From contig NZ_CP045529.1 in assembly GCF_009429125.1 (NCBI RefSeq), positions 558,001 to 622,000 of the forward strand: DNA of 64,000 nt. Reading direction: 5' to 3'. The translations under genes and the position numbers were made by a program. The notes beneath the pieces are model-generated. The model was not told the origin of the DNA. It saw nothing but the letters and a program-made list of their open reading frames with translations, and did not search any database. Shown piece after piece: positions 1 through 64,000 of the stretch (its first letter is position 1; the number at the start of each line of letters is the position of its first letter). The DNA comes from Luteimicrobium xylanilyticum (GTDB lineage: Bacteria > Actinomycetota > Actinomycetes > Actinomycetales > Cellulomonadaceae).

Positions 1-653
1 ACGCTCTCGGCGCCCTCGCCCTCGAGCGCCTCGTCGACCGCGGGCTTGAGGGCCGACGGTGCGCCGCGCCGGTAGCCGCCGTCGGCGGTGATCACGAGCT
101 TGGCCTCGGCGTCGGCGATGCGGCTGCGCAGGGCGTCCGCCGAGAATCCGCCGAACACGACGGAGTGCGGCGCGCCGAGACGGGCGCACGCGAGCATCGC
201 GACGACGGACTCGACGAGCATCGGGAGGTAGATGACGACCCGGTCGCCCGACTCGACGCCCAGCGCAGCGATCGCGTTCGCGGCCCGTGAGACGTCGCGC
301 TGCAGGTCGGCGTAGGTGACGGTGCGGGTGTCGCCGGGCTCGCCCTCGAAGTGGATCGCGACCCGGTCGCCCAGGCCTGCCTCGACGTGCCGGTCGACCG
401 CGTTGTACGCGGCGTTGAGGGTGCCGTCGGCGAACCAGCGCGCGACGGGCGCGTCGGACCAGTCGAGGGTCTGGGTGAACGGGGTCTTCCAGGTGAGCAG
501 GTCGTTCGCCTGCTCGGCCCAGAACGCGAGCCGGTCGGCGCGCGCCTCGTCGTACATCGCCGCCTTGGCGTTCGCCTGGGCGGCGAACTCCGGGCTCGGC
601 GGGAAGCTCCGGGTCTCCGTGAGCAGGTTCTCGAGGCTCGAGTTCTCGGGCAC
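1..653 (-). CDS. acs: Acetyl-CoA synthetase, N-terminal part (runs off window)
   Basis: AMP-forming acetate-CoA ligase, which activates acetate to acetyl-CoA through acetyl-AMP in the cytoplasm. Only about the first 217 residues are present; the 3' end lies beyond position 1. The visible part carries the family's N-terminal region (FWAEQANDLLTWKTPF, then WFADGTLNAAYNAVDRH) and the start of the adenylating domain (RVVIYLPMLVESVVAMLAC, APHSVVFGGFSADALRSRI). The chosen start is GTG at 653, with GGAGG 5 nt upstream. The upstream ATG near 674 is in another frame. In M. tuberculosis, acs lies in the same neighbourhood as the SerB-like HAD gene and the tad genes, which supports the call. Confidence 0.93.
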   Translation of the reverse strand, partial: MPENSSLENLLTETRSFPPSPEFAAQANAKAAMYDEARADRLAFWAEQANDLLTWKTPFTQTLDWSDAPVARWFADGTLNAAYNAVDRHVEAGLGDRVAIHFEGEPGDTRTVTYADLQRDVSRAANAIAALGVESGDRVVIYLPMLVESVVAMLACARLGAPHSVVFGGFSADALRSRIADAEAKLVITADGGYRRGAPSALKPAVDEALEGEGAES

Positions 654-860
654 GTCGTCCTCCGTTTTCGCATCGACTCTGGTGCGGTCGTCGTCCCGCG
701 AGCGTAGTGCGCCCGGGCGACGGCGGTCACGTCGCCAGCACTGTACTCGCATTCGGACGGGCCGGTTGCAAATCGCCGACGGCGGCGTCCCCGCGGGTCA
801 GGAGGCCGAGGATCCGCGGTCCCGCCCTGCGGGCGGCACGTGTGCAACCGTGGCGAGAAG

Positions 861-1481
861 ATGGCTGCCATGGGCTGGTGGAACGACCAGGTGGTCGCGC
901 GGGCCGAGACGCGGGTGCTCGCGTCGCACCTGCTCGTGCCGTACCGCGAGCGCGCGTGCGCGGGGCTGGCGGGGACCGTCCTCGAGATCGGGTTCGGCGC
1001 GGGCTTCAACGTCCCCCTCTACCCGTCCGCCGTGCGGCAGGTCCTCGCCGTGGACCCGTCCGACGTCGGGTGGCGGCGGTCGGAGGGGCGGCGGGCGTCG
1101 TCGTCGGCGCAGATCGACCGGGTGGGCCGTGACGCGCAGGCCGTCCCGGTCGACGACGCGAGCGTCGACGCCGCCCTGTCGACGCTCACGCTGTGCACCG
1201 TCCCCGACCCGGTGGCGGTGCTGCGCGAGGTCGAGCGGGTCCTGCGCCCCGGCGGGACGTTCCACCTGCTGGAGCACGGCCTGTCCGACGACGCCCGCGT
1301 CGCGGGCAGCCAGCGCCGGCACACGCGGTGGTGGTCGCACGTCGCGGGCGGGTGCCACCTGGACCGGGACGTCCCGGCACTCTGCGAGGCGGCGGGGCTG
1401 CGGGTGGTACGGATGGAGTCGTCGGACGCGGGCCGACCGCGCGCGTGGGCGCACGTCTACGAGGGGGTCGCGGTGGCCTGA
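861..1481 (+). CDS. Class I SAM-dependent methyltransferase
   Basis: Small cytoplasmic methyltransferase of about 206 aa; the substrate cannot be told. It has the Rossmann motif I (VLEIGFGAGFNVPLYP), an acidic residue after strand 2 (LAVDPS), and the UbiE/Methyltransf_11-like pattern VDAALSTLTLCTVPDP followed by VLRPGGTFHLLEHG. This resembles the phosphatidylethanolamine/quinone N- or C-methyltransferase group. The start could be GTG 840, ATG 861 or ATG 870; GGCGAGAAG just before 861 and 9 nt before 870 favours one of the latter two. It stands alone, divergent from acs. Confidence 0.8.
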   Translation: MAAMGWWNDQVVARAETRVLASHLLVPYRERACAGLAGTVLEIGFGAGFNVPLYPSAVRQVLAVDPSDVGWRRSEGRRASSSAQIDRVGRDAQAVPVDDASVDAALSTLTLCTVPDPVAVLREVERVLRPGGTFHLLEHGLSDDARVAGSQRRHTRWWSHVAGGCHLDRDVPALCEAAGLRVVRMESSDAGRPRAWAHVYEGVAVA

Positions 1482-1745
1482 GTCGCGGCAGCTCGGACAC
1501 GAACGCGGCGCCCCCGGACCGGGGACGCCGACGTCGCCAGCGCTGCGAGGCGGGGATCAGGCGCCGTGTCGTCGAAGCCGTCGCGACGGGTGGCCGTGGA
1601 ACGTGTCCTGGCGTCCCGGTCGACGTGTCACGTAGACGGACAGGTCGGGCGTGGGTCCCGCTCCCGCACTGTGGTGCTGTCCCTCAATGGGACGCCGTCG
1701 AGGCGCGGAACTCAACCCGGGGACCGGGTGGACGCACGAACGTGC

Positions 1746-1771
1746 ACACCGTGTTCGAGCGCACACGGTGT
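1746..1771. repeat. Perfect 9-bp inverted repeat in a 321-bp intergenic region
   Basis: ACACCGTGT, 8-nt spacer, ACACGGTGT. It lies in the gap 1482-1802, between the 3' ends of the methyltransferase (+) and the HAD phosphatase (-). I see no gene in that gap: the overlapping frames have no family signature. The dyad may be a weak bidirectional terminator or a protein-binding site. There is no T-tract. Confidence 0.55.
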
Positions 1772-1802
1772 TCGACCGTTGCCCGGGCCTCCGGGTGCAC
1801 CC

Positions 1803-2588
1803 TCAGGCGCTGCGACGGCGCAGCGCCCGCCAGACGACGGCGCCCACCCCCGCGAGCGTCACGGCCCCGGCCACGGCGAGCGCGGGCCGAGAGGTGAGGG
1901 CTGACCGGAGGGTCACGGCACGCCCGAACGCGAGGACCCCCCAGCCGCGTTCGAGGGCGGCCGCGCGCAGCGCCCGGTCGGGGTTTACGGCGAACGCGTG
2001 CCCGACGGCGCCCAGCATCGGCAGGTCGGTGATCGAGTCCGAGTAGGCGTAGCTGGCGTCGAGGTCGTAGCCGCGCCGGGCGGCGAGCTCGCGGATCGCC
2101 TCGCCCTTGTGCTCGCCGTACGCGTAGAAGTCGATCTTGCCGGTGTAGTGGCCGTCCACGATCTCCATCCGGGTCGCAACGTACCCGTCCGCGCCCAGCA
2201 CCGCGGCGATCGGCTCGACGAGCTCCGACGCCGACGCCGACACGATGATCACGTCGAGCCCGGCGTCGTGGTGGCGGCGGATCAGCTCGACGGCCTCCTG
2301 GTAGACGTGGGGGTTGATCGTCGAGTCGAGGGCGTCGGCGACGATCTCCTTGACCTTGGCGACGTCCCACCCGGCGACGAGGGCGCTGAGCTGGGCGCGC
2401 AGGCGTTCGGTCTGGTCGGCGTCGGCGCTCCCGACGAGGTACAGGAAGTGCGCGTAGGCGCTGCGGAGGGCGTCGACGCGCGAGACGAGGCCGTGCGTGT
2501 AGAAGTCGCGGGCGAACGCCGAGGTGGAGGTCGTCGCGATGATCGTCTTGTCGAGGTCGAAGAACGCCGCCGCTGCCGCTTTCGTCAC
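1803..2588 (-). CDS. HAD-IB family phosphatase (SerB-like)
   Basis: About 261 aa. It carries the HAD nucleophile motif FFDLDKTIIA near the N terminus, motif II in IIVSASASELV, and motif IV in AYSDSITDLPML. These match the HAD-IB subfamily that includes phosphoserine phosphatase and M. tuberculosis Rv3661. The C terminus has a hydrophobic helix (ALAVAGAVTLAGVGAVVWRA), so the protein is probably membrane-tethered. The start GTG 2588 is chosen because family members begin a few residues before FDLDKT; the longer reading from 2651 adds residues without family character. It is divergent from ssd. Despite constant linkage to tad genes, its substrate is unknown. Confidence 0.85.
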   Translation of the reverse strand: MTKAAAAAFFDLDKTIIATTSTSAFARDFYTHGLVSRVDALRSAYAHFLYLVGSADADQTERLRAQLSALVAGWDVAKVKEIVADALDSTINPHVYQEAVELIRRHHDAGLDVIIVSASASELVEPIAAVLGADGYVATRMEIVDGHYTGKIDFYAYGEHKGEAIRELAARRGYDLDASYAYSDSITDLPMLGAVGHAFAVNPDRALRAAALERGWGVLAFGRAVTLRSALTSRPALAVAGAVTLAGVGAVVWRALRRRSA

Positions 2589-2704
2589 GATGCGAGGGTA
2601 TCCGTGCATCGACCGCCGACCACAGGGCGAAGCGCGGGGGATTCTGTGCACATCCGTGCGCCGACCTGGGAGGCGGCGGGGCCGCCTGGGTCACGCTGTG
2701 GCGC

Positions 2705-3529
2705 ATGGTGCTCGCTCCCGGAACCGTCTCGCCGTCGCTCGACCGGCCCTCCTCGGCGCGCGGGGAGCCCGGCGGCGGGCTCGTCCTCGCCGTCGCCGGG
2801 GCGGTCGGAGGGGCCGGCGCGTCGAGCCTGGCCGTCGCGCTCGCGGTGGCCGCGCGCGACGGCGCCGCCCTCGTCGACCTCGCGGGCGGGGGCGGGATCG
2901 ACGTCCTGCTCGGACTCGAGGGGGCCGAGGGTGCGCGCTGGCCCGACCTCGCGGCCGCCCGCGGGGACGTCGACCCCGACCTGCTGGTCTCCTCGCTCCC
3001 GCACCGACGCGGCGTCAGCGTGCTGAGCGCCGACCGCCGGCGTCCCGGGCCGCCCGACGGCGCGGTGGTCGCGGACGTGCTCCGCGCCCTGGGTCGACGG
3101 CGCCGGACGGTCGTCGTGGACGCCGGCCGGGGTGAGGTCCCGGACGCGGCGACGCACGTGGTGCTCGTCGTGCCGCTGACGGTGCCGGGCCTCGCCGGCG
3201 CCCTCGCGTGGCGCGCCGCACGGACGGGCGCGCCCGCGGCCGCCACGGAGCCGGTCGAGCTCGTGGTGACGTGCGGGCCCGCGCCCGGACGTCTCGCTCC
3301 CGACGACGTCGCGACCGCCCTCGGGGTGCCCGTCGCCGGGCACGTCGGCCGGGTCCGCGGGGCGCGAGCCGCCGTCGAGCGGGGGGACGGACCACCCGTC
3401 GGGCACGGCACCGCACTGCGCCGTGCGGCCGCGAGGGTCCTGGACGCGGCCGCCGCGCGCACGGCGGGTCCCGGTGCGGCCGGCGGGTGGGCCGCGACCG
3501 GCCGTCGGGCCGTGCGGACGGGCCGGTGA
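2705..3529 (+). CDS. ssd: Septum site-determining protein Ssd (CpaE/MinD-like)
   Basis: A 274-aa MinD/ParA-type protein at the head of the tad operon, equivalent to M. tuberculosis Rv3660c. Family members act in septum positioning or as the TadZ/CpaE localisation factor of the Tad pilus apparatus. The degenerate P-loop reads VAGAVGGAGASSLAVALA: the Walker lysine is absent, as is usual in the Ssd group. A VVVDAGRG segment stands where Walker B is expected. It is shorter than mycobacterial Ssd and lacks much of the N-terminal receiver-like domain. The stop overlaps the GTG start of tadA by 4 bp, so the two are cotranscribed. Confidence 0.85.
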   Translation: MVLAPGTVSPSLDRPSSARGEPGGGLVLAVAGAVGGAGASSLAVALAVAARDGAALVDLAGGGGIDVLLGLEGAEGARWPDLAAARGDVDPDLLVSSLPHRRGVSVLSADRRRPGPPDGAVVADVLRALGRRRRTVVVDAGRGEVPDAATHVVLVVPLTVPGLAGALAWRAARTGAPAAATEPVELVVTCGPAPGRLAPDDVATALGVPVAGHVGRVRGARAAVERGDGPPVGHGTALRRAAARVLDAAAARTAGPGAAGGWAATGRRAVRTGR

Positions 3530-4683
3530 GCGTGGACGCGCCGCCGGACGGGGAGCTCGTCGCGCAGGTGCGCGCGACGCTCGGGGACGCCGGGGGCACG
3601 CCCACGCTCGGCGACGTCGAGGACGCGCTGCGCCGCAGCGGACGGGTCGTCGGGTCACGGGTGCTCGCCGGGCTGGCGCGGCAGGTTCGCGCCGAGCTCG
3701 TCGGGGCGGGCGCCGTCCAGCCGCTCCTCGACGACCAGGACGTCACCGACGTCCTCGTCAACCCCGACGGCACTGTGTGGTTCGACCGCGGCGCGGGCCT
3801 CGTCCGCTGGGCCCACCGCCTTGCCGGGCCGCGGGACGTGCGGGCGCTCGCGGTCCGGCTCGCGGCGGCGTCGGGGGCGCGGCTCGACGACCAGCAGCCC
3901 AGCGTCGACGCGCGCCTGACCGACGGGACACGGCTCCATGCCGTCGTCGCGCCGCTGTGCGAGGACGGCGCCGCGATCTCGCTGCGCACGCACCGGCCGC
4001 GCTCGTTCACGCTCGACGAGCTCGTCGCCCGTGGGGCGTTGCCCTCCGCCTGGGTGCCGGTGCTCGCGGGGCTCGTGCAGCGCCGCGCGAACGTCCTCGT
4101 GTCCGGGGCGACCGGCACGGGCAAGACGACGCTGCTCGCCGCGCTCCTCGGGCTGGTCCCCGGGTCCGAGCGGGTGGTCTGCGTCGAGGAGGCCCGCGAG
4201 CTCGCGCCCGGTCATCCGCACGTCGTGCACCTGTGCACCCGGCGCGCGAACGTCGAGGGGTCGGGGGCGGTGGGGCTCGACGAGCTCGTGCGCAACGCGC
4301 TCCGCATGCGGCCCGACCGGATCGTCCTGGGCGAGTGCCGCGGCGTCGAGGTCCGGGACGTGCTGCTCGCGCTCAACACCGGGCACGACGGCGGCATGGC
4401 CACCGTGCACGCCAACACCGCCGCCGACGTGCCGGCCCGGCTCGAGGCGCTCGCCGCGCTCGCCGGGCTCGGCCGCGACGCGGTGGCCGCGCAGGCCGCG
4501 AGCGCCCTCGACGTCGTCGTGCATCTGCGCCGCGACCCGGTGACGCGGGTGCGGTACGTCGCGGAGCTGGGGGCGGTGGGCCGCGACGGGCGCGGCGAGC
4601 TCGTCGTCGAGTCGGCGGCGACCTGGGACGGCGGTGCGAACGTCCCGCGGCGGGGCCCGCGGTGGGAGGTGGTCGCGCCGTGA
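3526..4683 (+). CDS. tadA: TadA-type secretion ATPase
   Basis: A 385-aa VirB11/CpaF-family ATPase that powers assembly of the Tad (Flp-type) pilus or a related secretion system at the inner face of the membrane. Visible motifs are Walker A GATGTGKTTLLAALLG, the Asp box VVCVEEARELAPGHPHVVHL, Walker B-like DRIVLGECRGVEV, and the His box GHDGGMATVHANT. The TIGR03819-type N-terminal region with LLDDQDVTDVLVNPDG is also present. GTG 3526 gives a 4-bp overlap with ssd; a second GTG at 3532 is possible. The stop overlaps tadB by 4 bp. Confidence 0.95.
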   Translation: MSVDAPPDGELVAQVRATLGDAGGTPTLGDVEDALRRSGRVVGSRVLAGLARQVRAELVGAGAVQPLLDDQDVTDVLVNPDGTVWFDRGAGLVRWAHRLAGPRDVRALAVRLAAASGARLDDQQPSVDARLTDGTRLHAVVAPLCEDGAAISLRTHRPRSFTLDELVARGALPSAWVPVLAGLVQRRANVLVSGATGTGKTTLLAALLGLVPGSERVVCVEEARELAPGHPHVVHLCTRRANVEGSGAVGLDELVRNALRMRPDRIVLGECRGVEVRDVLLALNTGHDGGMATVHANTAADVPARLEALAALAGLGRDAVAAQAASALDVVVHLRRDPVTRVRYVAELGAVGRDGRGELVVESAATWDGGANVPRRGPRWEVVAP

Positions 4684-5324
4684 CGGCGGTGCTCGTGGGG
4701 GTGCTGGTCGCGGTCGCGGCCCGCGCGCTGCTCGGGCGGCCCGGACGTGGGGCGGAGGTGCTCGTCGGCGCGATGGCGTCGAGGACCGGTCGTGCCGTCC
4801 TGCGACGCCGACGCACCGGCGCAGGGACGGGCGACGCGGTGGTCGTGGTGACGCAGGTCGCGGCCCTCCTGCGGTCGGGGCTGCCGCCGGGCCGCGCGTG
4901 GGACGCCGTCGGGGTGCGGTGCGACCCCCAGGGTGTCCCCGACACGGGGGACGCCGCCCGTGTCCTCGGGGCGCCGCGCGTCGTGCCCGCCGTGGTCGCG
5001 GGGGTGCGGCTCGCCCTCGAGGTGGGGGCGCCGCTCGCCGCCGTGCTCGACGACGTCGTCGAGGCGACCCTCGCCGAGGACGCTGCCCGGGTCGCTCGCG
5101 AGACGGCGCTCGCCGGGCCACGGGCCACGGCGCGCGTCCTCGCGTGGCTGCCGGGCGCGGGGCTGCTGCTCGGGTTCGCGCTCGGTGCCGACCCGGTCGG
5201 CGTGCTGCTCGGAGGCGGGATCGGGACGCTCGCGCTCCTGGGCGCGGGGGTGCTCGTCCTCGTCGGGCGCCGGTGGACGGGCGCGCTCGTCCGGGCAGCC
5301 CGGGCGGCGGGGGAGGAGACGTGA
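4680..5324 (+). CDS. tadB: TadB-like type II secretion F family membrane protein
   Basis: A 214-aa inner-membrane protein of the TadB/GspF family, the platform on which TadA works. It has a hydrophobic N terminus (AVLVGVLVAVAARALL), a cytoplasmic helical part with LLRSGLPPGRAW and LALEVGAPLAAVLDDV typical of T2SSF domains, and two C-terminal hydrophobic helices (about residues 155-205). GTG 4680 overlaps the tadA stop by 4 bp, and the gene's own stop overlaps tadC by 4 bp. It is shorter than proteobacterial TadB, as usual in actinobacteria (Rv3658c type). Confidence 0.85.
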   Translation: MTAVLVGVLVAVAARALLGRPGRGAEVLVGAMASRTGRAVLRRRRTGAGTGDAVVVVTQVAALLRSGLPPGRAWDAVGVRCDPQGVPDTGDAARVLGAPRVVPAVVAGVRLALEVGAPLAAVLDDVVEATLAEDAARVARETALAGPRATARVLAWLPGAGLLLGFALGADPVGVLLGGGIGTLALLGAGVLVLVGRRWTGALVRAARAAGEET

Positions 5325-5983
5325 GCGGGGCGGGGGTCGGTGTAGTGACCGCCGTCCTCGCGCTCGCGGGGCTCGCGCCGTGGTGGGTGCGGGGCGACGT
5401 GGCCCTGGGGCGGGCGAGAGCGCTGGTCGGCGGCGTGCCCGACGGCGCCATGCCGGGTGTCGCTGCTCCGGCCGGCCGGGTCGACGGTGAGGTGGTGCTG
5501 GCGCTCGTCGCTGCCGCGTGCCGGTCGGGGGCGAGCGTCGTACGGGCCCTCGACGCGGTGGGTACGGCGCTCGCCGGACCGGACGGGGACGCGCTGCGTG
5601 CCACGGCATCGCGGCTCGCGCTCGGGGGCGGGTGGGACGACGCGTGGTCGGCGGACGGGCCGGCGCCACGCGGTCGCCTCGCGCGCGGCGCGGGCCGCGG
5701 TGGACCGGACCCGGACCGACGGCCCGGGGGGCTCGGCGTGGCGCACGTGGTCGGCGACGCGCTCCGCCCCACGTGGGAGCACGGCTCGCCGCCCGAGCCG
5801 GCGCTGCGGGCGGCCGCCGACCGGCTCCGTCGCGACCGGGCCGAACGATCCGCGACGGCGGCCGGCCGTCTGGGGGTCCGGCTCGTCCTCCCGCTGGGGC
5901 TCTGCTACCTGCCCGCTTTCGTCCTCGTGGGGCTCGTGCCGGTGCTCGTCTCGTACGGCGTCGGGCTGCTGCGGAGCGGGTGA
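5321..5983 (+). CDS. tadC: TadC-like type II secretion F family membrane protein
   Basis: A 220-aa second GspF-type membrane protein of the Tad machine (Rv3657c type). The T2SSF segment is CRSGASVVRALDAVG, with ALRAAADRLRRDRAERSA ahead of the C-terminal hydrophobic pair containing LPLGLCYLPAFVLVGLVPV. It starts at GTG 5321 inside the tadB stop. It is the last gene of the contiguous block ssd-tadA-tadB-tadC; the pilin-like genes resume only at 7467, after an inserted transporter. Confidence 0.82.
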   Translation: MSGAGVGVVTAVLALAGLAPWWVRGDVALGRARALVGGVPDGAMPGVAAPAGRVDGEVVLALVAAACRSGASVVRALDAVGTALAGPDGDALRATASRLALGGGWDDAWSADGPAPRGRLARGAGRGGPDPDRRPGGLGVAHVVGDALRPTWEHGSPPEPALRAAADRLRRDRAERSATAAGRLGVRLVLPLGLCYLPAFVLVGLVPVLVSYGVGLLRSG

Positions 5984-6096
5984 AGCGCGGGAGCGGTGCG
6001 CCTCGGAAGGCCTGGTATCCAGCCGATCCTCCTCAGACGTCTCACATCGTGAGCGCAAACGTATCGCTGCACGGACGACGGGTGTAGACAAGGGGA

Positions 6097-7362
6097 ATGA
6101 CCGCGCCGACCCTCGAGACCCCCGCCGCCGAGCACCCCTACTGGCGCCGGAACCTCGTGGTCGCCACGGCCGGAGCGTTCACCACGATCGTCGCCATGAC
6201 GCTCCTCGTGCCCTTCCTGCCGGTGTTCGTGCGGGAGCTCGGGGTCGAGAGCGACGCGGCCGTCGTGCGCTGGTCCGGCATCGCGTACGGGGCGTGCTTC
6301 CTGACGGCCGCACTGACCGCGCCCCTCTGGGGCAGGCTCGGCGACCGGTTCGGCCGCAAGTCGATGCTGGTCCGGGCCAGCCTCGGGATGTCCGTGGCGA
6401 TCTCGCTGCTCGGGTTCGTCCAGACCGTCGACCAGCTCGTCGCGGTCCGGCTGCTCGTCGGCGTCCTCGGCGGCTACGCGTCGGGCGCCACGATCCTCGT
6501 CGCCGCGCAGACCCCGTCCGACCGGAGCGCGTGGGCGCTCGGGATCGTGTCGTCCGGGGTGCTCGCCGGCAACGTCGTCGGGCCGCTCGTCGGCGGGTTC
6601 GTGCCCGCCTGGGTCGGGGTGCGGCCCACCTTCCTCGTCGCCGGCGGACTGATCTTCCTCGCGTTCCTCGCGACCCTCTTCCTGCTCCGCGAGGACCGGC
6701 AGGTCACCCGCGCGCCGCGCACCCGCGAGCGCCGTCGGTCCGGGGTGTGGGCCCAGGTCGACCACCGGGGCGCCGTCCTCGTCCTGCTCGCCACCTCGAG
6801 CCTGCTGCTGCTCGCGACGATGTCCATCGAGCCCGTCGTCACCGTCTACGTCTCCGACCTCGGCCAGCGCACCCACGCCGCCGGTGTCGCCGGCATCCTC
6901 CTCGCCCTCACCAGCGTGGGCAGCATCCTCGCGGCGCCTCGCGTCGGACGGTTCGCCGACCGCGTCGGGCACGTGCGCGTCGTCGTCGGGTGCCTGCTCG
7001 CGGCCGGGCTGCTGGCGTTCGTGCAGGCCGTCGTGACGAACGTGGTCGAGCTCGGGGTGGCGCGCGTCCTGCTCGGGGTGAGCCTCGGCGGGCTGCTGCC
7101 GTCCGTGACCGCGGCGGTCAGGCACCTCGCCCCGCCGGACGCCGTCGGCGGCCTCCTCGGCTACGGCGTGTCGGCGCAGTACGTGGGCCAGGTCGCCGGA
7201 CCCGTGCTCGGGGGGATCGTCGCCGCGCAGCTGGGGCTCCGGTCCGTGTTCGTGGCGACCGGGGTCGTCCTGCTCGCCGCGGGCGCTCTCAACCTCGTCG
7301 CGCTCCGCCGTGCCGAGGCCCCGGCCCCCGCCGTCGGGGCGCCACCCACAGTGCCCGCCTGA
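6097..7362 (+). CDS. MFS multidrug-type exporter (DHA1, MdtG-like)
   Basis: A 421-aa major facilitator with about 12 hydrophobic segments. The loop 2-3 motif A (GRLGDRFGRKSMLV) is followed by a weaker repeat in the second half (GRFADRVGHVRVVV). The pattern of an FLPVFVRELGV first helix and GYASGATILVAAQTP resembles MdtG/multidrug transporters; the substrate is unknown. The start ATG 6097 has an AGGGG just upstream. The gene sits inside the tad locus, in the same orientation, but is separated by about 110 bp from tadC and by a strong hairpin from the next gene. It therefore looks like an independent insertion, not a tad component. Confidence 0.87.
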   Translation: MTAPTLETPAAEHPYWRRNLVVATAGAFTTIVAMTLLVPFLPVFVRELGVESDAAVVRWSGIAYGACFLTAALTAPLWGRLGDRFGRKSMLVRASLGMSVAISLLGFVQTVDQLVAVRLLVGVLGGYASGATILVAAQTPSDRSAWALGIVSSGVLAGNVVGPLVGGFVPAWVGVRPTFLVAGGLIFLAFLATLFLLREDRQVTRAPRTRERRRSGVWAQVDHRGAVLVLLATSSLLLLATMSIEPVVTVYVSDLGQRTHAAGVAGILLALTSVGSILAAPRVGRFADRVGHVRVVVGCLLAAGLLAFVQAVVTNVVELGVARVLLGVSLGGLLPSVTAAVRHLAPPDAVGGLLGYGVSAQYVGQVAGPVLGGIVAAQLGLRSVFVATGVVLLAAGALNLVALRRAEAPAPAVGAPPTVPA

Positions 7363-7380
7363 CCGGCGTCGTGCACAGCG

Positions 7381-7417
7381 GCGGGTCACCCGCACGCAGG
7401 GGGTGCGGGCGACCCGC
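7381..7417 (+). terminator. Strong hairpin after the MFS gene
   Basis: Two 15-nt arms (7381-7395 and 7403-7417) pair with one mismatch around a 7-nt loop, 18 bp past the MFS stop. There is no T-run. In a high-GC genome this is the usual look of a terminator. It would insulate the MFS gene from the DUF4244/TadE genes. Confidence 0.6.
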
Positions 7418-7466
7418 CAGTCTGGCCGTCCCGCGGCACGCCGTGCCGCCCGACGGAAGGACACCC

Positions 7467-7778
7467 ATGCACGCCCTCCACACCCCACCCGCGCGCCGGC
7501 GACCGGCAGCCCTCGCCGCACGTCGCTCCCGCGCCGCCCTGGCGACGCTGGCGACGGCCGCCCGTGCCTGGCTCGATCGCACCCGCACCCGACTCGTCCG
7601 CCCCACGGCGGGCCCCCTGCGCACCGCCGGCCGCGAGGCCGGGATGGCGACCGCCGAGTACGCCATCGCGACCCTCGCAGCCGTCGGCTTCGCCGGGCTG
7701 CTCCTCGTGATCCTCAAGTCCGCCGAGGTGCGAGGACTGCTCCTCGGCATCATCAAGTCCGCGCTGTCGGTCGGCTGA
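7467..7778 (+). CDS. DUF4244 small pilin-like protein
   Basis: A 103-aa protein with an Arg/Ala-rich leader (about residues 1-58). After it comes GMATAEYAIATLAAVGFAG and a hydrophobic helix ending ILKSAEVRGLLLGII. The AEYA-plus-helix pattern resembles class IVb (Flp-type) prepilins and matches the DUF4244 family found beside tad genes in actinobacteria (Rv3656c type). It is the likely major pilin subunit. GGAAGG precedes ATG 7467. No prepilin peptidase gene is visible nearby. The TadE-like gene starts 10 bp downstream. Confidence 0.85.
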   Translation: MHALHTPPARRRPAALAARRSRAALATLATAARAWLDRTRTRLVRPTAGPLRTAGREAGMATAEYAIATLAAVGFAGLLLVILKSAEVRGLLLGIIKSALSVG

Positions 7779-7788
7779 GGCGGGCACC

Positions 7789-8148
7789 ATGCCGGGACGA
7801 GCACTCGGGCGTGAGCGGGGGAGCGTCACCGCCGAGCTCGCCGTGGCGCTGCCCGCGGTCGTCGTCGTGCTGGTGCTCGTCCTCACGGTCGGCGCGGCGT
7901 CCGTCGCGCGGCTGCGCGCGGTGGACGCCGCGACGGCCGCCGCCCGCAGCGCAGCGCTCGGTGAGGACACCGCCGCCCAGCGGACCGCCGCGGTGCGGGT
8001 CGGCGGGACCGGCACCTCCGTCCGGCTCGCGCACGACGGCGACTGGGTGACCGCCGACGTCGAGGTCCCGGTCGTCGGGCGGCTGGGTCCCTTCGGCGGC
8101 GTGCCCTTGCGGGCGACGGGACACGCCGTCGCGCGGGTCGAGCCGTGA
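7789..8148 (+). CDS. TadE-like pseudopilin
   Basis: A 119-aa protein of the TadE type. A short basic N terminus with RGSVTAELAVALPAVVVV leads into one hydrophobic helix, then an Ala-rich helix (VARLRAVDAATAAARSAAL) and a small periplasmic beta-rich tail. TadE proteins are minor pilins assembled by the Tad apparatus. It is equivalent by position to Rv3655c. The stop overlaps the GTG of the next gene by 4 bp. Confidence 0.85.
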   Translation: MPGRALGRERGSVTAELAVALPAVVVVLVLVLTVGAASVARLRAVDAATAAARSAALGEDTAAQRTAAVRVGGTGTSVRLAHDGDWVTADVEVPVVGRLGPFGGVPLRATGHAVARVEP

Positions 8149-8591
8149 GCTCGGCCGCCGCGTCCGGCCGCCGCTCGCGCCCGACCGAGGACCATCGACG
8201 TGCGGTGGCGGGCCCGTGCGAGCGCGGGTCCGGGACCGTGCTCGTCCTGGGGCTCGTCGCCGTCGTCGTGCTGCTCGGGACGGTGCTCGCCGGCCTCGGC
8301 CAGGCGCAGGCGGCGCGCTCCGGAGCCCAGGGCGCCGCGGACCTCGCGGCGGTCGCGGGTGCCGACGCGCTGCGGCACGGCGAGGACGCGTGCGCCGTCG
8401 CCCGCGTGGTGGCGGCGCGCAACGGCGGGACGGTCGACGCGTGCGCCGACGAGGGAGGCGGAGTGCTTCGGGTCGAGGTGCACCGCGCCGCGCCGGGGGT
8501 GGCCCGGCTCGTCGGGTCGGGCGCGCGGGCGACGGCAGCCGCCCGCGCCGGCCCGGCCTCCGCGCGAGGAAGCCGTGCGGCGGCGTCGTGA
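8145..8591 (+). CDS. Second TadE-like protein (helicase/secretion neighbourhood family)
   Basis: A 148-aa protein with ERGSGTVLVLGLVAVVVLLG near residues 26-45. It continues with the characteristic GAQGAADLAAVAGADALRHG, as in the TIGR03816 / Rv3654c family found between tad genes and a DEAH helicase. One Cys pair (CAVARV ... DACADEGG) lies in the extracytoplasmic part. GTG 8145 overlaps the preceding stop by 4 bp. The first 25 residues before the hydrophobic helix are poorly conserved in character, so the exact start is uncertain. Confidence 0.82.
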   Translation: MSSAAASGRRSRPTEDHRRAVAGPCERGSGTVLVLGLVAVVVLLGTVLAGLGQAQAARSGAQGAADLAAVAGADALRHGEDACAVARVVAARNGGTVDACADEGGGVLRVEVHRAAPGVARLVGSGARATAAARAGPASARGSRAAAS

Positions 8592-8612
8592 GCCCGGCAC
8601 CTCGACGCGTCG

Positions 8613-10520
8613 TCAGCGCCGCCCGTCGACCGCCCGCAACGTCGAGGCGAGGGTGTCCGCGTAGAGGCGGGCGCCCGTCGGGCCGGGGTGTATCCCGTCC
8701 GGACCGAGCGCGTGGGGATCGCTCCGTACGGCCGCGTACCAGTCGCTCACGAACGTGCGGGGGTGGTGTCGAGCGAACGCCCGCAGCTGGTCGTTGTCGG
8801 CGTCCTGCCAAGGACGTGGGACGAAGACGGTCACGAGCACCAGCAGCCGCCTCGGCCCCACTGCCGAGCGGAGCTCGTCGAGCGTGCCGCGGCCCAGGTA
8901 CCCGTTCGTCCCGAGCCCCACGACCACCACGTCCCCGAGCCGGCCCTCGCGCGCGAGCCGTCGGACCACGTCGGGGCCGCGCTGCGGCATCCGGGACACC
9001 TCGGCGTCGACCTGCACCCCGGGGAACGTGCGGAGCAGCGCGGGAGCGGAGGCGAGCATGACCGAGTCCCCGACCGCAGTCACGCGGTCGCCGTCGGGCA
9101 GCCGCCCGGCTGCTCGGCGGTGCTCCTTCCGCGCCGGTGGGGAGGACGTGCCGCGAGGAGGCGCGGAAGGTCCGGCGGGTGTCGTCTCCCGTGTCCTGGT
9201 CGGCGAGGGCAGCGGTGCGTCGCTCGAGGTCGCGGCTGCCTCGGCGAGGGCCCTCTCGCCGGCGGCGACCTGACTCGCCGCGGCGGTCGTCGTCGGTCCG
9301 CTCACCCCCGCCATGACCGAAGCAACGGCTGCGACGGCGACGCCCACGACCACGGCCGTGGGGCGCAGACCGCCACGGACCGGGGCCACCCCAGCCCTGC
9401 GGGCACCGCGCCCGACGAGACCCGGCACCCTGCGGTCCAGGAAGGGACGCTCGACGAACCGCCACGAGAGCCCGGCGAGCACCAGGGTGAGGACGACGGT
9501 CAGGATCGCCACGAGCAGGGTCCGCGGACCCGGTCCGGGCTCGTCGAGCCGGGAGCGCAGCACGACGAGCAGCGGCCAGTGCCACAGGTAGATGCCGTAG
9601 GAGCGCCGGCCCAGCCAGCGGAGCGCCGACGACGAAAGGACGCGGTTGACGGGAGTGCCGGTCCGCGAAGCCGAGGCGACGAGCGCCGCGGTGGTCACGG
9701 CGACGACGGGCAGGCCCAGCACGGTGCTGGTTCCGTCGCCTCCCCGGAGACGGAGGAAGAGCCACACGAGAGCGGCCAGTCCGGCGAGACCCACGACCGC
9801 GCTGGTCCCGCGTGCCGGCGGCCGAGAGGACGCTTCGGCGCGTCGCGCGGGCCGGGCGTCCGCTCGCTGCGCGAGGGCGAGCGCCGCCCCGGCGAGCAGC
9901 CCGAACGCGTGGGTGTCGGAGCCGTAGTACGCACGGCTGACGCCCGACCTCGCCGTCACGACGGCGGCCGTGACCGCAGACACGAGTGCGAGCGCGAGCA
10001 CGGTGCGGGCCCGTGCCGAGGGCCGCCTGACGACGGCCACGACGACGGTGAGCACGAACGGCCACACGAGGTAGAACTGCTCCTCGACCGCCAGCGACCA
10101 GAGGTTCTGGAGGACGGGCGGCGAGCCCTGGGCGAAGTAGTCGCTGCCGTCGGCCACCAGCGTCCAGTTGCTCGTGAAGGTCAGCGCGGAGAGAAGCTGT
10201 CGGCCCCAGCCCACGGCCGGGTCGCCGCGCAGGACGAGCAGGAGCGACCCGCAGACCAGCAGCATCGCGACGAGCGCCGGCAGGATCCTGCGGGCGCGAC
10301 GCAGCCAGAACCGGCCGAGCAGGATCTGGCCCCTCAGCTCGCGCTCCACGAGGAGCTGTCGCGTGATGAGGTAGCCGCTCAGCACGAAGAACACGTCGAC
10401 CCCGGCGTACCCGCCGGGCAGCAGGGTGGGGTCGAGGTGGAAGACGACGACCGCGACGACGGCGACCGCCCGCAGCCCGTCGAGGGGTGCGAGCCGGCGT
10501 GAGGACGAGGGTGCGTGCAC
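8613..10520 (-). CDS. Membrane acyltransferase with SGNH domain (OatA/OafA-like)
   Basis: A 635-aa protein. Residues 1-380 form an Acyltransferase_3 domain with about ten membrane helices. Signatures are LDGLRAVAVVAVVVFHL with the catalytic His, FFVLSGYLITRQLL, NLWSLAVEEQFYLVWP and SYGIYLWHWPLLV. A Ser/Thr/Pro linker leads to an extracytoplasmic SGNH hydrolase-like domain with AVGDSVMLASAP, VVGLGTNGYL and GIHPGPTGARLY. This is the architecture of enzymes that O-acetylate peptidoglycan or surface glycans. GTG 10520 is chosen because GGAG lies 7 nt upstream and the domain starts about 15 residues later; in-frame sequence runs further but looks non-coding. Divergent from the operon at 10713. Confidence 0.9.
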   Translation of the reverse strand: MHAPSSSRRLAPLDGLRAVAVVAVVVFHLDPTLLPGGYAGVDVFFVLSGYLITRQLLVERELRGQILLGRFWLRRARRILPALVAMLLVCGSLLLVLRGDPAVGWGRQLLSALTFTSNWTLVADGSDYFAQGSPPVLQNLWSLAVEEQFYLVWPFVLTVVVAVVRRPSARARTVLALALVSAVTAAVVTARSGVSRAYYGSDTHAFGLLAGAALALAQRADARPARRAEASSRPPARGTSAVVGLAGLAALVWLFLRLRGGDGTSTVLGLPVVAVTTAALVASASRTGTPVNRVLSSSALRWLGRRSYGIYLWHWPLLVVLRSRLDEPGPGPRTLLVAILTVVLTLVLAGLSWRFVERPFLDRRVPGLVGRGARRAGVAPVRGGLRPTAVVVGVAVAAVASVMAGVSGPTTTAAASQVAAGERALAEAAATSSDAPLPSPTRTRETTPAGPSAPPRGTSSPPARKEHRRAAGRLPDGDRVTAVGDSVMLASAPALLRTFPGVQVDAEVSRMPQRGPDVVRRLAREGRLGDVVVVGLGTNGYLGRGTLDELRSAVGPRRLLVLVTVFVPRPWQDADNDQLRAFARHHPRTFVSDWYAAVRSDPHALGPDGIHPGPTGARLYADTLASTLRAVDGRR

Positions 10521-10712
10521 GGTCTGCTCCGGGGGATGTCGAGCCGGCGCCTGATCGGGTGTCGGCCCCTGCACGGTAGGAGGCTCTCCGGGCGCTCCTC
10601 GCTCGCCACAGGGCCCTGCCACCGAACTGCCACGGAGCTGCGACGCGCATGACACGCAGCACTGCCTACGCTCGGTCTGCGGCCCGGTGGGCTGACCACG
10701 GAAGGAGGCGGA

Positions 10713-11228
10713 ATGACGATCCCAGGAGCCCGCAGACGGCTCAGTCGGGGGCTGGTCGCGGTGCTCGTGACCGCGCTCGCGGCGCTCGTCGCGCTGACCG
10801 GGGCGGCGTTCCAGCTCTCGCGCAGCTACGCGGACGACGCCCCGCACGTGAGCGTGCTCGCGACGTCCACCCTGCGCGCCGAGAGGGCCTACCTCGTCGA
10901 CTGCTCGCACCAGCCCGTGTTCCGTCCGACGAGCTTCACGGTGACCTGCGGTGACGCCAACGCGGCGATCGAGTCGGTCGACTGGTCGCGGTGGACCACG
11001 GCAGAGGCGGAAGGCACGGCGACCTACGTCGAGAACGACTGTGACCCCTACTGCGCTGCCGGGCACCTGCGCGAGTACCCCGTCGAGGTCCGCGCGGACC
11101 GGGTCTCCAGGGACGGCTCAGCACACGTCTTCCGTCGGCTCGTGCTCACCTTCCCGGACCGGCATCCCGGGTGGGTGACCGGAGGACGCACGACGTTCGA
11201 CGTCGACTTCCGTGAGTCGGGCGCGTGA
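10713..11228 (+). CDS. Secreted or membrane-anchored Cys-rich protein
   Basis: 171 aa. An N-terminal hydrophobic segment (LVAVLVTALAALVALTGAAF) serves as signal or anchor. The mature part has four Cys around FTVTCGDANAAIE and YVENDCDPYCAAGH plus a Trp-rich stretch (VDWSRW). I recognise this C-DAN / NDC-P-CAAG arrangement from small secreted actinobacterial proteins of unknown function; two disulfides are likely. GGAAGGAGG sits 6 nt before ATG. It heads an operon with a response regulator and kinase (4-bp overlaps), so it may be the periplasmic sensor partner or an output of that pair. Confidence 0.75.
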   Translation: MTIPGARRRLSRGLVAVLVTALAALVALTGAAFQLSRSYADDAPHVSVLATSTLRAERAYLVDCSHQPVFRPTSFTVTCGDANAAIESVDWSRWTTAEAEGTATYVENDCDPYCAAGHLREYPVEVRADRVSRDGSAHVFRRLVLTFPDRHPGWVTGGRTTFDVDFRESGA

Positions 11229-11905
11229 GCGCGGAGGGGTGCCACGTCCTCCTCGTCGAGGACGACGTCGACGTGAGGGAGACGACGGCGCTGCTCCTCA
11301 CCCGGCACGGCTTCCACGTCGGGACTGCCGTCGACGGGGTGGAAGGGGAGCGGGCGCTGCGGGAGGGCAGCTTCGACGTCGCCGTCGTGGACGTCGCGAT
11401 GCCGCGGATGGACGGCCTGACCCTGACGCGGCGGGTGCGGGAGTGGTCCGACGTCCCGATCCTCCTGCTCACGGCGCGCGACCTCCCGGGCGACGTGGTC
11501 TCAGGGCTCGACGCGGGCGCGGACGACCACGTGGCCAAGCCGTACGACGGCGAGGTGCTTGCCGCGCGCGTGCGGGCTCTCGCGCGCCGGCCGGCGCGCC
11601 GGGGCGTGGTCGAAGAGGTCGGGGACGTCGTCGTGGACCGGGGCGCCCGCACCGTGGTGCGGGGCGGCGCACCCGTGTCGTTGAGCTCGACCGAGTTCCG
11701 GCTTCTCGAGCTCCTGCTCGACCATCGGGGGGCCGCGATCGAGCGTGCGGAGGCTCTGCGCCGCGTGTGGGGCGACGAGCAGTGGACGGACGCTCGCGTC
11801 GTCGACACGAACGTGAAGCGGCTGCGGGGGAAGCTCGGCGACGACGTGATCGAGACGGTGCGGGGGTTCGGCTACCGGCTGGTCGACGTCGGAGGGCGCG
11901 GATGA
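11225..11905 (+). CDS. OmpR/PhoB-family response regulator
   Basis: A 226-aa two-domain regulator. The receiver domain (about 1-118) has the acidic pair LLVEDDVDV, the phospho-acceptor Asp in VAVVDVAMPRMDG, the Thr/Ser position in LLLTARD, and the Lys in HVAKPYDG. The C-terminal winged helix (about 130-222) has LSSTEFRLLELLLDHRG and VVDTNVKRLRGKLG. It starts at GTG 11225 inside the upstream stop and overlaps the kinase gene by 4 bp, so it is almost certainly paired with that kinase. The target genes are unknown. Confidence 0.93.
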   Translation: MSAEGCHVLLVEDDVDVRETTALLLTRHGFHVGTAVDGVEGERALREGSFDVAVVDVAMPRMDGLTLTRRVREWSDVPILLLTARDLPGDVVSGLDAGADDHVAKPYDGEVLAARVRALARRPARRGVVEEVGDVVVDRGARTVVRGGAPVSLSSTEFRLLELLLDHRGAAIERAEALRRVWGDEQWTDARVVDTNVKRLRGKLGDDVIETVRGFGYRLVDVGGRG

Positions 11906-13146
11906 CGCCGTGGTACCGGTCCATCCGCACGCGGATCGGGGCGGCCGTGGCACTGACGTCGCTGCTGTCGGCGCTGCTGCTCGGGCTCGCCGTGGACAGG
12001 TCGATCATGGTGGGCGGGCGGAACGCGCTGCGCGCGGAGGCGTTGCAGTCCCTTGCGGTCTCGGCCGCCGCGTACGACATTTCGGGCACCGTGCCGTCGT
12101 CGAGCTCGGTGGGGTCCGACGCGACGCGCCTGCCGCGCCCGCTGCGGGCGGCGCTGAGGCCGGGACGTGCGGTCACCTGGTTCGACGGTCACGACATGTG
12201 GGCCGCCCAGCGGCTCGAGGGTGGACGCGTCCTCAGCCTGCGCGCGCCGGGAGCAAGGCTGCTCGAGCAGCGTGCGTCGATGCACCGGACGCTCGGGGCG
12301 ACGGCGGGTGGCGTGGTCCTGTTCGCACTCGTGGGTGGATGGGTGGTGGCGGGGTCCATCACGTCCCGGCTGCGGCGCGCGGCCAGAGCGGTGGGGGCAG
12401 GCTCCGGGGTGCAGGACGTCGTCGGCCGGGGCGACGGCGCCGCGCGGCTGCTCGGGTCGGGGCCTGGTCCGCGCGACGAGGTCCGCGAGCTGGTCGACCG
12501 GATCGACGTGCTGACCGGCTCGCTCGCGGCGCGCCTGGACCGTGAGCGCGCCTTCTCGGCCGACGTCGCGCACGAGCTGCGGACCCCGATGACGGCCCTC
12601 GTCTCGGCGGCCGAGCTGCTGCCTGACGGGCCGGAGGCAACCCTGGTACGGCGCCAGACGGTCCGTCTGCGCCGTCTGACCGACGACCTTCTCGAGCTCG
12701 CACGGGCCGAGCAGCCGGAGGTAGTCGTCCTCGAGCCTCGTGATCTCGCGACCGTGGTGCGGCGGATGGTGGAGGGGCAGGAAGGGGTCACCCTCTCGGT
12801 CGTCTCGTCGGACGTCGTCCGTACCGAGCCTCGGCGGCTCGAACGGGTCGTGCAGAACCTCGTCGCCAACGGTCTGCGGCACGGCGGGGGCGAGGTGCGG
12901 GTCGTGGTGGAGGGCCGTACCGTCCGCGTCGAGGACGACGGCCCCGGGTTCCCGGCCGAGCTGCTCCGCGACGGGCCACGCAGGTTCCGGTCGCTCGGAG
13001 CGGCGCCGGGTTCCGGCCTGGGGTTGAGCATCGTCTCGGCCCTGGCTGTCGGCCTCGAGGCACGGGTCGAGCTCGCGGGTGGCGAGAGAGGCGCCGTCGT
13101 GACCGTGCTCCTTCCGGGGGCGGCGCAGCGCGACGCGCGGGAGTGA
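11902..13146 (+). CDS. Two-component sensor histidine kinase
   Basis: A 414-aa membrane kinase. TM1 is near residues 11-32 (AAVALTSLLSALLLGLAV), a short extracytoplasmic sensor of about 100 residues follows, and TM2 is at about 134-155. Then a HAMP-like segment, the H box DVAHELRTPMTALVSAAELL (phospho-His), the N box VVQNLVANGLRHG, the G1 box VEDDGPGFPAE, and G2 GSGLGLSIV. It is relatively short, with a compact catalytic domain. Cotranscribed with its regulator and the secreted Cys-rich protein; the latter's location suggests an envelope-related signal. Confidence 0.92.
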   Translation: MTPWYRSIRTRIGAAVALTSLLSALLLGLAVDRSIMVGGRNALRAEALQSLAVSAAAYDISGTVPSSSSVGSDATRLPRPLRAALRPGRAVTWFDGHDMWAAQRLEGGRVLSLRAPGARLLEQRASMHRTLGATAGGVVLFALVGGWVVAGSITSRLRRAARAVGAGSGVQDVVGRGDGAARLLGSGPGPRDEVRELVDRIDVLTGSLAARLDRERAFSADVAHELRTPMTALVSAAELLPDGPEATLVRRQTVRLRRLTDDLLELARAEQPEVVVLEPRDLATVVRRMVEGQEGVTLSVVSSDVVRTEPRRLERVVQNLVANGLRHGGGEVRVVVEGRTVRVEDDGPGFPAELLRDGPRRFRSLGAAPGSGLGLSIVSALAVGLEARVELAGGERGAVVTVLLPGAAQRDARE

Positions 13147-13184
13147 TGGGGGCGCCCCGGGTGGGAGGCCCCTGGTCGCGGCCG

Positions 13185-13262
13185 TCAGAAGTGCGTGCCG
13201 CCGTCGATACGGACCTCGGTGCCGGTGATGAAGCTCCCGTCGTCGCTGAGCAGCATGCCCAC
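13185..13262 (-). pseudogene. C-terminal remnant of a short-chain dehydrogenase
   Basis: On the minus strand the last 25 codons of an SDR-family oxidoreductase are readable: MLLSDDGSFITGTEV then RIDGGTHF and a stop. S-x-x-x-ITG-x-x-x-x-DGG is the typical SDR C terminus. Upstream, the frame loses SDR character within a few codons, and no Tyr-x-x-x-Lys active-site region exists in the 130 bp before the helicase gene. It is therefore a degraded fragment. The rest of the gap 13263-13395 shows no recognisable gene. Confidence 0.65.
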
Positions 13263-13395
13263 ACGACGACGGCCTGCTCGCAGCCGTCGCGCCCGACGGC
13301 GACCCGTCGCTGCCGGCGCTGCGCGCTTCGGCTGCTACGTCGGCCATCCGCGTCGCCTACCGACCGTCCATCCGCGGAGCTCGCCCGCTCCGGTC

Positions 13396-16092
13396 TCAGC
13401 GGTCGGCGGGCTCAGCGGGCGCGAGCGCGAGCACCGCGTCGAGGAGGCGGAGCGCGCCGTGCTTGTCGAGGGGGTTGTTGTAGTTCCCGCACTTCGGGGA
13501 CTGCACGCACGCGGGGCAGCCGTCGGTGCACGGGCACGATCGGATCGCGTCGCGGGTGGCGCGCAGCCACGTCGCGCCGAGGTGGTAGCCGCGCTCCGCG
13601 AACCCGGCGCCGCCCGCGAGACCGTCGTAGACGAAGACCGTCGCCCGCTCGGTGTCCACGTGCAGCGCAGTCGACACGCCACCGAGGTCCCACCGGTCGC
13701 ACGTCGCGAGCAGCGGCAGCAGCCCGATCGACGCGTGCTCCGCCGCGTGCAGCGCGCCCGGGACGCCCTCGTCCGTGAGGCCGGCGCCCTCGAGGAGCGC
13801 GGTGGGGACCGACCACCACACCGCCGTCGTCGGCAGGGTGCGCTCGGGCAGGTCGAGGTCCTCGGTCGACAGGATCCGCAGGTCCGGAAGGTGCCGGCGC
13901 TGGAAGCTCACGACCTGGCTCGTCACCTCGACCGGGCCGTAGCCCCAGCGGACGTCACCGTCGGCGAGCCCAGCGTCACCGTCGGCGTCACCGTCTGCGC
14001 GGGGCGGCCCCGCCCACGTGCGAGCGAGGAGCGGCTCCTTGCTCGCGAGGCGGATGGTCGTCGTCGTGCGGGACCAGGTCCCGTAGTCGACGGTGCCGGG
14101 CTCCGCGATCGCGACCTCCAGCTCGCCTGACGGCCCGGCCTCGAGCGACGTCACGACGAACGTCCGCCCCTGGTGCACGTACACGGCGCCGGGATGGACC
14201 GTCCCGTCGGCCGACGCGGCGTCGACCGTGCCGAGCAGGCGTCCGGTCTCCGCCTCGACGACCCGCACGGGCGGCCCGCCCGACCCGCGCAGGTCCGCCA
14301 TCGCGGCGGCGGAGCGCGCGTGCGTCCAGTACCACCCGGACGTCCGACGGCGCAGCGCACCCCGCGCCACCAGCACGTCGAGCAGCTCACGCAGATGGGC
14401 GGGGTCGCCGAACCTCGTCAGCTCGTCGGCGCGCAGCGGGAGCTCGGCGGCGGCCGCGCACAGGTGTGGCGCGAGGACGTACGGGTTCGAGGGGTCGAAC
14501 ACGGTCGCCTCGAGGGGTGCCTCGAAGATCGCCTCCGGATGGTGCACGAGGTAGGTGTCGAGGGGGTCCTCGCGCGCGACGAACGCGACGAGCCCCTCGG
14601 CACCGGCGCGCCCGGCGCGACCCGCCTGCTGCCACAGCGACATCCGGGTCCCGGGCCACCCGGCGACGAGGACCGCGTCGAGCCCCGACACGTCGACACC
14701 CAGCTCGAGGGCGTTGGTCGTCGCGAGCCCCCGCACGAGCCCGGTGCGGAGCGCGTCCTCGAGCTCGCGCCGCTCCTCGGGCAGGAACCCGCCGCGGTAC
14801 GCGGCGACGGACGCGGCGGCTACCTCGCCGTCGCTCCCCGGCCCGCTCCCGAGCGCGTGCCGCAGGTGGTCCTGCGTCGCCGACGCGACGGACTCCGCAC
14901 CCCGGCGCGACCGGGTGAACGCGAGCGTCCGCGCCCCGGACGCGACGAGGTCGGCGAGCAGGTGAGCGGCCTCGGCGGTCGCGGAACGGCGCGGGCGGTC
15001 GGCCGCGTCCCCGACGACGGCCGGTGCGTCGGGCTCGTCGACGAGCCCGAGATCGTCGTGCGCGGTCGGGTCGACGACGAGCGACTCGACGAGCGCCGCG
15101 TCGGCAGCCGCCCGCCCGGCGGGCGCCGCGTCGCCCGCATGCCGCAGCGCCGCGGCCGCCTCGAGCGGGTCGCCACCGGGCAGCTCGGGCGGCTCCCACA
15201 GGACGAACGTCTTGCGCCCGACGGGGCTGGCGTCGTCGTCGACCGTGAGCACGTCCTCGGGGGCGACGCCGATGAGGCGCGCCGCGGTCGCGGACGGGTC
15301 GGCCGTCGTCGCGGACGCCACGGCGAACGTCGGACCGGCCGCCCCCGGTGCGCCCGGGACCCGGGAGTAGTACGCGGCGAGCCGCCGCAGCCGACGCAGG
15401 ACGAGGGCCACGTGCGCCCCGAACACCCCGCGGTACGCGTGCCCCTCGTCGACGACGACGTACCGCAGGCTCCGCAGCAGCCGGGCCCAGCGCTTGTGGT
15501 CGGGGAGCAGCGCGAAGTGCAGGAAGTCGGGGTTGGTGAGCACGACGTCGGCGTGCTCGCGGACCCACTGGCGTTCCTCGAAGCCGGTGTCCCCGTCGCA
15601 GGTCGCGACCCGCAGGTCGACCTTGGCGCCGCCGGCAGCCCGGCCGGACGCGTCGAGCACGCGCTCGAGCGCGGAGAGCTGGTCGGCGGCGAGCGCCTTC
15701 GTGGGGCACAGGTAGAGGACGGAGCCGCGTCGGGCGGCGGTCTCGATCCGCCCCGCCTCCAGCACCGAGGCGGCCGCCCGGTCACGAGCGTCCTCCCGCA
15801 CGGCGGTCAGCGCCGGCAGCCAGAAGGCGAGCGACTTGCCGGACCCGGTCGACGTCGCCAGCGCCACGTGCCGGCGGTCGTGCAGGGCCTCGGCGGCGGT
15901 GGCCTGGTGCGCCCACGGCCGCTCGACGCCGAGCTCGCGGTACCCGGCGACGAGCTGCGGGTCGGCCCACACCGGCCAGTCGGCCCGCACGCCCTCGCGG
16001 GCCGGCAGCACCTCGACGTGACGCACCGACTCGGAGCGGCGACCCCCGCCGAGGAGCACGTCGAGCAGAGGGCTGGGGGCACCGTCGGGCAT
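13396..16092 (-). CDS. DEAD/DEAH-box helicase with DUF1998 zinc module
   Basis: 898-aa superfamily 2 helicase of the 'helicase/secretion neighbourhood' type (TIGR03817; Rv3649). Motif I is ATSTGSGKSLAFWLPAL, motif II VVDEGHAYRGVFG, motif III-like VASATTADP, and motif VI QQAGRAGRAG. The C-terminal DUF1998 part has four closely spaced Cys (CPCTDGCPACVQSPKCGNYN) that resemble the metal-binding site of MrfA/MrfB-like helicases implicated in DNA repair. ATG 16092 gives MPDGAPSP; the upstream in-frame codons lie within an inverted repeat and look non-coding. Linkage to the tad genes is conserved among actinobacteria, although the function is not obviously related. Confidence 0.93.
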   Translation of the reverse strand: MPDGAPSPLLDVLLGGGRRSESVRHVEVLPAREGVRADWPVWADPQLVAGYRELGVERPWAHQATAAEALHDRRHVALATSTGSGKSLAFWLPALTAVREDARDRAAASVLEAGRIETAARRGSVLYLCPTKALAADQLSALERVLDASGRAAGGAKVDLRVATCDGDTGFEERQWVREHADVVLTNPDFLHFALLPDHKRWARLLRSLRYVVVDEGHAYRGVFGAHVALVLRRLRRLAAYYSRVPGAPGAAGPTFAVASATTADPSATAARLIGVAPEDVLTVDDDASPVGRKTFVLWEPPELPGGDPLEAAAALRHAGDAAPAGRAAADAALVESLVVDPTAHDDLGLVDEPDAPAVVGDAADRPRRSATAEAAHLLADLVASGARTLAFTRSRRGAESVASATQDHLRHALGSGPGSDGEVAAASVAAYRGGFLPEERRELEDALRTGLVRGLATTNALELGVDVSGLDAVLVAGWPGTRMSLWQQAGRAGRAGAEGLVAFVAREDPLDTYLVHHPEAIFEAPLEATVFDPSNPYVLAPHLCAAAAELPLRADELTRFGDPAHLRELLDVLVARGALRRRTSGWYWTHARSAAAMADLRGSGGPPVRVVEAETGRLLGTVDAASADGTVHPGAVYVHQGRTFVVTSLEAGPSGELEVAIAEPGTVDYGTWSRTTTTIRLASKEPLLARTWAGPPRADGDADGDAGLADGDVRWGYGPVEVTSQVVSFQRRHLPDLRILSTEDLDLPERTLPTTAVWWSVPTALLEGAGLTDEGVPGALHAAEHASIGLLPLLATCDRWDLGGVSTALHVDTERATVFVYDGLAGGAGFAERGYHLGATWLRATRDAIRSCPCTDGCPACVQSPKCGNYNNPLDKHGALRLLDAVLALAPAEPADR

Positions 16093-16120
16093 GGCCTCGA
16101 CCCTACGTGAACCGGTATCC

Positions 16121-16226
16121 ACGCCCAGCAACACCGAGCCCGCCCTGGTGCGGGCTCAGCGCCCGGTTCGCCCGCGTGCCGTCCGCGACACGCCGCACAG
16201 CCGGACCGCCGTGTGTTGCTGGGCGT
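16121..16226. repeat. 106-bp element with 14-bp perfect terminal inverted repeats
   Basis: Arms 16121-16134 (ACGCCCAGCAACAC) and 16213-16226 are perfect reverse complements. The interior holds a second hairpin, 16136-16142 with 16151-16157 (7-bp stem, 8-nt loop). It lies between the start of the helicase and the stop of the amidohydrolase, both on the minus strand. No target-site duplication is visible. It may be a terminator/cruciform region or a small palindromic mobile element. Confidence 0.6.
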
Positions 16227-16242
16227 TCAAAAAGCGCCGCCG

Positions 16243-17457
16243 TCAGTCGAGCCACTCCCGCGCCGCGACGACGAGCGCCTCGACCCCGTGCTCCAGCGTC
16301 GGGTGGAGCTGCGGCGCGAAGGACGGGGAGTGGTTGGAGGGGATGTCGCTGTCGAGCGTCCCGGCGGCGAACGCGGCGGCGAACCGTTGCGGGTCCTCAC
16401 CGCCGAGCAGCCAGTACACGAGCGGCACGCCGGCCGCGGCGGCGAGCGCGGGGACGTCCTCGCTGCCGGTGATCAGGCCGGGGTCGGCGACACCCTGGTC
16501 GCCGAACGCGGCCCGGAACGCGGCGCCGGTGCGGGCGGTGGCGTCGGGGTCGTTCACGAGCGCCTGGAACGAGTAGCCGATCGTCACCTCGGGCTCGGCG
16601 GGTGCGCCCGCCGCGGCTGCTTCGCCGGCCACGATCCGTCGGACGGCCGCCAGGAGCCTCTCGCGGACCTCCGGCGTGTAGCTCCGGAGGCTCAGGCCCA
16701 GGGTGGCCTCGCCGGGGATGATGTTCTCCTTGGTCCCGGCGTGCACGGACCCGACCGTCACGACGGCCGTCTCCGTGGCGGCGATCTCCCGCGCGACGAC
16801 CGTCTGCAGCCGCATGATCACCGACGCGGCCAGGACGACCGGGTCGACCGTCGTCTCGGGACGCGACCCGTGGCCGCCCCGCCCGAAGAGGCGCACCGTG
16901 AGCGCGTCGGCGCCGGCGAACGACGGTCCCGGACGCAGCCCGATCGTCCCCGCTGGCAGGGGCGTCACGTGCTGGCCGAGGACGACGTCGGGCCGGGGCG
17001 CGTGCTCGTACAGGCCGTCGTCGACCATCGCCTGGGCGCCGGTGCCGAGCTCCTCGGCGGGCTGGAACACGGCGACGACCGTCCCCGACCACGACGCGCG
17101 GTCGGCGACGAGCGCGTCGACGGCGCCGAGCAGGCAGGTCACGTGCACGTCGTGGCCGCACGCGTGCATGACCGGCACGTCCTCGCCGTCGGGGCTCGTG
17201 CCACGGGCCGTGCTGGCGTACGGGAGGCCGGTCTCCTCCTGGACGGGCAGGCCGTCCATGTCGGCGCGGAGCAGCACCGTGGGCCCGTCGCCGTTGGCCA
17301 GGACCCCGACGACGCCGGTCCCGCCGACCCCGTCGCGGACCTCGAGCCCGAGGGCGGTCAGGTGGTCGGCGACGATGCCGGCGGTGCGGTGCTCCGCGTA
17401 CGAGAGCTCGGGGTTGCGGTGGAGGTCGGTGTAGATCGCCTCGAGGTCGAGTGCCAT
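16243..17457 (-). CDS. M20-family amidohydrolase (hippurate / N-acyl amino acid hydrolase type)
   Basis: A 404-aa cytoplasmic zinc amidohydrolase of the M20D group. Visible are LHRNPELSYAEHRTA at the N terminus, the metal motif MHACGHDVHVTCLL, AVFQPAEELGTGAQAMV with the catalytic and metal Glu, GQHVTPLPAG, and a dimerisation domain starting near GRGGHGSRPETTVD. The terminal metal His is in NHSPSFAP. Such enzymes release free amino acids from N-acyl conjugates; the precise substrate is not readable. ATG 17457 begins directly at the conserved MALDLEAIY. There is no clear Shine-Dalgarno, and the VOC gene ends 17 bp upstream, so the two are probably cotranscribed. Confidence 0.9.
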   Translation of the reverse strand: MALDLEAIYTDLHRNPELSYAEHRTAGIVADHLTALGLEVRDGVGGTGVVGVLANGDGPTVLLRADMDGLPVQEETGLPYASTARGTSPDGEDVPVMHACGHDVHVTCLLGAVDALVADRASWSGTVVAVFQPAEELGTGAQAMVDDGLYEHAPRPDVVLGQHVTPLPAGTIGLRPGPSFAGADALTVRLFGRGGHGSRPETTVDPVVLAASVIMRLQTVVAREIAATETAVVTVGSVHAGTKENIIPGEATLGLSLRSYTPEVRERLLAAVRRIVAGEAAAAGAPAEPEVTIGYSFQALVNDPDATARTGAAFRAAFGDQGVADPGLITGSEDVPALAAAAGVPLVYWLLGGEDPQRFAAAFAAGTLDSDIPSNHSPSFAPQLHPTLEHGVEALVVAAREWLD

Positions 17458-17474
17458 GGCGTGACAGTAGACGG

Positions 17475-18182
17475 TCAGCCCGCGCGGACCTGGAAGACCC
17501 GGCCGTCGGGGTCGGCCAGCACGACGACGCCGTCCGCCGCGCCGGGTGCCGCGGCGAGACGCGTCGCCCCGAGCGCGAGCAGGCGGTCGACTGCAGCGTC
17601 GAGGTCGGTCGTCACCAGCTCGAGGCGCTGCCGCTGCGGCGGCGCGTCCGGGTCGACGGGCTCGCCGCCCCACGAGACCTTGGTGCCGCCGTCGGGCGAC
17701 TGGACGGCCGTCTCCTCGTCCCGGTCCCAGACGAGCGGCCAGCCGAGGGCCTCGCTCCAGAACAGTCCGACGGCGCGCGTCCCGCGGCAGGTCACCTCGC
17801 CGAGGAACCCCGTGCCTTCGAGGAAGGCGTTCCCGGGCTCGATGACGCAGAGCTCGTTGCCACCGGGGTCGGCCAGGACGACGTGCGATTCCTCCGGGAG
17901 CTGCCCGACGTCGACGTGCGTGCCGCCGAGCTCGAGCGCCCGGGCGACGGTCGCCTCCTGGTCGCCGGGGCTCGTGCTCGTCAGGTGCAGGTGGACGGGG
18001 TTCTGCGCGACCTTCGGCTCGGTGCTGGGCACGAAGCGGAGCCCGAGCTGCGTGCCCTCGCCCGGCACGAGCGTCCCGCCGGGCTCGACGACGGCCGCTC
18101 GCCCGAGCAGTCCGGCCCAGAACGCGGCGGGCACGGCCGGGTCCGGTGCGTCGAGCTGGAGGGCGACGAGGCGCAGGTCCAT
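17475..18182 (-). CDS. VOC (glyoxalase/bleomycin resistance) family protein
   Basis: 235 aa made of two vicinal-oxygen-chelate half-domains. The first runs from LVALQLDAPDPAVPAAFWAG to HVVLADPGGNELCVIEPG; the second from RAVGLFWSEALGWPLVWD to LADPDGRVFQVRAG. The Glu-containing GGNELCV segment is a typical metal ligand position. It is a fused two-domain form common in actinobacteria; the substrate is unknown. GTG 18191 in the same frame is an alternative start. It lies between the amidohydrolase and the aminopeptidase on the same strand. Confidence 0.82.
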   Translation of the reverse strand: MDLRLVALQLDAPDPAVPAAFWAGLLGRAAVVEPGGTLVPGEGTQLGLRFVPSTEPKVAQNPVHLHLTSTSPGDQEATVARALELGGTHVDVGQLPEESHVVLADPGGNELCVIEPGNAFLEGTGFLGEVTCRGTRAVGLFWSEALGWPLVWDRDEETAVQSPDGGTKVSWGGEPVDPDAPPQRQRLELVTTDLDAAVDRLLALGATRLAAAPGAADGVVVLADPDGRVFQVRAG

Positions 18183-18224
18183 CTCCCGCACGCTACGCGC
18201 GGCCCGCGCGCTCGCCCAGAGGTT

Positions 18225-19592
18225 TCAGGACGGCGTGACGTCGAGCGCCGCGCGCATGGCGCGGCTCAGGTACCAGGGGTCGGCGGCGGCGCACAGCTCG
18301 CGTGCCGAGTGCATCGACAGGATTGCTGCACCGACGTCGACGGTGCGGATGCCGAGCCGGGTCGCGGTGATCGGCCCGATCGTCGAGCCGCACGGCACCG
18401 CGTTGTTCGACACGAACGCCTGGCTCGGTACCCCCGCCGTCCGGCACGCGTCCTCCCACAGCGCGGACCCGACGGCGTCGGACGCGTAGCGCTGGTTGGC
18501 GTTGAGCTTGAGGATCGGCCCGCCGCCGGCCACGGGGTGGTTGGCGGGGTCGTGCCGCTCCGGGTAGTTGGGGTGGACGGCGTGCCCGACGTCGCTCGAC
18601 ACGCACCAGGACGCGGCCATCGCCCGGTGGCGGTCCTCGGTCGTGGCGCCGAGGCCTGCGTAGACCCGGTCGAGGACGTCCGCGAGGAACGGACCCGCAG
18701 CGCCCGACCGCGACGCGGACCCGAGCTCCTCGTGGTCGAACGCCGCGACCATCCGGATCCGTGGCGCGTCACTGTCGGCGCCGTTGGCGTCTCCGTCGGC
18801 GGAGGTGAGCAGCGCGGTGAGCGCCGCGTGCGTGGAGAGCAGGTTGTCGAGGCGCCCGGACGCGAACAGGCCCCCCCGCGCCCCGAACCGGCGCGGCGGC
18901 TGGGTGTCCGCGACGACGACGTCGAACCCGTCGACCGCGTCCGGCGTCACGTCCGCGGCCTCGGCGAGCGCCAGCACGACGTCGGCCTCGGGGTCGGCCC
19001 CGGGGACGCCGGGCGTCGCGAGCCCCCAGACGGGCTGGGTGTGGCGCTGCTTGTCGAGCGCGAGTCCGTCGTTGACGGCGCGGTCGAGGTGGATGGCGAG
19101 CTGCGGGACCCGCAGCAGCGGACCGGTACGCACGAGGTGCTCGGTGACCGTGCCGTCGGCGCCGCGCACCGCGACCCGGCCGGCGAGCTCGAGCTCACGG
19201 TCGAGCCAGGAGTTCAGCAGCGGGCCGCCGTACACCTCGACGCCGGCCTGCAGCCAGCCGTGCGCGGTCGTCGTGGGGCGGGGCTTGAGCTTGAAGCCGG
19301 GGGAGTCGGTGTGGGTGCCGATCACCGTGACGGGCGTGGTCGGCGCGGCTCCTGCGGGCACGGTCCAGGCGATCGCGGCGCCGTCGCGCACGACGACGTA
19401 GCGCCCGCCCGCCGCCGGGTCCGGCCAGGCGTCGCTCTCCGCCAGCCGCACGAACCCGGCGGCCTCGGCGCGCCGGGCGACCTCCTCGGCGGCGTGGTAC
19501 GACGACGGGGACGCGCTCACGAACGCGGCGAGGTCGTCGAGGTGGGCGGTGGCGTCGGGGCTCAGGACGGTGGGGGCGGGGCTGTCGGGCAC
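18225..19592 (-). CDS. apeB: M18 family aminopeptidase
   Basis: A 455-aa cytoplasmic di-zinc aminopeptidase of the aspartyl-aminopeptidase (ApeB/LAP4) family. Metal and catalytic signatures in order: GTHTDSPGFKLKP, GRLDNLLSTHAAL, FDHEELGSASRSGA (two consecutive Glu), SSDVGHAVHPNYPERHD, and the final MHSARE. PILKLNANQRYASDA is also typical. Length fits the family. The start is GTG 19592 with GGAGG 8 nt upstream; no in-frame start lies closer to the first conserved helix (LDDLAAFVSASPSSYHA). It releases N-terminal residues from peptides. Confidence 0.93.
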   Translation of the reverse strand: MPDSPAPTVLSPDATAHLDDLAAFVSASPSSYHAAEEVARRAEAAGFVRLAESDAWPDPAAGGRYVVVRDGAAIAWTVPAGAAPTTPVTVIGTHTDSPGFKLKPRPTTTAHGWLQAGVEVYGGPLLNSWLDRELELAGRVAVRGADGTVTEHLVRTGPLLRVPQLAIHLDRAVNDGLALDKQRHTQPVWGLATPGVPGADPEADVVLALAEAADVTPDAVDGFDVVVADTQPPRRFGARGGLFASGRLDNLLSTHAALTALLTSADGDANGADSDAPRIRMVAAFDHEELGSASRSGAAGPFLADVLDRVYAGLGATTEDRHRAMAASWCVSSDVGHAVHPNYPERHDPANHPVAGGGPILKLNANQRYASDAVGSALWEDACRTAGVPSQAFVSNNAVPCGSTIGPITATRLGIRTVDVGAAILSMHSARELCAAADPWYLSRAMRAALDVTPS

Positions 19593-19618
19593 CCCCTGAT
19601 CCTCCCACTCCGACGTGG

Positions 19619-20644
19619 TCAGCCGGCCTGCGTGCGCGCGTCGGCAGGTGTCACCGTGAGCGTCACGGGGGCGCTGAGGGCCGTGTACACCGTCCCGTAC
19701 GGCCAGTCGGCGCGGTCCTGGTACGACTCGACGGCGACCACCCGGTAGGTCCCGGGCCCGAGGTGCCCGCCGGCGTCGCAGGCCGGGAAGCGCAGGGCCG
19801 CGTCGACGAGCAGCCGGCCGGTGCCGCTCCCCGTCCGGGCCAGGGACAGGTCGCCCTGGCCGACGGCGGCGACCCGGCCGTCGTGGGAGCCGACGACCAC
19901 GATCTGCGGCATCCCGACCAGGGCCACGTGCGACCGGACGACGTCGCCCTCGGCGAAGCTCACCGTGCCGGTCCAGAGCCCGCCCGGGGCGATCCGGGCC
20001 GTCGCGGTGCGCAGCGCCACGGTGATCGCGCCGGTCGACCTGGCGCGCACGTCGAGGTGTTCCCCGCACACGACTGTCGTGCGGCGCGGATACGCCGGCA
20101 TCGCGGCGGGGGCAGCGGAGTCCTCCGCCACGGTCGCGGTCGGCACGGGGGAGCCGTGTCCCGGCCCGTACCCGGCACCCCAGACGAGCCCCGCGACGAG
20201 CGCCACGCCCGCGCCGGCGGCCGCGACGCCCACGATCCTCCGCCGCCCCGTCCGCCGACGTCGCTCGGCCGCGACCCGCGGCTCGACCGAGGCGACGACG
20301 TCGGACGGTGCCGGACGTGCCGCGTCCGGCTCGTCCGGGACGGCGTCGGCGCCTCCGGGCCGAGCCGTCAGCTCGTCCGCGACGGCCGACTCGAGGTCGT
20401 CGAGGGCGGCGTCGTCGTCGATCACGACCACCGCCTGCGCGCCGCGGACCGCACCGTCGCCCGGACGCACCGGCCGGTACGCGACGAAGACCCTCACGAG
20501 CGCTTCGACGAGCGCGGTCTCGGCCCCGTCCGGGTGGTCCGCGGCGTCCGACGCCCGCTCGGCGAGCGCCCACAGCCGCACGCCCCGCCGGTCGAGCAGG
20601 GTGCGCAGGTCTTGCCGCCACGCCTCGTCCTGCCATCGAGCCAT
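19619..20644 (-). CDS. Membrane protein with sigma-region-2-like N terminus and one ectodomain repeat (paralogue 1)
   Basis: 341 aa, unknown function. Residues 9-60 (DLRTLLDRRGVRLWALAERA, then ALVEALVRVFVAYRP) resemble the first helices of actinobacterial SigE-type sigma factors, but the rest of a sigma factor is absent. An acidic/basic linker leads to one TM helix (about 138-158, IVGVAAAGAGVALVAGLVWG). The outer domain has a Cys in VVCGEHL and another in FPACDAGGHLGPGTYR. Two longer paralogues lie at 25355 and 26834. GGAGG 4 nt before ATG fixes the start. It may be a membrane signalling or anti-sigma-like protein; that is inference. Confidence 0.7.
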   Translation of the reverse strand: MARWQDEAWRQDLRTLLDRRGVRLWALAERASDAADHPDGAETALVEALVRVFVAYRPVRPGDGAVRGAQAVVVIDDDAALDDLESAVADELTARPGGADAVPDEPDAARPAPSDVVASVEPRVAAERRRRTGRRRIVGVAAAGAGVALVAGLVWGAGYGPGHGSPVPTATVAEDSAAPAAMPAYPRRTTVVCGEHLDVRARSTGAITVALRTATARIAPGGLWTGTVSFAEGDVVRSHVALVGMPQIVVVGSHDGRVAAVGQGDLSLARTGSGTGRLLVDAALRFPACDAGGHLGPGTYRVVAVESYQDRADWPYGTVYTALSAPVTLTVTPADARTQAG

Positions 20645-20867
20645 CGCGCCTCCACGACCGTCCGCACCCCGGGGCGCTGGACGGCGCCTCCCGTGGTCCG
20701 ACGACGTGGGCCGCCCGGCGGTTCCCCGGGCGGTCCGTCTGGGTCCGAGCCTACTGAGCCGGGCCGCGCGGGGCGCAGCGACGGAGGGTGATCGCCAGCT
20801 CCGACTCCCAAGCCCTCATGCGTCCCCTTCGGTGATCCGTCCGCGACGGTCGTCGCGGCGTACGTGC

Positions 20868-22001
20868 ATGGTGACGGACGACGGGCCGAGATCGTTGGGG
20901 CGTGTCACGATCGTCCTCGTGCCGGGGGTGAGGACGTGGTGGCTGGCGGTAGCGCTGGGTGGTGCCGCTGCCGCGCTCGGCGTCGGAGGCTGGCGTGCGC
21001 GGCGCAGCGCGGTCGGCGGTGTCCTCGCGGCGTCCGCGGTCCTCGCGTGCGGGGCGGGCGTGGCCCTCGGCTGGGGGGCGGCGACGGGTTACGTGCCGGA
21101 CGCCCACGCCGTCGCGCTCCTGCTGCGGTCGCGTCTCCCGATGCCGGCGGCGCTGCCGGAGGGAAGCCAGGCGGAGCCGCCGCACCCGACCTCCGCGACG
21201 CGCGGCGCGACCTGGCGGGTGCGCATCCCTGCCACGGCGAGCGGCGTGGGCGACCGGTACGCGTGGGTCCACGTGCCCCCGGGGTACGACCAGGAGCCAG
21301 GCCGACGCTACCCGGTGGTGTACCTGTGGCACGGGTCGCCCGGGACGGGTGCCGACTGGTTCGCGGCGGGTGAGGTCGACCGCACGGTCGACGCGCTCGT
21401 GGCGGGCGACCGGCTCGCCGCGACGATCGTGGTCGCGCCCGACCTGGGGCTGGGCCTCGACCAGGAGCCGCTCGACCGCCCGGGCGGCGCGCAGCTCGCG
21501 ACGTTCGCGACCCGGGACGTGGTGGGCTGGGCGGACGACCACCTGCGGACGGTGCCGGACGCCGGCCACCGTGTGCTCGGCGGGATGTCCGCCGGGGCGT
21601 ACGGGGCGCTGGTGGTGGGGGTGCAGCGCCCGGACCTGTTCGGGGCGGTGGTCGGCGTCCTGCCCTACGAGCGACCGAGCGAGGACGACCTGAGGCAGGG
21701 TGCCGCCGGCGGGGCGCCGTCGACACCGGCCGCGGCGATCGACGCCGCGCACGACGCAGGTCTGGACCCGGTCCCCGTGTACCTCGTCGCGGCGTCCAAG
21801 GACGACCCGGACGCCGCCCGCGCCCTCGGCAGGACGCTGCGTGCAGCCCACCACGACGTCCGCGCCCTGGTGCGGCCGGGGCACCACGACTGGAGGTTCG
21901 CGCGGGAGCAGGTCGGGCCGGGGCTGGTGTGGGCGGAGCAGGCGCTCGGCCTGGCGCCGTCGCCGGTCAGCGCGCCGCGGGACGCACGAAGGGGAACGTG
22001 A
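20868..22001 (+). CDS. Membrane-anchored alpha/beta hydrolase (esterase D / mycolyltransferase-like)
   Basis: About 377 aa. The N-terminal 75 residues contain two or three hydrophobic segments (WWLAVALGGAAAALGVGG, VLAASAVLACGAGVALGWGA). The outer catalytic domain has RRYPVVYLWHGSPGTGADWF, the nucleophile elbow GGMSAGAYGAL and a terminal His in RPGHHDWRFAREQ, matching the esterase/antigen-85-like family. The substrate could be a cell-envelope ester. The start is uncertain (ATG 20868 or GTG 20919; neither has a good ribosome site). Its 3' end overlaps the convergent lysX by 35 bp. Confidence 0.78.
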   Translation: MVTDDGPRSLGRVTIVLVPGVRTWWLAVALGGAAAALGVGGWRARRSAVGGVLAASAVLACGAGVALGWGAATGYVPDAHAVALLLRSRLPMPAALPEGSQAEPPHPTSATRGATWRVRIPATASGVGDRYAWVHVPPGYDQEPGRRYPVVYLWHGSPGTGADWFAAGEVDRTVDALVAGDRLAATIVVAPDLGLGLDQEPLDRPGGAQLATFATRDVVGWADDHLRTVPDAGHRVLGGMSAGAYGALVVGVQRPDLFGAVVGVLPYERPSEDDLRQGAAGGAPSTPAAAIDAAHDAGLDPVPVYLVAASKDDPDAARALGRTLRAAHHDVRALVRPGHHDWRFAREQVGPGLVWAEQALGLAPSPVSAPRDARRGT

Positions 22002-25000
22002 GGGTCTCCCGGATCGAACGGTCGAGCAGGAGCATGCACAGGCGGTCCACCCCGAGCCCGAGCCCGCCGGTGGGTGGCATCCCGAACTCGAGCGCCGTGA
22101 GGAAGTCCTCGTCGACCTGCATCGCCTCGACGTCGCCCCCGGCGGCGAGCAACGACTGCCGCTCGAGCCGGTCCCTCTGGTCGAGCGGGTCCGTGAGTTC
22201 GGTGTACGCGGTGCCGAGCTCCATCCCGGCCGCGACCAGGTCCCAGCGTTCCGCCAGGCGCGGGTCGGCCCGGTGGGCGCGGGTCAGGGGCGACGTCTCG
22301 ACGGGGAAGTCCGTGTAGAAGGTCGGCTCGACGGTCGCCGGCTCGACGAGCTCCTCGTAGAGCTCGGTGACGAGCTGTCCCGGCGTCGTCCCGTCCGGTA
22401 CCTGGACGTGGTGGCGCGCGCCCAGCTCGCGCAGGGTCGTCGCGTCGGTGTCCGGGGTGACGCGGACGCCGACGGCGCGCGAGACCGCTTCGTGCACCGT
22501 CACGACCGGCCAGTCGCCGTCGAGGCGGACGACGTCGTCGCCGCGGCGTGCGACGGGCTCGCCGTGCGCGGCGACGGCCGCCGCGAGGACGAGGTCGCGG
22601 GCGAGGGCGCGCATGGTCGTGTAGTCGCCGTGGGACTCGTACGCCTCGAGGGAGGTGAACTCCGGGTTGTGCGTGGCGTCCGCGCCCTCGTTGCGGAAGT
22701 TGCGGCCGATCTCGAACACGCGCCCGACGCCGCCCACGCAGAGCCGCTTGAGGTAGAGCTCGGGCGCGATCCGAAGGGCGAGGTCGGCGTCGTAGGCGTT
22801 GATGTGGGTGACGAACGGCCGTGCGTTCGCCCCGCCGTGCGTCCGTTGGAGCACCGGGGTCTCGACCTCGACGAACCGGCGTGCGTGCAGGGTGTCGCGG
22901 AGCGCCCGGACGATCGCCGACCGGGCCTCCAGGTCGGCGGCGGCGAGGTCGTCGAGCGCGAGGTGCTGGTGGCGCAGCCGGACCCGCGCCTCGTCGCCGA
23001 GCGCGCGGGCGGGAGGTCGGAGCGCCTTGGCGGCCATCGTCCAGGACGTCGCGTGCACCGTCGGCTCTCCGGTGCGGGACCGCACGAGGTGGCCGGTGAC
23101 CGCGACGTGGTCGGCGAGGTCGACGGTCCGGCGCCAGAGCGCGGTCCCCGCGGGCCGGTCGGCGGTGAACATCACCTGGAGCTCGCTCGTCCGTTCGCGG
23201 AGCACCGCGAACAGGACCCCTCCGTGGTCGCGGACGCGGACCACGCGTCCGGTGACCGAGACCGGTGCACCGAGCGGGAGGGACCCGTCGTCGAGCACGT
23301 GGAGCACGTCGTCCAGGGCGTGGGTGCGGGTCACCGTCGCCGGGTAGGGGTCGACGCCCTCCCGCCGCAGCTCCCGGAGCGCCGTCCTGCGGGAGGCCTC
23401 CTGGTCGGTGAGCCGCCGTTCGGAGGGGCGCGGGGCCCCGAGCTCGTTCTCGAGGGCACGCACGGCCGCGGCGCGAGCGGGCTGCGGGGCCGGGCGAGGC
23501 TCCTCGCCTCCGCGCCACGCCGGTCGGCCCGCCAGGAAGGGCAGCGCCGGGGCGGCGGGGAGGAAGCCCTCGGCCTGGGCGGCCGCGTAGGAGATGAGAG
23601 TGATCTGCGCTGCGGTGTCGTAGCACCAGTAGCGCGTGCGCCACTCGGGCAGGTACTTCTCGTTGGCCCGGTACAGCGAGTCGAGCTGCCAGCGTCGTGA
23701 CGCCAGGAGTAGCGCCGCACGCTGGAGCTTCTCCCGCGGCGTGGCCCCGAGCCGCGCACCCTGGGCGAGCGGCTCGCGGAACATCGCGAAGTTGAGCGAG
23801 ACGCGGCCGCCTCGGCGCGCGGCCTGGTGCTCCACCAGTCGCACGACCATGAGCTCGGTGACCCCGCCGACGGCCTCGGGTGCGCGGCGCATGACGTCGA
23901 GCGAGAGTCCGCGCGCGCCCCACGGCACGAAGGTCAGCAGCCCGGCGGTCGCGCCGGTGCCGTCGTGCGCGGTGACGACGACGACCCTGCCGTCGCGCGC
24001 GTCGCCGAACCGGCCGAGGGACATCGAGAAGCCTCGCTCGACCTCGCCGTCGCGCCACGAGTCGGCGAGCCTGCCGAGCTCCGCGAGCTCGGCCTCGGGC
24101 ACGTCCGCCTGGCGGCGGACGAGCACGTGGTACCCGGCCTGCTCCGCGTGCCGCACGGCTCGCCGCACGCCCGCCAGCGCCCGCCCGTCGGGGTGGAACG
24201 ACGCCGGGTCGAGCACCGCCTCGTCCCCGAGACCGAGGACGTGCAGCCCGGCGTCCGCGTAGGCCCGGGCACCCTGCTCGCTCGCGGACAGCACGGCGGG
24301 CGCCCAGCCGCGGGACCGCGCGAGCTCGAGCCACTCCCGGACCGCGGCGGGCCACCGGTCGGGGTCGCCGAGGGGGTCGCCGGCCGCCAGACAGACCCCC
24401 GACACGACCCGGTAGGACACGGCCGCGCTCCGCCCGGGTGCCCAGACGACGGCGCGGTCGTCGCGGGTCGCGAAGTAGCCGAGGGAGTCGGCGGCGTCGA
24501 GGCGCGTCGTGAGCAGGAGGCGGCGGACGTCGAGCTCGTCCTCGGGGCCGAGCCCGCGGTCGTGCGGCGCCGAGCGCAGGAAGACGGCGATCGCGGCGAG
24601 CAGGGCGCCGGCGGCGAGGAGTCCGGCGAGCTGGCCGACCCAGGCGGGGCCCGGGTCGAGAGGCAGGTCGACGGGGTGCAGGGCCGTCGACGCGAGCAGC
24701 TGACGAAGGCCCGTGTCGCGGACACGGTCGACGCCGTGCGGGACGGCCTGGAGGATCCCCCGCGACAGGGCGGCAGCGGCCACGAGCCCGCCCACGAGGA
24801 CCGCGCCCGCGCGCCACCAGGACCCGCGGGCGAGCGGGGCGGGGAACGCGGAGCGCGCACGGACGAGCAGCGTCGTGGCGAGGGCGCCGACGACCCCGGC
24901 GGCGAGCGCCGCGGGGACCTGGACGTGCGCCTGTGCGAGCAGGGCGCGTCCGTCCGGCGTGCTCCACAGCGCGACCGAGACACCCGCGACGACGACCGCG

Positions 25001-25266
25001 GGAAGCTGCCAGACGAGGACGACGAACCACAGCGCCGCGCGCTTCCGGCTGAGGAAGCCGCTCGTCACCAGCGCGATCAGGACGGCGTGGAAGGCGCTGG
25101 GCCGGACCGGGACGCCCGTGACGCGCAGGGCCGCGTCGACGTCGCGCACGAGGTGCGGCGCGGCCCACACGAGCGGGATCGAGACGACGCTCCAGGCCAG
25201 GAGGCACTGCAGGACGCGCCCCGCGTGCGCGGCGACGTCCTCGGGGTCGAGCGCACGGGGAAGCAC
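21967..25266 (-). CDS. lysX: Bifunctional lysylphosphatidylglycerol synthetase / lysine-tRNA ligase
   Basis: A 1099-aa two-part enzyme. The N-terminal part (about 1-570) is MprF-like: five to seven membrane helices followed by a DUF2156 transferase domain (DDELDVRRLLLTTRLDAADS, SLGYFATRDDRAVVWAPGR). The C-terminal part (about 600-1099) is a class II lysyl-tRNA synthetase with an OB fold, motif 2 GRNFRNEGADATHNPEF and motif 3 GLGLGVDRLCMLLLDRS. LysX-type proteins charge tRNA-Lys and transfer lysine to phosphatidylglycerol, giving resistance to cationic peptides. GTG 25266 has no obvious ribosome site but is the first start before the membrane part. Confidence 0.95.
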   Translation of the reverse strand: MLPRALDPEDVAAHAGRVLQCLLAWSVVSIPLVWAAPHLVRDVDAALRVTGVPVRPSAFHAVLIALVTSGFLSRKRAALWFVVLVWQLPAVVVAGVSVALWSTPDGRALLAQAHVQVPAALAAGVVGALATTLLVRARSAFPAPLARGSWWRAGAVLVGGLVAAAALSRGILQAVPHGVDRVRDTGLRQLLASTALHPVDLPLDPGPAWVGQLAGLLAAGALLAAIAVFLRSAPHDRGLGPEDELDVRRLLLTTRLDAADSLGYFATRDDRAVVWAPGRSAAVSYRVVSGVCLAAGDPLGDPDRWPAAVREWLELARSRGWAPAVLSASEQGARAYADAGLHVLGLGDEAVLDPASFHPDGRALAGVRRAVRHAEQAGYHVLVRRQADVPEAELAELGRLADSWRDGEVERGFSMSLGRFGDARDGRVVVVTAHDGTGATAGLLTFVPWGARGLSLDVMRRAPEAVGGVTELMVVRLVEHQAARRGGRVSLNFAMFREPLAQGARLGATPREKLQRAALLLASRRWQLDSLYRANEKYLPEWRTRYWCYDTAAQITLISYAAAQAEGFLPAAPALPFLAGRPAWRGGEEPRPAPQPARAAAVRALENELGAPRPSERRLTDQEASRRTALRELRREGVDPYPATVTRTHALDDVLHVLDDGSLPLGAPVSVTGRVVRVRDHGGVLFAVLRERTSELQVMFTADRPAGTALWRRTVDLADHVAVTGHLVRSRTGEPTVHATSWTMAAKALRPPARALGDEARVRLRHQHLALDDLAAADLEARSAIVRALRDTLHARRFVEVETPVLQRTHGGANARPFVTHINAYDADLALRIAPELYLKRLCVGGVGRVFEIGRNFRNEGADATHNPEFTSLEAYESHGDYTTMRALARDLVLAAAVAAHGEPVARRGDDVVRLDGDWPVVTVHEAVSRAVGVRVTPDTDATTLRELGARHHVQVPDGTTPGQLVTELYEELVEPATVEPTFYTDFPVETSPLTRAHRADPRLAERWDLVAAGMELGTAYTELTDPLDQRDRLERQSLLAAGGDVEAMQVDEDFLTALEFGMPPTGGLGLGVDRLCMLLLDRSIRETLTFPFVRPAAR

Positions 25267-25290
25267 GGCGGCATGCTACGCGGCGCGGAT

Positions 25291-25338
25291 CCCGGGAGCC
25301 CGGGAACCCGGGAGCCCGGGAACCCGGGAACCCGGGAG
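25291..25338. repeat. Six tandem 8-bp CCCGGGAR units
   Basis: Perfect head-to-tail octamers CCCGGGAG/CCCGGGAA (order G,A,G,A,A,G), 48 bp in total, each holding the palindrome CCCGGG. They lie between the start codon of lysX and the stop of the preceding gene, so both the lysX leader and any read-through transcript contain them. Such an array is prone to slippage and folds into alternative hairpins. Confidence 0.9.
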
Positions 25339-25354
25339 CACGGTCGGGCTCCGT

Positions 25355-26794
25355 TCAGCGGAGCGCCGCCGTCCCGTCGCGACGGATCACGATGTCGTTG
25401 CCCCGCCAGTCGTCGACGACCCACCGGTCGGGGTCCGAGGCGTCCGTCGCGGGGACACGCGTGTACACGAGCGCCTGGTAGGTGCCCGGTGGCAGGTGCC
25501 CGGGCTTCGTACCGTCCGCGCTGCCGGTGCAGTAGTCGGTGGTGTCCCACGGGCGGGCGGCGACACGAACGAGCTTGCCCTTGCCCACGGTCACGGTGTG
25601 CGTCGCCCGCTCGTCCGGCCCGACCCCCACGATCCGCCCGTGCTGGACCCAGGCGACGACGGCGCGCCGCGGCAGCTCGAGCGTGCGCGCCCGACGCGAC
25701 CCGTTCCTCAGCAGGACCGCGAAGCCGTCGTCGTAGACGGCACCGCCGGCCTGGTCGATCCGCTCGGGCGCCAACGCCCCGGCGCGCACCACGAACTCGT
25801 CGGCCTTCTCGCCGCACGCGAGCGGCGAGCCAGCGAGCCACGCCGGCTGGTCGCCCTCGGGGACGGTCGAGAGGACGGTGAGGCCGGCGGCCCCGGAGAG
25901 CACGTGGGCGGAGCCGTCGGTCGCGAACAGGTGCGCCTGGTACCTGCCGGGGGCGAGCGCACCACCGTCGCACGCCGCGAACCGGACCGCGACGTAGGCC
26001 GGCGAACCCGCCACCAGGTCCGAGAAGCTCGCTGGAGGGTCACCCGCGGTCGCCGAGCCGGGGACGTCGACGCCCAGCGCCACGACCTTGCCGTCACGGG
26101 TCAGCACGACCTCCGGGGTGAGGGAGTCGAGGGTGCCGCGCACCGCGGCGTTCACGTCACCGTCGGCCTCGAAAGCGGCGTCCCAGGTCTGGTCGGCGAC
26201 GATCTCGCTCTCGTCCGCCCACGTGCGGTCGTACCGGACCCGGAGCGCCGACTTCCCCTTCGGCAGGTTCGAGCCGCACGCCCCGGCGTAGGGGGTCGCC
26301 GTCGGTGAGGGCGCAGGTGTGGGCGACCGGTCCCACGGCCGCGCGGCGAAGGCGGTGGTCGCCAGCGCGGCCACGACGACGACGGCGGCCGACCCGACGA
26401 GCGCGCGTCGCCGCCCGCGGCTCCGGGCTGCGCGGACGTGGGCGACGACCTCCGGGACGCGAGCCGTGAGCGCCTCGGAGGCGCCGTCGTCGGGCGGGGG
26501 AGCCGGCGTCGCCGTCGCGGGCGGGCGACCCGCGGGAGCGAGGCGGTCCTGCGCGCCCGTCACGCGCGCGGCGAGGGCGTCGAGCTCGTCGTCGTCGACG
26601 AGCCGCACGCTGCCGTGCTCCCCGGTCGTCCGGCGCCCGCCGCGTCGGAACGCGGCTTCGAGCGCACGGACGGTGAGCTCGACGGCACGGTCCGGTCCGT
26701 CGTCCTCCGCCGGTTCCAGCAACATCCGTGCGTGCTCCACCAGGGCCGCGCCCCGGTGCTCGACGACGGCCCGCAGGTCGTCCTCCCACTGTGC
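25355..26794 (-). CDS. Membrane protein with sigma-region-2-like N terminus and two ectodomain repeats (paralogue 2)
   Basis: 479 aa from TTG 26794, which has AGGGGG upstream and aligns with the starts of its paralogues. Residues 4-50 (DLRAVVEHRGAALVEHARML ... AVELTVRALEAAFRRG) resemble sigma-70 region 2 of SigE-type factors. An acidic linker (SVRLVDDDELDALAARV) leads to one TM helix (about 129-150, ALVGSAAVVVVAALATTAFA). The ectodomain has two related units, each with CG near the start, a G[RK]VVxxG strand, and a Cys before a LxPGxYxA motif (ALAPGRYQAHLF; HLPPGTYQALVY). The function is unknown. Confidence 0.72.
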   Translation of the reverse strand, partial: AQWEDDLRAVVEHRGAALVEHARMLLEPAEDDGPDRAVELTVRALEAAFRRGGRRTTGEHGSVRLVDDDELDALAARVTGAQDRLAPAGRPPATATPAPPPDDGASEALTARVPEVVAHVRAARSRGRRRALVGSAAVVVVAALATTAFAARPWDRSPTPAPSPTATPYAGACGSNLPKGKSALRVRYDRTWADESEIVADQTWDAAFEADGDVNAAVRGTLDSLTPEVVLTRDGKVVALGVDVPGSATAGDPPASFSDLVAGSPAYVAVRFAACDGGALAPGRYQAHLFATDGSAHVLSGAAGLTVLSTVPEGDQPAWLAGSPLACGEKADEFVVRAGALAPERIDQAGGAVYDDGFAVLLRNGSRRARTLELPRRAVVAWVQHGRIVGVGPDERATHTVTVGKGKLVRVAARPWDTTDYCTGSADGTKPGHLPPGTYQALVYTRVPATDASDPDRWVVDDWRGNDIVIRRDGTAALR

Positions 26795-26833
26795 CAACGT
26801 GTCCCCCTGCTGGTGTCGTGACGACCCGATCAT

Positions 26834-28339
26834 TCAGTCGTGCGTCGTCTCGGCCTTCGTGAAGCTCGCCGAGCCGTCCTGGTGCACGACGGCGAAAGAG
26901 TAGCCGGGAGTGCTGATGAACCAGTCGAACGGGTCGGGCTCGTCGCCGGTCTCGAAGCGCGCGTAGGCGAACACGCGATACGTCCCGGGCGCGAGCCGTC
27001 CGCGCCGCCCGTCCTGCGCGGGGTCGCAGTAGTCCGTCGTGCTCAGCGGACGCGTCGCGAGGCGCAGCGACCTCCCGGGCTCGATCGTGGTGCGCGGACC
27101 GCGCTCGTCGGCGCCGAGCCCCACGATCGTGCCGTCCTTCACCCAGGCGAGCGCGGCCCGGCGCGGCGCACCGACGACCTCTGCGGTCTCCGTCCGGTTC
27201 CGGAAGACGAACGTCGTCGGGTCGTCGCGCGGGCCCGGGTCCTTCTGCTCGAGCCCGGTGTACGGGTGCCCGGTGATCCGGGTGAAGAACTCGTCCACCG
27301 TCTCGCCGCACGCCAGCGCCGATCCCTCGAGCCAGCGCGGCTGGTAGCCGGCCGGGGCGTCGGGGAGCACGGTCACCGGGGCTGCGTCCGAGAGCACGTG
27401 GGCCGAGCCGTCGTCGGCCGCGCCGTAGAGGTAGGCCTCGTAGCCGCCGGCGGGCACGGTCCCGCCGCCGCACGGGACGAACCGCACCGCGACCTGGACC
27501 GGAGACGTCTTGACGGTGCCCCGGTAGCCGAGGTCGAGGGCTGTCGCCGTCAGACCGCCGATACCGGGCCAGCGTGACGACGCGCTCGACACGGTCCCGT
27601 CGAGCTCCTGCTGGTAGGTGGCCGTGGGGATGCCGAGACCGACGACCTTCCCCTTCGCGGCGAGCACGACCTGCGGACTGAGGGTGTCGAGAACCGCGAG
27701 CCCGTCGGCCGTGAGCCCGGAGGCGTCGCCGGTGTACTGCCCGGTCCAGGTGTCGTCGGCCAGGATCGCGCGGTCCCCGTCGTCCTGCGTCTCGCTGCGG
27801 ACCGGATAGAGCGACCCGCTCGTGGGGAGGGTCGTCCCGCAGGCGTCCTTCGCTGCGGTGGGGACGGCGTCGGGCGTGTCGCGGCCCCACGGCCGGACGG
27901 CCACCGCCGCGACCACGAGCGCGGCGGCGACGACGCCGGCCACCGCGCCGACCACGACGTGTCGCCGCCTGAGACGGCGGGCCACCCGGACCCGGGCGAC
28001 CACCTCGGGGAGGCGGGCGGACAGGGCGTCGGAGGGGCCGTCGTCGGGCGGGGGAGGCTCGGTCGTGCCCGCGGTGCGCCGGCCGGCGAGCCGGTCCTGC
28101 TCGCGCCGGACCGCCGCCTCGAGCAGGTCGAGGTCGTCGTCGGTGAGGAGCCTCACCGAGCCGTGCTCCCCGGAGGTGCGACCGGTGCGCCGGAACGTCG
28201 CGACGAGGGCGTCGACGGTGAGCTCGACCGGGGCCTCGGTGGTCTCGTCCGCGGGCTCCACGAGGGTGCGCGCGTGCGCCACGAGGGCAGCCCCTCGGTG
28301 CTCGACGACGGTCCGGAGGTCGTCCTCCCGGTGCGACAT
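26834..28339 (-). CDS. Membrane protein with sigma-region-2-like N terminus and two ectodomain repeats (paralogue 3)
   Basis: 501 aa, closely similar in layout to the next gene. N-terminal DLRTVVEHRGAALVAHARTL and VELTVDALVATFRRTGR resemble sigma region 2; the linker is EHGSVRLLTDDDLDLLEAAV. One TM helix is near 138-160 (VVVGAVAGVVAAALVVAAVA). Two ectodomain units carry ACGTTLP ... FVPCGGGTVPAGGYEAYLY and ACGETVDEFF ... YCDPAQDGRRGRLAPGTYR. ATG 28339 has AAGGGG 5 nt upstream. It ends 39 bp before the TTG of paralogue 2, so the pair is likely cotranscribed. Divergent from the pyrophosphatase gene. Confidence 0.72.
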   Translation of the reverse strand: MSHREDDLRTVVEHRGAALVAHARTLVEPADETTEAPVELTVDALVATFRRTGRTSGEHGSVRLLTDDDLDLLEAAVRREQDRLAGRRTAGTTEPPPPDDGPSDALSARLPEVVARVRVARRLRRRHVVVGAVAGVVAAALVVAAVAVRPWGRDTPDAVPTAAKDACGTTLPTSGSLYPVRSETQDDGDRAILADDTWTGQYTGDASGLTADGLAVLDTLSPQVVLAAKGKVVGLGIPTATYQQELDGTVSSASSRWPGIGGLTATALDLGYRGTVKTSPVQVAVRFVPCGGGTVPAGGYEAYLYGAADDGSAHVLSDAAPVTVLPDAPAGYQPRWLEGSALACGETVDEFFTRITGHPYTGLEQKDPGPRDDPTTFVFRNRTETAEVVGAPRRAALAWVKDGTIVGLGADERGPRTTIEPGRSLRLATRPLSTTDYCDPAQDGRRGRLAPGTYRVFAYARFETGDEPDPFDWFISTPGYSFAVVHQDGSASFTKAETTHD

Positions 28340-28400
28340 CCGACCCCTTCGTCCTCGGCGCGGCGACACGGAGTGAATATTGTGCCACGTGTTCCCTCTG

Positions 28401-28428
28401 TTACCGCTCCTGCTCGTCCGCGTACACT
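28401..28428 (+). promoter_or_regulatory. Candidate promoter for the H+-pyrophosphatase gene
   Basis: TTACCG and TACACT separated by 16 nt, about 60 bp upstream of the hppA start, in the divergent gap shared with paralogue 3. The -10 box is good for an actinobacterium and the -35 box only fair. Confidence 0.4.
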
Positions 28429-28487
28429 CGGCGCACGTGCGGGGGCAGCGAGGCCCGTCGCCACTCAGCTTTCGTCGAGGAGGACGG

Positions 28488-30851
28488 ATGCTCGATCTGG
28501 GTTCTTCCAGCGTCACGATCGTCGTCGTGATCGGGGTGATCGCGCTGGCGTCGCTCGCCGTCGCGTACACGTTGCGCAGACAGGTCCTCGAGGCGCCCGA
28601 GGGCACCACGAAGATGCAGGAGATCGCGCAGGCCGTCCAGGAGGGTGCGTCCGCGTACCTGAGCCGGCAGTTCCGGACCCTCGCGATCTTCGCGGTCGTG
28701 GTCTTCGGGCTGCTGTTCCTGCTGCCGGGCGACGCGGGCATCCGGGTCGGTCGGTCGGTCGCGTTCCTGTTCGGCGCGTGCTTCTCCGCCGCGATCGGCT
28801 ACCTCGGCATGTGGCTCGCGACCCGCGCCAACGTGTGCGTCGCGGCCGCCGCCACCAGGCCCGACGGACGCACCGAGGGTGCGCGCATCGCGTTCCGGAC
28901 CGGGGGCGTCGTCGGGATGTCGGTGGTCGGCCTCGGGCTGCTCGGCGCGGCGGTCGTCGTGCTGATCTTCCAGGGCGACGCCCCGAGCGTCCTCGAGGGC
29001 TTCGGGTTCGGCGCCGCGCTGCTCGCGATGTTCATGCGCGTCGGCGGCGGCATCTTCACCAAGGCCGCCGACGTCGGCGCGGACCTCGTCGGGAAGGTCG
29101 AGCAGGGCATCCCCGAGGACGACCCCCGCAACGCCGCGACCATCGCCGACAACGTGGGCGACAACGTCGGCGACTGCGCCGGCATGGCCGCCGACCTCTT
29201 CGAGTCGTACGCCGTGACCCTCGTCGCGGCGCTCATCCTCGGCAAGGCCGTGATGGGGGAGAAGGGACTCGTCTTCCCGCTGATCGTCACGGCGATCGGG
29301 GCGTTCGTGGCGATCATCGGCGTGCTGATCACCCGGGTGCGTGGTTCCGAGAACGGCCTGCGCGCCATCTACCGGGGGTTCTACGTCTCGGCGCTGGTCG
29401 GCGCCGTCCTCGCCGCCGTCGCGGCGTTCGTGTACCTGCCCGACTCGTTCGCGAGCCTCGGCGGGACCGCGGACCTCACGGGCGTGACCGCCGACCCGCG
29501 CGTCGTCGCCAGCCTGGCCGTCGTCGTCGGGGTCGTGCTCGCCGGCGTCATCCTGTGGCTCACCGGCTACTTCACCGGCACGACGTCGAAGCCCACGCTC
29601 CACGTGGCCGCCACCTCCCGTACGGGCGCGGCGACCGTCGTGCTCTCGGGCATCGGGGTCGGGTTCGAGTCCGCCGTCTACACGGCGGGCGTCGTCGCGG
29701 GCGCGATCCTCGCGGCGTTCCTCCTGGCCGGCGGGTCCGTGTGGCTGTCGCTGTTCCTCGTGGCGCTCGCGGGCTGCGGCCTGCTCACCACGGTCGGCGT
29801 GATCGTCGCGATGGACACGTTCGGTCCCGTGAGCGACAACGCGCAGGGCATCTACGAGATGGCCGTCGGCACCGAGTCGGAGCACCCGGAGGCGGCGGAC
29901 GACACCTCGACCGACGAGGCAGCCCAGACGCTGACCGACCTCGACGCCGTCGGCAACACCACCAAGGCCATCACCAAGGGCATCGCCATCGCGACCGCCG
30001 TCCTCGCCGCGACCGCGCTGTTCGGGTCCTACGCCGACGCGGTCCAGCGGGCGCTCGCGGACGACAAGGTCGACGTGGCCGGGCTCGGGAGCATCGTCGC
30101 GTCGATGCTCAGCTACGAGATCATCTCGCCCGTCACGCTCGTCGGGGTGATCCTCGGCGCGGCGACGGTCTTCCTGTTCTCGGGCCTCGCGATCGACGCC
30201 GTGACCCGGGCTGCGGGGGCGATCGTCTACGAGGTGCGCCGCCAGTTCCGCGACCACCCCGGCATCATGACGTTCGACGAGCGTCCCGAGTACGGCAAGG
30301 TCGTCGACATCTGCACCCGCGACTCCCTGCGCGAGCTCGCCACCCCGGGCCTGCTGGCCGCGTGCGCGCCGATCGCCGTCGGGTTCGGGCTCGGGGTCGG
30401 GCCGCTCGCCGGCTTCCTCGCCGGGGCCATCGCGGCGGGCGTGCTGATGGCCGTGTTCCTCGCCAACTCGGGCGGCGCCTGGGACAACGCGAAGAAGATC
30501 GTCGAGGACGGCAACCACGGCGGCAAGGGCTCCGAGGCCCACGCCGCGACCGTCATCGGCGACACCGTCGGCGACCCGTTCAAGGACACCGCAGGCCCCG
30601 CGATCAACCCGCTCATCAAGGTCATGAACCTGGTGTCGCTGCTGATCGCGCCCGCCGTGGTGCTGCTGAGCGCAGGTCACGACGCGAACCACGTGCTCCG
30701 CATCGGCATCGCGTGCGTCGCGGCGATCATCGCGTTCGGCGCGATCATCATGTCCCGGCTGCGAGCGTCCAGGGCCGACGAGGCCGAGCTCGCCGCCGCC
30801 GAGGCGGAGGACGCACGGGACGCCGAGCCCGAGGTCACGCGGGTCCCCTGA
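28488..30851 (+). CDS. hppA: Membrane H+-translocating pyrophosphatase (K+-independent type)
   Basis: 787 aa, about 16 membrane helices. It hydrolyses pyrophosphate to pump protons across the cytoplasmic membrane. The pyrophosphate site reads DVGADLVGKVEQGIPEDDPR (about residue 196) followed by NAATIADNVGDNVGDCAGMA; a second acidic motif is GDTVGDPFKDTAGPAINPL near the C terminus. The GNTTKAITKG segment (about residue 489) has Lys at the position that is Ala in K+-dependent members, which marks it as K+-independent and proton pumping. GAGGAGG precedes ATG 28488. Length fits bacterial enzymes with a short hydrophilic tail (AEAEDARDAEPEV). Confidence 0.95.
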   Translation: MLDLGSSSVTIVVVIGVIALASLAVAYTLRRQVLEAPEGTTKMQEIAQAVQEGASAYLSRQFRTLAIFAVVVFGLLFLLPGDAGIRVGRSVAFLFGACFSAAIGYLGMWLATRANVCVAAAATRPDGRTEGARIAFRTGGVVGMSVVGLGLLGAAVVVLIFQGDAPSVLEGFGFGAALLAMFMRVGGGIFTKAADVGADLVGKVEQGIPEDDPRNAATIADNVGDNVGDCAGMAADLFESYAVTLVAALILGKAVMGEKGLVFPLIVTAIGAFVAIIGVLITRVRGSENGLRAIYRGFYVSALVGAVLAAVAAFVYLPDSFASLGGTADLTGVTADPRVVASLAVVVGVVLAGVILWLTGYFTGTTSKPTLHVAATSRTGAATVVLSGIGVGFESAVYTAGVVAGAILAAFLLAGGSVWLSLFLVALAGCGLLTTVGVIVAMDTFGPVSDNAQGIYEMAVGTESEHPEAADDTSTDEAAQTLTDLDAVGNTTKAITKGIAIATAVLAATALFGSYADAVQRALADDKVDVAGLGSIVASMLSYEIISPVTLVGVILGAATVFLFSGLAIDAVTRAAGAIVYEVRRQFRDHPGIMTFDERPEYGKVVDICTRDSLRELATPGLLAACAPIAVGFGLGVGPLAGFLAGAIAAGVLMAVFLANSGGAWDNAKKIVEDGNHGGKGSEAHAATVIGDTVGDPFKDTAGPAINPLIKVMNLVSLLIAPAVVLLSAGHDANHVLRIGIACVAAIIAFGAIIMSRLRASRADEAELAAAEAEDARDAEPEVTRVP

Positions 30852-30902
30852 CGGGCCGTCGGCGGGGTCGGCGCGCAGCCGCCTGGTCGGCGTCGTGGCC
30901 GC

Positions 30903-33491
30903 TCACCAGGACGTCGTGCCGCCGCCCCCGCCGCCCCCGCCGGAGAACCCTCCGCCGCCGGAGTAGGAGCTGCCGCCGCTGTACCCGGTGCCGGACGAGC
31001 TGCTCCCGCCCGACGACGACGGCGTCCACGCGGCCGCCGCGGCCGTGGTGTGCGCGATCCAGTACCCCGACCAGAGGCCACGGCTGTCGTGGTTCGAGCC
31101 GAGGCCGTCGGGCGGGGTGACGCTGCCGTCCCGGACGAGCGGGGCGAGCCGGTCGAACCACGCGTCCGCGACGCCGAGCGCAGCGGCCCACGGCAGGAGG
31201 GTGCCGAAGAGGTCGCCCTGCGTCGTCAAGGGGTCGGGACCGGCGTCGGACGTGTATGCGACGGGTGCGGCGACGGCGCGGGTGCGCGTCGCGCCGAGGT
31301 CGGCGAGGAACCGGCGGAACGCGCGGGTCTCGTCGACGTAGCGGGAACCCAGCGCGGTCCGGTCCGTGGGGCGCAGCCCGTGCACGAACCGGACGACCAC
31401 GACGACGGGGAACAGGCCGGGGACGGGCAGCGCGAGCAGGGTCCACGGCCAGCGCACGGGTTCGCCGAGCCGCAGCCTCACCTTGCGCCGGAACAGCGCC
31501 TTCTCCGCCGTCTTCTGCCGCTCCTCCAGGTCCGTGCGGACGGTCCGGCGCAGTGCCTGGTCGGCGCCGTGAAGGGCGGCGCGGAGCGTGGTCCCGGTGA
31601 GCGTCGGACGCTCGCGTCGACGCAGGGCCGCGGCGGTCCCGGGCGACGCCTCCTCGATCGATGCCGGCTCGTCGTCGAGCGCGTCCTCGACGTCGAGCCC
31701 GTCCTCGAAGGCCTCGTCCACCATGGCCCGCGTGACGTGCTTCTCGAGCGCCGCGAGGACCGCTTGCTCGAAGCGGTCGCGGCCCGCGCCCGGTCCTACG
31801 ACCCGCAGCCCGAACGACTCCCCGTCCGGCACGAGAGCGACGCTCCCCGCCGCCGCGAGCGCGAGCAGGACGCCGGTGGTCTCGTGGCTCGAGAGGGCGC
31901 CGTCGACGACGGCGCCCGCGACCGGCAGCGGCAGGTCCGGGGGAGTGTTCCGTGGCCCGACGACGCCGATCGACTTCACGTCGCGCGCGTCACGGTGCAT
32001 CAGCCGCCAGACGACCGCGACGACGACGGACACGACGAGCCCGGCGGCGCCGAGGACGAGCAGAAGCCCCACGTACACCGCGAGCCCCCGGGGTGGCGCT
32101 CGCCACGCGAGGTCCGGGCCGGTCGCGGTCACGCTGCCGCTCGGCATCGTGACGTCGATGGTCAGGCCCTCGCCGCTGCCGAGGTCCGTGGCCCGGAAGG
32201 TCGCGGTAGTGCCCGACGACGCGGCGTCGGCGCACGCGTCCGACGAACCGGGCTTCCCGACCCAGCAGTGCACCGCCGTGGCCGCCGCGGGGAGGTGGAC
32301 CGTCGCGTCGACCGCGCGGTGCAGCGTCCGCGACATGTTCCCGGTGACGTCCCACGACAGCTCGTCGTGGCCGTCGCGCCGCAGCATCGCGCCGTCGACG
32401 CGGTACCGCACGACGTAGGTCGCGGTGGGGGTGCGGATGCGCGCGTCCTCGCTGCCGACGCGGACGTCCGACGTGCGCAGGCGCTCGGAGCCCGTCGTCG
32501 AGGTGTGCACGGTGGTGTCGACGCCGCTCGGGCTCGTCACGCCGAGCAGCTCGATGCCGTACGTGCGGTCGCGCCACCGGGACCACGGCTCGCGCGCGAC
32601 GAGCGAGCGGATGATGCCGTGCTGGTTCGAGCTCGGGCCGAACCGGTAGACGATCGTCTCGGTGACGTCGAGCGAGTCGTCGGTGCCCACCGTGTAGTCG
32701 GCGTCGAAGCTGTCGATCGTGTCGTCGTCGTGGGACGCGAGCGTCGGTTGCTGCGGGGCGGCGCCGGGCACTGCGGCCGCGTCGACGACGAGCCCCCGGT
32801 CGCCGACCTCGGCGCGCACGCCGTGGCCGTCGGGCGTGCAGGCCACGGTGGCGGCGTCGTCGTCGCTGACGCCCGAGCACGTGAGCCCGTCGACGGGGCC
32901 CTGCGGGCCGACGACACGGACGGTCGCCCGGTCGACGGCAGGCAGGGAGTAGGTGTCGACGAGGGGGAGCGAGAGCGCGGCGGCCGTCCCGCCGTCGGGC
33001 GCGGGCAGGAGGGCGCCGGCGACGTCGTAGGACATGGTGAACGTGGCGCTGTCGACCGGGTCGTCGAGGAAGTCCGGCCACGTGAGGTCGAGGTTGTCGG
33101 TGCCGCCGAGCGAGTCGACGTCGACGGGCACGGTCCGTGTGGTCCCGGCCTCGTCGCCGAGCTGCACCGTCCCGGTGACGTGCGACAGCGTCAGGACGCT
33201 GTCGAGGGAGCCGAGGTGGGCGTCGTCGTCGCCGTCCCAGGCCTGCCGCGTGGGGACGTGCCACCACAGGTGCGGGGGGTCCTCGGGCTCGGCGTAGCGC
33301 ACGGCGACCGTCGCCTCGACGTGGACCCCACCGTTCTTCGCGACCGTCACGACGAACGTGGTGGTGTCGATCCGGTCGTCGGTCACGCTCGCGTGCGCGG
33401 GTCCGACGGCGAGCCCGGACGCCACCAGGACGACGACGGCGGCAAGGGCGCGGGCGACGGCGCGGGTGCGGCGGTGGGCGGGCGAGGTCAC
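30903..33491 (-). CDS. DUF2207 domain membrane protein
   Basis: 862 aa. A signal peptide (ALAAVVVLVASGLAVGPAHA) precedes a large extracytoplasmic DUF2207 region of about 490 residues (VTETIVYRFGPSSNQHGIIR). A TM helix follows (LAVYVGLLLVLGAAGLVVSVVV), then a cytoplasmic part, another hydrophobic segment (WPWTLLALPVPGLFPVVVVV), and a Gly/Ser-rich tail ending GGGGGGGGTTSW. This is the family's standard layout; the function is unknown. The start GTG 33491 has AGGG 8 nt upstream and begins MTSPAHRRTR just before the signal peptide. It converges with hppA and diverges from the MFS gene. Confidence 0.85.
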   Translation of the reverse strand: MTSPAHRRTRAVARALAAVVVLVASGLAVGPAHASVTDDRIDTTTFVVTVAKNGGVHVEATVAVRYAEPEDPPHLWWHVPTRQAWDGDDDAHLGSLDSVLTLSHVTGTVQLGDEAGTTRTVPVDVDSLGGTDNLDLTWPDFLDDPVDSATFTMSYDVAGALLPAPDGGTAAALSLPLVDTYSLPAVDRATVRVVGPQGPVDGLTCSGVSDDDAATVACTPDGHGVRAEVGDRGLVVDAAAVPGAAPQQPTLASHDDDTIDSFDADYTVGTDDSLDVTETIVYRFGPSSNQHGIIRSLVAREPWSRWRDRTYGIELLGVTSPSGVDTTVHTSTTGSERLRTSDVRVGSEDARIRTPTATYVVRYRVDGAMLRRDGHDELSWDVTGNMSRTLHRAVDATVHLPAAATAVHCWVGKPGSSDACADAASSGTTATFRATDLGSGEGLTIDVTMPSGSVTATGPDLAWRAPPRGLAVYVGLLLVLGAAGLVVSVVVAVVWRLMHRDARDVKSIGVVGPRNTPPDLPLPVAGAVVDGALSSHETTGVLLALAAAGSVALVPDGESFGLRVVGPGAGRDRFEQAVLAALEKHVTRAMVDEAFEDGLDVEDALDDEPASIEEASPGTAAALRRRERPTLTGTTLRAALHGADQALRRTVRTDLEERQKTAEKALFRRKVRLRLGEPVRWPWTLLALPVPGLFPVVVVVRFVHGLRPTDRTALGSRYVDETRAFRRFLADLGATRTRAVAAPVAYTSDAGPDPLTTQGDLFGTLLPWAAALGVADAWFDRLAPLVRDGSVTPPDGLGSNHDSRGLWSGYWIAHTTAAAAAWTPSSSGGSSSSGTGYSGGSSYSGGGGFSGGGGGGGGTTSW

Positions 33492-33579
33492 CGCGCACAC
33501 CCTAGCGGGAAGGGCTCGTCGCTCCCGTGCCCGGCCGGACCCGAAAGCTGGAACCAGCGGTCTCAGGTACTGTGCTCGC

Positions 33580-35100
33580 GTGACAGAGCGGTCGGCGCCC
33601 GTGGCGCCCCCAGACCCCGTCGGCCCGCGCGCGCCCGCTGCCCGCCGCAGCCGCCTCGGCGCGCTGGGAGGCATCGTCGGTTTTCTCGTCTTCGTCGAGC
33701 TGACGAGCGGGATCGTCCAGGGGTACTACACGCCCCTCCTCACGGACATCGCTCGCCACCTCGGCATCCACGACGCCGACGTCAACTGGTTCCAGGCCGC
33801 CCAGCTCCTCTTCTCGGGTCTCTGCGTCCCGGTCCTCGCCAAGGCGGGCGACGTCGTCGGGTACCGGCGCGTCCTCCTGTGGACGACGGCGGTCACCGCG
33901 CTCGCGGCCTGGGGCGTCGCCTTCGCGCCGTCGTTCGTGACGTACCTGGTCGCCTGGACGCTCATGGGCACGTACACCGTGTGGCTGCCCCTCGAGGTCG
34001 CGCTCATCCACCACCGTGCGCGCGGCAAGGCCGACGCCCGCGGGCTCACGCGCCGCGCCACCGGGCTCATCGTGGCGGCGCTCCAGGCCGGGGCCATCGT
34101 CGGGGCGCTGCTCTCGGGCCAGCTCGGCGACGCGCTCGGTCGCGACCGGCTCTGGCTCACCCTGAGCGTGCCGGCGCTCGCGATCACGGCGGCGTTCGTC
34201 GTCGTGCTGCTCAAGGTGCCGGAGAGCCCGGACGTCGCGGGCGGTCGCATCGACACGGGCGGCGCCGTCCTGCTGACGCTCGCCCTGCTCGGCGTGAGCG
34301 CCGGCCTCATGTACCTGCGCGTCGAGGGCCCGGGCACGTGGTGGGTGTGGGGGCTCATGGTCGTCGGTCTGGCGCTGCTGTGGCCGTTCGGCCGCTGGGA
34401 GCTGCGCCAGGACGACCCGCTCGTCGACCTGCGCGTGATGCGCCGGGCCACCCTCTGGCCGGTCCTCGTGACGTCCGGGCTGTTCGGGATCAGCGTGCTC
34501 GGCGCCCAGGACGCCCTGTCCACGTTCGCCCGCACCGACCGCGCCGACTACGGCTACGGGCTCGGCGCGGACGCCGCGACCGTGTCCTACCTGATCGGCG
34601 GTTACGTGGTCGCGTGCCTCGTCGGCGCGCTGCTGTTCGCGCGGGTGTCCGCCGTCCTCACGCCGCGCCGGACGCTCATCGGCGCCGCGCTCCTGGTTGC
34701 CGTCGGGTACCTGCTGTTCGTGCCGTTCCACGACTCAGTGGTGCAGGTCGTCGTCAACGTGGTCGTCGCGGGCCTGGGCTCGGGGGCGCTCGTCGCCGCC
34801 CTGCCCGCCGCCGCGGCGGCGGCCGCGCCCCGCGAGCGCACCGCCGTTGCGACCGGGCTCACGAACACGACCAAGACCATCGGCGGGTCGTTCGCGTCCG
34901 CGGTCTTCGCGCTCGCCCTCGTGAGCGGCACCACGGCGACGCTCACGGGCGGCGAGGGGACCGCCGGGTCGCTCGGCGGCTATCACGCCGTGTGGCTGAT
35001 CTGCGGCCTGACAGCCCTCGTCTCGGCCGTGCTGCTGGCCTTCGTCCCGCGCCTTGCGTTCTCCGACACAGACCCCGACCCCGCTGGAGCCGCCCCGTGA
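33580..35100 (+). CDS. MFS exporter, DHA2-like
   Basis: 506 aa with about 14 hydrophobic segments. N-terminal ELTSGIVQGYYTPLLTDIAR, motif A-like AKAGDVVGYRRVLLW, and the long central region typical of DHA2 drug:H+ antiporters are present. Near the C terminus LTNTTKTIGGSFASAVFAL matches the family's GxxxTxRxxGGxxG-like loop. The substrate is unknown. GTG 33580 follows closely on TACTGT, so the message may be leaderless. The stop overlaps the M20 peptidase start by 4 bp, indicating cotranscription. Confidence 0.85.
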   Translation: MTERSAPVAPPDPVGPRAPAARRSRLGALGGIVGFLVFVELTSGIVQGYYTPLLTDIARHLGIHDADVNWFQAAQLLFSGLCVPVLAKAGDVVGYRRVLLWTTAVTALAAWGVAFAPSFVTYLVAWTLMGTYTVWLPLEVALIHHRARGKADARGLTRRATGLIVAALQAGAIVGALLSGQLGDALGRDRLWLTLSVPALAITAAFVVVLLKVPESPDVAGGRIDTGGAVLLTLALLGVSAGLMYLRVEGPGTWWVWGLMVVGLALLWPFGRWELRQDDPLVDLRVMRRATLWPVLVTSGLFGISVLGAQDALSTFARTDRADYGYGLGADAATVSYLIGGYVVACLVGALLFARVSAVLTPRRTLIGAALLVAVGYLLFVPFHDSVVQVVVNVVVAGLGSGALVAALPAAAAAAAPRERTAVATGLTNTTKTIGGSFASAVFALALVSGTTATLTGGEGTAGSLGGYHAVWLICGLTALVSAVLLAFVPRLAFSDTDPDPAGAAP

Positions 35101-36536
35101 CCGCCCCCGTCCTGCCCGCCGCCGACGACGTCGCCGTCCGCCTGTCCGCGCTCGTCCGCGTCCCGACGGTCTCCTCGCGCGTGCCGGAGGAGGTCGCCGG
35201 GGCCCGGTTCGACGAGCTCGTCGCGCTCCTCGAGACGCTGTACCCGCACGTGCACCGCGTCCTCGAGCGCGAGCTCGTCTCGCGCGCACCTGACGTCGCG
35301 GACGGCCGGAGCGTCCAGTTCCGGTGGCGCGGGACCGGCGGCGAGGAGGGCGAGCGGCACCCGCTCGTCCTCATGGCCCACTACGACGTCGTCGCCGTCC
35401 CCGGGCTGCCGGTCCCGGTCGACGACGTCGAGGCCCACGCGCCCGGCTGGAGCCACCCGCCGTTCGCGGGCGTCGTCAGGGACGGCGCCGTGTGGGGGCG
35501 GGGCACGCTCGACGACAAGGGAGCGCTCGTCGTCGCCCTCGAGGCCGTCGAGGCGCTCGTGGCTGCGGGCTGGACCCCGCCGCGCGACGTGTACCTGTCG
35601 TTCGGGCACAACGAGGAGACCGCGGGCGACGGGGCCCGTACGGCCGTCGCCCGCCTCGCCGAGCGCGGCATCAGGCCCTGGCTCGTGCTCGACGAGGGCG
35701 GCGCCGTCGTGCAAGGGGCGATGCCCGGCGTGGCGGCCCCGACGGCCGTCGTCGGGATCGCGGAGAAGGGGATCCTCGACCTCGAGCTGTCCACGCGCGA
35801 CGACGGCGGGCACGCGTCCACGCCCGCCGCGAACGGCGCGACCGTGCGCCTCGCACGCGCGATTACGCGGATCGACGACCATCCCTTCCCGCCGCGGCTG
35901 TCCGAGCCGGTCCGGGCGCTCCTCGCGACGCTCGCCGACCACGCCGACGGGCCGATGCGCCGCGTGTTCGCGAACGCCGGCCGGTTGGCGCCCGTCGTGG
36001 CGCGGGCCTTCACGCGCCTCGGCGTCGAGCCGAACGCGCTCGTCAGGACGACCGTCGCGGTCACCCAGCTCGAGGGCAGCCCGGGCGCGAACGTCCTCGC
36101 GCAGACGGCGCGCGCGAACGCGAACGTCCGGATCCTGCCCGGCGAGACCGTCGCCACCGTCGTCGCGCGGCTCACCCGCGTGATCGACGACCCGACGATC
36201 ACGCTCCGCGTCGTCTCGGGCGAGGACCCGTCACCCGTCTCGCCCGCCGCGGGGCCGCAGTGGGAGCTGGTGCGCACGGCGCTCGCCGCGTCCTATCCCG
36301 ACGCCGTCCTCACCCCGTACGTGCAGCTCGGGGCGTCGGACTCGCGGCGCTACTGCGCGATCTCCGACCACGTGTACCGGTTCTCGCCGTTCGACCTCAC
36401 GACGGCGCAGCGCGCGTCGATCCACGGCGTCGACGAGCACGTGACGGTCGCCGCGCTCGGCCGCGGCGTCGCGTTCACGGCCGCCCTCCTCGAGGCGGTG
36501 CCGGCGCCGACGGCGGCCGCGGCGCCCCGTCCGTAG
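35097..36536 (+). CDS. M20/M28 family metallopeptidase (carboxypeptidase S-like)
   Basis: 479 aa cytoplasmic di-zinc peptidase. Ligand motifs in order: LVLMAHYDVVAVPG (His), GRGTLDDKGALVVAL (bridging Asp), FGHNEETAGDGA (catalytic Glu plus Glu ligand), LVLDEGGAVVQG, and C-terminal IHGVDEHVTVA (His). The dimerisation domain contains DDGGHASTPAANG. The order matches the CPS1/PM20D1-like M20 branch that acts on dipeptides or N-acyl amino acids. GTG 35097 overlaps the exporter stop (GTGA). Pairing with a DHA2 exporter suggests a linked hydrolysis-efflux role, but this is inference. Confidence 0.9.
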   Translation: MTAPVLPAADDVAVRLSALVRVPTVSSRVPEEVAGARFDELVALLETLYPHVHRVLERELVSRAPDVADGRSVQFRWRGTGGEEGERHPLVLMAHYDVVAVPGLPVPVDDVEAHAPGWSHPPFAGVVRDGAVWGRGTLDDKGALVVALEAVEALVAAGWTPPRDVYLSFGHNEETAGDGARTAVARLAERGIRPWLVLDEGGAVVQGAMPGVAAPTAVVGIAEKGILDLELSTRDDGGHASTPAANGATVRLARAITRIDDHPFPPRLSEPVRALLATLADHADGPMRRVFANAGRLAPVVARAFTRLGVEPNALVRTTVAVTQLEGSPGANVLAQTARANANVRILPGETVATVVARLTRVIDDPTITLRVVSGEDPSPVSPAAGPQWELVRTALAASYPDAVLTPYVQLGASDSRRYCAISDHVYRFSPFDLTTAQRASIHGVDEHVTVAALGRGVAFTAALLEAVPAPTAAAAPRP

Positions 36537-36545
36537 GCTGGGGTC

Positions 36546-37265
36546 GTGCGGATCCTCAGCTACAACGTGCGCTCGCTCAAGCAGGACCGGCACGCGGTGC
36601 TCGGCGTGCTGCGGGCCACCGACGCCGACGTCGTCGCGCTCCAGGAGCCGCCCAAGTGGTGGGCCACGCAGGCACGCCTCCAGGCGCTCGCCCGCGACGC
36701 GGGACTCAGGGTGGCCGTCCACGGCGGGGTCACGGCTGCCCGGACGACGGCGCTCCTCGTCCGCCCCGGCGTCGAGGTCCTCGGCGCGCGGGCGCGGCGG
36801 CTCCCGCCGCGGATCGTACGGCGCAGCCACTGGTTCCCGACGCTCCGCGGCGCCGCCGTGGCCCGGCTGCGGTTCCCCGCCACGGAGCACGGGGGCGCCT
36901 TCGAGGCGACCGTCGCCTCCGTGCACCTCTCGCTCGACGTCGACGAGCGGGCCGGCCACCTGCCGCGCATCGAATCCGCGATCGCGGGGCTCGCGCCGGA
37001 CGGCTGGGGCGACGTCGTCGTCGCGGGCGACCTCAACGAGGAACCGGGCGGGCCTGCCTGGCGAGTGTTCGAGGCCCACGGGCTCACCGACGCCGGTGCC
37101 GGCGACGGGCGTCCCACCTTCTCGACCACCAGCCCGCGCAAACGGCTCGACGTCGTCCTGGCGGGGGAGCGGCTGAGCGCTGTCGCGCGGCGCGTCGACC
37201 TCGACGGCGTCGCCCGGGCCAGCGACCACTTCCCCGTCGTCGCCGAGGTGCTCCCGCTCGCCTGA
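36546..37265 (+). CDS. Endonuclease/exonuclease/phosphatase (EEP) family protein
   Basis: 239 aa with the compact EEP fold. Motifs in order: ILSYNVRSL at the start, ADVVALQEPPKWW (metal Glu), VASVHLSLD, VVAGDLNEEPGGPAWR (Asp and Asn of the active site), RLDVVLAGE, and ASDHFPVVAEV with the catalytic Asp-His near the C terminus. The substrate could be nucleic acid or a phosphoester; neighbours do not decide. It starts at GTG 36546, 10 bp after the peptidase stop, and probably belongs to the same transcript. Confidence 0.87.
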   Translation: MRILSYNVRSLKQDRHAVLGVLRATDADVVALQEPPKWWATQARLQALARDAGLRVAVHGGVTAARTTALLVRPGVEVLGARARRLPPRIVRRSHWFPTLRGAAVARLRFPATEHGGAFEATVASVHLSLDVDERAGHLPRIESAIAGLAPDGWGDVVVAGDLNEEPGGPAWRVFEAHGLTDAGAGDGRPTFSTTSPRKRLDVVLAGERLSAVARRVDLDGVARASDHFPVVAEVLPLA

Positions 37266-37293
37266 CGGTCCGCGGAGCGGACGGCGCGGGGGC

Positions 37294-37350
37294 GGGGAGC
37301 TCTCCCCACGGGGCAGGCTGGACGTGCAGGGTCCTCACAGGGAATCATCA
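37294..37350 (+). promoter_or_regulatory. Upstream element A, shared with the element at 38353
   Basis: A GGGGAG-CT-CTCCCC hairpin (37294-37307) is followed by CAGGCTGGAC (37314-37323), then 27 nt ending AGGGAATCATCA. The same modules, identical at most positions, lie upstream of the paralogous gene at 38425. The hairpin-to-CAGGCTGGAC gap differs by 11 bp. It is most likely promoter or operator DNA copied with the gene. Confidence 0.6.
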
Positions 37351-37402
37351 AGGCTCGCCGTGCGTCCGCACGGCGCACGCGCTTCACGAGGAACGAGCAC
37401 GC

Positions 37403-38275
37403 ATGTCCCAGCAGGACCCGAACAAGCCGGCCCCCGATCCGTACAGCTCGCCGACCGGGTCCGCTCCCGAGGGGGCTCCGGGCGCCGGTGACGCGCCCAC
37501 GCCGCCGCCCTACGAGGGCTACGGCGCCGGCTACCCGGGCCAGCAGGGTTACGGCCAGCCGGGTCAGCCCGAGCAGCCGTCCCAGCCCGGTTACCCGTCC
37601 CAGCCGGGCTACCCGGCGCAGCCCGCCTACCCGGGCGCGCCGGTCTACCCCGGCCAGCCGGGCGACGTCGACCCGGGGCGCGGCCTCGGGATCGCGGGCT
37701 TCGTGTTCGCGTTCTTCGTGCCGGTCGTCGGTATCGTCCTGAGCGCGATCGGGCTGTCGAAGTCGAAGAAGGCGGGGCGCAAGAACGCGCTCGCCGCGTG
37801 GGGCCTCGGGCTGAGCATCGCGTTCACGGCGATCGCCGCCGTCGTCTGGACCGTGATCATCGTCGCTGCCGTGAACCACAGCGACGAGATCGGCGACGCG
37901 CTCGAGGGCGCGAGCGACCCGACGACCCGGAAGTTCTGCCAGGCCGACGTCCAGCTCACCAAGGAGATGAACGCGCTCCAGGACCCGTCCTCGATGGACA
38001 CGAAGGCGTGGGTCGACGGGATCCTCGAGGCGCGGGACGACCTCGCAGCGGCGAAGGCGCCCGACGCGATCGCGGACGACTGGGACGTCGTCGTGTCGTT
38101 CTTCGACCAGGCGGCGAAGCCGCTCGAGAAGGTCGACGCGTCCGACCCCGACGCCGTCGCGAAGGCCATGCAGTCCAACGGGCTGACCCAGGACGACCTG
38201 ACGAACCTGCAGACCGCGGGGACGAACATCGACGACTGGGCGTCCACGCACTGCGCGGCCGTCCCGGTCGACTGA
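37403..38275 (+). CDS. Pro/Gly/Tyr-rich DUF4190 membrane protein with Cys-bounded C-terminal domain
   Basis: 290 aa. Residues 1-90 form a disordered tail rich in QPGYP-like repeats. Two TM helices of the DUF4190 type follow (about 93-150: GIAGFVFAFFVPVVGIVLS, ALAAWGLGLSIAFTAIAAVV). The extracytoplasmic domain of about 115 residues runs from RKFCQADV to STHCAAVPVD, so the two Cys could pair. This last domain is paralogous to the whole mature part of the lipoprotein encoded at 38425. ATG 37403 has GAGGAA upstream. The function is unknown. Confidence 0.75.
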   Translation: MSQQDPNKPAPDPYSSPTGSAPEGAPGAGDAPTPPPYEGYGAGYPGQQGYGQPGQPEQPSQPGYPSQPGYPAQPAYPGAPVYPGQPGDVDPGRGLGIAGFVFAFFVPVVGIVLSAIGLSKSKKAGRKNALAAWGLGLSIAFTAIAAVVWTVIIVAAVNHSDEIGDALEGASDPTTRKFCQADVQLTKEMNALQDPSSMDTKAWVDGILEARDDLAAAKAPDAIADDWDVVVSFFDQAAKPLEKVDASDPDAVAKAMQSNGLTQDDLTNLQTAGTNIDDWASTHCAAVPVD

Positions 38276-38291
38276 CGTCGCCCCACCCCTC

Positions 38292-38327
38292 ACGGCGCCC
38301 GTCCCGGTCCTCCGGGGCGGGCGCCGT
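38292..38327 (+). terminator. Hairpin terminator after the DUF4190 gene
   Basis: Arms 38292-38305 and 38314-38327 (14 bp, one G-U-type mismatch, 8-nt loop) lie 16 bp after the stop. There is no T-run. It lies just upstream of the promoter element for the next gene. Confidence 0.6.
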
Positions 38328-38352
38328 AGCACTCGGGGTCGTCGCGGTCGAT

Positions 38353-38420
38353 GGGGAGACCTCCCCGCCGTACGCCCTGTGGACAGGCTGGACCCATGCG
38401 GTCGTCATAGGGAACGATCA
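38353..38420 (+). promoter_or_regulatory. Upstream element B, shared with the element at 37294
   Basis: GGGGAG-AC-CTCCCC (38353-38366), CAGGCTGGAC (38384-38393), then 27 nt ending AGGGAACGATCA at 38420. It ends only 4 nt before the GTG start. If the TCATAGGGAA part is the -10 region, the message would be nearly leaderless. Confidence 0.6.
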
Positions 38421-38424
38421 GCAC

Positions 38425-38853
38425 GTGATCAGCAACCGCATCCTGCGTACCGCCCTCCCCGTCGCCGTGCTGGCGCTCACGGCGCCGCTCTTCGCCGCGT
38501 GCTCGTCCGGCGGCGACGACACCAAGTCGAAGTTCTGCAACCTCAACAAGGACGACGCGCTCGAGAAGAGCCTCGACGACGTCGACATGAGCGACCCCCA
38601 GTCGGCCGTCGACGCCATCGCGAAGGTCAACGACAAGATCAAGAACGTCGACGCGCCCGACGAGATCAAGACCGAGTGGGCGAACGTCAAGAAGTTCTTC
38701 GGCGACTACGTCAAGGCGCTCGACGGCGTCGACGTCAGCGACACCACCGCCTACGCGAAGGCGCTGACCGACTCCGGCATCACGTCGGAGGCGTCGAACA
38801 TGTCGACCGCGACCACCAAGATCTCGTCCTACGTGTCGAAGAACTGCAGCTGA
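38425..38853 (+). CDS. Small lipoprotein, paralogue of the 37403 C-terminal domain
   Basis: 142 aa. A lipoprotein signal peptide (TALPVAVLALTAPLFAAC) has lipobox LFAAC, then a short SSGGDDT spacer. The Cys-bounded domain runs from KFCNLNKDD to VSKNCS. Its pattern (DPxxxVDAIAKVNDKIKNVDAPDEIKxxW, VKKFFGDYVKALDGVD) aligns with the outer domain of the preceding gene. The domain is helical and acidic, of unknown function, presumably attached outside the membrane. The GTG start lacks a well-spaced ribosome site. The downstream methyltransferase starts 16 bp after its stop. Confidence 0.8.
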   Translation: MISNRILRTALPVAVLALTAPLFAACSSGGDDTKSKFCNLNKDDALEKSLDDVDMSDPQSAVDAIAKVNDKIKNVDAPDEIKTEWANVKKFFGDYVKALDGVDVSDTTAYAKALTDSGITSEASNMSTATTKISSYVSKNCS

Positions 38854-38869
38854 CCGGGAGGATGGGGGC

Positions 38870-40549
38870 ATGAGCCCCCGCCCCGCCCCCAGCGCCGACT
38901 CGCGTCTGCTCGACGCGCTCCGCGCCGACCTCGACGCCGCCCGCTTCACCGTGGGCGGCGTCGAGTCGGTTCTGGGGCCGCTCGCAGCGGCCGCCCTGCA
39001 CCGTGAGCAGGACGTGCCCGCCGTCCGGGCGACCACCGCCGCGCTCGCGGGCCCGCGGCCCGACGCGGTCGCCGTCCTCACCCACGCGTTCGTCCTCGGC
39101 CGGCCCGTCCCGCGCCGCCTGCTCGACGACGCACTCCCCGGCCTCGGCGTCGGGGGTGCCGTGCGCCTGGGGTTGGCCGAGGCGGCGGGCGCGGATGCCG
39201 ACGACGAGGTCCGCGCCGTCGTCGACCTGCGGCCGTACGAGGCGGTGGACGCCGCGGGCGACGCCAGGTGGTGGCTCGCGTCGGACCTCGGGGAGCTCCA
39301 GACGGGCGTGCGGCTCGCCGGCGACCACGTGCTCGGCGCGGGCGGCGCGTCGACGACGCTCGCGCAGGTCACGATGCGCACCCCGGTCGGGCGCGTCCTC
39401 GACGTCGGCACCGGCTGCGGCGTCCAGGCGCTGCACGCGGCTCGGCACGCGGGCCACGTCGTCGCGACCGACATCTCTCCGCGGGCGCTCGCGTTCGCCG
39501 CGTTCAACGTCGCGCTCAACCACGCCCAGCCCCTCGCCGACGTACCCCGCGCGGAGGCCCACGTCGGCGAGAGGGGCGCGGCTGACGTCGAGCTGCGCGA
39601 GGGCTCGATGCTCGAGCCGGCCGCCGGCGAGCTCTTCGACCTCGTCGTCTCGAACCCGCCGTTCGTCATCACCCCGCACACCGGCTCCCCGCTGCCCGAC
39701 TACGAGTACCGCGACGGCGGCCGCTCGGGGGACGCCGTCGTGCGGGACCTCGTGCGCGACGTCGGGAGCGTCCTCGCGCCCGGCGGTGTGGCGCAGCTCC
39801 TCGGCAACTGGGAGCACCGGCGCGGCGAGCCCTGGACCGAGCGGGTCGGCGCGTGGCTCGACGAGGCCGGGCTCGACGGCTGGGTCGTGCAGCGCGAGGT
39901 GCAGGACCCCGCCGAGTACGCCGAGACGTGGATCCGCGACGGCGGCACGACGCCCGAGCGCGAGCCTGCGGCGTGGGCGCAGGCGTACGGCGCGTGGCTC
40001 GACGACTTCGCGAGCCGCGACGTCGAGGCGATCGGCTTCGGCATCGTGACGCTGCGGCGCCCGGACCCGGCGGGGCCTGCCGGCGGGCGTGTGACGATGC
40101 GTCGCCTCGAGGAGCACACCGGCTCGGTGCGTCAGCCGCTGGGCGGCCACCTCGCCGCGACCCTCGCCGCGCACGACTGGCTCGTCGGGCTCGGCGCCGC
40201 GGGGACGTCGTCGGGCACGCCCGACGACGCGGCCTCCCTCGGGGCCCTGGCCGCGGCGCGACTCGTGGTCGCCGCGGACGTGGCGGAGGAGCGCTACCTG
40301 ACGCCGGGCGCCGCAGACCCGAACGTGGTGCTGCTGCGGCAGGGCGACGGGTTCGGGCGTGCGGTCCATGCCTCGACGGCGCTCGCCGCGCTCACCGGCG
40401 CGTGCGACGGCGAGCTCACGGTCGGGCAGATCGCGTCGGCGATCGCCGCGCTCTTCGACGTCCCGGCCGGCGACGTCGCGGGCGAGCTGCTGCCCGCGGT
40501 CCGGGGGCTCGTCGTGGACGGTTTCCTCGCCCCGTCATCCTGGTCCTGA
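38870..40549 (+). CDS. HemK/PrmC-like SAM methyltransferase with extra N- and C-terminal domains
   Basis: 559 aa. Residues 1-140 form an N-terminal helical domain of a type seen in actinobacterial homologues (DUF7059-like, from memory). The central methyltransferase (about 160-330) has motif I GRVLDVGTGCGVQALHAARH and the signature FDLVVSNPPFVITP, which marks N-methylation of Gln, Asn or bases. A further 150 residues at the C terminus have a winged-helix-like feel (ELTVGQIASAIAALFDVPAG). The NPPF motif suggests a release-factor or ribosomal-protein methylase, but the substrate is unproven. ATG 38870 follows a GGGAGGATGGGG stretch. Confidence 0.83.
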   Translation: MSPRPAPSADSRLLDALRADLDAARFTVGGVESVLGPLAAAALHREQDVPAVRATTAALAGPRPDAVAVLTHAFVLGRPVPRRLLDDALPGLGVGGAVRLGLAEAAGADADDEVRAVVDLRPYEAVDAAGDARWWLASDLGELQTGVRLAGDHVLGAGGASTTLAQVTMRTPVGRVLDVGTGCGVQALHAARHAGHVVATDISPRALAFAAFNVALNHAQPLADVPRAEAHVGERGAADVELREGSMLEPAAGELFDLVVSNPPFVITPHTGSPLPDYEYRDGGRSGDAVVRDLVRDVGSVLAPGGVAQLLGNWEHRRGEPWTERVGAWLDEAGLDGWVVQREVQDPAEYAETWIRDGGTTPEREPAAWAQAYGAWLDDFASRDVEAIGFGIVTLRRPDPAGPAGGRVTMRRLEEHTGSVRQPLGGHLAATLAAHDWLVGLGAAGTSSGTPDDAASLGALAAARLVVAADVAEERYLTPGAADPNVVLLRQGDGFGRAVHASTALAALTGACDGELTVGQIASAIAALFDVPAGDVAGELLPAVRGLVVDGFLAPSSWS

Positions 40550-40587
40550 CGCCGATCCCGCTGGGTGGGGTCGCCTCGGCGCGTCGG

Positions 40588-41043
40588 TCAGGTCGGTGAG
40601 GACGCCGACGCGTGCGCCGAGCGCCGGACGAGCCGCTGCAGGAGCTCGCGCTCGTCGTCGTCGAGGCCGCACAGCACGGACTGCTCCGCGACGCGGACGG
40701 CGTCCTCGAACCGGCGCAGCGCGGCCCGCCCGCTCGCGGTGGCGACGACGCGTCGGGCCCGCCGGTCGTGCTCGGCCTCGCGCCGTTCCACGAGGCCCTC
40801 GGCGACGAGGTCGTCGAGCAGGTAGGTCATGACGGTCCGGTCGATGCCGAGCGACTCGGCGAGCGCGGCCTGCGTGGGCGGCGCGTCGTGGACGACGGCG
40901 CCGAGCACCTGGAACCCCCGCGGCCCGTGAGGGATCCCGGCGAGCGCGAGGTCGACGGCGTCGTGCCAGCGGCGCAGCAGGATCCCGAGGGACTGACCGA
41001 GGTCGACCCGGCGGCAGGCGTCGCTCGCGCTCGTGGTGGTCAT
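40588..41043 (-). CDS. MarR-family transcriptional regulator
   Basis: 151 aa, winged helix-turn-helix. TQAALAESLGIDRTVMTYLL is the recognition region, LVAEGLVERREAEHDRRARR the wing, and VATASGRAALRRFEDAV the following helix, as in the MarR family. It is divergent from the LLM/FAD oxidoreductase with a 90-bp shared promoter region, so it probably controls that gene and itself. MarR proteins are often released by phenolic or oxidising ligands; the effector here is unknown. Confidence 0.88.
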   Translation of the reverse strand: MTTTSASDACRRVDLGQSLGILLRRWHDAVDLALAGIPHGPRGFQVLGAVVHDAPPTQAALAESLGIDRTVMTYLLDDLVAEGLVERREAEHDRRARRVVATASGRAALRRFEDAVRVAEQSVLCGLDDDERELLQRLVRRSAHASASSPT

Positions 41044-41061
41044 GGCCTCAGGATACGCTGG

Positions 41062-41090
41062 AATAGTCTGTGCAGCAGATCAGTTGTCGA
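41062..41090 (-). promoter_or_regulatory. Candidate marR promoter in the divergent gap
   Basis: Read on the minus strand: TCGACA, 17 nt, ACTATT, ending about 20 bp before the MarR start. The gap also holds GATCA/TGATC half-sites (41079-41101) that could be part of an operator. Confidence 0.35.
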
Positions 41091-41133
41091 GCAGATGATC
41101 GGGCGGACGGGCCGCCACGGCGAACGGAGCACC

Positions 41134-43464
41134 ATGAGCGACTACGGCCACGACCTCGTCTTCGGGTCCTTCCTCACCCCGCAGGCGGGCACGCCCGACG
41201 ACGTCGTGAGCCTCGCCGTCCTCAGCGAGGAGGCCGGGCTCGACCTCGTGACCTTCCAGGACCACCCCTACAACGCGGGCTTCCTCGACACGTGGACGCT
41301 CCTGTCGTTCGTCGCGGCGCGCACCGAGCGCGTGCACCTGGCGCCCAACGTCGCCAACCTCCCGCTCCGGCCGCCGGCCGTGCTCGCGCGCGCCGCAGCG
41401 AGCCTCGACCTCCTGTCGCACGGCCGCGCCGAGCTCGGCCTGGGCTCGGGCGCATTCTGGGACGGCATCGCCGCGATGGGAGGGACCCGGCTGACCCCGG
41501 GCGAGGGTGTCGACGCGCTCGAGGAGGCCATCGACGTCATCCGCGGCATCTGGGACGCCGACGACCGCACCGTCCTGCGGGCCGGTGGCGAGCACCATCA
41601 CGTCGCGGGCGCCCGGCGCGGCCCGCGTCCCGACCACGCGATCGGGCTGTGGCTCGGCGCCTACAAGCCCCGCATGCTCAGGCTCACGGGCGCCCGCGCC
41701 GACGGCTGGCTCCCCTCGCTCGGCTACCTCCAGCCCGGCGACCTCGCCCGCGGCAACGCCGTGATCGACGAGGCGGCCCAGTCCGCCGGCCGCGACCCGC
41801 GCGAGATCAGGCGGCTGCTCAACGTCAACGGCCGGTTCCGGCCCGACTCTGCGGGAACGGGGGCGGGGTCCGGGACCGCCCACGGCGGCGGCGCGATCGA
41901 CGGACCCGTCGAGCACTGGGTCGACGAGCTCGTCCAGCTCGCGCTCGAGGACGGCATCGGCACGTTCATCCTCGGCTCGGACGCACCACGCGACCTCGCC
42001 ACCTTCGCCCAGGAGGTCGCGCCCGCGGTCCGCGAGCAGGTCGCGGCCAAGCGGAAGTCGTCCGGCACCGAGACCGGACCCGTGCGCAGCCCGCGCGCTC
42101 TCGCCCTGCGTAGCCCCGGCCTCGACTACGACGCGATCCCCGACCGGCTGCGCGACGCCGCCGTCGAGCCGGGGGACCGGGACTACGCGCGCCAGCGCTC
42201 CGGGTACATCCGTGGCGGCAACCCGGGACTGGTGCTGCGGGCGCGCGACACGCAGGACGTCGTCGAGGGTCTCGGCTTCGCGCGCGAGCAGCAGGCACGC
42301 GGCGCGTGGGACGGTCCGGGGCGGCTCCCGTTCTCGGTCCGCAGCGGCGGCCACGGCATCTCGGGCCTCTCGACCAACGACGGCGGGATCGTCCTCGACG
42401 TCAAGGCGCTCGACGAGGTGACCGTCCTCGATCCGGCCTCGCGTCGCGTCCGGATCGGTGCCGGCGCGACCTGGGGCCACGTGGCCGAGGCGCTCGCCGA
42501 GCACGGCTGGGGCATGAGCTCGGGCGACTTCGGAGACGTCGGCGTCGGCGGGCTCGCGACCGCCGGTGGCGTCGGGCTGATGGGCCGCCTGCACGGCCTG
42601 ACGATCGACCACGCCGTCGCGTACGACGTGGTGCTCGCCGACGGCACGCTCGTGCACGCGACGGCCGACGAGCACCCTGACCTCTTCTGGGGGATGCGGG
42701 GCGCGGGCGGCGGGCTCGGGATCGTCACCGCCGTCGAGCTCGAGGTCGACGAGGTCCCGCCCGTCGTGCTCGCGATCATGCTGTACGACGCGTCGGACGC
42801 GCGCGGCCTGCTCGAGGCGTGGGGGTCTGCTGTCGAGCAGGCGCCGCGCGAGCTCACGAGCTTCCTCACCATGCAGCCCGGGCGCGGCGAGACCCCCGCT
42901 CTCGCGCAGGCCATGACCGTGATCGCGTCCGACGACGTCCGGCTGGCCGAGCGTGCGCTCGAGCCGCTGCTCCGGGTCGGGCCGGTCCTGCAGCAGCAGG
43001 CGCAGCTCGCGCCGTACGCGGCGGTCGTCGCGCCGCAGGACGCCCCGCACGTGTCCGACGGACCCGGCGGGACGTTCCGCAACACGCTCGTCGACCACCT
43101 CGACGACCGCACCGCGCGCCGCGCGGCCGACGCCTTCGAGTCCGGGGGCTTCCAGATGTTCCAGGTGCGCGCCGTCGGCGGCGCCGTCAACGATGTCCCG
43201 TCCGACGCGACCGCCTACGCGCACCGCGACGGGCAGCAGTTCGACGTGTCGGGAGTGGGCTTCGGGCCGGCCGGGGTCCTCGACGCCGCGTGGGACACCG
43301 CGATGGACGCCGTCGCGCACGGCGAGTACGTGAGCCTGTCGACCGACCGCCGGCCCGAGCGCGTCGAGCGGGTGTACCCGGGCGCGACGCTCGCGCGGCT
43401 GCGGGACCTCAAGCGCCGCTACGACCCGGAGAACGTCTTCGACCGCAACCTGCCGCTCCTCTGA
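41134..43464 (+). CDS. Fusion of LLM-class flavin oxidoreductase and FAD-linked (BBE-type) oxidoreductase
   Basis: 776 aa. The first 310 residues are a luciferase-like TIM barrel: LVTFQDHPYN, HLAPNVANLPLRPPAVLAR, LDLLSHGRAELGLGSGAFWDG, IGLWLGAYKPRMLRLTGARADG. After a linker of about 25 residues a PCMH-type FAD-binding domain begins: LPFSVRSGGHGISGLSTNDG (His for flavin attachment in berberine-bridge-type enzymes), SSGDFGDVGVGGLATAGGVG, and the C-terminal RRYDPENVFDRNLPL. The reading frame is continuous. Two flavoenzymes in one chain suggest coupled oxidation of one substrate, which remains unknown. The divergent MarR gene is the probable regulator. GGAG precedes ATG. Confidence 0.9.
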   Translation: MSDYGHDLVFGSFLTPQAGTPDDVVSLAVLSEEAGLDLVTFQDHPYNAGFLDTWTLLSFVAARTERVHLAPNVANLPLRPPAVLARAAASLDLLSHGRAELGLGSGAFWDGIAAMGGTRLTPGEGVDALEEAIDVIRGIWDADDRTVLRAGGEHHHVAGARRGPRPDHAIGLWLGAYKPRMLRLTGARADGWLPSLGYLQPGDLARGNAVIDEAAQSAGRDPREIRRLLNVNGRFRPDSAGTGAGSGTAHGGGAIDGPVEHWVDELVQLALEDGIGTFILGSDAPRDLATFAQEVAPAVREQVAAKRKSSGTETGPVRSPRALALRSPGLDYDAIPDRLRDAAVEPGDRDYARQRSGYIRGGNPGLVLRARDTQDVVEGLGFAREQQARGAWDGPGRLPFSVRSGGHGISGLSTNDGGIVLDVKALDEVTVLDPASRRVRIGAGATWGHVAEALAEHGWGMSSGDFGDVGVGGLATAGGVGLMGRLHGLTIDHAVAYDVVLADGTLVHATADEHPDLFWGMRGAGGGLGIVTAVELEVDEVPPVVLAIMLYDASDARGLLEAWGSAVEQAPRELTSFLTMQPGRGETPALAQAMTVIASDDVRLAERALEPLLRVGPVLQQQAQLAPYAAVVAPQDAPHVSDGPGGTFRNTLVDHLDDRTARRAADAFESGGFQMFQVRAVGGAVNDVPSDATAYAHRDGQQFDVSGVGFGPAGVLDAAWDTAMDAVAHGEYVSLSTDRRPERVERVYPGATLARLRDLKRRYDPENVFDRNLPLL

Positions 43465-43468
43465 CGCC

Positions 43469-43524
43469 GAAGTAGTACGGCCGCCCGCATACTTCGCGAG
43501 GTATTCGGGCGGCCGTACTACTTC
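43469..43524. terminator. Perfect 19-bp inverted repeat between convergent genes
   Basis: Arms 43469-43487 and 43506-43524 are exact reverse complements; the 18-nt centre is itself a near-palindrome (ATACTTCGCGAGGTAT), and the perfect palindrome TACTTCGCGAAGTA follows at 43519-43532. It lies in the 96-bp gap between the flavoenzyme fusion (+) and GtrA (-), so a bidirectional terminator is the simplest reading. There is no T-run. Confidence 0.7.
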
Positions 43525-43560
43525 GCGAAGTACTCCGGTATCCCGCCTACGTCGCGGGGG

Positions 43561-44304
43561 TCAGCGGGTGGGGGTGCACGCCTCGCGGGGCGTGAACACC
43601 CAGAACCGGAAGAGCAGGAACCGCAGCGCGGTCGCGGCGAGGTTCGCGAGGCACAGCACGCCGAGCTCGAGGACGTGCGACGCGCCGGGAGCCAGCGCAC
43701 CGAGGAGCGCGAGCGCTCCCGCGGTCAGCCCCCAGCCGAGCCCGAACACGAGCAGCCCCTGCCCGTGGTGCCTCGCGGCCCCCTCGCGGCCCCGGACGCC
43801 GAACGTGTGCCGGCGGTTGAGCGCCGTGTTGAGGACGGCGGCCACGAGCTGCGCCGCGAAGTTCGCGACCTGGTCGCTCCCGACGTCGGACAGCGTGAGG
43901 TAGAGCAGCGCGTAGACCGTCGTGCAGAGCGCGCCGACGCTCGCGAAGCTGAGCATCTGGGCGAGGACGGCCGCGTGCGGGTGTGTGGCGTGCGGGTGGG
44001 CGTGCGCGGGCCCCCGCTTTGCGGCACGGCCCGGAAGAGCGGCGCGCACGACAGCGAAGGGGACCCGTCCCACGAGGAGGTCGCGGACGAGGACGGCGAC
44101 ACCCCACACGTTGCCGCCGCGCTGGGCGGCGGGATGCTCGAACCCGCCCGTGCCGAGGTCGAGCTGCACTCCCGGGGCGGTCCGGAGGGTGACGGACGCG
44201 GGTCGGACGCTCGCCCGGCGGACGCTCCGCGGGCTGCGGTGCGTCTGGTTCGTCTTCGCCTTGGGGCCGGCCAGTGCCCTCGGCGTCGAGGTCGTCACGC
44301 TCAT
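43561..44304 (-). CDS. GtrA-family membrane protein, apparently a truncated GT2-GtrA paralogue
   Basis: About 247 aa if ATG 44304 is the start. The C-terminal 140 residues are a clear GtrA domain with four TM helices (LSFASVGALCTTVYALLYL, LVAAVLNTALNRRHTFG, ARHHGQGLLVFGLGWGL, FRFWVFTPRE), very like the end of the GT2-GtrA fusion at 46672. Similarity continues upstream over VRDLLVGRVPFAVVRAALPGR, which in the intact paralogue belongs to the GT2-GtrA linker, and then disappears. It therefore looks like a duplicate that lost its glycosyltransferase half. The start and the first 100 residues are doubtful; there is no ribosome site at 44304. Confidence 0.6.
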   Translation of the reverse strand: MSVTTSTPRALAGPKAKTNQTHRSPRSVRRASVRPASVTLRTAPGVQLDLGTGGFEHPAAQRGGNVWGVAVLVRDLLVGRVPFAVVRAALPGRAAKRGPAHAHPHATHPHAAVLAQMLSFASVGALCTTVYALLYLTLSDVGSDQVANFAAQLVAAVLNTALNRRHTFGVRGREGAARHHGQGLLVFGLGWGLTAGALALLGALAPGASHVLELGVLCLANLAATALRFLLFRFWVFTPREACTPTR

Positions 44305-44440
44305 GGTGGAGACGATCTTGCCACTGATTTTCGGTGCCTCCGACCACGCCTGGGAGTCGGGCCGGAGCACGCCGAGAGCGGCCTGGGTGTCCAGGCCGCT
44401 CTCGGCGCCTTGTCGATCCGACACGGTCAAGCCCTGACGC

Positions 44441-46675
44441 TCACGACGACGAGCTCGTCGCGCCGCTGCTCAGGTCGTAGATCGTGACACCGTCGACGGT
44501 CTGCGACTGGAACGTGTCCTCGACCCACGAGGAGATCTCGGACGCCGCGTCGGAGCCACCCATCGAGCCGCCGAATCCCGATCCCGAGCTGATGTAGTAG
44601 TGGATCTCGCCCTTGGCGACGTACTCCTTGAACTGGGCGAGCGTCGGCGACGGGTCGGACCCGTTGAAGCCACCGATCGGCATCACCGAGTCGCCCGACG
44701 CGAGCTGGTAGCTCGCGGCGTTCTGCGAGCCGGTCGTGGCGGCGGCCCAGCGGTACTTGTCGGCGTCGGTCTGCAGGATCGTCGTGAGCTCGCTGCTCAC
44801 CGAGGTCCCGTTCAGCAGGCTGCTGCCGCCGCCTCCGCCGCCGCGCCCGCCGAAGCTCGCGCCGTCGCCCTGGGTCTGTCCGCCCTGCTGGGTCTGTCCG
44901 CCCTGCTGGGTCTGTCCGCCCTGCTGGGACTGGCCACCCTGGCTCGGCGGCTGCTGCTGGGACTGGCCACCGCCCTGCTGGCTCTGGCCACCGCCCCGCT
45001 GGGACTGCCCCCCGGGACCGCCGCCGAACCCGCCCTGACCGCCACCACCACCGGGACGTCCGCCACCGCCGCCGGGACCGAAGCCCGTCGACTGGACGTC
45101 CGGGCCCGCCGTCGGGAGGGAGCCGGTGTGACCTTCGGTGAGCGTCTGCACCGAGTACGCCGCGGGCCCGCCGAGCCCGACGACGACGGCCAGCGTGGCC
45201 GCCCCGGCCAGCACGACCCGGCCCGCGTGGTCGCGCGTCCCGATGAGCCTCCCGGCGAGGAGCGCGACCGCCGCGACGAACCCGCCGAACAGCACCACGA
45301 CCCGCAGCCACGGCAGGAACGACGACGACCGGTCGAGCAGGGTGTACGACCACGCCGCCGTCGCGAGCGTGGCCGCGGCGAGCACGGCCACCGCCCACCA
45401 CGAGTCCCGACGACGCCACAGCTGCGAGCCGCCGGCACCGACGAGGGCGGCGAGCGCGGGCGCGAGCGCCACCGTGTAGTACGCGTGGAAGATGCCGGAC
45501 ATGTAGCTGAACACGAGCCACGTCACGACGAGCCAGCCGCCCCACGCGAGGTACGACGCGCGGCGCAGGTCCGTGCGTCGGGCGCGAGCGGTGAGCGCGA
45601 GCCCGGCGACGAGGAAGATAGCGGCGGCGGGCGCGAGCCAGGCGATCTGGCCGCCGAACTCGGAGCCGAACAGCCGCCCGAGGCCCGTCGAGCCCCACAT
45701 GCCGCCCCCGGTGCCGCCCCCGCCGCCGCCGACGGACCCGGTCTCGTTCCCGGTGATCCGCCCGAAGCCGTTGTACCCGAACGTGAGCTCGAGGAACGAG
45801 TTGTTCTGCGACCCGCCGATGTAGGGGCGAGACCCTGCCGGCACGACGACCGTGAGCAGCACCCACCAGCCTGCGGTGACCACGAGGGCGCCGACGGCGA
45901 GCAGCGAGTCCCGGATGCGCCGGCCGAGCGACACGGGCGCCGCCCACAGGTAGGCGACACCGAGCCCGGGCAGCACGAGGAAGGCTTGGAGCTGCTTGGT
46001 CAGGAACCCGAGCCCGATCGCCGCGCCCGCGAGGAGCATCCACCGGGTCCGGCCGTCCTCGACGGCGCGCAGCACGCAGTACGTGGCCGCGGCCATGAGC
46101 GCGACGAGGAGCGCGTCCGGGTTGTCGAAGCGGAACATGAGCGTCGCGACCGGGGTGAGCGCGAGCGCCGCGCCGGCGAGGAACCCGGCGCCCGTCCCGA
46201 AGGACCGGCGCACCGCGGCGAACACGAGCCACACGCTCGCGACGCCGAGGAGCACCTCGGGCACGAGCACCGACCACGTGTTGAGCCCGAAGATCCGCAC
46301 CGAGAGCTCGGGCAGCCACAGGGAGGCGGGCGGCTTGTCGACGGTGATCGACCCCGCGGCGTCCGACGAGCCCCACAGGAACGCCGACCAGCTCTTCGAG
46401 CCGGCCTGGATGGCGGCCGTGTAGAACGAGTTGGACCAGCCGTTCGCGCCGAGGTTGACGAGCCAGAACACGGCGGTCGCCACCAGCATCCCGAGCAGCC
46501 CGAAGCGGGCGGGGCGGCTCAGGCGCCCGGGGCGGGCGCCGTCGTCGGGCGGGGTGGGCAGGCCCGACGCCGGTCCCTCGCCCGCCTGCACCGTCCCGGC
46601 CGTGCCGGGGGTCGTGGGGGAGACGGTGGCGGGTGCCGCTGGGGGCGACACGTGGGTGGTGTAGGGGACGGTCAT
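44441..46675 (-). CDS. GT39/ArnT-type membrane glycosyltransferase with Gly/Gln-rich insert
   Basis: 744 aa. A polyprenyl-phosphate-sugar-dependent glycosyltransferase with about 11-12 membrane helices. The GT39 signature loop contains the acidic substrate residues DKPPASLWLPELSVRIFG and MFRFDNPDALLVALMAA; GLGFLTKQLQAFLVLPGL is also typical. After the membrane part a low-complexity stretch (GGQSQQ/GGQTQQ repeats) joins an extracytoplasmic C-terminal domain of about 115 residues (YQLASGDSVMPIGGF ... IYDLSSGATSSSS), as in B. subtilis YkcB-like proteins. ATG 46675 overlaps the GT2-GtrA stop (ATGA). Together they would make and transfer an envelope sugar. Confidence 0.9.
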   Translation of the reverse strand: MTVPYTTHVSPPAAPATVSPTTPGTAGTVQAGEGPASGLPTPPDDGARPGRLSRPARFGLLGMLVATAVFWLVNLGANGWSNSFYTAAIQAGSKSWSAFLWGSSDAAGSITVDKPPASLWLPELSVRIFGLNTWSVLVPEVLLGVASVWLVFAAVRRSFGTGAGFLAGAALALTPVATLMFRFDNPDALLVALMAAATYCVLRAVEDGRTRWMLLAGAAIGLGFLTKQLQAFLVLPGLGVAYLWAAPVSLGRRIRDSLLAVGALVVTAGWWVLLTVVVPAGSRPYIGGSQNNSFLELTFGYNGFGRITGNETGSVGGGGGGTGGGMWGSTGLGRLFGSEFGGQIAWLAPAAAIFLVAGLALTARARRTDLRRASYLAWGGWLVVTWLVFSYMSGIFHAYYTVALAPALAALVGAGGSQLWRRRDSWWAVAVLAAATLATAAWSYTLLDRSSSFLPWLRVVVLFGGFVAAVALLAGRLIGTRDHAGRVVLAGAATLAVVVGLGGPAAYSVQTLTEGHTGSLPTAGPDVQSTGFGPGGGGGRPGGGGGQGGFGGGPGGQSQRGGGQSQQGGGQSQQQPPSQGGQSQQGGQTQQGGQTQQGGQTQGDGASFGGRGGGGGGSSLLNGTSVSSELTTILQTDADKYRWAAATTGSQNAASYQLASGDSVMPIGGFNGSDPSPTLAQFKEYVAKGEIHYYISSGSGFGGSMGGSDAASEISSWVEDTFQSQTVDGVTIYDLSSGATSSSS
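44880..44933. repeat. 18-bp tandem repeat inside the GT39 gene
   Basis: Two perfect and one diverged copy of CCGCCCTGCTGGGTCTGT (+ strand), with partial units on both sides. They encode the GGQTQQ repeats of the linker between membrane part and outer domain. Being a multiple of three, copy-number change would alter linker length without breaking the frame. Confidence 0.85.
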
Positions 46676-47985
46676 CGGGACACCTCCGAGGTGCGGGGCG
46701 CGAAGACCCAGGAGCGGAAGAGGACGAAGCGCAGGAGCGTCGCGCCGAGGTTGGCGGCGCACAGCACCACGAGCTGGGCGGCGCCGGACGCGCCGGGCGC
46801 CGCGGCGTGCAGGACCGCGAGCGAGCCCGCCGTGAGGGCCCAGCCGAGGGCGAACACGACGAGCCCCTGGCCGTGGTGGCGTGCGGCGCCGGTGCTGCCG
46901 CGGATCCCGAACGTGTGCCGCCGGTTGAGGCCGGTGTTGAGGACCGCGGTCACCGCGAGGGCGAGGAAGTTGGCCCACTGCGAGCCGAGGGGCTGGCGCA
47001 GGAGCAGGAAGAGCAGGGCGTACGCGACCGTGCAGACCACGCCGACGACGCCGAAGCTCAAGACCTGGTTGAGGAGCGTCTGGCGGCGGCTCAGCGCAGG
47101 CTGGTCGTCGGAGGTGCGCCGCGGGAGGGCGGCGCGGACCTCGTCGAGCGGGATGCGGCCCGCGTTGAGGTCGCGCACGAGACGCCAGATGCCGCGCAGG
47201 TCGGCTGTGGCGGTCGCGACGATGTCGACGCGGCTGTCGGGGTCGTCGACCCAGTCGACGGGCACCTCGTGGATCCGGAGGCCCGCATGCTCGGCGAGGA
47301 CCAGCAGCTCGGTGTCGAAGAACCAGCCGGTGTCCTCGACGAGCGGGAGGAGCTGGCGGGCGGCGTCGGCGCGGATCGCCTTGAAGCCGCACTGCGCGTC
47401 GGAGAACCGGGCGTGCAGCGTGCCGCGCAGCAGGAGGTTGTAGCCGCGCGAGATCAGTTCGCGCTTGGGACCTCGCACGACGCGCGAGCTCGCGCTGAGC
47501 CGGGACCCGATCGCGACCTCCGAGTGCCCCGACAGGAGCGGGGCGACGAGCGGGAGCAGCGCCGCGAGGTCGGTCGACAGGTCCACGTCCATGTAGGCGA
47601 GCACCGCGGCGTCGGACGAACCCCAGGCCGCGTGCAGGGCGCGGCCGCGGCCCTTGGCGTCGAGGTGCACGACCCGCAGGCCGGGCAGCTCGTCCGCGAG
47701 GCGGAGCGCGACGGCGAGCGTGCCGTCGGTGGACGCGTTGTCGGCGATCGTGAGGCGCGCCGGGAAGGGGAGACCGCCCGTCACGTAGGCGTACGCCCGG
47801 CGGACGGACGCCTCGAGCGTGCGGGCCTCGTTGTAGACGGGGATGACGAGGTCGAGCGCGAGACCCGTGGCGGGCCCCTCGTGCGCGGCGCCCGAGGGGA
47901 GGCGCCGTGCGGTGGGTCCCGGCGGCGCGGGCGCCACGACCTCGGGCGGCGCGGCCGCCTCGTGGGGGAGCTGTGTCGTCGTCAT
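46672..47985 (-). CDS. GT2 glycosyltransferase fused to GtrA domain
   Basis: 437 aa. Residues 40-280 form a DPM1-like family 2 glycosyltransferase: LDLVIPVYNEARTLEASV, LTIADNASTDGT, AAVLAYMDVDLSTDLAAL (metal-binding DxD), and SDAQCGFKAIRADAARQL. A linker (DLRGIWRLVRDLNAGRIPL) leads to the GtrA domain with four TM helices (about 300-430, NRRHTFGIRG, RFVLFRSWVFAPR). It should load a sugar onto polyprenyl phosphate and help flip it, supplying the GT39 enzyme translated from the overlapping next gene. ATG 47985 is preferred; in-frame sequence further upstream runs through the 21-bp repeats and is unlikely to be coding. Confidence 0.92.
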   Translation of the reverse strand: MTTTQLPHEAAAPPEVVAPAPPGPTARRLPSGAAHEGPATGLALDLVIPVYNEARTLEASVRRAYAYVTGGLPFPARLTIADNASTDGTLAVALRLADELPGLRVVHLDAKGRGRALHAAWGSSDAAVLAYMDVDLSTDLAALLPLVAPLLSGHSEVAIGSRLSASSRVVRGPKRELISRGYNLLLRGTLHARFSDAQCGFKAIRADAARQLLPLVEDTGWFFDTELLVLAEHAGLRIHEVPVDWVDDPDSRVDIVATATADLRGIWRLVRDLNAGRIPLDEVRAALPRRTSDDQPALSRRQTLLNQVLSFGVVGVVCTVAYALLFLLLRQPLGSQWANFLALAVTAVLNTGLNRRHTFGIRGSTGAARHHGQGLVVFALGWALTAGSLAVLHAAAPGASGAAQLVVLCAANLGATLLRFVLFRSWVFAPRTSEVSR

Positions 47986-48058
47986 GCCCACGACGATCCG
48001 CCTCGGACCTCGGCTGCTCCGGGGCGGACCCTGTGAACCCCCGGTGAACGCCGACGGT

Positions 48059-48163
48059 GACGCCGGGTTCGCCGAGTGCGACGCCGGGTTCGCCGAGTGC
48101 GACGCCGGGTTCGCCGAGTGCGACGCGGGGTTCGCCGAGTGCGACGCGGGGTTCGCCGAGTGC
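48059..48163. repeat. Five tandem 21-bp units
   Basis: Units start at 48059, 48080, 48101, 48122 and 48143. Consensus GACGCCGGGTTCGCCGAGTGC; the last two units carry GCGGGG in place of GCCGGG. A diverged sixth unit starts at 48164. They lie in the gap 47986-48437 upstream of the GT2-GtrA gene. No spacers, so not a CRISPR array. Every frame is open through the array only because 21 is a multiple of 3. Confidence 0.9.
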
Positions 48164-48176
48164 GACGGTGGGGTTC

Positions 48177-48274
48177 GCGGGTGGGTGCGGGGAGGTGGTT
48201 CGGGCTGTCGTGCTCCGGCCCGGGAGGCCGTGCGCACTCCTTGACGCCTTCACCACCTCACCGCACCCACCCGC
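48177..48274. repeat. 23-bp inverted repeat (one mismatch) next to the 21-bp array
   Basis: Arms 48177-48199 (begins GCGGGTGGGTGCGG) and 48252-48274 pair at 22 of 23 positions around a 52-nt centre. Directly follows the tandem array. Confidence 0.8.
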
Positions 48275-48311
48275 TCGACCGTCGCTCGCCGACACGTCGG
48301 CGTCGTTCGGC

Positions 48312-48359
48312 CGGTCACGATCGGCATCGAAGAGGGCTCGAGGCCGCCGATCGTGACCG
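48312..48359. repeat. Perfect 14-bp inverted repeat
   Basis: CGGTCACGATCGGC at 48312-48325 and its exact reverse complement at 48346-48359, with a 20-nt loop. Third nested structure in the same gap. Confidence 0.8.
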
Positions 48360-48375
48360 CTCACTCGAGACTCGC

Positions 48376-48411
48376 CGTCGCACTCGGCGGCCCCGGCGTC
48401 GCACTCGGCGG
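48376..48411. repeat. Two inverted copies of the 21-bp unit core
   Basis: CGTCGCACTCGGCGG occurs at 48376-48390 and 48397-48411, 21 bp apart. It is the reverse complement of the core of the units at 48059-48163. The two arrays thus face each other across about 210 bp and lie just past the 3' end of the kinase gene. Confidence 0.75.
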
Positions 48412-48437
48412 GCGCGGCGTCTGAGCCCCCCGCTGCG

Positions 48438-50144
48438 TCAGCGTGACGAGCGGGGGAGGCGGACCGTGAAGGTCGTGCCCGTCGGCGCCGGACCGGCGCC
48501 CGCCGTCGTGCTCTCGACCTCGATCGTGCCGTGGTGCGCGAGCACGATCGCGTGCGCGATCGCGAGCCCCAGTCCCGTCGACCCACCGACGCGGTTGCGT
48601 GACGTGTCGCCCCGGCTGAACCGCTGGAACAGGTCGGGGACGAGGTCCGCGGGGATCCCGGGGCCGTCGTCCTGCACGGTCACGACGACGTCGTCGCCGT
48701 CCGCGCGGACGCCGACCCGCACCCGCGTGCCGGGCGGGGTGTGGACGCGGGTGTTCCCGACGAGGTTGGTCAGCACCTGGCGGAGCCGGGCCTCGTCCCC
48801 GGAGACGACGAGGTCGTCGCGGGCCTCGTCGACGGTCTCGAGCCCCTCGAGCGTGTCGAGGTCCAGGGTGGTGAGGTCGACGGACTCGGCCATGGTGCCG
48901 TCGTCCGGGTCGCCGCCGAGGTCGAGCTCGTAGCGGTGGTCCGGGGAGGCGGCGTGCGCGTCGGTCACGGCGTCGACGGCGAGCGCGGTGAGGTCCACGG
49001 GCGCGCTGTCGAGGGGACGACCGGCGTCGAGGCGCGCGAGCAGGAGGAGGTCGTCGACGAGGACGCCCATGCGCCTCGCCTCGGACTCGATCCGGTCGAG
49101 GGACCGCGCGGTGCTGTCCGGCAGGGACTCGGGGGAGCGGCGGACGAGCTCGGCGTACCCCCGGATGGAGGCGAGGGGCGTCCGCAGCTCGTGGCTCGCG
49201 TCGGCGACGAACTGACGGACCTGCGTCTCGGAGCGGTGGCGCGCGGCGAGCGACGTACCGACGTTGTCGAGCATGCGGTTGAGCGCCGCGCCGACCTTGC
49301 CCACCTCGGTGCGCTCGTCCGTGTCGCGTGGGTCGACGCCGTGCAGCGCCCCGACCTCGCCCTCGGCGAGCGGGAGCTGGGAGACGTGCTCGGCGACGTC
49401 GGCGACGCGGTCGAGCGGGGCGAGCGACCGTCGCACCAGGAGCGAGCCCACGACCCCGGCGATCACGAGGCCGCCGAGCGCGAGCGCGACCTCGAGCAGC
49501 ACGAACCGCCGGATGGTGGCGTCCATGGTGGCGGTCGGGAGCGCGGTGACGGACGGCTGGCCGGTGCGGGTGGTCGTCGCGACGGCCCGGTACGAGCCGA
49601 GGTCGCCCACCGTGACCTGGTGGACCTTCCCGTCGTGCGGGACCGCGACCAGGTCGGCCACCTCGTCGTCGCTCAGCGCGACGAAGCAGCCCGACTCGTC
49701 GAAGAACCCCGCGTCGACGACCGTCCCGCCGGAGTAGAAGACGACGATCTGGCCCGCGCCCTGGCCGGGCGGCGGAGTCGACCCGCCCGGCAGGTTCGAG
49801 GTGTCGTCGCAGCGGGCCGCCATCTCCTGTGCGCGCTCGGTCCTCCGGCTGCTGGACCCGCTGTCGGCGGTGCTCGTCGAGTCCGAGCCGGTCGCGCCGT
49901 CGTCCGTCGAGCCGGACCCCGCGCCTGGCGCCGTGCCGCCCCCGCGGCCCGGGAAGTTCGAGGACCGCTCGGAGGCCGCGCGGAGCTGGTCGTCGAGCTG
50001 CCCGCTGAGCGACCCCCGCAGCGCGAGCGCGGAGACCACGGCGAGCACCGCGAGCAGGGCCACGAGGACGCCCGTCACCACCAGGACGAGCTGACGGCGC
50101 AGGGTCAGCGGCCCGCGCGCGTCGGCGGGTCGGGGCAGCCTCAC
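48438..50144 (-). CDS. Two-component sensor histidine kinase (TrcS-like)
   Basis: 568 aa. TM1 at about 18-42 (LVLVVTGVLVALLAVLAVVS). The extracytoplasmic sensor of about 160 residues has a Ser/Gly/Asp-rich segment and two Cys. TM2 is near 215-240 (LLEVALALGGLVIAGVVGSL). HAMP, then the H box ADASHELRTPLASIRGYAEL with the phospho-His, N box QVLTNLVGNTRVHTPP, G1 VQDDGPGIPADLV, F box FQRFSRGD, and G2 STGLGLAIAHAI. GTG 50144 overlaps the response-regulator stop (GTGA), so the two are cotranscribed. Confidence 0.93.
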   Translation of the reverse strand: MRLPRPADARGPLTLRRQLVLVVTGVLVALLAVLAVVSALALRGSLSGQLDDQLRAASERSSNFPGRGGGTAPGAGSGSTDDGATGSDSTSTADSGSSSRRTERAQEMAARCDDTSNLPGGSTPPPGQGAGQIVVFYSGGTVVDAGFFDESGCFVALSDDEVADLVAVPHDGKVHQVTVGDLGSYRAVATTTRTGQPSVTALPTATMDATIRRFVLLEVALALGGLVIAGVVGSLLVRRSLAPLDRVADVAEHVSQLPLAEGEVGALHGVDPRDTDERTEVGKVGAALNRMLDNVGTSLAARHRSETQVRQFVADASHELRTPLASIRGYAELVRRSPESLPDSTARSLDRIESEARRMGVLVDDLLLLARLDAGRPLDSAPVDLTALAVDAVTDAHAASPDHRYELDLGGDPDDGTMAESVDLTTLDLDTLEGLETVDEARDDLVVSGDEARLRQVLTNLVGNTRVHTPPGTRVRVGVRADGDDVVVTVQDDGPGIPADLVPDLFQRFSRGDTSRNRVGGSTGLGLAIAHAIVLAHHGTIEVESTTAGAGPAPTGTTFTVRLPRSSR

Positions 50145-50914
50145 GCGCCGCGCGTGCCGGCCCCGACGGGGACCTCGGCCTGCGACGCGGCCGGCTTCAG
50201 CACGTAGCCCACGCCGCGGAGCGTGTGGATCATGGGCTCACGGCCGGCGTCGATCTTGCGGCGCAGGTACGAGATGTAGAGCTCGACGATGTTGGCCTGG
50301 CCGCCGAAGTCGTACTGCCAGACGCGGTCGAGGATCTGCGCCTTGGACAGCACGCGCTTGGCGTTGCGCATGAGGTAGCGCAGCAGCTCGAACTCGGTGG
50401 CGGTCAGGTGGATCTCCTCGCCGCCACGCGTGACCTCGTGGGCGTCCTCGTCCATCACGAGGTCGCCCACGGTGATCGTGGAGTCGCGCTGCGCGGTCGC
50501 GGACCCGCTGCGGCGCAGGAGCGCGCGGATCCGGGCGACGACCTCCTCGAGGCTGAACGGCTTGGTCACGTAGTCGTCGCCGCCGGCAGTGAGACCGGCG
50601 ACGCGGTCCTCGACGCCGTCGCGCGCGGTGAGGAACAGGACCGGCAGGTAGGGGTGGGTCTGGCGGATTCGGCGCAGGACGGAGAGGCCGTCGAGGTCCG
50701 GCAGCATGATGTCGAGCACCACGACGTCCGGCTCGACCTGCTGGGCGAGCTTGATGGCGCCCTGGCCGTCGAGCGCAGCCTGGACGTCCCATCCCTCGTA
50801 CCGCAGGGCCGAGGTGAGGAGCTCTGCGAGGTTGGGCTCGTCGTCGACGACGAGGACGCGGACGGGCGAGCCGTCCGCACGGGTGAGCCGGGGGGCGCTG
50901 GAAACCGTGGTCAT
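50141..50914 (-). CDS. OmpR-family response regulator (TrcR-like)
   Basis: 257 aa. The receiver has VLVVDDEPNLAELL, the phospho-acceptor Asp in VVVLDIMLPDLDG, Thr in LFLTARDGVEDR and Lys in DYVTKPFSLEE. The winged-helix domain has LTATEFELLRYLMRNAKRVL and VELYISYLRRKID, ending IHTLRGVGYVLKPA. The sequence and the paired kinase resemble mycobacterial TrcR/TrcS. ATG 50914 starts the chain about 17 residues before the receiver. Its position just upstream of the glycosyltransferase cluster on the same strand makes envelope control plausible but unproven. Confidence 0.93.
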   Translation of the reverse strand: MTTVSSAPRLTRADGSPVRVLVVDDEPNLAELLTSALRYEGWDVQAALDGQGAIKLAQQVEPDVVVLDIMLPDLDGLSVLRRIRQTHPYLPVLFLTARDGVEDRVAGLTAGGDDYVTKPFSLEEVVARIRALLRRSGSATAQRDSTITVGDLVMDEDAHEVTRGGEEIHLTATEFELLRYLMRNAKRVLSKAQILDRVWQYDFGGQANIVELYISYLRRKIDAGREPMIHTLRGVGYVLKPAASQAEVPVGAGTRGA

Positions 50915-50978
50915 GCAGCCACTGTGAACCCCGTGTGTGGAACATCGCTGAAGCGAACCTGTGGAACGCCTGGGTGTG

Positions 50979-52127
50979 TCAGCTGGCGCCGAGCGCCCGG
51001 TAGGGCCGGGGGCCAGGGAGCGTGCCCCACCGCTGCGCCGCGCCGGTCAGCGCGGAGGAGCAGAGCGCGGCCGTGGCCGGCAGCACCTCCGTCAGCCGTG
51101 CCGCGCTCCACCGCCATCGTTGGACCAGGAGCTCCCGGTACGACGGCGACCGGCCGACAGGGCCGACGGCCGGGCGGTCCTCGTCGGCGCTGGCGAGCAG
51201 CCAGGCACCCAGCGCGAGGACGTACGCGCCGCACGCGGTCAGGACCTCGGCGCGCCACCCGGCGGCGTCGACCACCTCGGGCAGGTGCTCGCGCGCGCCC
51301 TCCTCGAAGGCCGCCAGGAGGGCCTCCGGGTAGCCGGCGGGCGGCTCGAAGACGCACCAGCACGTCGCGAACGGCAGCAGCGTGTAGGCGGCGTCGAGCG
51401 CCAGGTGATGGACGCTCGTGCCCTCGAGGTCCAGGAAGGTCCAGCCCGACGGCGTCCGCAGGGCGTTGTCGGGACAGGTGTCGCTGGGGGAGACGACGTC
51501 CGCGGGCCCCGGCGCGGACAGCGTCGCCATGCGGGCGACCTCGTCGGAGAGCCCGGCCGGCGTACCGGCGGCGCCGCCCAGCTCCTCGAGCGCGCGCGCC
51601 CCGCGCGAGAGCAGCGCCGCGACGTCCTCGTCCCTCGCCCCGTGCTCGTCGAGCAGGCGCCGGACGTGCGGGGCCCGGGCGGCGCTCCGGGCCGCCGTGC
51701 GTCCCAGCGCGCCTGCCCACGACAGCGACTCCGCCCACGCCAGGTCGCGGTCCTCGGGTGTCCCGGGCGCCAGCAGCAGGTCGGCGAGCGTCGGCCACGT
51801 GCCGGCGTCGGTCATCACGAGGAGCCGGTTCGCGTCGTCGTGGGCCAGCAGGTCGGGGGCCGCGTCGAGCGTGCGCAGCCCGACGAGCTCGCGCACGTAG
51901 CCGGCGGTGGCGTCGGCTCGCGCGCTCGCGTCGTCCGCGCGGGGGACGAACTGCTTGACGACGACGGTCTCGTCGTCCCGGCCGGCGACCCGAGCGCGCA
52001 GCACGAGCGAGCGCTCGGAGCCGCCGAGGTCGACGGGCTCGGTCAGGGGCAGCCCGACGGCGGCCGACGCGGCGGTCAGCGCGGACGCCGCGCGGCCTGC
52101 GTCGTCGGCGGGCGTCTCCTGTGCCAT
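50979..52127 (-). CDS. Phosphotransferase-fold (APH-like) protein
   Basis: 382 aa with the aminoglycoside-phosphotransferase/kinase-like fold. The N-lobe has VVVKQFVPRA with the likely ATP-binding Lys. The catalytic loop reads SPSDTCPDNALRT in place of the usual HGDxHPxN (Asp and Asn kept, His lost), followed by WTFLDLEGTSVHHLALDAAY for the metal-binding DxE segment. Altered loops of this kind occur in non-antibiotic small-molecule kinases, so no resistance is claimed. ATG 52127 lies 2 bp after the TetR stop, so the two form one transcript. Confidence 0.72.
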   Translation of the reverse strand: MAQETPADDAGRAASALTAASAAVGLPLTEPVDLGGSERSLVLRARVAGRDDETVVVKQFVPRADDASARADATAGYVRELVGLRTLDAAPDLLAHDDANRLLVMTDAGTWPTLADLLLAPGTPEDRDLAWAESLSWAGALGRTAARSAARAPHVRRLLDEHGARDEDVAALLSRGARALEELGGAAGTPAGLSDEVARMATLSAPGPADVVSPSDTCPDNALRTPSGWTFLDLEGTSVHHLALDAAYTLLPFATCWCVFEPPAGYPEALLAAFEEGAREHLPEVVDAAGWRAEVLTACGAYVLALGAWLLASADEDRPAVGPVGRSPSYRELLVQRWRWSAARLTEVLPATAALCSSALTGAAQRWGTLPGPRPYRALGAS

Positions 52128-52129
52128 GG

Positions 52130-52912
52130 TCAGGCGGTGGGTTCCGGCGGGACCGGTCCGGTGCCCGCGGTCGGGTGCGGGCGGTCGCTGCCGGCGAGGG
52201 CCGCGGCGAGGATGGCCTCGATCGCGAACGCCGACGCGTCGGCGAGGTCGACCGCGGCCGGGTCGAGGAGCCACTGGGTCTGCAGGCCGTCCATGACCGC
52301 GATGATCGAGCTGGCGGCGCGGTCGAGCGCGACCCCGTCGAGCTCGGGGTCGTCGACGGTCTCCCCGCGTGTGGCGGCCCGCTCGTGGACGGCCGTGCGC
52401 AGGGCGTCGGCGATGTTGCCGCGCAGGATCGTGAAGCGGTCGCGGACCCACTCGCTCGCGGGGTGCCCGTCGGTGACCGCCTCGCCCGTGAGGACCGTGT
52501 ACGTCTGGACGATGCCGCGCCGACCGGCGTTGACGCGCGCCGTCGTCACGAGGTGGCGGAACAGGTCGAGGCCGCCGGGGATGTGCTTGCCCTCGAGGTG
52601 CTCGACGTCGACCTGGTCGCGGTACTCGAGGACGGCCCACAGGAGCCGGTCCTTGGAGCCGAAGTGGTGGAGCACGCCTGCGTGGGTGATCCCGACCTGC
52701 GCGGCGACCTCGTGGAGCGAGCCGTTGTGGTAGCCCCTCGAGCCGAACACCCGGGTCGCGGCGCGCAGGATCTCCTCACGGCGCTCGGCGGTGGCACGGC
52801 GGGGGCGACGGGCGCGGGACGCGCCCGTGGGTGCCTGCCCGATCCCGGCCGGCGGAGTGGCCGGGACGGTCGCGACGGTGGCGGAGACCGCGTCGTCTGT
52901 TCCGCTCTTCAT
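52130..52912 (-). CDS. TetR-family regulator
   Basis: 260 aa. After a disordered 35-residue leader comes a typical TetR DNA-binding domain: REEILRAATRVFGSRGYHNG, then SLHEVAAQVGITHAGVLHHF and GSKDRLLWAVLEYRD. The C-terminal ligand domain is of the TetR_C_6 kind seen in regulators of sugar-hydrolase clusters. ATG 52912 is chosen over the GTG at 52924; the start is not certain. It is divergent from the GH3 glucosidase, with a palindromic operator in the gap, so it most likely represses the beta-glucoside genes and its own. Confidence 0.9.
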   Translation of the reverse strand: MKSGTDDAVSATVATVPATPPAGIGQAPTGASRARRPRRATAERREEILRAATRVFGSRGYHNGSLHEVAAQVGITHAGVLHHFGSKDRLLWAVLEYRDQVDVEHLEGKHIPGGLDLFRHLVTTARVNAGRRGIVQTYTVLTGEAVTDGHPASEWVRDRFTILRGNIADALRTAVHERAATRGETVDDPELDGVALDRAASSIIAVMDGLQTQWLLDPAAVDLADASAFAIEAILAAALAGSDRPHPTAGTGPVPPEPTA

Positions 52913-52942
52913 GGCCGCAACCATATCGTGACCCGACGGGAG

Positions 52943-52960
52943 TTACTAACGAGTCAGTAA
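52943..52960. promoter_or_regulatory. Likely TetR operator
   Basis: TTACTAACGAGTCAGTAA: 8-bp half-sites TTACTAAC and GTCAGTAA with a 2-bp centre and one mismatch. This is the classic TTACTnAC-n2-GTnAGTAA layout of TetR-family sites. It lies 31 bp before the TetR start and 77 bp before the GH3 start. Confidence 0.75.
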
Positions 52961-53036
52961 GTGTGGTTGTATGGCGCTCGTCAACGAGCCACGGCGTCGG
53001 AGCCGGGGCCGCGAAGCCCACGACGGGAGCACGCGA

Positions 53037-55631
53037 GTGTCACTGGAGACCGCAGCTCGAGCCCGCACGGATGCGGAGCTCGCCGCGATCGCCGCCGAGC
53101 TGACGACCGAGGAGAAGGTCACGCTCGTCGTCGGTGCCGGCATGTGGTCGACCACTCCGGTCGAGCGCGTCGGGCTCCGTGGCGTCGTCGTCTCGGACGG
53201 CCCTGCCGGCGTCCGGGGGACCGGAGACGTGCCCGGCGAGACCTCCGCGTCGCTCCCGGCGCCCAGCGCCGTCGCCGCCACCTGGGACCTCGAGCTCGTC
53301 GCCCGTGTCGGCGCCCTGTTCGCCGACGAGGCCCGCCGCCACGGCGTCGACGTCGTCCTCGCCCCGCAGATCAACCTCCAGCGCACGCCCGTCGGCGGCC
53401 GCCACTTCGAGTGCTACTCCGAGGACCCCGTGCTCACCGGCGCCGTCGCCGACGCCCTCGTCCGCGAGGCACAGGCCCGCGGCGTCGGGATGTGCATCAA
53501 GCACTACATCGCCAACGACTCCGAGACCGAGCGCACCCGCTACGTCGCCCGCGTCGACGAGCGCACGCTCCGCGAGGTCTACCTCGCCCCGTTCGAGCGC
53601 CTCGTCAAGGACACCGGCGCGTGGAGCGTCATGGCCGCCTACAACGGCTTCGACGACGGCGAGACCTCGGCGCCCATGACCGAGCACACGCCCCTCGTCG
53701 AGGGCGTGCTCAAGGGCGAGTGGGGCTTCGACGGCGTCGTCGTGAGCGACTGGGTCGCCACCAAGTCCGTCGTCCCCGCCGTGCGCGGCGGCCTCGACCT
53801 GCAGATGCCGGGCCCCGACGGACCCTGGGGCGACGGCCTGCTCGACGCCGTCCGGTCGGGCGAGGTCGACCCGGCCGAGCTGGACGACAAGGTCGTCCGC
53901 ATCCTCCGGCTCGCCGACCGGGTCGGCGCGCTGGGCGTCGCCGGCGTCACGCCACCGGCTCCCGGGCGCCGCGCCACCGCGGCGCCGGAGACCCCCGCGC
54001 TGCTCCGCGAGCTCGTGGCGCGTTCCATGGTCGTGCTCAAGGACGACGCCGGGCTGCTTCCCCTCGACCTCGAGGCGCTCGCGGTCCGGCCGGACGGGAC
54101 GCCCGGCGTCGTCGCCCTGCTCGGACCGGCGGCCGTCGAGCCGTTCGTCCAGGGCGGTGGCTCCGGCTTCGTCCACCCCGACCACGTCGAGCTCCCGGTG
54201 CCCGCGCTGCGCGCCGCGCTGCCCGCCGGCGTCCGTCTCGACGTGCACCCCGGTGCGCGCTCGCGGCTCAACCCGCCCGAGCTCGACGTCGCCGAGCGCT
54301 GCACCGACCCCGTGACCGGCGAGCCCGGCGTGCGCCTCGTGCTGCTCGACGCCGACGGCCGCGTCCTCGAGACGCGCACCGACCCCACGTGGCGCGGCTG
54401 GTTCGCGAACACCGACCCGCGCGCCGCGACGCTGCGTGTCCTCGCGGACGTGCGCGTCGACGAGCCCGGCACGCACGAGCTCGGCGTCGGCACGGTCGGG
54501 CGGCACGAGGTCCTCGTGGACGCGCAGGTCGCGTCCACCTCGGACCGCGTCGTGGCCGAGGAGGTCATCCTCGCGTCCGAGCACAACAACCCCGCGGCCG
54601 CCGTCGTCGCGATCGACGTCGTCGAGCCCCGCACCGTCCGGCTCGAGGCGTCCCTCCAGGTCGTCCACCCGGTCGGCTACGACTCGTTCGTCCGCGGTGA
54701 GATCGTGCACCGCCTCCCCGGGCCGTCGGCGGAGGAGGAGCTCGCGGCCGCCGTCGGGCTCGCCGCCACGGCCGACGTCGCGGTCGTCGTCGTCGGGACG
54801 ACCGAGGAGGTGGAGTCCGAGGGCTACGACCGGACCTCGCTTGCGCTCCCCGGCAACCAGGACGAGCTCGTCCGTCGCGTCGTCGCCGCCAACCCGCGCA
54901 CGATCGTGGTCGTGAACGCCGGCGCGCCGGTCGAGCTGCCGTGGCTCGACGACGCCGGCACGGTGCTCTGGGCATGGCTCGCCGGGCAGGAGGGCGGAGC
55001 CGCCCTGGCAGACGTCCTCGCAGGTTTCACCGAACCTTCAGGGCGCCTCCCCTGGACCCTCCCAGTCCGTTATCAGGACGTGCCCGTTCCGTCAGCGATC
55101 CCCCAGGACGGCGTCGTGCACTACACCGAGGGCGTCGACGTGGGCTACCGCGGCTGGGAGCGCCGGATCGTCGAGCACGGCGGACCGGCACCCGCGGCGC
55201 CCTTCGGTCACGGCCTCGGTTGGACCACGTGGGAGTACGAGGACGCGACCCTCGCCGCCGCCACCACCGAGGCGGTCGAGCTCGACGTCACCGTGCGCAA
55301 CACGGGGGCCCGCCACGGCCACGAGGTCGTCCAGGTCTACGTCGAGCCCCCCGCGCCCGACGCAGACCGACCCGTCCGCTGGCTCGGCGGTTTCGTGTCC
55401 GTCGCGGCCGACGGCGGCGAGAGCGTCGTCGCGCACGTCCGCGTGCCGCGTCGCGCCTTCGAGACGTGGGACGTCGCCGCACACGCGTGGACCCTGCCCG
55501 CAGGGGACCACCTCCTCCGGGCCGGACGCTCGGTGGCGGACCTCAGGGTCTCGCTCGCCGCGGCGCCCGCACCCGATCCGCTCCAGACCAGCGGCCGGTC
55601 CACCGGCCCCGACCCTTCTTCGGAGGACTGA
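53037..55631 (+). CDS. GH3 beta-glucosidase with PA14 insert
   Basis: 864 aa, no signal peptide, so cytoplasmic. The GH3 N-terminal domain has LRGVVVSDGPAGVRG, VLAPQINLQRTPVGGRHFEC, IKHYIANDSETER (Lys-His) and VVVSDWVATKS with the nucleophile Asp at about 238. The C-terminal GH3 domain is interrupted by a PA14-like insert (about 400-540). A fibronectin III-like domain ends the chain (AVELDVTVRNTGARHGHEVV). It cleaves terminal beta-glucosyl residues from oligosaccharides brought in by the downstream transporter. GTG 53037 has GGGAG 8 nt upstream; ATG 52971 is in frame but only 10 bp past the operator. Confidence 0.93.
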   Translation: MSLETAARARTDAELAAIAAELTTEEKVTLVVGAGMWSTTPVERVGLRGVVVSDGPAGVRGTGDVPGETSASLPAPSAVAATWDLELVARVGALFADEARRHGVDVVLAPQINLQRTPVGGRHFECYSEDPVLTGAVADALVREAQARGVGMCIKHYIANDSETERTRYVARVDERTLREVYLAPFERLVKDTGAWSVMAAYNGFDDGETSAPMTEHTPLVEGVLKGEWGFDGVVVSDWVATKSVVPAVRGGLDLQMPGPDGPWGDGLLDAVRSGEVDPAELDDKVVRILRLADRVGALGVAGVTPPAPGRRATAAPETPALLRELVARSMVVLKDDAGLLPLDLEALAVRPDGTPGVVALLGPAAVEPFVQGGGSGFVHPDHVELPVPALRAALPAGVRLDVHPGARSRLNPPELDVAERCTDPVTGEPGVRLVLLDADGRVLETRTDPTWRGWFANTDPRAATLRVLADVRVDEPGTHELGVGTVGRHEVLVDAQVASTSDRVVAEEVILASEHNNPAAAVVAIDVVEPRTVRLEASLQVVHPVGYDSFVRGEIVHRLPGPSAEEELAAAVGLAATADVAVVVVGTTEEVESEGYDRTSLALPGNQDELVRRVVAANPRTIVVVNAGAPVELPWLDDAGTVLWAWLAGQEGGAALADVLAGFTEPSGRLPWTLPVRYQDVPVPSAIPQDGVVHYTEGVDVGYRGWERRIVEHGGPAPAAPFGHGLGWTTWEYEDATLAAATTEAVELDVTVRNTGARHGHEVVQVYVEPPAPDADRPVRWLGGFVSVAADGGESVVAHVRVPRRAFETWDVAAHAWTLPAGDHLLRAGRSVADLRVSLAAAPAPDPLQTSGRSTGPDPSSED

Positions 55632-55731
55632 CCGCACCCCCACAACCCGAACCGTCGAGCGGCGTCCGGTAACCTGCCGGCTCGCTCGTCGGACCGCACT
55701 TCGAAGAGCAACAGTGCAAGGAGGCACACCC

Positions 55732-57429
55732 GTGAGAATGCGAAAGATCGCTCCCGCCGTCGTCGGCGCGGCAGCCCTGGCCCTCGTCGTCGCAGGCTGC
55801 GGCGGAGGTGACGCGGACAACGCAGCGAAGAACACCGGCAACAAGACCCAGAGCACGGGCGGCACCGGGGTCGGGACCCAGCCGCTCAACATCGGCATGC
55901 CGAACGGTCCCGTGCAGAACGTCTCGAACCCGTTCCTCAACACGTCGGCGGGTGCGGCGCTCGGTTACACCAACGTCATCTTCGAGCCCCTCATGCAGAT
56001 CAACGACACGCGCCCGGCCGACGCGCCGACCCCGTGGCTCGCGAAGAGCATGGAGTGGAACAAGGACTACACCGAGGTGAAGATCACGCCGCGTGACGGC
56101 GTGAAGTTCTCCGACGGGACGCCCATGACGGCCGACGACATCGCCTACTCGATCCAGCTGCGCATCGACAACGAGGCGCTCAACACCGAGGGCCTGCCGT
56201 ACAAGAGCGTCACGAACGAGGACGGCGTCGTCACCGTCACCTTCAAGAGCTCGCAGTTCGTCAACCAGGCCAAGGTGTACGGCCTGATCGTGGTGCCGAA
56301 GCACATCTGGTCGAAGATCTCGGACCCGACCAAGGACCTGGTGCAGAACCCCGTCGGCACCGGCCCGTACGTCTTCAAGAGCTTCTCGGGCCAGACCGTG
56401 ACGCTCGACGCCAACAAGGACTACTGGGGCGGACAGCTCGCCGTGCCGGAGCTGCGCTACACCGGCTACAAGGGCAACGACCCGCAGATCACCGCGCTCC
56501 AGACGGGCCAGTCGGACTGGTCCTGGGTGTTCATCGCCGACTACCAGAACGTGTACGTCGCCAAGGACCCCGACCACAACAAGGTCTACTCGGCGGCGGG
56601 CCTGGGCATCGACCAGCTCGTCCTCAACAACGAGAAGGGCCCGTTCAGCGACGTCAACCTGCGCAAGGCCCTGAACATGGTCCTGGACCGCGAGAAGGCG
56701 GCCAAGATCGCGGAGTCCGGGCTGTTCCCGCAGCTCACCAGCGTCACGGGCATCCCGACGCCGGCCGGCGACTCGTTCATCGCCGACCAGTACAAGGGCA
56801 AGAACTACTCGATCGACGTCGACGGCGCCAAGAAGCAGCTCACCGACAACGGCTACACGTACAGCGGCGACAAGCTGATGAAGGACGGCAAGCAGGTCTC
56901 CGTCGTCCTCCAGGACCCCGCCGGGTGGAACGACTACATCACGTCGCTCCAGCTCATCGCGACGTCCCTGAAGTCGATCGGCGTGGCCGCCAAGGTGGAG
57001 ACGCCGACCGTGGACGCGTGGACGGCCAACCTCAACACGGGTGACTTCGACGCGGCCCTGCACTGGACCGACGGCGGCTCGACCCCGTACCAGATGTACT
57101 CGAGCATGTTCGACCCGAACTACTACGTGCCGCTCGGCAAGAACGCGACCTGGGACATCGGGCGCTACAACAACCCCGACGCCAAGGCGCAGTTCGACAA
57201 GTACATCGCGGCGACCGACGACAGCACCCGCAAGGCGGCCCTGGACAAGCTCCAGGAGTTCTGGGTGAACGACGTCCCGGCCATCGGTGTCGACGCCCGT
57301 CCGTCCGCTGCCGAGTACTCGACGAAGAACTACGTCGGCTGGCCGGACGAGCAGAACCCGTACGCGGACCCGCAGCCCACGAACAAGAACGCGTCGCTCA
57401 TCCTCACGAAGCTGAAGCCCGCGTCCTGA
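55732..57429 (+). CDS. Extracellular solute-binding lipoprotein, family 5 (Opp/Dpp type)
   Basis: 565 aa lipoprotein that captures ligand for the ABC importer encoded downstream. The signal peptide ends with lipobox LVVAGC. The mature part shows SBP_bac_5 signatures: DTRPADAPTPWLAKSMEWNK, ITPRDGVKFSDGTPMTADD, NPVGTGPYVFKSFSGQTV and LNMVLDREKAAKIAESGLF. Although called oligopeptide-binding, this family also carries cello- and other beta-gluco-oligosaccharides, which the adjacent GH3 enzyme favours here. GTG 55732 has AAGGAGG 8 nt upstream. Confidence 0.93.
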   Translation: MRMRKIAPAVVGAAALALVVAGCGGGDADNAAKNTGNKTQSTGGTGVGTQPLNIGMPNGPVQNVSNPFLNTSAGAALGYTNVIFEPLMQINDTRPADAPTPWLAKSMEWNKDYTEVKITPRDGVKFSDGTPMTADDIAYSIQLRIDNEALNTEGLPYKSVTNEDGVVTVTFKSSQFVNQAKVYGLIVVPKHIWSKISDPTKDLVQNPVGTGPYVFKSFSGQTVTLDANKDYWGGQLAVPELRYTGYKGNDPQITALQTGQSDWSWVFIADYQNVYVAKDPDHNKVYSAAGLGIDQLVLNNEKGPFSDVNLRKALNMVLDREKAAKIAESGLFPQLTSVTGIPTPAGDSFIADQYKGKNYSIDVDGAKKQLTDNGYTYSGDKLMKDGKQVSVVLQDPAGWNDYITSLQLIATSLKSIGVAAKVETPTVDAWTANLNTGDFDAALHWTDGGSTPYQMYSSMFDPNYYVPLGKNATWDIGRYNNPDAKAQFDKYIAATDDSTRKAALDKLQEFWVNDVPAIGVDARPSAAEYSTKNYVGWPDEQNPYADPQPTNKNASLILTKLKPAS

Positions 57430-57436
57430 GCCGGGT

Positions 57437-57478
57437 GACGGTCCCGCCGACCTCGGTGCGTCGGCCGGCGGGACCGTC
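57437..57478 (+). terminator. 16-bp hairpin between binding-protein and ATPase genes
   Basis: Arms 57437-57452 (GACGGTCCCGCCGACC) and 57463-57478 pair at 15 of 16 positions with a 10-nt loop, 7 bp after the stop. A 184-bp gap separates this gene from the ATPase. A partial terminator or 3' stabiliser here would let the binding protein be made in excess over the membrane components. Confidence 0.65.
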
Positions 57479-57613
57479 CCCCATCCCGCAGCACCTTTGC
57501 GGCCCCTGTCCGCGCCGGGCCTCGTGCCCGGCGCGGACGACGGCGGCCGCGCCTGCCCCCACCCCGTCGCCGCGCTCACGGCCGTGCCGGCGACACCGAA
57601 CCCCAGGTGACCG

Positions 57614-58795
57614 ATGAGTGACGAAGCTCTTGACCCCGCCGGATCCGGCGGCCGCGCGGACTCCGCCGGCCGTGCCGGTGCCACCAGCCGAACGACCACG
57701 CGCCCTGTCGTTGCCCGCGACGACGTCGTGCTCGAAGCCGTCGGCCTGACCAAGCACTTCCCCCTCCGCGGGCTGCGCGCCTCGGGCGCGGTGCACGCGG
57801 TCGACGGGATCGACCTCGCGCTCCGCTCGGGCCAGGTGATCGCCCTCGTCGGCGAGTCGGGTTCGGGAAAGTCCACGGTCGCGCGCCTGCTCGCGCGGCT
57901 GTACCCCCAGACGGCCGGGACGATCCGGCTGCACGGGGAGGAGGTCACCGCCCGACGTGGGCGCGCGTTCCGTCGCTACGCCCGTCGCGTGCAGATGATC
58001 TTCCAGGACCCGTTCGCGTCGCTGAACCCCGTGCACACGGTGCGGTACACGCTGACGCGCGCCGTCAAGATCCACCAGAAGGGCCTGAGCGGCGACGAGC
58101 TGGAGAAGGCGCTGCGCGCCCTGCTGGAGCGCGTCCAGCTCAGCCCGGACCGGTTCATCGACAAGTTCCCGCACGAGCTGTCGGGCGGCCAGCGTCAGCG
58201 CGTCGCGATCGCGCGGGCGCTCGCGGCCGACCCGGAGGTGCTGCTCGCGGACGAGCCGATCTCGATGCTCGACGTGTCGATCCGGATCGGCATCCTCAAC
58301 CTGCTGCAGGACCTGCGCGACCGCCTCGGCATCGCGATCCTCTACATCACGCACGACATCGCGTCGGCCCGGTACTTCGCCGACCGCACGTACGTCATGT
58401 ACGCCGGCAAGCCGGTCGAGACCGGCGACTCGGAGTCCGTCACGCAGACCCCTGCCCACCCGTACACCCAGCTGCTCGTCCGGTCGGCGCCCGACCCCGA
58501 GGACCTCGTCAGCGAAGAGCGCTCCGGCGGTCGCGGCGAGCCGCCGAACATGGTCAACCCGCCCGAGGGGTGCCGGTTCAGCCCGCGCTGCCCCTTCGCG
58601 ACCGACCTGTGCCGGACGACGACGCCGCCGCTGCTCCAGATCGGCGCCGGCCGCGAGGTGGCCTGCTGGGGTTACGCCTCGCGCGTCGAGGGTGGCACGG
58701 ACGCGATCCCCGCGTCGGCCCAGCTCCCGCAGCTCGGCGCGGCCGCCGCGCCCGTGACCGCCGCCGCGACGACCACCCCGGAGGTGACCCGGTGA
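57614..58795 (+). CDS. ABC transporter ATPase, OppF-like
   Basis: 393 aa. Walker [22 protein letters not shown] loop [19 protein letters not shown], signature [20 protein letters not shown], Walker [16 protein letters not shown], and H loop LYITHDIAS. The C-terminal oligopeptide-transporter extension has [13 protein letters not shown] with Cys residues. It energises the two permeases together with the OppD-like ATPase. ATG 57614 has AGGTGA upstream. The stop overlaps the permease start (GTGA). The N-terminal 40 residues are low-complexity. Confidence 0.95.
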
Positions 58796-59772
58796 AGTTC
58801 CTGCTCCGCCGTCTCGGCTTCTACGTGCTGACGGCCTGGGCCGCAGTCACGCTCAACTTCTTCATCCCCCGCGTCATGAAGGGCGACCCCGTCCAGTCGC
58901 TCATCAACCGCTTCCAGGGCCAGATCGACCAGGACGCCGTCCACTCGCTCTACGTGCTCTTCGGGCTCGACAAGAAGCAGAGCCTGTGGCAGCAGTACGT
59001 CGACTACTGGAAGGAGATCCTGCACGGCAACCTCGGGATCTCGTTCGCGTTCTTCCCGACGCCGGTCTCGCAGGTCATCAAGGACTCGCTCCCGTGGACG
59101 GTGGCTCTCGTCGGGATGGCGACGATCATCGCCGTCGTCCTCGGGACCCTGATCGGGACGTACCTGGGCTGGCGCCGTGGCACCTGGGCCGACTCGATCC
59201 TGCCCGTCATGACGTTCTTCTCGTCGGTGCCCTACTTCTGGCTCGGCCTGCTGTTCATCGCGCTCCTCGCGGTGACGTTCCCGGTGTTCCCGGCCAGCAA
59301 CGCCTACACGCCGGGCATGACGCCGTCGTTCAGCTTCGCGTTCCTTCAGTCGGTGGTCCAGCACGGGTTCCTCCCGGCCCTGACCATCGTGCTCTCGTCG
59401 GTGGCCGGCTGGATCCTCGGCATGCGCAACATGATGGTGACGGTGGGCTCGGAGGACTACGTCACCGTCGCGCAGGCCAAGGGCCTGCCCGAGCGGCGCG
59501 TGATGTACGGCTACGCGGCGCGCAACGCCGTCCTGCCGCAGGTCTCGAGCTTCGCGCTGTCCCTCGGCTTCGTGGTCTCCGGCTCGCTCGTGATGGAGCT
59601 CGTGTTCTCCTACCCCGGCATCGGTGCGCAGCTCTTCGCCGCCATCGGCGCCAAGGACTACCCGCTCATGCAGGGGATCTTCCTCGTCATCACGGTGGCC
59701 GTGCTCCTGGCGAACATCCTCGCCGACGTGGTCTACGTGTTCCTCGATCCGCGCACCCGTCAGGAGGGCTGA
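58792..59772 (+). CDS. ABC transporter permease, OppB-like
   Basis: 326-aa integral membrane protein with six helices. N-terminal [20 protein letters not shown] and [13 protein letters not shown] match the OppB/DppB start. The EAA loop is in [20 protein letters not shown] followed by [11 protein letters not shown]; near the end [20 protein letters not shown] is the usual conserved stretch. It forms half of the translocation channel. GTG 58792 lies inside the ATPase stop with GGAGG upstream. OppC follows after 2 bp. Confidence 0.95.
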
Positions 59773-59774
59773 CG

Positions 59775-60886
59775 ATGTCGAACCTGCCCATCGATCCCGC
59801 GGCCGCCGTCCCCGTCGACACCGAGAGCCTCGTCGAGAGCGCGGTCGAAGGTCCGTCGACGGACCCGGCGCACCGCAAGAAGAAGAAGTTCGTCTTCGTC
59901 CGCAACGCCAAGTCGATCACGGGCCTCGTGATCCTCGCGGTGTTCGTCGTGCTGGCGATCATCGGTCCGTGGATCGCGCCGCACAACCCCAACGACGTGA
60001 GCCTCGACCTGCTCGCGCCGCCGTCGGGCTCGCACTGGCTCGGCACCGACCACCTCGGCCGGGACGTGTTCTCGCAGCTGCTGGTCGGGACCCGGTCGGT
60101 CATGATCGTCGGCCTGGTGACGGGTGTCGGGGCGACGCTGCTCGCCGTGCTCATCGGGGTCAGCGCCGGCTTCCTCGGGGGCATCCCCGACGAGGTGCTG
60201 TCCGCCCTCGCGAACATCTTCCTCGTCCTCCCCGCGCTGCCGCTCATCATCATCATCGCGAGCCAGATGGACAACGCGGGGAGCATGGTGATCGCTCTCG
60301 TCCTCGCGGCCACCGGCTGGGCCTGGGGCGCACGCGTCCTGAGAGCGCAGACGCTGTCGCTGAGGGGGCGTGACTTCATCGAGGCGGCGCGCGCGACCGG
60401 CGAGTCGACGGGCCGGATCGTGTGGTTCGAGACGCTCCCCAACCTCACCGCGATCATCGCCTCGAGCTTCGTCTCGACGGTCACGTTCGCGGTCCTGTCC
60501 CAGACCACCCTCGCGTTCATCGGGGTGACGTCCATCTCCGACTGGAGCTGGGGCACCGTCCTGTACTGGGCGCAGGCGAACCAGGCCCTGTCCCGTGGCG
60601 CGTGGTGGTGGTTCGTCCCCGCCGGCCTGCTCGTTGCGGTCCTCGGCATGGCCCTCACGCTCATCAACTTCGGCATCGACGAGTTCGTCAACCCCCGGCT
60701 GCGGCTCGCGGGCATGTCGGCCCGCGAGATGCGTCGAAGCGGCATCCGTCCCCGGATCGGCTTCACCGCCCGTGTGCGGAACCTGCCGCGCACGTACGCG
60801 CACCCGACCCCGGTCGTGTCCGCCGGCGTGCGGTCGTCGGGCGAGCCGGTCGCCACCACGTCAGACGAGCCGAAGGAGACCGTCCG

Positions 60887-60890
<4 letters not shown>
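59775..60890 (+). CDS. ABC transporter permease, OppC-like
   Basis: 371-aa integral membrane protein. A charged N-terminal tail (AHRKKKKFVF) precedes TM1 (SITGLVILAVFVVLAIIGPW). Then comes the OppC motif HWLGTDHLGRDVFSQLLVGT, five more helices, and the EAA loop RDFIEAARATGESTGRIVWF. The C terminus extends about 65 residues beyond the last helix, longer than usual. Pairs with the OppB-like permease. Overlaps the next ATPase start by 4 bp (ATGA). Confidence 0.95.
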
Positions 60891-61975
<1,085 letters not shown>

Positions 61976-62079
61976 CCGACGGGCGACGACCGGTCCTGCA
62001 ACCGCGGGGCCGGTCGTCGTCCACGTTCCGGCGCCGGAAACTCACGAAGATCCTCACGAACGTGGCCTACGGTGATCGG

Positions 62080-63147
62080 GTGACGATGCAGGCTTCCGCC
62101 GACCACCGGGCCACCTCCGAGGGCGTCCCGGCCACGGCCGTGCCCGCTTCCCGGCCCGGCGACGGCGCCGACGCGGGCCCCGGGTCCTGGGTCACCGCCG
62201 GCAGCGCGCCGGACTGGCTGCGCCGCGCGACCGCGCTCGCGCTGGCGGTCGCGTCGTCGGTGGGCGTGTGGGTGCTGTGGGACCTGTTCGTGAACAGCGC
62301 CCGCGGCCAGCGCGTCGACGAGCTCGCCCGCCGCGGCGCGACCTACGGGCAGGGCCACCTGTGGCGGCTCGCGGAGCCCGTCCTCGACGTCGTCTCCGTG
62401 AGCTTCGTCGCGCTCGGCATCGTCGTCGCGATGGCTGTCGCGCTGCTGCGACGCCGCTGGTGGCTCGCGCTGCAGGTCGCCGTCCTCGTCGGCGGCGCGA
62501 ACCTCACGACCCAGGTGCTCAAGGCCGACGTCTTCACCCGTCCGCACCTCGCCGAGGGCTGGACCGGCGCGAACACCCTGCCCAGCGGGCACACCACGGT
62601 GGCCGCGTCGGTGTCGGTCGCGCTGCTGCTGGTCGTCCCGCGCGGCGCGCGCCCGCTCGTCGCCCTCCTGGGCGGCGCGTACACCGCGGCCACCGGCGTC
62701 TCCACCCTGGTGGGCCAGTGGCACCGGCCCAGCGACGTCGTCGCCGGCCTGCTCGTCGTGTCGGCGTGGACCGGGCTGGTCTGCGCGTTCACGTCCCGGT
62801 CCTCGCTCGACGTCCCGCGGCTCGACCGGTCGGGTGCGCCGCGCCGCAGCCCGGGCTCCTACGTGGCCGCGATCGTCCTGGTCGGCGCGGCCGGGCTCTC
62901 GGGAGCGATCGCCCTGAGCGCCCTGCACGACGTCGACGCCGCGGTCCGCGCGATGGCCGGGGCCCTGTGGTCGGTCCGGCGGTCCACCGAGGTGACTGCG
63001 TATATTGGTGGCGCGTTCGGCGTGCTCGCGGCGACCTCGCTGGTCTTCGCGCTGATCCTCGCCGTGCGCCAGCTCACCGCGACCACGTCGCGCCCCGTGC
63101 CGGCGGCGGCCGCGGTACCCCACCCGGTCCGGCACGCTGCCGCGTGA
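62080..63147 (+). CDS. PAP2-family membrane phosphatase
   Basis: About 355 aa with six or so membrane helices. The three-part lipid phosphatase signature is present: [10 protein letters not shown] (K-x6-RP), [11 protein letters not shown], and [13 protein letters not shown] (G-x-H-x3-D). Likely substrates are polyprenyl or phosphatidyl phosphates at the outer membrane face; this is known for the family, not shown here. The start is GTG 62080 or ATG 62086. A TACGGT about 12 nt upstream could be a -10 box, which would make the message leaderless. Confidence 0.85.
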
Positions 63148-63187
63148 TCCCACGCCCCGTCCGCCGGTCTCAACGGAAGCAGGAAGC

Positions 63188-64000
63188 ATGCCCGGATCCC
63201 GCAAGCTCGTGATCGTCGAGTCGCCGACGAAGGCCCGCAAGATCGCGGGCTACCTCGGCGACGGCTTCGACGTGGAGGCGAGCGTCGGGCACATCCGTGA
63301 CCTGCCGCAGCCGTCCGAGCTGCCCGCGGACATGAAGAAGGGCCCCTTCGGGAAGTTCGCCGTCGACGTCGAGCACGGGTTCGAGCCGTACTACGAGGTC
63401 TACCCGGACAAGAAGAAGAAGGTCTCCGAGCTCAGGAAGATGCTCAAGTCGGCCGACGAGCTCTATCTCGCGACCGACGAGGACCGCGAGGGGGAGGCCA
63501 TCGCCTGGCACCTCCTCGAGGAGCTCAAGCCCAAGGTGCCGGTCAAGCGCATGGTCTTCCACGAGATCACGCCCGAGGCGATCCGCCGCGCGCTCGACAC
63601 CACGCGCGACCTCGACGAGAACCTCGTCGACGCGCAGGAGACTCGCCGCATCCTCGACCGCCTCTACGGCTACGAGGTCTCGCCCGTGCTGTGGCGCAAG
63701 GTCCGCCAGGGGCTGTCCGCGGGCCGCGTCCAGTCCGTCGCGACGCGGCTCGTCGTCGAGCGTGAGCGTGAGCGCATGGCGTTCGTGCCCGCCGCGTACT
63801 GGGACCTCACGGGGGCCTTCGCGCCCGACGACGGCCCAGACGCGGGCCAGCGGTTCACCGCCCGGCTGGTCCAGCTCGGCGAGGCGCGCGTCGCCACCGG
63901 TCGGGACTTCGACGACCGCGGGCAGCTCACCGCCGCGGCGGCGCGCGACCGTGTCGTCACGCTCGACGAGCCGGCCGCCGACGCGCTCGTCGCCGGGCTC
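63188..64000 (+). CDS. topA: DNA topoisomerase I, N-terminal part (runs off window)
   Basis: The first 271 residues of a type IA topoisomerase, which relaxes negative supercoils. The Toprim domain has [30 protein letters not shown] and [20 protein letters not shown] with the metal acidic residues. The start of the catalytic region reads [20 protein letters not shown] then [17 protein letters not shown]. The active-site Tyr lies beyond the window. AGGAAG precedes ATG 63188. Occurrence close to the helicase/tad cluster mirrors M. tuberculosis Rv3646c. Confidence 0.97.

Follow-up and report, generated by a model that had tools for sequence, protein, structure and literature searches.

Among the described systems closest to the locus presented here are the REPINs and their RAYT genes, in which one genome carries several types of palindromic repeat, each next to its own enzyme gene, with solitary copies dispersed (PMC3116915). 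The repeats analyzed here are likewise short palindromic sequences arranged as inverted pairs in intergenic DNA, with a separate enzyme gene for each type. Unlike in REPIN/RAYT systems, the enzyme is an AbiEi-DUF559 nuclease of the Vsr type rather than a Y1/HUH transposase, the arms often consist of up to 5-6 units arrayed in tandem, and every gene has a complete repeat on either side. No Y1_Tnp domain (PF01797) was detected in Luteimicrobium xylanilyticum or 18 relatives, using a search that was positive in 5 of 14 control genomes. A second comparison is with the CGTC-tagged REPs, for which head-to-tail dimers are negligible, groups are rare and actinobacteria are not listed (Di Nocera 2013, PMC3733652). 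As in those repeats, the units described here end in CGTC and pair head to head without a Y1 transposase, but they lack the 8-9 bp stem, the 4-5 base loop and the CCA tail, a single unit forming a stem of at most 4-5 bp. On the enzyme side, DUF559 proteins are known to be Vsr-like (PMC12907096). The closest solved relative by sequence was 3r3p, a mobile intron protein with a Vsr-like (EDxHD) homing-endonuclease domain (E 6e-4), and the gene here also sits inside its presumed target repeat. In contrast to such homing endonucleases, these genes reside in neither an intron nor an intein but between intergenic hairpins, and the proteins carry an AbiEi-like N-terminal part. To our knowledge, the BOX, RUP and SPRITE elements of pneumococcus, which are also modular, hairpin-forming intergenic repeats, have no sequence relation to the repeats described here. 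They are judged parasitic in a source whose abstract reports no dedicated repeat-bracketed nuclease gene for them (PMC3049150).

The window, that is, the whole 64,000-nucleotide stretch that was analyzed, corresponds to bases 558001-622000 of the 4.21-Mb L. xylanilyticum chromosome (G000). Using a simple codon-usage gene finder, we observed a true intergenic gap at 47986-48437, between two genes on the minus strand, with the following features:

46672..47985, minus strand: GT2-GtrA protein, 437 aa; its start codon at 47985 bounds the gap
48049..48062, plus strand: outermost unit, of the ancestral type I (CGCCGACGGTGACG); a sixth unit, of another subtype than the five that follow
48070..48167, plus strand: left arm, five type II units CGCCGAGTGCGACG at 48070, 48091, 48112, 48133 and 48154, with a 21-bp period and pointing inward
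48177..48275, plus strand: hairpin element B, 99 bp, with 23-bp arms
48312..48359, strand not assigned: hairpin element C, GGTCACGATCGGCA..GCCGATCGTGACC
48376..48410, minus strand: right arm, a pair of type II units in inverted orientation at 48376 and 48397, 21 bp apart and facing the left arm
48438..50144, minus strand: sensor histidine kinase (HAMP, HisKA, HATPase); its 3' end (stop at 48438) bounds the gap

This layout bears out an earlier note on this DNA, which had described five direct 21-bp units facing two inverted copies of equal period, with two further inverted repeats between them, all placed between the kinase and GT2-GtrA genes. The inverted copies lie at 48376-48411; of the two inverted repeats, one has 23-bp arms that differ by a single mismatch (48177-48199/48252-48274), and the other, of 14 bp, is perfect (48312-48325/48346-48359). 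In the left array (48059-48167), each of the five units consists of TTCGCCGAGTGCGACG followed by 5 variable bases, and Tandem Repeats Finder ranked it as the strongest tandem array of the window (score 204, 98% matches). The core pattern had 7 near-exact matches in the gap, compared to 0.92 expected across the whole 64 kb. The predicted fold of the stretch is also far more stable than those of dinucleotide shuffles (z -11.8 for RNA, z -13.6 for DNA). The conserved inner stem of hairpin B reads GGGC..GTCGTGC..GGCCC..GGGGCC..GCAC..GAC..GCCC.

Genome censuses, combining pattern searches with 1.2 Mb of stretches that were read, revealed that all parts of the gap are members of dispersed repeat families and that none is a locus-specific terminator or operator. 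The type II core TTCGCCGAGTGCGACG had 48 matches in L. xylanilyticum against 1 for the reversed control, with no exact match in the two nearest relatives, Luteimicrobium album NBRC 106348 (G001) and L. subarcticum DSM 22413 (G002). Type II units (GAGTGYGAC) occupy approximately 19 places in L. xylanilyticum, all intergenic, and a generic unit pattern gave 175 matches against 3 in the control. The type I subtype TCGCCGACGGTGACG is older and genus-wide, with 85, 114 and 51 matches against 0-4 in controls. For hairpin B, L. album has about 25 copies, L. xylanilyticum about 5 and L. subarcticum a single diverged one; scanning for the B core turned up one unrelated record outside those genomes, and no cognate nuclease was found for this hairpin. 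Hairpin C recurs in L. xylanilyticum and L. album, with at least 14 unit matches in the L. xylanilyticum DNA that was read. Overall, the repeats occur as REPIN-style doublets, inverted, intergenic and dispersed. Of note, a 1.2-Mb stretch of the L. xylanilyticum chromosome (approximately 1.31-2.53 Mb) is devoid of type II sites, which is borderline unusual by a rough estimate.

All two-armed sites examined in L. xylanilyticum, L. subarcticum and a second genus, g34, were inward-facing, with plus-strand units on the left and minus-strand units on the right. Between the facing arms we found nothing, a hairpin, element B or even a gene. Genus g34 (G054) carries the same unit type, inward-facing around a constant core of approximately 37 bp. 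The arrays are located in tandem, convergent and divergent gaps, always intergenic; an early idea that they mark gene ends was dropped after the gene contexts of the array sites had been tabulated. In 400 kb of L. xylanilyticum DNA, the period histogram of the intergenic part presented a single peak at 21 bp (17 versus 0.6 in shuffles) plus its double at 42, while all multiples of three appeared in coding DNA. Some arrays step by 22 or 23 bp. Exact tandem pairs outside this family were absent from 396 genomes of the order, and the only viral sequence that matched this tandem pattern (L134) was set aside as a coding repeat, judged from its sequence. The idea that the 21-bp period reflects two helical turns may matter, as unrelated unit families are likewise spaced by 20-22 or 31-32 bp, but this phasing rests on few families because the spacings inside one array are not independent.

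We located and read the L. album orthologues of nine L. xylanilyticum sites. Across these, the flanks were 89-95% identical and the contents were different. The flanks of the window's own gap are approximately 91% identical in L. album, yet the contents are completely different, and they differ again in L. subarcticum. Of the L. xylanilyticum set, L. album keeps at this gap only the outermost unit, of type I (CGCCGAGGGTGACG), and otherwise carries a different hairpin (GCGAGTCAGCGCG...). In L. subarcticum, an unrelated unit, GTCRRCCACGACC, makes up the inward-facing 21-bp arrays of the kinase-GT2 gap; it had 43 matches in that genome (control 0) and forms inward-facing arrays there whose periods are 20-21 or 31-32 bp. 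In more distant relatives, the gap is short or is occupied by a glyoxalase-like reading frame, named from its translation read by eye. Elsewhere, a single unit in L. album corresponds to arrays in L. xylanilyticum at site L040, and to arrays plus a nuclease gene at site L035 (L138 in L. album), the one clean empty/filled case; at sites L037 and L041, similarity between the two species ends at the array. This is an old site with younger contents, and the neighboring genes are independent of these contents. The recombination hot spot proposed in the earlier note comes close to this picture, given flanks so similar around contents so different.

A nuclease gene is associated with these repeats. 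At site L035, a gene coding for 302 aa (2891545-2892450; L035:1146-2051) sits between type II arrays; its product matched MTES_1575 (Vsr-type REase) weakly, and as a Pfam match this type II-linked nuclease falls short of the curated threshold (E 0.011). The most similar protein in g34 (50% identical) is encoded between two of that genome's own facing arrays, and the gene between two arrays of L. subarcticum's own (G002:C2:577660-578484) is another member of the nuclease superfamily. Two copies of the window's hairpin C bracket a nuclease paralogue at 3041639-3042397. In the nuclease proteins, an AbiEi-like part is joined to a Vsr-like nuclease carrying a conserved E..., D..., ExDG motif. AbiEi models matched all eight aligned nucleases, MTES_1575 six and DUF559 five. 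A single-protein search returned no relative.

To assess this association independently of the repeats, 14 homologues from Luteimicrobium and g34 were picked by protein similarity alone. Facing arrays were present on both sides of 3 of them versus none of 1,060 control genes (Fisher p=1.8e-6). A repeat common to both 260-bp flanks placed 9 of the 14 above all 1,051 controls (scores of 78-150, control maximum 53); convincing flanking repeats were absent from the other 5. The bracketing sequence differs from gene to gene, and each bracketing repeat tested recurs elsewhere in its own genome, with 0-2 matches for reversed controls except for the L236 unit, whose control was high. Each of these repeat types adjoins its own enzyme gene, as in REPIN/RAYT systems but with another enzyme family, and copies are found downstream of the nuclease genes as well. 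One pair of facing arrays (L043:1082-1950, genome 4016181-4017049) brackets a gene for an F420-dependent NADP oxidoreductase; therefore, not every bracketed gene is a nuclease. The window also contains, in a convergent gap (43466-43527), a hairpin AGTAGTACGGCCGCCCGCATACTTCGCGAGGTATTCGGGCGGCCGTACTACTTCGCG of another nuclease-linked family, whose parent copies, identical over 53 bp, bracket the nuclease at genome position 2081989 (L240).

Using tblastn, nuclease homologues were also located on Tsukamurella, Arthrobacter and Nonomuraea replicons. Seven of nine, all from Tsukamurella and Arthrobacter, had gene-specific repeats on both flanks (scores of 49-111, compared to a maximum of 40 for 100 annotated controls), while the remaining two had no convincing ones. 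Two of these repeats are dispersed at 12 and 14 places in their genomes. Distinct, nuclease-specific and genome-dispersed repeats were observed in four or more genera. Nucleases that resemble each other tend to have similar repeats, as protein and repeat similarity correlated over 18 nuclease-repeat pairs (Mantel r 0.26, p 0.005). In Tsukamurella, hairpin-bracketed DUF559 genes (L253:18037-18936 and L254:18037-18942) were found amid housekeeping genes, in the purC/purB neighborhood and beside gatA, which suggests insertion into conserved neighborhoods.

Since type II and C repeats each bracket nucleases, the gap holds solitary copies of two nuclease-linked families. Our preferred reading, which we consider probable, is that it is an intergenic landing site for solitary, non-autonomous copies of at least two such families (the type II arrays and hairpin C) together with hairpin B, and that the parent elements would spread in a homing-like or REPIN-like manner. 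A parent element consists of an AbiEi-DUF559 type gene bracketed on both sides by its own palindromic repeat. This repeat takes one of two forms, a simple hairpin or two short tandem arrays that face inward, with periods of 19-22 bp (in some, 31-32 bp). Its protein, with a predicted DNA-binding part and a Vsr-like PD-(D/E)XK nuclease, may recognize its own repeat unit and cut or nick the target, after which repair could copy the element into that target. Tandem arms would then grow through local duplication, and lineages would replace the unit sequence as nuclease and repeat co-evolve. Such mobilization would require no host function, although effects on neighboring transcription are possible. 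Homing-like copying is preferred over transposition because neither a target-site duplication nor a fixed element end was found at the sites read. The proposal of a REPIN-like selfish element stems from the pattern itself, as an enzyme gene between repeats, with solitary repeats elsewhere and one type per enzyme, is what ties REPINs to RAYTs.

Other explanations were weighed against this reading. AbiEi autoregulates through inverted repeats in its promoter, and the repeats could likewise be protein-binding operators, with AbiEi-like domains bound cooperatively on one DNA face every two turns, flanking copies autoregulating the nuclease and dispersed copies serving as a regulon or decoys. The AbiEi matches of all eight aligned nucleases and the spacings of 20-22 and 31-32 bp in unrelated unit families fit this idea. 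We find it rather unlikely, as copies also lie downstream of nuclease genes and in convergent gaps, where operators would be of little use, and as contents turn over between close species while the neighboring genes stay. A narrower version, in which the earlier note saw a binding array for the adjacent response regulator, is not supported, since the same units recur in about 19 unrelated locations and both neighboring genes are present in L. album although the array is missing there. It is also unlikely that some other transposase spread these repeats as ordinary intergenic tandem repeats or REP-like junk, with the nucleases as cargo tolerant of insertion at such places. Some REP-like families are known to have no dedicated enzyme (the CGTC REPs, PMC3733652), some nucleases have no flanking repeats, and the L043 arrays bracket an oxidoreductase gene. 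Against it stand the absence of Y1 transposases from the relatives searched and the pairing of each nuclease with a repeat of its own, dispersed within that genome, across four or more genera and with correlated protein and repeat similarity.

Two further readings concern the neighboring genes. Despite the very stable predicted fold, it is very unlikely that the gap acts as a terminator or RNA hairpin for the transcription unit of the kinase or of GT2. The terminator complex suggested in the earlier note was not supported, since the gap has no G+C stem followed by a T run, the same elements occur in divergent as well as tandem and convergent gaps, and they are absent from the same gap in L. 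album. An Rfam search of the gap gave no match near the gathering score, the best being chance microRNA models. A coding repeat, extending GT2-GtrA by heptapeptides, would agree with 21 bp being seven codons and with a minus-strand frame that stays open (HSANPAS repeats), but can be almost entirely discounted. Unlike the array, the GT2-GtrA start codon and the N-terminus that follows it also occur in L. album and L. subarcticum, some arrays have steps of 22 or 23 bp, and the intergenic 21-bp peak lacks the other multiples of three typical of coding DNA.

Returning to nuclease-driven spread, we propose tentatively, as a possibility that we hold with less assurance than the reading of the gap itself, that cassettes of a palindrome, a Vsr-type AbiEi/DUF559 nuclease gene and a second palindrome, accompanied by solitary hairpins or facing arrays, are widespread in actinobacteria, each nuclease recognizing its own repeat and driving its homing-like spread, with repeats replaced by lineage through co-evolution. 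They may represent a class of mobile element undescribed in the literature searched: work on DUF559 with Vsr, AbiEi, palindromic or homing endonuclease yielded nothing on repeats. Annotations of actinobacterial genomes repeatedly list lone AbiEi/DUF559 genes as unknown or as antitoxins. If bracketing by gene-specific repeats is consistent, it would assign these genes a role, along with a DNA target that can be tested. It would further indicate that REP-like elements can run on an enzyme unrelated to tyrosine transposases, and bear on the open question of how transposase-less REP families spread. Facing arrays with helical-turn spacing are, moreover, a natural substrate series for binding tests.

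Additional repeats were noted in Luteimicrobium gaps. At sites L022, L028 and L031 of L. album, copies of hairpin B are flanked by more short arrays built on CGTGGTCGGGTTCGCGG, often 21 bp apart. Another facing family, GAGTCAGCGCG, with a 19-bp period and plus-strand pairs followed by minus-strand pairs, is present at L024, L018, L140 and other Luteimicrobium gaps and is common in L. album.
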